From Clostridiales bacterium (GTDB lineage Bacteria; Bacillota; Clostridia; Oscillospirales; Oscillospiraceae), in the NCBI GenBank assembly GCA_029098065.1, contig JAQXNP010000085.1:1-10984 (forward strand): 10,984 bases of DNA, given 5' to 3'. The notes beneath the pieces were generated by a model. The model was not told the origin of the DNA. It did no database searches and saw only the letters and a program-made list of their open reading frames with translations. This document shows positions 1 to 10,984 of the stretch, one piece after another (the stretch's first letter is position 1; each line of letters starts with the position of its first letter). The translations under genes and the position numbers were made by a program.

Positions 1-369
<369 letters not shown>

Positions 370-381
370 GACCAGCTGGAA

Positions 382-419
382 AGGCGCCGCGTCCATTATA
401 CGGATGCGGCGCCTTTTTG
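382..419 (+). terminator. Intrinsic terminator after hppA
   Basis: A 13-bp stem (AGGCGCCGCGTCC at 382-394 with GGATGCGGCGCCT at 402-414, one G-U pair) with a 7-base loop is followed by a run of five T (414-418). It is placed 12 bases after the hppA stop and should end that transcript. Confidence 0.93.
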
Positions 420-484
420 TCTGCGGAAAAGGGAGCGCTTCTGCGTGCAGACAGAAAAGAGCCGCTGGGCGGGACCTGTTTTAA

Positions 485-502
485 AATTGTGAAAATTGTG
501 AA
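485..502. repeat. Perfect tandem 9-bp repeat upstream of the lipoprotein/two-component unit
   Basis: AAAATTGTG occurs twice head to tail at 485-493 and 494-502, in an AT-rich patch of otherwise GC-rich DNA. It lies 33 bases before the likely -10 box at 535. Such direct repeats can be response-regulator operators (OmpR-family regulators bind direct half-sites), but the 9-bp period is slightly short for the usual 10-11 bp spacing. Function is unproven. Confidence 0.4.
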
Positions 503-531
503 GAAGGCATACCATTTTTCCGGCGGTTATG

Positions 532-540
532 GTAGAATAC
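532..540 (+). promoter_or_regulatory. Probable extended -10 promoter for the lipoprotein/two-component operon
   Basis: TGG-TAGAAT at 532-540 matches an extended -10 element (TGn plus TAGAAT, 5 of 6 to TATAAT). No convincing -35 hexamer sits 16-18 bases upstream (the 512-517 hexamer is TACCAT), so the promoter would depend on the extended -10 or on an activator bound near the 485-502 repeat. The predicted transcript start is near 547, about 34 bases before the first start codon. Confidence 0.55.
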
Positions 541-580
541 AAAAGACACAACTGGGAAAAACCTGAGGGGAGGGAGCAAA

Positions 581-1948
581 ATGAGACGATGGAATGTTCG
601 GCTGGCGGTGCTTTCGCTGGCCTTTTGTCTGCTGCTCTCCGGCTGCTTCTTCCGGGATACGGACGATCTCTATGCACTGCCCCAGCCTCCGAAGGACTAT
701 GAGGCCCTTCAGGTCCGCCTCAGCGAAGTGCTTGCCCAAGGGGGAGAGTATACAGCTCCTCTCTCCGGAGAGCTGATTCAGTCGGTGCAGCTTCAGGATC
801 TGGACGGAGACGGCAAACAGGAGGCCATCGCGTTTTTTCATTTCCCCAATGACGAAAAGCCTATGAAGATCTACATTTTCCGCCAGGCGGGGGAGGAGTA
901 TGAGCTCCTGACGGTGGTGGAAGGAGCGGGCACCGCGATCAACTGTGTGGAATACGCGCAGATGGATGACGGCCCCTTTAAGGAGATTGTGGTGAGCTGG
1001 CAGATGAGCGGTCAGCTCAACTCTCTGGCGGCCTATTCTGTGGGCCCGGATCAGGTGGAGGAACTGCTGCGGACGGATTACAGCAGCTATCAGCTTTTCG
1101 ACCTGGATCAGGATAATCAGCAGGAGCTGGTGGTGCTGCGGACTTCCCCGGAGGGAGACGCCAGAGCGGAGATCTACGATTATGACGGCGTGCTGTCTGT
1201 GGCGGGTAACGCGCCCCTCTCGGGCGGAATTACCACGGTGTCTGACGGCGGGGTCCGCTCCGGTTTCCTGATGGGCCGGGTGCCTGCGATTTTTGTGGTA
1301 TCCTCCTATCAGGAGAACGGCACCATTACGGATATCTTCACCTTCCAGAACGGGGAACTGAAGAATATCACCCTCAATTCCCTGACCGGGGAAAGCGGGG
1401 AGACCATCCGCTTTTACACGCAGGTGACCGGCTGTGATATCAACAGTGACGGTATCATGGAACTGCCCCGGCCGGTACCGCTGTCCGATTACAAGATCAC
1501 GACCGCGGCGGTGAATTTCTGGCTGATTCACTGGCGGCAGTTTGACGCTGACGGGACCGCTCATCCGGTGTTTACGACCTATCACAACGACCGGGATGGA
1601 TGGTATTTCATTCTCCCGGATGAATGGGGCGACAATCTGACTCTGAGCCGGTCCGACCTGCCGGGCGGCGGTGAGCGGGCAGTGACCTTCTCTTATTGGG
1701 AAGGAGACGAGGGAACAGAGCCCCGGCCCCTCCTCACCATCTATAAGCTGACCGGAACCAACCGGCTCCAGCGGGCCCAGATGACAGGACGGTTTATCCT
1801 CTTTCCGGAAGATGGGCTGAAAGGTTCTTCCGAGACCAGCACCATTTACGCCGCCCGGTTTGAGGAAGGGTGGGACAACAGCCTGACCGAAGATGAGGTC
1901 CGGGAGCGCTTCTCACTGATCAAAACCGACTGGTCAGGCGGCACCTGA
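581..1948 (+). CDS. Predicted lipoprotein with three Ca-loop-like acidic motifs, linked to a two-component system
   Basis: A 455-residue protein with a strong ribosome binding site (GGGGAGGGA) 6 bases before the ATG. The N-terminus has a basic start, a hydrophobic core at residues 8-19 and the lipobox LSGC with Cys22, so it should be lipid-anchored on the outer face of the membrane. The body is largely beta-rich by eye. It contains three spaced loops of the form D-x-(D/N)-x-D-x-x-x-E at residues 73-81 (DLDGDGKQE), 174-182 (DLDQDNQQE) and 286-294 (DINSDGIME), like the metal-binding loops of FG-GAP/VCBS beta-propeller blades. The C-terminal part (about 335-450) has no motif I recognise. It lies 20 bases before the response regulator gene and is probably cotranscribed, which suggests an extracellular accessory to that signalling pair. 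No enzymatic signature was seen and the substrate or ligand is unknown. Lipoprotein status is well supported; the sensor role is inference. Confidence 0.85.
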   Translation: MRRWNVRLAVLSLAFCLLLSGCFFRDTDDLYALPQPPKDYEALQVRLSEVLAQGGEYTAPLSGELIQSVQLQDLDGDGKQEAIAFFHFPNDEKPMKIYIFRQAGEEYELLTVVEGAGTAINCVEYAQMDDGPFKEIVVSWQMSGQLNSLAAYSVGPDQVEELLRTDYSSYQLFDLDQDNQQELVVLRTSPEGDARAEIYDYDGVLSVAGNAPLSGGITTVSDGGVRSGFLMGRVPAIFVVSSYQENGTITDIFTFQNGELKNITLNSLTGESGETIRFYTQVTGCDINSDGIMELPRPVPLSDYKITTAAVNFWLIHWRQFDADGTAHPVFTTYHNDRDGWYFILPDEWGDNLTLSRSDLPGGGERAVTFSYWEGDEGTEPRPLLTIYKLTGTNRLQRAQMTGRFILFPEDGLKGSSETSTIYAARFEEGWDNSLTEDEVRERFSLIKTDWSGGT

Positions 1949-1968
1949 GTAGAAGGGAGAGTACCGGT

Positions 1969-2661
1969 ATGAAAAAGGTCCTGGTTTTGGAGGACGAAAC
2001 CAATATTCGTTCCTTTGTCGTCATCAATCTCAGACGGGCCGGCTATCAGACCATCGAGGCGGGAACCGGCGAAGAGGCTTTGGAACAGCTGAAAAAGAAC
2101 CCCGACGTCAGCGTGGCGCTGCTGGATATCATGCTGCCCGACATGGATGGCTTTGAGGTCTGCCGCCGCATCCGGGCGGGAAACAGCCGCATCGGGATCA
2201 TTATGCTCACCGCCCGGACGCAGGAAATGGACAAGGTCACCGGCCTTATGACCGGAGCGGATGACTATGTGACGAAGCCCTTTTCCCCGGCGGAGCTCAC
2301 CGCCCGCATCGACGCGCTGTGCCGCCGGACCGGCGGCGGGGGAGAGACCCCGGCGGACGCGGGGGAGATCAGCCAGCCTCCGTTCCTTCTCAACACCCGG
2401 AACCGGACCCTGGAGAAGAACGGCCAGCGGGTGAAGCTGACCCAGGTGGAATACTCCATTATCAAGCTCTTTATGGACAATGCCGGGAAAGCCTTGAGCC
2501 GGGAGGAGATCCTGGACGCGGTGTGGGGAAAAGATTACTTCGGTGAGGTCAAGATCGTGGATGTGAATATCCGGCGGCTGCGGATCAAGATCGAAGATGA
2601 CCCTACCAATCCCACCTACATTACCACAGTATGGGGATACGGATATAAGTGGGGATTCTGA
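1969..2661 (+). CDS. Response regulator, OmpR/PhoB family
   Basis: A 230-residue cytoplasmic transcription factor. The receiver domain (about 3-118) shows the acidic pocket E8-D9, phospho-acceptor Asp53 in LLDIMLPDMDG, Thr81 in MLTAR and Lys103 in VTKPF. A Gly/Pro/Ala-rich linker (about 121-135) joins it to a winged-helix DNA-binding domain (about 137-230). That domain has LTQVEYSIIKLF, LSREEILDAVWG, the recognition-helix stretch VDVNIRRLRIKIE and the wing TTVWGYGYKW. Length and layout are normal for the family. The ATG is preceded by AGAAGGGAGA at a good distance. The downstream kinase gene starts 37 bases later, so it is very likely the cognate partner that phosphorylates Asp53. The target genes are unknown; autoregulation of this operon through the upstream direct repeat is possible. 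No PhoB, WalR or VanR assignment is justified from sequence alone. Confidence 0.95.
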   Translation: MKKVLVLEDETNIRSFVVINLRRAGYQTIEAGTGEEALEQLKKNPDVSVALLDIMLPDMDGFEVCRRIRAGNSRIGIIMLTARTQEMDKVTGLMTGADDYVTKPFSPAELTARIDALCRRTGGGGETPADAGEISQPPFLLNTRNRTLEKNGQRVKLTQVEYSIIKLFMDNAGKALSREEILDAVWGKDYFGEVKIVDVNIRRLRIKIEDDPTNPTYITTVWGYGYKWGF

Positions 2662-2698
2662 GCACCCGCTTTGAAAGCAGGGAAACGGAGGTGAGGAT

Positions 2699-4129
2699 AT
2701 GACGAAGATCAAGGGCATTCGGAAGCGGTGGATGACCAATTCCCTGGGTGTAGTGCTCTTTGTGATTCTGCTGGCTGTCACCGCCCTGTCAGTGGCGATG
2801 GGCAGCTATTACTATGCCACCATGTCCAACGCCCTCCAGGCCAAAGCGGAATACGCCGTGGAGTTTTTCAGCGATTACCGTACCAAGAGCGAATACTATC
2901 AGCATGTGCTCACCTACGTCAACAATGAATTTGAGGGCAAGGACCAGCTGGAGATGCAGTTTTTGGATGCCAACGGGTCCATCCGTTTTTCCACGTTCGG
3001 TCTGGCCGCCTTCACCTCCCCGGGGACGCCGGATATCGCGGGGGCGCTGAATCCGGATGAACCCAAGACAACTCCCTGGACCGGGGATGATCCCTCCACC
3101 GGAGAGCGGATCATGGCGGTTTCTTCTCCGCTCACCGTGGACGGCAAACCGGTTGCGGCCATCCGGTACGTCACTTCCCTGAAGCTGGTGGACCGGCAGA
3201 TCGTGATCATCGTCGCCATCGCCCTGGCGGTGGGGCTGGCGATCCTGTCGCTGGTCTATTTCTCCAATCTCTATTTTGTCCGGTCCATTGTGGAGCCGGT
3301 GGCCCAGATCACTGAGATCACCAAGCGTATCGCCGCCGGCAGCTATGGCATTCAGATCGAAAAGCAGAATGATGACGAGATCGGTGACCTCACCGATGCC
3401 ATCAATGATATGTCGGCCCGGATCAATGAGTCGGAAAAGGCAAAGTCCGAGTTTATTTCCTCCATCTCCCATGAGCTGCGCACGCCGCTCACCGCCATCA
3501 ACGGCTGGGCGGAGACGATCATGAACGGCGAGGTGCGGAACGCAGCCGATGTGAAAAAGGGCATGGGCATCATTGTCTCCGAGGCCCGGCGGCTCACCAA
3601 CATGGTGGAGGAACTGCTGGAGTTTTCCCGGATTGAGGACGGGCGGTTCACCCTGTCCATCGAACCGGTGGACCTGAAGGCTGAGTTTGAGGACGCGGTC
3701 TATACATACCGGGAGTTCTTCCGGAAGAGCGGCATTGAACTGACCTATGAGGATACGGGGGAGGAGTTTCCCACGGTGGACGCGGACCCGGAACGGCTCC
3801 GGCAGGTGTTCTGCAATATCCTGGATAACGCGGCCAAGCACGGCGGCAGCGGCGGCCGTATTGACGCAGCCATCCACAGAGAGGATCATTGGGCGGTCAT
3901 CACCATCCGGGATTACGGTCCCGGCATCCCGGAGGATGAACTGCCCCACGTGAAGTCCAAGTTCTATAAGGGCTCCTCCAAGGCCCGGGGGTCCGGCATT
4001 GGACTGGCGGTGTGTGATGAAATTGTCACCCGCCACGAGGGAGAGCTGTTGATCGGCAATGCTGAGGGGGGCGGATGTATCGTAACCATCCGGCTTCCCA
4101 TCGGGACTGAAACCACGATTGGAACATAA
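2699..4129 (+). CDS. Membrane sensor histidine kinase (HAMP, HisKA, HATPase)
   Basis: A 476-residue kinase beginning after a GGAGGTGAGG ribosome binding site. It has a first membrane helix (about 15-38) and an extracytoplasmic sensor domain of about 125 residues (about 40-165), likely PAS/Cache-like by size. A second helix (about 168-193) leads to a HAMP linker (about 194-246). The HisKA domain (about 248-312) has the phospho-accepting His258 in SHELRTP. The ATPase domain has the N-box around Asn373/Asn377 (NILDNAAKHG), the G1 box DYGPGIP (405-411), the F-box region KFYKG and the G2 box GSGIGLAV (431-438). All catalytic motifs are intact. It should autophosphorylate in response to an envelope signal and transfer phosphate to the response regulator encoded 37 bases upstream. 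The signal is unknown; the lipoprotein encoded first in the unit is a candidate accessory input. A GC-rich hairpin begins shortly after the stop. Confidence 0.95.
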   Translation: MTKIKGIRKRWMTNSLGVVLFVILLAVTALSVAMGSYYYATMSNALQAKAEYAVEFFSDYRTKSEYYQHVLTYVNNEFEGKDQLEMQFLDANGSIRFSTFGLAAFTSPGTPDIAGALNPDEPKTTPWTGDDPSTGERIMAVSSPLTVDGKPVAAIRYVTSLKLVDRQIVIIVAIALAVGLAILSLVYFSNLYFVRSIVEPVAQITEITKRIAAGSYGIQIEKQNDDEIGDLTDAINDMSARINESEKAKSEFISSISHELRTPLTAINGWAETIMNGEVRNAADVKKGMGIIVSEARRLTNMVEELLEFSRIEDGRFTLSIEPVDLKAEFEDAVYTYREFFRKSGIELTYEDTGEEFPTVDADPERLRQVFCNILDNAAKHGGSGGRIDAAIHREDHWAVITIRDYGPGIPEDELPHVKSKFYKGSSKARGSGIGLAVCDEIVTRHEGELLIGNAEGGGCIVTIRLPIGTETTIGT

Positions 4130-4142
4130 GTTCGATTTTTGG

Positions 4143-4170
4143 CCCGCGCCTCTTGCAAATGGGGCGCGGG
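4143..4170 (+). terminator. GC-rich dyad after the histidine kinase gene: weak terminator and/or operator
   Basis: CCCGCGCC (4143-4150) pairs perfectly with GGCGCGGG (4163-4170). Two more pairs are possible inside (one T-G), leaving an 8-base loop that contains the -35 box of the next promoter. The following bases TCTGTT are only a poor U-tract, so termination would be inefficient. The symmetrical placement around a -35 box also fits a repressor operator. Confidence 0.45.
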
Positions 4171-4181
4171 TCTGTTAGAAT
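4153..4181 (+). promoter_or_regulatory. Sigma-A-type promoter for the DUF1385-prmC-recA-recX run
   Basis: TTGCAA (4153-4158), a 17-base spacer, then TAGAAT (4176-4181) preceded by TGT, i.e. an extended -10. Four of six and five of six positions match consensus and the spacing is optimal. Predicted start of transcription is near 4188, giving a leader of about 28 bases to the ATG at 4216. Confidence 0.75.
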
Positions 4182-4215
4182 AGGAAAAAATACAGCCATA
4201 CCGAAGGAGATCCTC

Positions 4216-5199
4216 ATGCTGAGACGTTTGCTGCTGGCCGCCGGGGGCGGCTTTAAAACCATGATAGGAGGTCAGGCCCTCATCGAAGGGATCATGATGA
4301 TGGGCCCGGACAAAAAGTCGGTGGTGGTCCGAAAACCCGATGGAGAACTGGAGGTCAAGACCGAACCCAGGAAGGCCCTGAAGGACAAGTATCCTGTTGT
4401 GGGGCTGCCGTTTATCCGGGGAGTCGTGGGTTTCTGCTCCTCCATGTATAATGGGATCACCGCGCTGATGTACTCGGCTGATTTCTACCCGGAGGATGAG
4501 GAGACGGAGGGCGAGCCCTCCAGATTTGAGCGATGGCTGGATGAAAAGCTGGGCAGCGAAAAGCTCAGTTCGCTGATCATCACGCTGTCCATGATCCTGG
4601 GAATCCTTTTCTCCGTGGTCCTCTTCTTCCTGCTGCCCACCGCTTTGAGCGGCGCGGTGCTCCACTTTTTCCCCGGTTTTCCCCTGTGGGGGCGGAACCT
4701 GGTGGAAGGGGGGCTGCGGGTGGCCATTTTCCTGGCGTACCTCATGGCCTGCTCCCATATGCAGGATATCCGCCGCACCTTTCAGTACCACGGCGCGGAA
4801 CACAAGACCATCTTCTGCTATGAGGCGGGACTGCCGCTGACGGTGGAGAACGTACGCGTCCAGCCCAAGCATCATCCCCGGTGCGGGACCAGCTTTTTGT
4901 TTGTGGTCATCGTGGTGTCCATCCTGCTCTCCAGCCTGGTCTTTTCCTTTATCCATGTGGAGAACACCTTTGCCCGGATGGGGATGCATCTGCTACTCCT
5001 GCCGGTGGTGGTGGGGATCACCTATGAGATCAACCGCTACGTGGGAGGACATGACGGCGTGGTCTGCCGCATAGTCCGGGCCCCCGGTATGGGGATCCAG
5101 CGGTGGACCACGTTTGAACCGGACGACTCCATGATCGAAGTGGGCATCCGGGCCCTGACGGAAGTGCTGCCGCAGGTGAAGGGGGCCGACCGCTGGTAA
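4216..5199 (+). CDS. DUF1385 family membrane protein (YqhQ-like)
   Basis: A 327-residue membrane protein of unknown biochemical function, recognised as DUF1385 (B. subtilis YqhQ-like). Near the N-terminus is GGQALIEGIMMMGP (18-31), a hallmark of the family. A soluble part follows to about residue 118, and then about four hydrophobic segments (roughly 119-140, 163-180, 225-247, 256-272). Between them lies a conserved-looking polar stretch with YHGAEHK (191-197) and HPRCGTS (220-226), followed later by YEINRYVGGHDG. The His/Glu/Cys pattern could bind a metal, but no reaction is known to me. The ATG at 4216 was chosen for its AAGGAG site 6 bases upstream. An upstream in-frame TTG at 4153 is part of the promoter, and the ATG at 4261, just before the family motif, has a weaker site. 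Linkage to prmC, 35 bases downstream, is a familiar arrangement in Clostridia. Confidence 0.88.
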   Translation: MLRRLLLAAGGGFKTMIGGQALIEGIMMMGPDKKSVVVRKPDGELEVKTEPRKALKDKYPVVGLPFIRGVVGFCSSMYNGITALMYSADFYPEDEETEGEPSRFERWLDEKLGSEKLSSLIITLSMILGILFSVVLFFLLPTALSGAVLHFFPGFPLWGRNLVEGGLRVAIFLAYLMACSHMQDIRRTFQYHGAEHKTIFCYEAGLPLTVENVRVQPKHHPRCGTSFLFVVIVVSILLSSLVFSFIHVENTFARMGMHLLLLPVVVGITYEINRYVGGHDGVVCRIVRAPGMGIQRWTTFEPDDSMIEVGIRALTEVLPQVKGADRW

Positions 5200-5234
5200 G
5201 CGGAGCCTGAAACCTGCGCCGAGGAGAGAGAGAA

Positions 5235-6098
5235 ATGGCCACCACCTATAACAACCTGTATCTGGACGCCCGCAGGCAGCTGAAGGCGGCGGGGATCCCT
5301 GCCGCCCAGCTGGAGGCCCGGGAGATCGTCTGTTACGCCGCGGGAAAGAGCCGGGAGGAGTTCTTCCGGGACATGTCCCTCTACGCCTCCGATCCGGTGG
5401 AGACGAAGGTGAAGGAACTCACCGCCCGCCGTCTGGCGGGAGAACCGGTGGCTTACATCATCGGGGAGTGGGAATTCTACGGCCTGACGCTGGACGTCTC
5501 GCGGGAGGTGCTGATTCCCCGGATCGATACCGAGGTGCTGGCGGAACAGGCCGTTCTGGCAGCCCGGGCGGCGGGGGAGGGCTGCCGGGTGCTGGACCTT
5601 TGCGCCGGAAGCGGATGCGTGGGGCTGGCGGTGGCTTCCAATGTGCACGGGTGCAGGGTCGTGCTGGCCGACTGGTCAGAGGGGGCGCTCCGGGTGTGCC
5701 GGCAGAACATCCGGCGGTGTGGGCTCGGCGCCCGTGTCACCGCTCTGTCGGCGGACGCCAAGCTGCCGCCCATGCCCGCCCTGTGGGACTTTGATGTGAT
5801 CGCCTGCAATCCGCCCTATATTCCCACGGCGGAGATCGAGACGCTGGACGGCTCTGTGAAGGACTATGAGCCCCATGAGGCCCTGGACGGCGGCACCGAC
5901 GGGCTGGATTTTTACCGGGCGGTGGCCTCCAAATGGAAGGGGGCGCTCCGCCTAGGCGGACGGCTGCTCTTTGAAGTGGGGCAGGGGCAGGCCTCCGATG
6001 TGGAGCGAATTTTGGGGCAGAACGGCTTTCAGGACATCGAAAGCTGTCAGGATACCCAGGGGATCTGGCGAGTGGTGTCCGGAACCATCAATGAGTGA
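5235..6098 (+). CDS. prmC: Release factor glutamine N5-methyltransferase
   Basis: A 287-residue SAM-dependent enzyme that methylates the glutamine of the GGQ loop in peptide chain release factors RF1 and RF2, aiding termination. An N-terminal helical domain (about 1-75) precedes a Rossmann methyltransferase domain. The latter has the IPRIDTE segment (94-100), the SAM-binding motif VLDLCAGSGCVG (119-130), the acidic residue at the end of strand 2 (LADWSEG) and the catalytic NPPY tetrad at 192-195, followed by the family-typical YEPHEALDGG and DGLDFYR. Length is normal. GAGGAGAGAGAG precedes the ATG. It lies 35 bases after the DUF1385 gene and 34 before recA, likely cotranscribed. The RF1 gene prfA, the common neighbour, is not in this window. 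Confidence 0.95.
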   Translation: MATTYNNLYLDARRQLKAAGIPAAQLEAREIVCYAAGKSREEFFRDMSLYASDPVETKVKELTARRLAGEPVAYIIGEWEFYGLTLDVSREVLIPRIDTEVLAEQAVLAARAAGEGCRVLDLCAGSGCVGLAVASNVHGCRVVLADWSEGALRVCRQNIRRCGLGARVTALSADAKLPPMPALWDFDVIACNPPYIPTAEIETLDGSVKDYEPHEALDGGTDGLDFYRAVASKWKGALRLGGRLLFEVGQGQASDVERILGQNGFQDIESCQDTQGIWRVVSGTINE

Positions 6099-6132
6099 GA
6101 GGGCCCGCAGGGCTTGAGAGGAGATACACGAT

Positions 6133-7287
6133 ATGGCAGAAAAGAAAAAAACGCCCATCACCCAGCCTGGGCAGGCGGCCGATAAAAAGAAGGCGCTGGA
6201 GACTGCGTTGGCTCAGATCGAAAAGGATTTCGGCAAAGGGGCGGTCATGCGCCTGGGAGAGAACACCCACGTAGTGGTGGAGTCCATACCCACCGGGTCC
6301 CTGGCGCTGGATCTGGCTCTGGGGATCGGAGGCGTTCCCAGAGGACGGATTGTTGAGATCTACGGGCCGGAATCCTCGGGTAAAACCACCCTGGCGCTCC
6401 ATATTGCCGCCGAGGCCCAGAAGCGGGGAGGCGAGGTGGCTTTCATCGACGCCGAACACGCCCTGGACCCGGTCTACGCCAGCGCTCTGGGGGTGGATAT
6501 CGACTCCATGCTCATTTCCCAGCCCGACACCGGCGAACAGGGACTGGAGATCTGCGAGGCCCTGGTCCGCTCCGGCGCCATCGACGTGGTGGTGGTGGAC
6601 TCGGTGGCTGCCCTGACCCCCCGGGCCGAGATCGAGGGGGATATGGGCGACTCCCACGTGGGCCTGCTGGCCCGGCTGATGAGCCAGGCCCTGCGGAAGC
6701 TGGCCGGTTCCATCTCCAAAACCAACTGCGTGGTCATCTTTATCAACCAGCTCCGGGAAAAAGTCGGAGTCATGTATGGCAATCCCGAGGTCACCACCGG
6801 AGGCCGGGCGCTGAAGTTCTATGCCTCCGTCCGGATCGATATCCGGCGGGTGGAGTCCATCAAGAATGGTTCCGAGATCATCGGCAACCATGTCCGGGCC
6901 CAAGGGGTCAAGAATAAGGTGGCCCCGCCCTTCCGCCAGGCTGAGTTTGACATCATGTTCGGCGAGGGCATTGCCAAGGAGGGGGAACTGGTGGACCTGG
7001 GAGTCCAGCTGGGACTGGTGCAGAAGTCCGGCTCCTGGTTCTCCATGGGGGAGACCCGGATCGGCCAGGGCCGGGATGCCGCCCGTCAGTATCTGAAAGC
7101 CAATCCCGATATCGCAGAGAAACTGGAAGATGATATCCGGGCCAACGCATACAGGCTCCAGAGCGGACCGGCGGCCAAGACCTCCTCCTCCCGCCCGGCG
7201 CCCGCCGCGCCCGCGGCTCCGGCCCGGTCCTCCGCGGCCCGGGGGGTGGATGTGTCCGCCGAGGACTTTGAGGATGCGGATCAGTAA
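6133..7287 (+). CDS. recA: Recombinase RecA
   Basis: A 384-residue homologous-recombination ATPase that forms filaments on single-stranded DNA, promotes strand exchange and stimulates LexA self-cleavage. Visible are the Walker A motif GPESSGKT (78-85, Lys84) and catalytic-Glu region [11 protein letters not shown] (103-113). The Walker B strand is VVVVDS (Asp156). Loop L1 lies near [19 protein letters not shown] carries the switch Gln206, and loop L2 lies in [17 protein letters not shown] (216-232). The core is full and intact. Beyond about residue 343 is a low-complexity Ala/Pro/Ser tail (about 346-370) and an acidic end (AEDFEDAD), longer than E. coli RecA overall. AGAGGAGAT precedes the ATG. 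No dyad resembling the Gram-positive LexA box (CGAAC-N4-GTTCG) is visible in the 34-base gap upstream, so SOS control would have to act at a more distant promoter. recX overlaps the 3' end. Confidence 0.98.
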
Positions 7288-7912
7288 GCTGGAGCCCTCC
7301 AAACGGGTGCGGGACCGGTGGCTGGTGTGGCTGGACGACGGTTCCCTGCTGCGGGTCACGGAGAACGAGGTGGTTTCCTTTGCCCTCTACGCGGGGATAG
7401 AACTCTCGGATGGGGACTATGACCGGCTCAGCGACGCCGCCGGACGCAGCGCGGTTCGCGGAAAGGCGCTGGATCTTCTCGCCGCCCGGCCCATGTCCCG
7501 GTGGGAGCTGATTCGAAAACTGACCGCACAGCCCCGGGACAGGGAAAAGCCTCCGCTGGCCACCCGGGAACAGGCGGAAGAGGCCGCCGACTGGCTGGAG
7601 CGGCTCGGCTATCTGAATGACGCTGAATATGCCAGGACGGTAGCGCGCCACTATTCCGCCAAGGGCTGCGGAGAGCGGAAAGTGCGGGACGAGTTCTTCC
7701 GGCGGGGGATCCCACGGGAATACTGGGAAGAAGCGCTGACGGAGGTTGAACCGCCGGAGAACGGGGTGGACGCCTTTTTACGCAGCCGCTTTCAGGGGCG
7801 CGTCCCGGATAAAAAGGAGTTGAAACGGGCCTCTGACGCTCTGGCCCGCCGGGGCTATCGCTGGGATGACATCAATGAGGGACTGCGCCGCTACGGCGCT
7901 GAGCTGGACTGA
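7274..7912 (+). CDS. recX: Regulatory protein RecX
   Basis: A 212-residue modulator that binds RecA filaments and limits their growth or activity. It is made of the usual three-helix repeats: after a beta-rich N-terminal part (about 1-45) the segments [10 protein letters not shown] (74-83), [24 protein letters not shown] (about 104-127) and [23 protein letters not shown] (about 133-155) fit the family. A last repeat, [16 protein letters not shown], lies near the C-terminus (about 189-204). The start chosen (ATG 7274) overlaps the recA stop by 14 bases with GAGG 9 bases upstream, giving [10 protein letters not shown] and the expected length. An in-frame ATG at 7250 is an alternative, but the frame upstream of it is only the Pro/Arg-rich shadow of the recA tail. 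Overlap implies translational coupling to recA, a common way to keep the pair in balance. Confidence 0.9.
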
Positions 7913-8175
7913 CCTGCTTTTTCCGAAAAGGAAAAGCGGGCAGAAAGAACGCTGGATTTCATTGCGGAGCCTTTTGGGTATGGGGCCTGATCAGACACTG
8001 GAAAGAAAGCGCGGGCTGGAAGCCCCTGGGTTCTTATCCGGACGTCTGATGGGCAATGCCCAGGAATCGGAAAACAGTTCGATTCCGATGGGAAAGGGCT
8101 CTTCGGGCCGGTTTTGCCGCCCTGTGCGCGCACCGATATGCGCATGCTATTTTTTCCAATAAGGAGCACGACGAT
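7913..8175 (+). promoter_or_regulatory. Structured non-coding leader between recX and rimO
   Basis: No convincing ORF is seen in these 263 bases, but inverted repeats are dense. A hairpin at 7913-7940 directly follows the recX stop and has no T-run. A long nested hairpin spans 7990-8050: ATCAGAC/GTCTGAT, then GGAAAGAA (8000-8007) with TTCTTATCC (8031-8039, one bulge), then GGGCT/AGCCC around a 3-base loop. Two further hairpins are at 8050-8062 (TGGGC/GCCCA) and 8066-8089 (ATCGGAA/TTCCGAT). Long-range pairing GAGCCTTTT (7967-7975) with AAAGGGCTC (8093-8101) could enclose the hairpins at 7990-8089. A GC hairpin plus T-run closes the region just before the rimO ribosome binding site. The layout resembles a cis-regulatory RNA, or a small RNA read through into rimO. 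It matches no riboswitch class I recognise; no clear promoter was found inside it. Confidence 0.5.
8124..8155 (+). terminator. Terminator-like hairpin immediately upstream of the rimO ribosome binding site
   Basis: GTGCGC (8124-8129) pairs with GCGCAT (8140-8145, one G-T) around a 10-base loop. After GCTA comes a run of six T (8150-8155). The stem is short, so efficiency is uncertain. It ends 6 bases before the AAGGAG of rimO, the position of an attenuator. The 5' arm CGCGC could alternatively pair with GCGCG at 8009-8013 in the leader. Confidence 0.45.
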
Positions 8176-9495
8176 TTGAAAGTTGCATTCATTTCTCTGG
8201 GCTGTTCCAAAAACCTCATCAACACCGAGCAGATGATGGCCCTGTGCCGGGACGCGGGGTATGAGGTCACCGGGGAGCCGGAGGGGGCCGATGTGGCCGT
8301 CCTCAACACCTGCGGCTTTATTGACGCGGCAAAGAGCGAGGCCATTGAGAACATCATCGCTCTGGGGGAGCTGAAGCAGGAGGGGAAGCTGGGCAAGCTG
8401 CTGGTCTGCGGCTGCCTTTCCCAGCGCTACCGGGAGGATATGAAGACCGAGCTGCCCGAGATTGACGGTCTGATGGGTACCGGCAGCTATGACCGGATCG
8501 TACCCGCTGTGGCGGCGGTGGCCGCCGGAGGGCGGCCCGAGGAGTTCGGGGATATCTCCGCCACCACGGAGGAGGGGGAACGTCTGGTCACGACTCCGTC
8601 CTATACCGCTTTTTTAAAGATCGCGGAGGGCTGCGACAACTTCTGCGCCTTTTGTATCATTCCCTATCTTCGGGGCCGGTACCGCAGCCGGCCCATGGAG
8701 GCCATTTTGAAAGAGGCGAAGGCTCTGGCGGATGCCGGGACGAAGGAGCTGATCCTCATCGCCCAGGACATCGGTCCCTATGGGAAGGATTTGTACGGAG
8801 AGAGGAAGCTGCCCCAGCTGCTGCGGGAGCTGTGCAAGCTTCCGTTCCACTGGATCCGGCTCCACTACCTCTATCCCGACCATATGGATGATGCGCTGAT
8901 CGACACCATCGCCTCAGAGCCCAAGATCGTCAAGTATCTGGATATCCCCCTCCAGCACTGCAGCGACAGGCTGCTGAAATCCATGAACCGCTGGGGGACG
9001 GAGGAGACGCTGCGGAAACTGCTGGCGACCCTTAGGGAACGGATTCCCGGCGTGGTGATCCGGACCTCCCTGATCTGCGGCCTTCCCGGAGAGACGGAGG
9101 AGGATTTTGAGCGGCTGTGCCGGTTTGTCACTGAGACCGGCATCGAGCGGGCAGGGGTGTTTCAATACTCCCGGGAGGAGGGGACCCGGGCGGCGGAGCT
9201 GCCCCATCAGGTCCCCGAAGAGGTGGCCGCTCAGCGGGTAGAGCGGCTGGTGGAGCTCCAGTCCCGGGTGTTGGATGCCTATAACGAAAGCCGTCTGGGC
9301 ACCGTGATGGAGGTGCTGTGCGAGGGATTTGACGCCAATATGGGCTGTTATTGCGGCCGGACCTATGCCGACTCGGTGGAGGTGGACGGCAGAGTCTGGT
9401 TCACCGCCGCCGGTGAAGTGCCCGCCGGAGAATTTGTTCAGGTGCGGATGACCGGGACCCAGGACGGGGATCTGACCGGAGAGATCGAGGAGTGA
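8176..9495 (+). CDS. rimO: Ribosomal protein S12 methylthiotransferase
   Basis: A 439-residue radical-SAM enzyme with two iron-sulfur clusters that adds a methylthio group to the conserved aspartate of ribosomal protein S12. The N-terminal methylthiotransferase domain carries the three cluster cysteines C10 (ISLGCSKN), C46 (NTCGF) and C80 (CGCLSQ). The radical-SAM domain carries CxxxCxxC at 153-160 (EGCDNFCAFC). RimO-typical wording such as HYLYPDHMDD, YLDIPLQHCSDRLLKSMNR and TSLICGLPGETEEDF follows, and a C-terminal TRAM domain occupies about the last 70 residues. The start is a TTG with AAGGAG 9 bases upstream. It places C10 where the family has it, whereas the in-frame ATG at 8056 would add 40 unrelated residues across the leader hairpins. 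It is likely cotranscribed with pgsA (4-base gap). TTG suggests modest translation. Confidence 0.96.
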   Translation: MKVAFISLGCSKNLINTEQMMALCRDAGYEVTGEPEGADVAVLNTCGFIDAAKSEAIENIIALGELKQEGKLGKLLVCGCLSQRYREDMKTELPEIDGLMGTGSYDRIVPAVAAVAAGGRPEEFGDISATTEEGERLVTTPSYTAFLKIAEGCDNFCAFCIIPYLRGRYRSRPMEAILKEAKALADAGTKELILIAQDIGPYGKDLYGERKLPQLLRELCKLPFHWIRLHYLYPDHMDDALIDTIASEPKIVKYLDIPLQHCSDRLLKSMNRWGTEETLRKLLATLRERIPGVVIRTSLICGLPGETEEDFERLCRFVTETGIERAGVFQYSREEGTRAAELPHQVPEEVAAQRVERLVELQSRVLDAYNESRLGTVMEVLCEGFDANMGCYCGRTYADSVEVDGRVWFTAAGEVPAGEFVQVRMTGTQDGDLTGEIEE

Positions 9496-9499
9496 GAGG

Positions 9500-10021
9500 A
9501 TGAATACCGCCAACAAGCTGACCATGCTGCGCGTGGTGATGATTCCCATCTACCTGGTGCTGTGGCACTTGGACTTTCCCTATCACAACTATGCGGCGCT
9601 GGCTGTTTTCATCCTGGCCAGTCTGACCGATCTGCTGGACGGCTATATCGCCCGGCACTGCAATCAGATCACGGATTTCGGCAAGTTTATGGATCCCCTG
9701 GCGGACAAGGTGCTGGTCATGACCGCCATGATCTGCTTCTGCGCCATGGGCCGCTTTCCGGCTTGGGCGCTGGTCATTGTGATGGCCCGGGAATTTGCGG
9801 TGTCCGGTCTGCGGCTGGTGGCGGTGGACAACGGCCGGGTCATCGCCGCCGGATGGTCGGGCAAGGTCAAGACCGCCTCCACCATGATCTGCCTGTGCAT
9901 CATGCACGTACCGATTCCCGACGCGCTGGGCTGGGTCTGCGTCATTGTCATCGTCGCGACCACGGTTTATTCCGGCGCTGAGTATTTTGTCAAAAACCGG
10001 GACGCAATCTCCATGAAATAA
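9500..10021 (+). CDS. pgsA: CDP-diacylglycerol-glycerol-3-phosphate 3-phosphatidyltransferase
   Basis: A 173-residue integral membrane enzyme that makes phosphatidylglycerol phosphate from CDP-diacylglycerol and glycerol-3-phosphate, the committed step to phosphatidylglycerol and cardiolipin. The complete CDP-alcohol phosphotransferase signature is present: D44-x2-D47-G48-x2-A51-R52-x8-G61-x3-D65-x3-D69, the metal and nucleotide site. NKLTMLRVVMIPI at the N-terminus and a REFAVSGLRL stretch are typical of PgsA rather than other family members. Several hydrophobic helices make up the rest; length is normal. The ATG follows the rimO stop by 4 bases, using the GAGGAG at the rimO 3' end as its ribosome binding site, so the two are translationally linked. 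A strong bidirectional terminator follows immediately. cinA or recA, often found after pgsA in Clostridia, are not downstream here. Confidence 0.95.
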   Translation: MNTANKLTMLRVVMIPIYLVLWHLDFPYHNYAALAVFILASLTDLLDGYIARHCNQITDFGKFMDPLADKVLVMTAMICFCAMGRFPAWALVIVMAREFAVSGLRLVAVDNGRVIAAGWSGKVKTASTMICLCIMHVPIPDALGWVCVIVIVATTVYSGAEYFVKNRDAISMK

Positions 10022-10022
10022 G

Positions 10023-10054
10023 AAAAAACCGGACGGGAGACCGTCCGGTTTTTT
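10023..10054. terminator. Bidirectional intrinsic terminator between convergent genes
   Basis: AAAAAA (10023-10028), CCGGACGG (10029-10036), loop GAGA, CCGTCCGG (10041-10048) and TTTTTT (10049-10054) form a near-perfect symmetrical stem with U-runs on both strands. It ends rimO-pgsA on the + strand and the small gene at 10066-10227 on the minus strand. Confidence 0.95.
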
Positions 10055-10065
10055 GCGCAAAGCGC

Positions 10066-10227
10066 TTACAGATCCTCCAGATCGGCGGCGGGAAGATCAT
10101 TTTCCAGATTGTCCCGGGCCAGGTCGGTGTCCAGCTCGGGGTAGATATCCGATGGGATGGGTCTCTCTCCCGTCAGCTGATCCCGGACGGACTTGGGATG
10201 GCTTCCTTTTCGGTGTTCGGGTTTCAC
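10066..10227 (-). CDS. Small acidic-tailed hypothetical protein (53 residues)
   Basis: On the minus strand a GTG start at 10227 is preceded by AAGGAGGGA at normal spacing and opens a 53-codon frame ending in TAA at 10066. The product is soluble and highly charged: a basic N-terminus (MKPEHRKGSHPKSVRDQ), a middle with GERPIPSDIYPELD, and an acidic C-terminus (DLARDNLENDLPAADLEDL) with repeated D-L and E-D-L units. No membrane segment, Cys or known motif is seen and I do not recognise the family. Support comes from the strong ribosome binding site and the fact that the shared bidirectional terminator lies 11 bases past its stop. A minus-strand promoter was not convincingly found (a weak CATACT lies at 10248-10253). 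Function unknown. Confidence 0.65.
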   Translation of the reverse strand: MKPEHRKGSHPKSVRDQLTGERPIPSDIYPELDTDLARDNLENDLPAADLEDL

Positions 10228-10282
10228 ATTTCTCCCTCCTTCCCCGGTAGTATGCCCGGAACGGCCGCAGATTTCTCCGGGA

Positions 10283-10304
10283 CCGCAGGAGCCATAACCT
10301 GCGG
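10283..10304. repeat. Perfect 7-bp inverted repeat in the divergent intergenic region
   Basis: CCGCAGG (10283-10289) and CCTGCGG (10298-10304) flank an 8-base AT-richer centre. The dyad lies between the small minus-strand gene and the T-box promoter, with no T-run, so it is more like an operator than a terminator. The rest of 10228-10395 holds no gene or other element that I can support. Confidence 0.3.
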
Positions 10305-10395
10305 GAAGGAGACCGGCTTTTGCGGAGTTTCCAAAGGGGAAAACCGGAAAAAAGCCAATGGGGAAATATGCCGCCGGGAGAACGGAAGGGATGAC

Positions 10396-10424
10396 TTGAC
10401 ACCAAAGCGCCGGCGTGTTAATAT
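10396..10424 (+). promoter_or_regulatory. Sigma-A promoter of the T-box/cysE transcript
   Basis: A perfect TTGACA (10396-10401), a 17-base spacer and TAATAT (10419-10424) preceded by TGT as an extended -10. Transcription should begin near 10431, just before the T-box Stem I. Confidence 0.85.
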
Positions 10425-10447
10425 ACTAAAAATATCAGGAATGCAGC

Positions 10448-10664
10448 GCGAAGAACGGAATGAGTAGCGAACAGGCAGACCCGGGCAGAGAGGGACCGTC
10501 ACCGGCTGAAAGCGGACCCACGAAAGACCTGTTTGTGAATTGCGTCCGGGAGCGTTGGGGGCAATGCCCCACGGTTCGGCCCCGTTACCGGCTGTTGAGT
10601 GAGAAACGAGAGTGGAACCGCGTGACAACGCCTCTCATGCCCTGTGGGCATGGGAGGCTTTCTT
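10448..10664 (+). promoter_or_regulatory. T-box riboswitch, cysteine-specific (specifier UGC)
   Basis: A tRNA-sensing leader. Stem I has the AGTA loop-E strand (10463-10466) and an upper stem AACAGG/CCTGTT (10470-10475 with 10528-10533). It also has a distal AGAGAGGG...GGCTGAAAGC pattern and a lower stem CGGA/TCCG. The 3' side of the specifier loop reads GAA-T-TGC-G (10537-10544), giving specifier UGC (Cys). A downstream hairpin, TGGGG/CCCCA (10556-10571), follows. The T-box proper is AGAGTGGAACCGCG (10609-10622). Its antiterminator is complete: GAGAG (10608-10612), 7-base bulge TGGAACC, GCG, loop TGACAA, CGC, CTCTC (10632-10636). The UGGA in the bulge pairs with acceptor UCCA, matching the U73 discriminator of tRNA-Cys. 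Uncharged tRNA-Cys would therefore switch on the downstream cysE transcript. Confidence 0.95.
10630..10664 (+). terminator. T-box terminator
   Basis: GCCTCTCATGCCC (10630-10642) pairs with GGGCATGGGAGGC (10646-10658), 13 bp with one T-G pair and loop TGT, followed by TTTCTT. Its 5' arm overlaps the antiterminator strand CGCCTCTC, so the two structures are mutually exclusive. Confidence 0.93.
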
Positions 10665-10684
10665 GATTTGGAGGGGAGATAGCC

Positions 10685-10792
10685 GTGGCAGAGGGTATGA
10701 CGCTTTGCCCCTGCTGTGTTGTCGGCGCTGTGAATCAAACGCCGATTTCCGCAGACATCAGGAGGGACTTTTATTTTGACACGCTTAGGTGA
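10685..10792 (+). CDS. Candidate cysteine-rich leader peptide (35 codons) overlapping the start of cysE
   Basis: After the T-box terminator a near-ideal ribosome binding site, GGAGGGGAG (10670-10678), sits 6 bases before a GTG at 10685. The frame runs 35 codons to TGA at 10790-10792. Codons 8-11 are TGC CCC TGC TGT (Cys-Pro-Cys-Cys), and an internal ATG lies at codon 5. The frame differs from cysE and overlaps its first 17 bases, so ribosomes finishing the leader stop 14 bases past the cysE start. The Cys tract right behind a cysteine T-box suggests a translational attenuator sensing Cys-tRNA supply, like other amino-acid-rich leader peptides. No domain or signal peptide is seen, and the peptide itself need have no function. 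It could instead be a chance frame; the strong, well-spaced ribosome binding site argues against that. Confidence 0.6.
   Translation: MAEGMTLCPCCVVGAVNQTPISADIRRDFYFDTLR
10708..10766 (+). promoter_or_regulatory. Possible hairpin masking the cysE ribosome binding site
   Basis: CCCCTG (10708-10713), which lies within the leader's Cys codons, can pair with CAGG-A-GG (10759-10765, one bulged A), the cysE ribosome binding site. TGT (10715-10717) with ACA (10755-10757) extends the stem past one mismatch. An inner stem TCGGCG (10722-10727)/CGCCGA (10740-10745) caps it. A ribosome stalled on the Cys codons would cover the masking strand and free the site. The outer stem is modest and untested. Confidence 0.4.
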
Positions 10793-10984
10793 GACCCTGC
10801 GGGCCTATCAGGCCCGGGATCCGGCGGCCCGGAGCCGTCTGGAGATATTTTTGCTTTATCCCGGTGTGCACGCCGTTTTGTTTCATCGGGTGAGCCACTG
10901 GCTCTGGACCCATCATCTGCGGTTCCTGGCCCGGCTCAATTCCCAGCTGGCGCGGCATCTTACCGGTATTGAGATCCACCCCGG
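10776..10984 (+). CDS. cysE: Serine O-acetyltransferase, N-terminal part (runs off the window)
   Basis: The first 69 codons of an EpsC/CysE-type enzyme, which acetylates L-serine with acetyl-CoA to O-acetylserine, the precursor that cysteine synthase converts to cysteine. The TTG start has GGAGGG 9 bases upstream and gives MTRLGETLRAYQARDPAARS, aligned with the usual family start. The segments LEIFLLYPGVHAVLFHRVSHWLW and ARLNSQLARHLTGIEIHP are diagnostic of the short (EpsC) class and lead into the left-handed beta-helix acetyltransferase domain, which lies beyond the window. The catalytic His and Asp are in the missing part. The T-box upstream links its expression to cysteine starvation; cysS or cysK may follow, as in other Firmicutes, but cannot be seen. 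The weak TTG and the overlapping leader ORF suggest translational control. Confidence 0.93.
   Translation, partial: MTRLGETLRAYQARDPAARSRLEIFLLYPGVHAVLFHRVSHWLWTHHLRFLARLNSQLARHLTGIEIHP

Follow-up and report, generated by a model that had tools for sequence, protein, structure and literature searches.

To our knowledge, Trp in B. subtilis is the only described case of one tRNA being sensed in tandem, with a T-box followed by a leader peptide; there the rtpLP-rtpA arrangement was reportedly described by Chen and Yanofsky in 2003. Cys-codon leader uORFs are likewise said to have been described by Canestrari in 2020. In the B. subtilis at operon, as given in excerpts of the two sources, a Trp T-box and the rtpLP leader lie upstream of rtpA, which encodes anti-TRAP, full translation of rtpLP prevents translation of rtpA (PMC2311275), and anti-TRAP responds to uncharged tRNA-Trp at the level of its transcription as well as its translation (PMC4027176). 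In Firmicutes, T-boxes of Cys specificity precede cysKE, cysS or cysES, those of Clostridium perfringens use a TGC specifier, and the excerpted source mentions no leader ORF between T-box and gene (PMC2940859). Cys-codon leaders appear, again in source excerpts, before cysS of Rhodobacterales (uORFC-8-2; PMC8632094), as poly-Cys sORFs of mycobacteria (PMC9094748) and as Cys leaders of actinobacterial cys operons (PMC1262725), and these excerpts mention no T-box in front of them. Firmicute leaders that replace T-boxes are known from hisS-type genes in the excerpt of PMC2965389.

The window, by which we mean the whole stretch of 10,984 nt analysed here, holds in this order a promoter-like site, a T-box, a terminator, a leader Shine-Dalgarno sequence (SD), a leader with Cys codons, and cysE (Table 1). 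As far as the excerpts on rtpLP-rtpA go, the two loci share their order: a T-box comes first, a short ORF with three codons specifying the T-box's amino acid comes next, and the regulated gene follows. They differ in that Cys takes the place of Trp, the gene encodes a biosynthetic enzyme here and a regulator there, and the organisms are distant. The T-box shares its class, TGC specifier and pathway with the Firmicute Cys T-boxes (PMC2940859, in excerpt). The known Cys-codon leaders, as excerpted, resemble the window in that a cysteine gene is preceded by a short ORF in which Cys codons cluster, but unlike them the window has a T-box in front, and the window is free of terminator-like sites from leader start to cysE, whereas a terminator is the proposed target of uORFC-8-2 in the excerpt.

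An earlier note on this DNA, made from the window alone, had known of no T-box and cysteine leader peptide in series. That claim of novelty was too strong, since a T-box followed by a leader of the same amino acid is known for Trp, but it stands for Cys insofar as we found no report of a Cys T-box and a Cys leader in series in one open-access collection of papers, from which most subscription papers are absent. Our preferred reading, to which we give a probability of roughly one half (about 0.52), is that the leader acts as a serial sensor of charged tRNA-Cys behind a T-box that senses uncharged tRNA-Cys, and that it occludes cysE when it is fully read.

The T-box and leader ORF of the window

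Table 1. Positions of the features of the T-box, leader and cysE locus in the window
Feature	Position	Strand	Basis or remark
Promoter-like site TTGACA-17-TAATAT, 5' of the T-box	10396..10424	+	Consensus match only
T-box leader (RF00230), Cys specificity	10442..10638	+	59.9 bits, E 1.7e-12
Specifier codon TGC (Cys), context GAA-U-UGC-G	10541..10543	+	By-eye reading
T-box core TGGAACCGCG	10613-10622	+	
Intrinsic terminator hairpin with T-rich tail	10630..10665	+	13-pair stem 10630-10658
Leader SD GGAGGGG	10670..10676	+	GGAGG ends 10 nt before GTG
Cys leader ORF, 35 codons, GTG start	10685..10792	+	ORF call and comparative support
Cys-Pro-Cys-Cys codons 8-11 (TGC CCC TGC TGT), proposed stall site	10706..10717	+	
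Possible hairpin GTCGGCG / CGCCGAT between Cys codons and cysE SD	10721..10746	+	Fold centroid
cysE SD AGGAGGG, within the leader ORF	10760..10766	+	Sequence reading
cysE (serine O-acetyltransferase), TTG start, truncated by contig end	10776..10984	+	

The RF00230 covariance model matches in the window over the full length of the model (1-219), with a score that lies under the Rfam gathering score of 93. Together with the core, the terminator and a TGC specifier that fits the pathway of the downstream cysE, this match identifies a real T-box despite the sub-gathering score. At the eight further leader loci described below, the T-boxes score 63-70 bits, none of them reaching 93, and they keep GAA-N-TGC-G, with GAAGTGCG at the specifier position. 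Counting the window, the Cys T-boxes of all these loci (L013, L238, L209, L242, L244, L254, L262 and L265 being the others) thus fall at 60-70 bits and would be missed at the gathering cut-off. A consensus search found one promoter-like site of this kind against 0.4 expected.

The cysE fragment, cut at the contig end in an assembly that is 90% complete, matches TIGR01172 (E 5.2e-19, 68.9 bits over the 69 aa present) below the whole-protein cut-off of 210.65, and the first 200 aa of a relative from G007 (L004) score above the cut-offs of both TIGR01172 and NF041874. A 53-aa frame (MKPEHRKGSHPKSVRDQL...) lies on the minus strand at 10066-10227, between pgsA and the T-box, and has no Pfam match at E 0.01.

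Between the terminator and cysE lies an SD-led short ORF with clustered Cys codons. Its peptide begins MAEGMTLCPCCVV... and reads MAEGMTLCPCCVVGAVNQTPISADIRRDFYFDTLR over its 35 aa, codons 8, 10 and 11 being Cys and codon 9 Pro, and the ORF overlaps the start of cysE by 17 nt in a different frame. The earlier note had described such a Cys-rich frame between a Cys T-box and cysE, with its Cys-Pro-Cys-Cys tract, its out-of-frame overlap and a specifier naming the same amino acid, and on each of these points our coordinates agree with it. Its wording of an "excellent" ribosome binding site was slightly generous, since the SD is good but the start codon is GTG. We found no terminator-like site between the leader start and the start of cysE, and we therefore rejected a classical transcription attenuator with a leader peptide; two weak terminator-like sites lie further on, inside cysE, at 10829 and 10862.

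The first alternative to be weighed is that the ORF is a chance frame in the spacer and that the T-box alone controls cysE, which we consider unlikely. An SD followed by an ORF with three Cys in four codons arose in only 2 of 3000 dinucleotide shuffles of the window interval, which speaks against chance, and in none of 3000 when the same test was applied to the interval of CE91-St43, a genome of the same genus. In favour of chance, two overlapping frames in the window interval both hold Cys runs: a second frame (TTG start, 38 codons, ...PLLCCRRCES...) also passes when an SD and clustered Cys are asked for, its SD-like stretch sitting within the terminator stem.

Cys-codon leaders in related genomes

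The window T-box has a strong DNA match in 15 of the 16 genomes of its genus, at about E 1e-34 or better (the weakest being 1.4e-34 in G012), with G014 reaching only 0.0025, and cysE is matched at E 1e-10 in 8 of the 16, the window's own included. The core motif is present in 13 of 14 T-box loci from the other genus genomes. Behind these 13 T-boxes stand cysE in three genomes (G008, G004 and G007), a cysS-type gene in eight and another gene in two, the types having been assigned by family search for G009 (cysS) and G003 (XAC2610-related) and by eye for the rest; some genus members have cysE without a T-box. Together, these counts indicate that the Cys T-box is widespread in the genus, with cysE directly behind it in some species only. 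At L112 (G003) and L115 (G005), the same Cys T-box precedes a gene that is neither cysE nor cysS and whose product starts with a hydrophobic, membrane-like stretch; the G003 product matches an XAC2610-related domain and no Pfam model at E 0.01.

For a wider survey, we drew 80 cysE loci from GTDB contigs, Bifidobacterium and Methanobrevibacter being among the sources, and took cysE matches in 132 of 200 genomes of the family, 56 of 64 of a second genus and 150 of 245 of the order, in addition to those of the window's genus. Upstream regions were read in 53 of the 56 matched second-genus genomes (all but G414, G415 and G439), 110 of the 132 matched family genomes and 55 of 133 matched genomes from the order's other families. 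With the duplicates L009 and L010 dropped and identical 120-base upstreams collapsed, 305 loci gave 280 distinct upstreams, 199 of which have a T-box core within 330 nt; since nothing beyond this 9-base core was required, the 199 may include T-boxes of other specificity and sequences that are no T-boxes. Of the 199 intervals, 142 carry GAA-N-TGC-R within the 200 nt that precede the core. In 149 intervals no more than 115 nt separate the core from the cysE start; there the terminator and SD fill most of the space and leave no room for a leader. The remaining 50 are longer, 22 of them from the second genus, and the median of all 199 is 88 nt.

We then searched the 199 intervals for an SD word of at least 5, an ORF of at least 8 codons and at least 3 Cys in 6 codons. 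Four intervals hold such a frame, namely those of the window, CE91-St43 (L013), G406 (L238) and G434 (L265), while none was found on the 199 reverse strands or in any of eight dinucleotide-shuffled sets. Since these thresholds were chosen after the window had been seen, the window itself should be left aside, which gives a fair count of 3 of 198. With looser demands (ATG or GTG start, SD of at least 5, at least 10 codons, start at least 26 nt upstream of cysE), leader-like ORFs turn up in 14 of the 199, some without Cys. Regardless of Cys content, SD-led ORFs occur about as often behind T-boxes (38/169) as before T-box-less cysE (8/35), so it is the Cys content of a few that stands out and not the presence of an ORF. 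The Cys leader is rare among relatives, and these figures also lend something to the view that the window ORF arose by chance, as 195 of the 199 intervals, most of the 50 longer ones included, lack a Cys-dense frame and SD-led ORFs are not enriched. By eye, the long 244-nt interval between T-box and cysE at L074 resembles an insertion, and it has no Cys leader.

In CE91-St43, an AAGGAGG SD and an ATG precede the leader KCPCHCCRPILNRNPA (MKCPCHCCRPILNRNPA) in a long interval of 189 nt from core to cysE match; the leader stops 45 nt upstream of cysE. Aligned with each other, the window and CE91-St43 intervals give a local score of 29, against 19.6 for shuffles (sd 3.6; 5 of 300 as high), which is weak evidence for a shared origin of the two intervals. 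Given this weak alignment and a one-base gap that it places after Cys-Pro-Cys, homology of the two frames is uncertain, and that the window frame is not clearly homologous even to its congener's again favours chance. The G406 leader, with SD AAAAGGAGG and a TTG start, has the peptide MHLPFPRLRHSRRSAPRCPGCCSSRPQ (CPGCC) and ends before cysE. We also considered CPCxCCRP as the mark of a leader family and rejected it: searched as a DNA pattern in 400 family genomes, it gave 16 places, spread over 15 of them, where a reversed control gave 3; CE91-St43 alone lies behind a T-box, and the other 15 places have no core on the matched strand and look like off-frames of coding sequence.

Six genomes of the second genus (G141, G434, G435, G436, G442 and G444; loci L209, L242, L244, L254, L262 and L265) share one homologous 59-codon leader. 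Its SD, AGGAGGTGC, is invariant, its start is ATG in five and GTG in one, and its stop lies 47 nt inside cysE in all six. Cys14 is present in 6/6, Cys12 in 5/6 and Cys2 in three, G442 having lost one Cys of Cys-Arg-Cys, and five of the six fall short of 3 Cys in 6 codons, G434 being the one that passes. In the first 116 nt, all six genomes keep frame 0 open while frames 1 and 2 are open in none and in one, respectively; neutral simulations along the leaders' own tree, starting from open leaders, kept frame 0 open in all six in 26 of 4000 runs. The kept blocks are the SD, the Cys-Arg-Cys region (with CGATGT invariant), CATACCATAT and the cysE SD. The invariant CATACCATAT lies at leader offset about +72 to +81 in all six loci.

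Between codons 2 and 40, pairwise differences at codon positions 1 to 3 number 239, 243 and 208, and synonymous differences make up 35 of 409 differing codon pairs in the leader frame compared to 75/410 and 49/406 in the other frames. Since the positions vary alike and few differences are synonymous, the peptide does not appear to be under ordinary selection, and it is only the open frame and the kept blocks that argue for translation. The codons vary as would be expected if the sequence of the leader peptide were of no consequence.

A wide spread of this leader was rejected, as a sequence model built on it (R1) finds those six only. Among the 64 second-genus genomes, R1 gives 6 places at E < 1e-30 and one weak place each in G141, G432 and G441 (E 0.004-0.009); among 400 family genomes, it gives the G141 place and 24 weak ones (E 0.0046-0.05). 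The second G141 place resembles a coding start, at a locus without a T-box core. R1 matches none of the window, CE91-St43 and G406 leaders and so gives no sign that they are homologous to the six-genome leader.

Against a chance origin of the window ORF, then, stand like leaders in CE91-St43, G406 and the six-genome clade, together with a frame that this clade has kept. The earlier note had proposed control in series by a T-box and a Cys leader, an arrangement that recurs in other genomes above controls but is not general. It had also expected relatives to retain the frame, its SD and its Cys codons amid drift elsewhere, as happens in one clade for most of the other codons, and had counted an absent interval as evidence to the contrary. 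The latter applies to the majority of relatives, whose intervals are short, and 41 of the 50 longer intervals hold none of the nine Cys leaders.

How the leader may act on cysE

Under the reading that we prefer, the T-box would terminate most transcripts when tRNA-Cys is charged, and on those that escape, the leader would be read to its end by ribosomes that cross the SD and start of cysE and thereby block it. When charged tRNA-Cys is scarce, the T-box would antiterminate and ribosomes would pause at Cys-Pro-Cys-Cys, leaving the cysE SD free. From the anatomy of the locus, we infer that the leader is translated in this organism, that ribosomes stall on it, that it occludes cysE and that control runs in this direction. 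The Cys codons of the window end 42 nt upstream of the cysE SD and, for an assumed footprint, a ribosome at the last Cys codon would end about 30 nt before the SD in the window and 68 nt before it in the six genomes. Since the leader spans the SD and start of cysE in the window and in the six genomes, a ribosome finishing the leader would cross that region, a geometry that permits the proposed block. The ORF extends past the cysE start in seven of the nine leader loci; because the leaders of CE91-St43 and G406 stop before cysE, occlusion by overlap cannot act likewise there and another route would be needed.

We also considered that a stall might unmask the cysE SD, and rejected this. When the RNA was folded with modelled ribosome footprints of assumed size, no consistent effect emerged: the unpaired value of the cysE SD went from 0.24 to 0.35 on a modelled stall in the window and stayed nearly flat or moved the opposite way at other loci. 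Since folding showed no switch at the cysE SD, occlusion is favoured over unmasking.

RNAalifold predicts one local 7-bp hairpin in the six genomes, just upstream of the cysE SD and excluding it. Its share of paired cells (92.9%) and its covariation score (0.324) are each reached in 7 of 500 shuffles, and two of its pairs have changed on both sides, as 101 of 500 shuffles also do. A similar, unproven hairpin is possible in the window (Table 1), where shuffled sequences fold about as well as the region overall (z -0.55). Because a hairpin precedes the cysE SD, positive coupling remains a candidate: the leader would be translated and would promote cysE translation, through reinitiation at the TTG or through melting of the hairpin. 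The leader stops a short way inside cysE (17 nt in the window, 47 nt in the six genomes), and the hairpin kept in the six genomes would be opened by a passing ribosome. With such coupling, Cys starvation would lower cysE translation per transcript, making the leader a damper and not a second on-switch. A starvation damper on a biosynthetic gene would oppose the T-box, however, and cysE has its own SD (GGAGG) in 9/9 loci, outside the hairpin, so that we regard positive coupling as improbable, marginally more so than a chance frame.

Lastly, Cys-Pro-Cys motifs and the listing of P0001, a 59-aa sequence from one contig that retains the Cys of the G141 leader and is 92% identical to it, as a predicted protein could suggest a small metal- or thiol-binding protein made with CysE, but this is very improbable, as neither the 35-aa window leader nor the 59-aa leader has an NCBIfam match at E 0.1 or a Pfam match at E 1, amino acids in the six-genome clade drift as freely as third positions with few Cys left, and the leaders of the window, CE91-St43, G406 and that clade are unlike in length and sequence.

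Evolution and meaning of the tandem arrangement

A recA tree is compatible, weakly (47/59), with a single origin of the window and CE91-St43 leaders. A single leader origin in the genus was nevertheless set aside, as the T-box tree opposes it: under a midpoint root, CE91-St43 and the leader-less G007 form a group (98/92) that lies within the clade containing the window (95/96). This nesting of G007 requires one loss or two gains. With the second-genus leaders considered as well, the pattern suggests that leaders have repeatedly been gained or lost on a stable T-box. We tentatively propose, at somewhat less than even odds, that this is a second case of tandem tRNA sensing, recurring and independently evolved and here for Cys. 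The leader would have been added to an existing T-box on at least two occasions within one bacterial family, with a non-conserved peptide of which only the Cys codons, SD and frame are kept.

In such a tandem, a biosynthetic gene would be controlled by both the uncharged and the charged forms of the same tRNA. Annotation can easily overlook the arrangement, because leaders of this size may be skipped or labelled hypothetical proteins and because their T-boxes also fall under the Rfam cut-off. A Cys case that is recurring and labile in a family with an otherwise ordinary T-box would show that the second layer is an evolvable add-on, and the natural pairs of related T-boxes with and without a leader behind them would allow one to gauge what that second layer buys.
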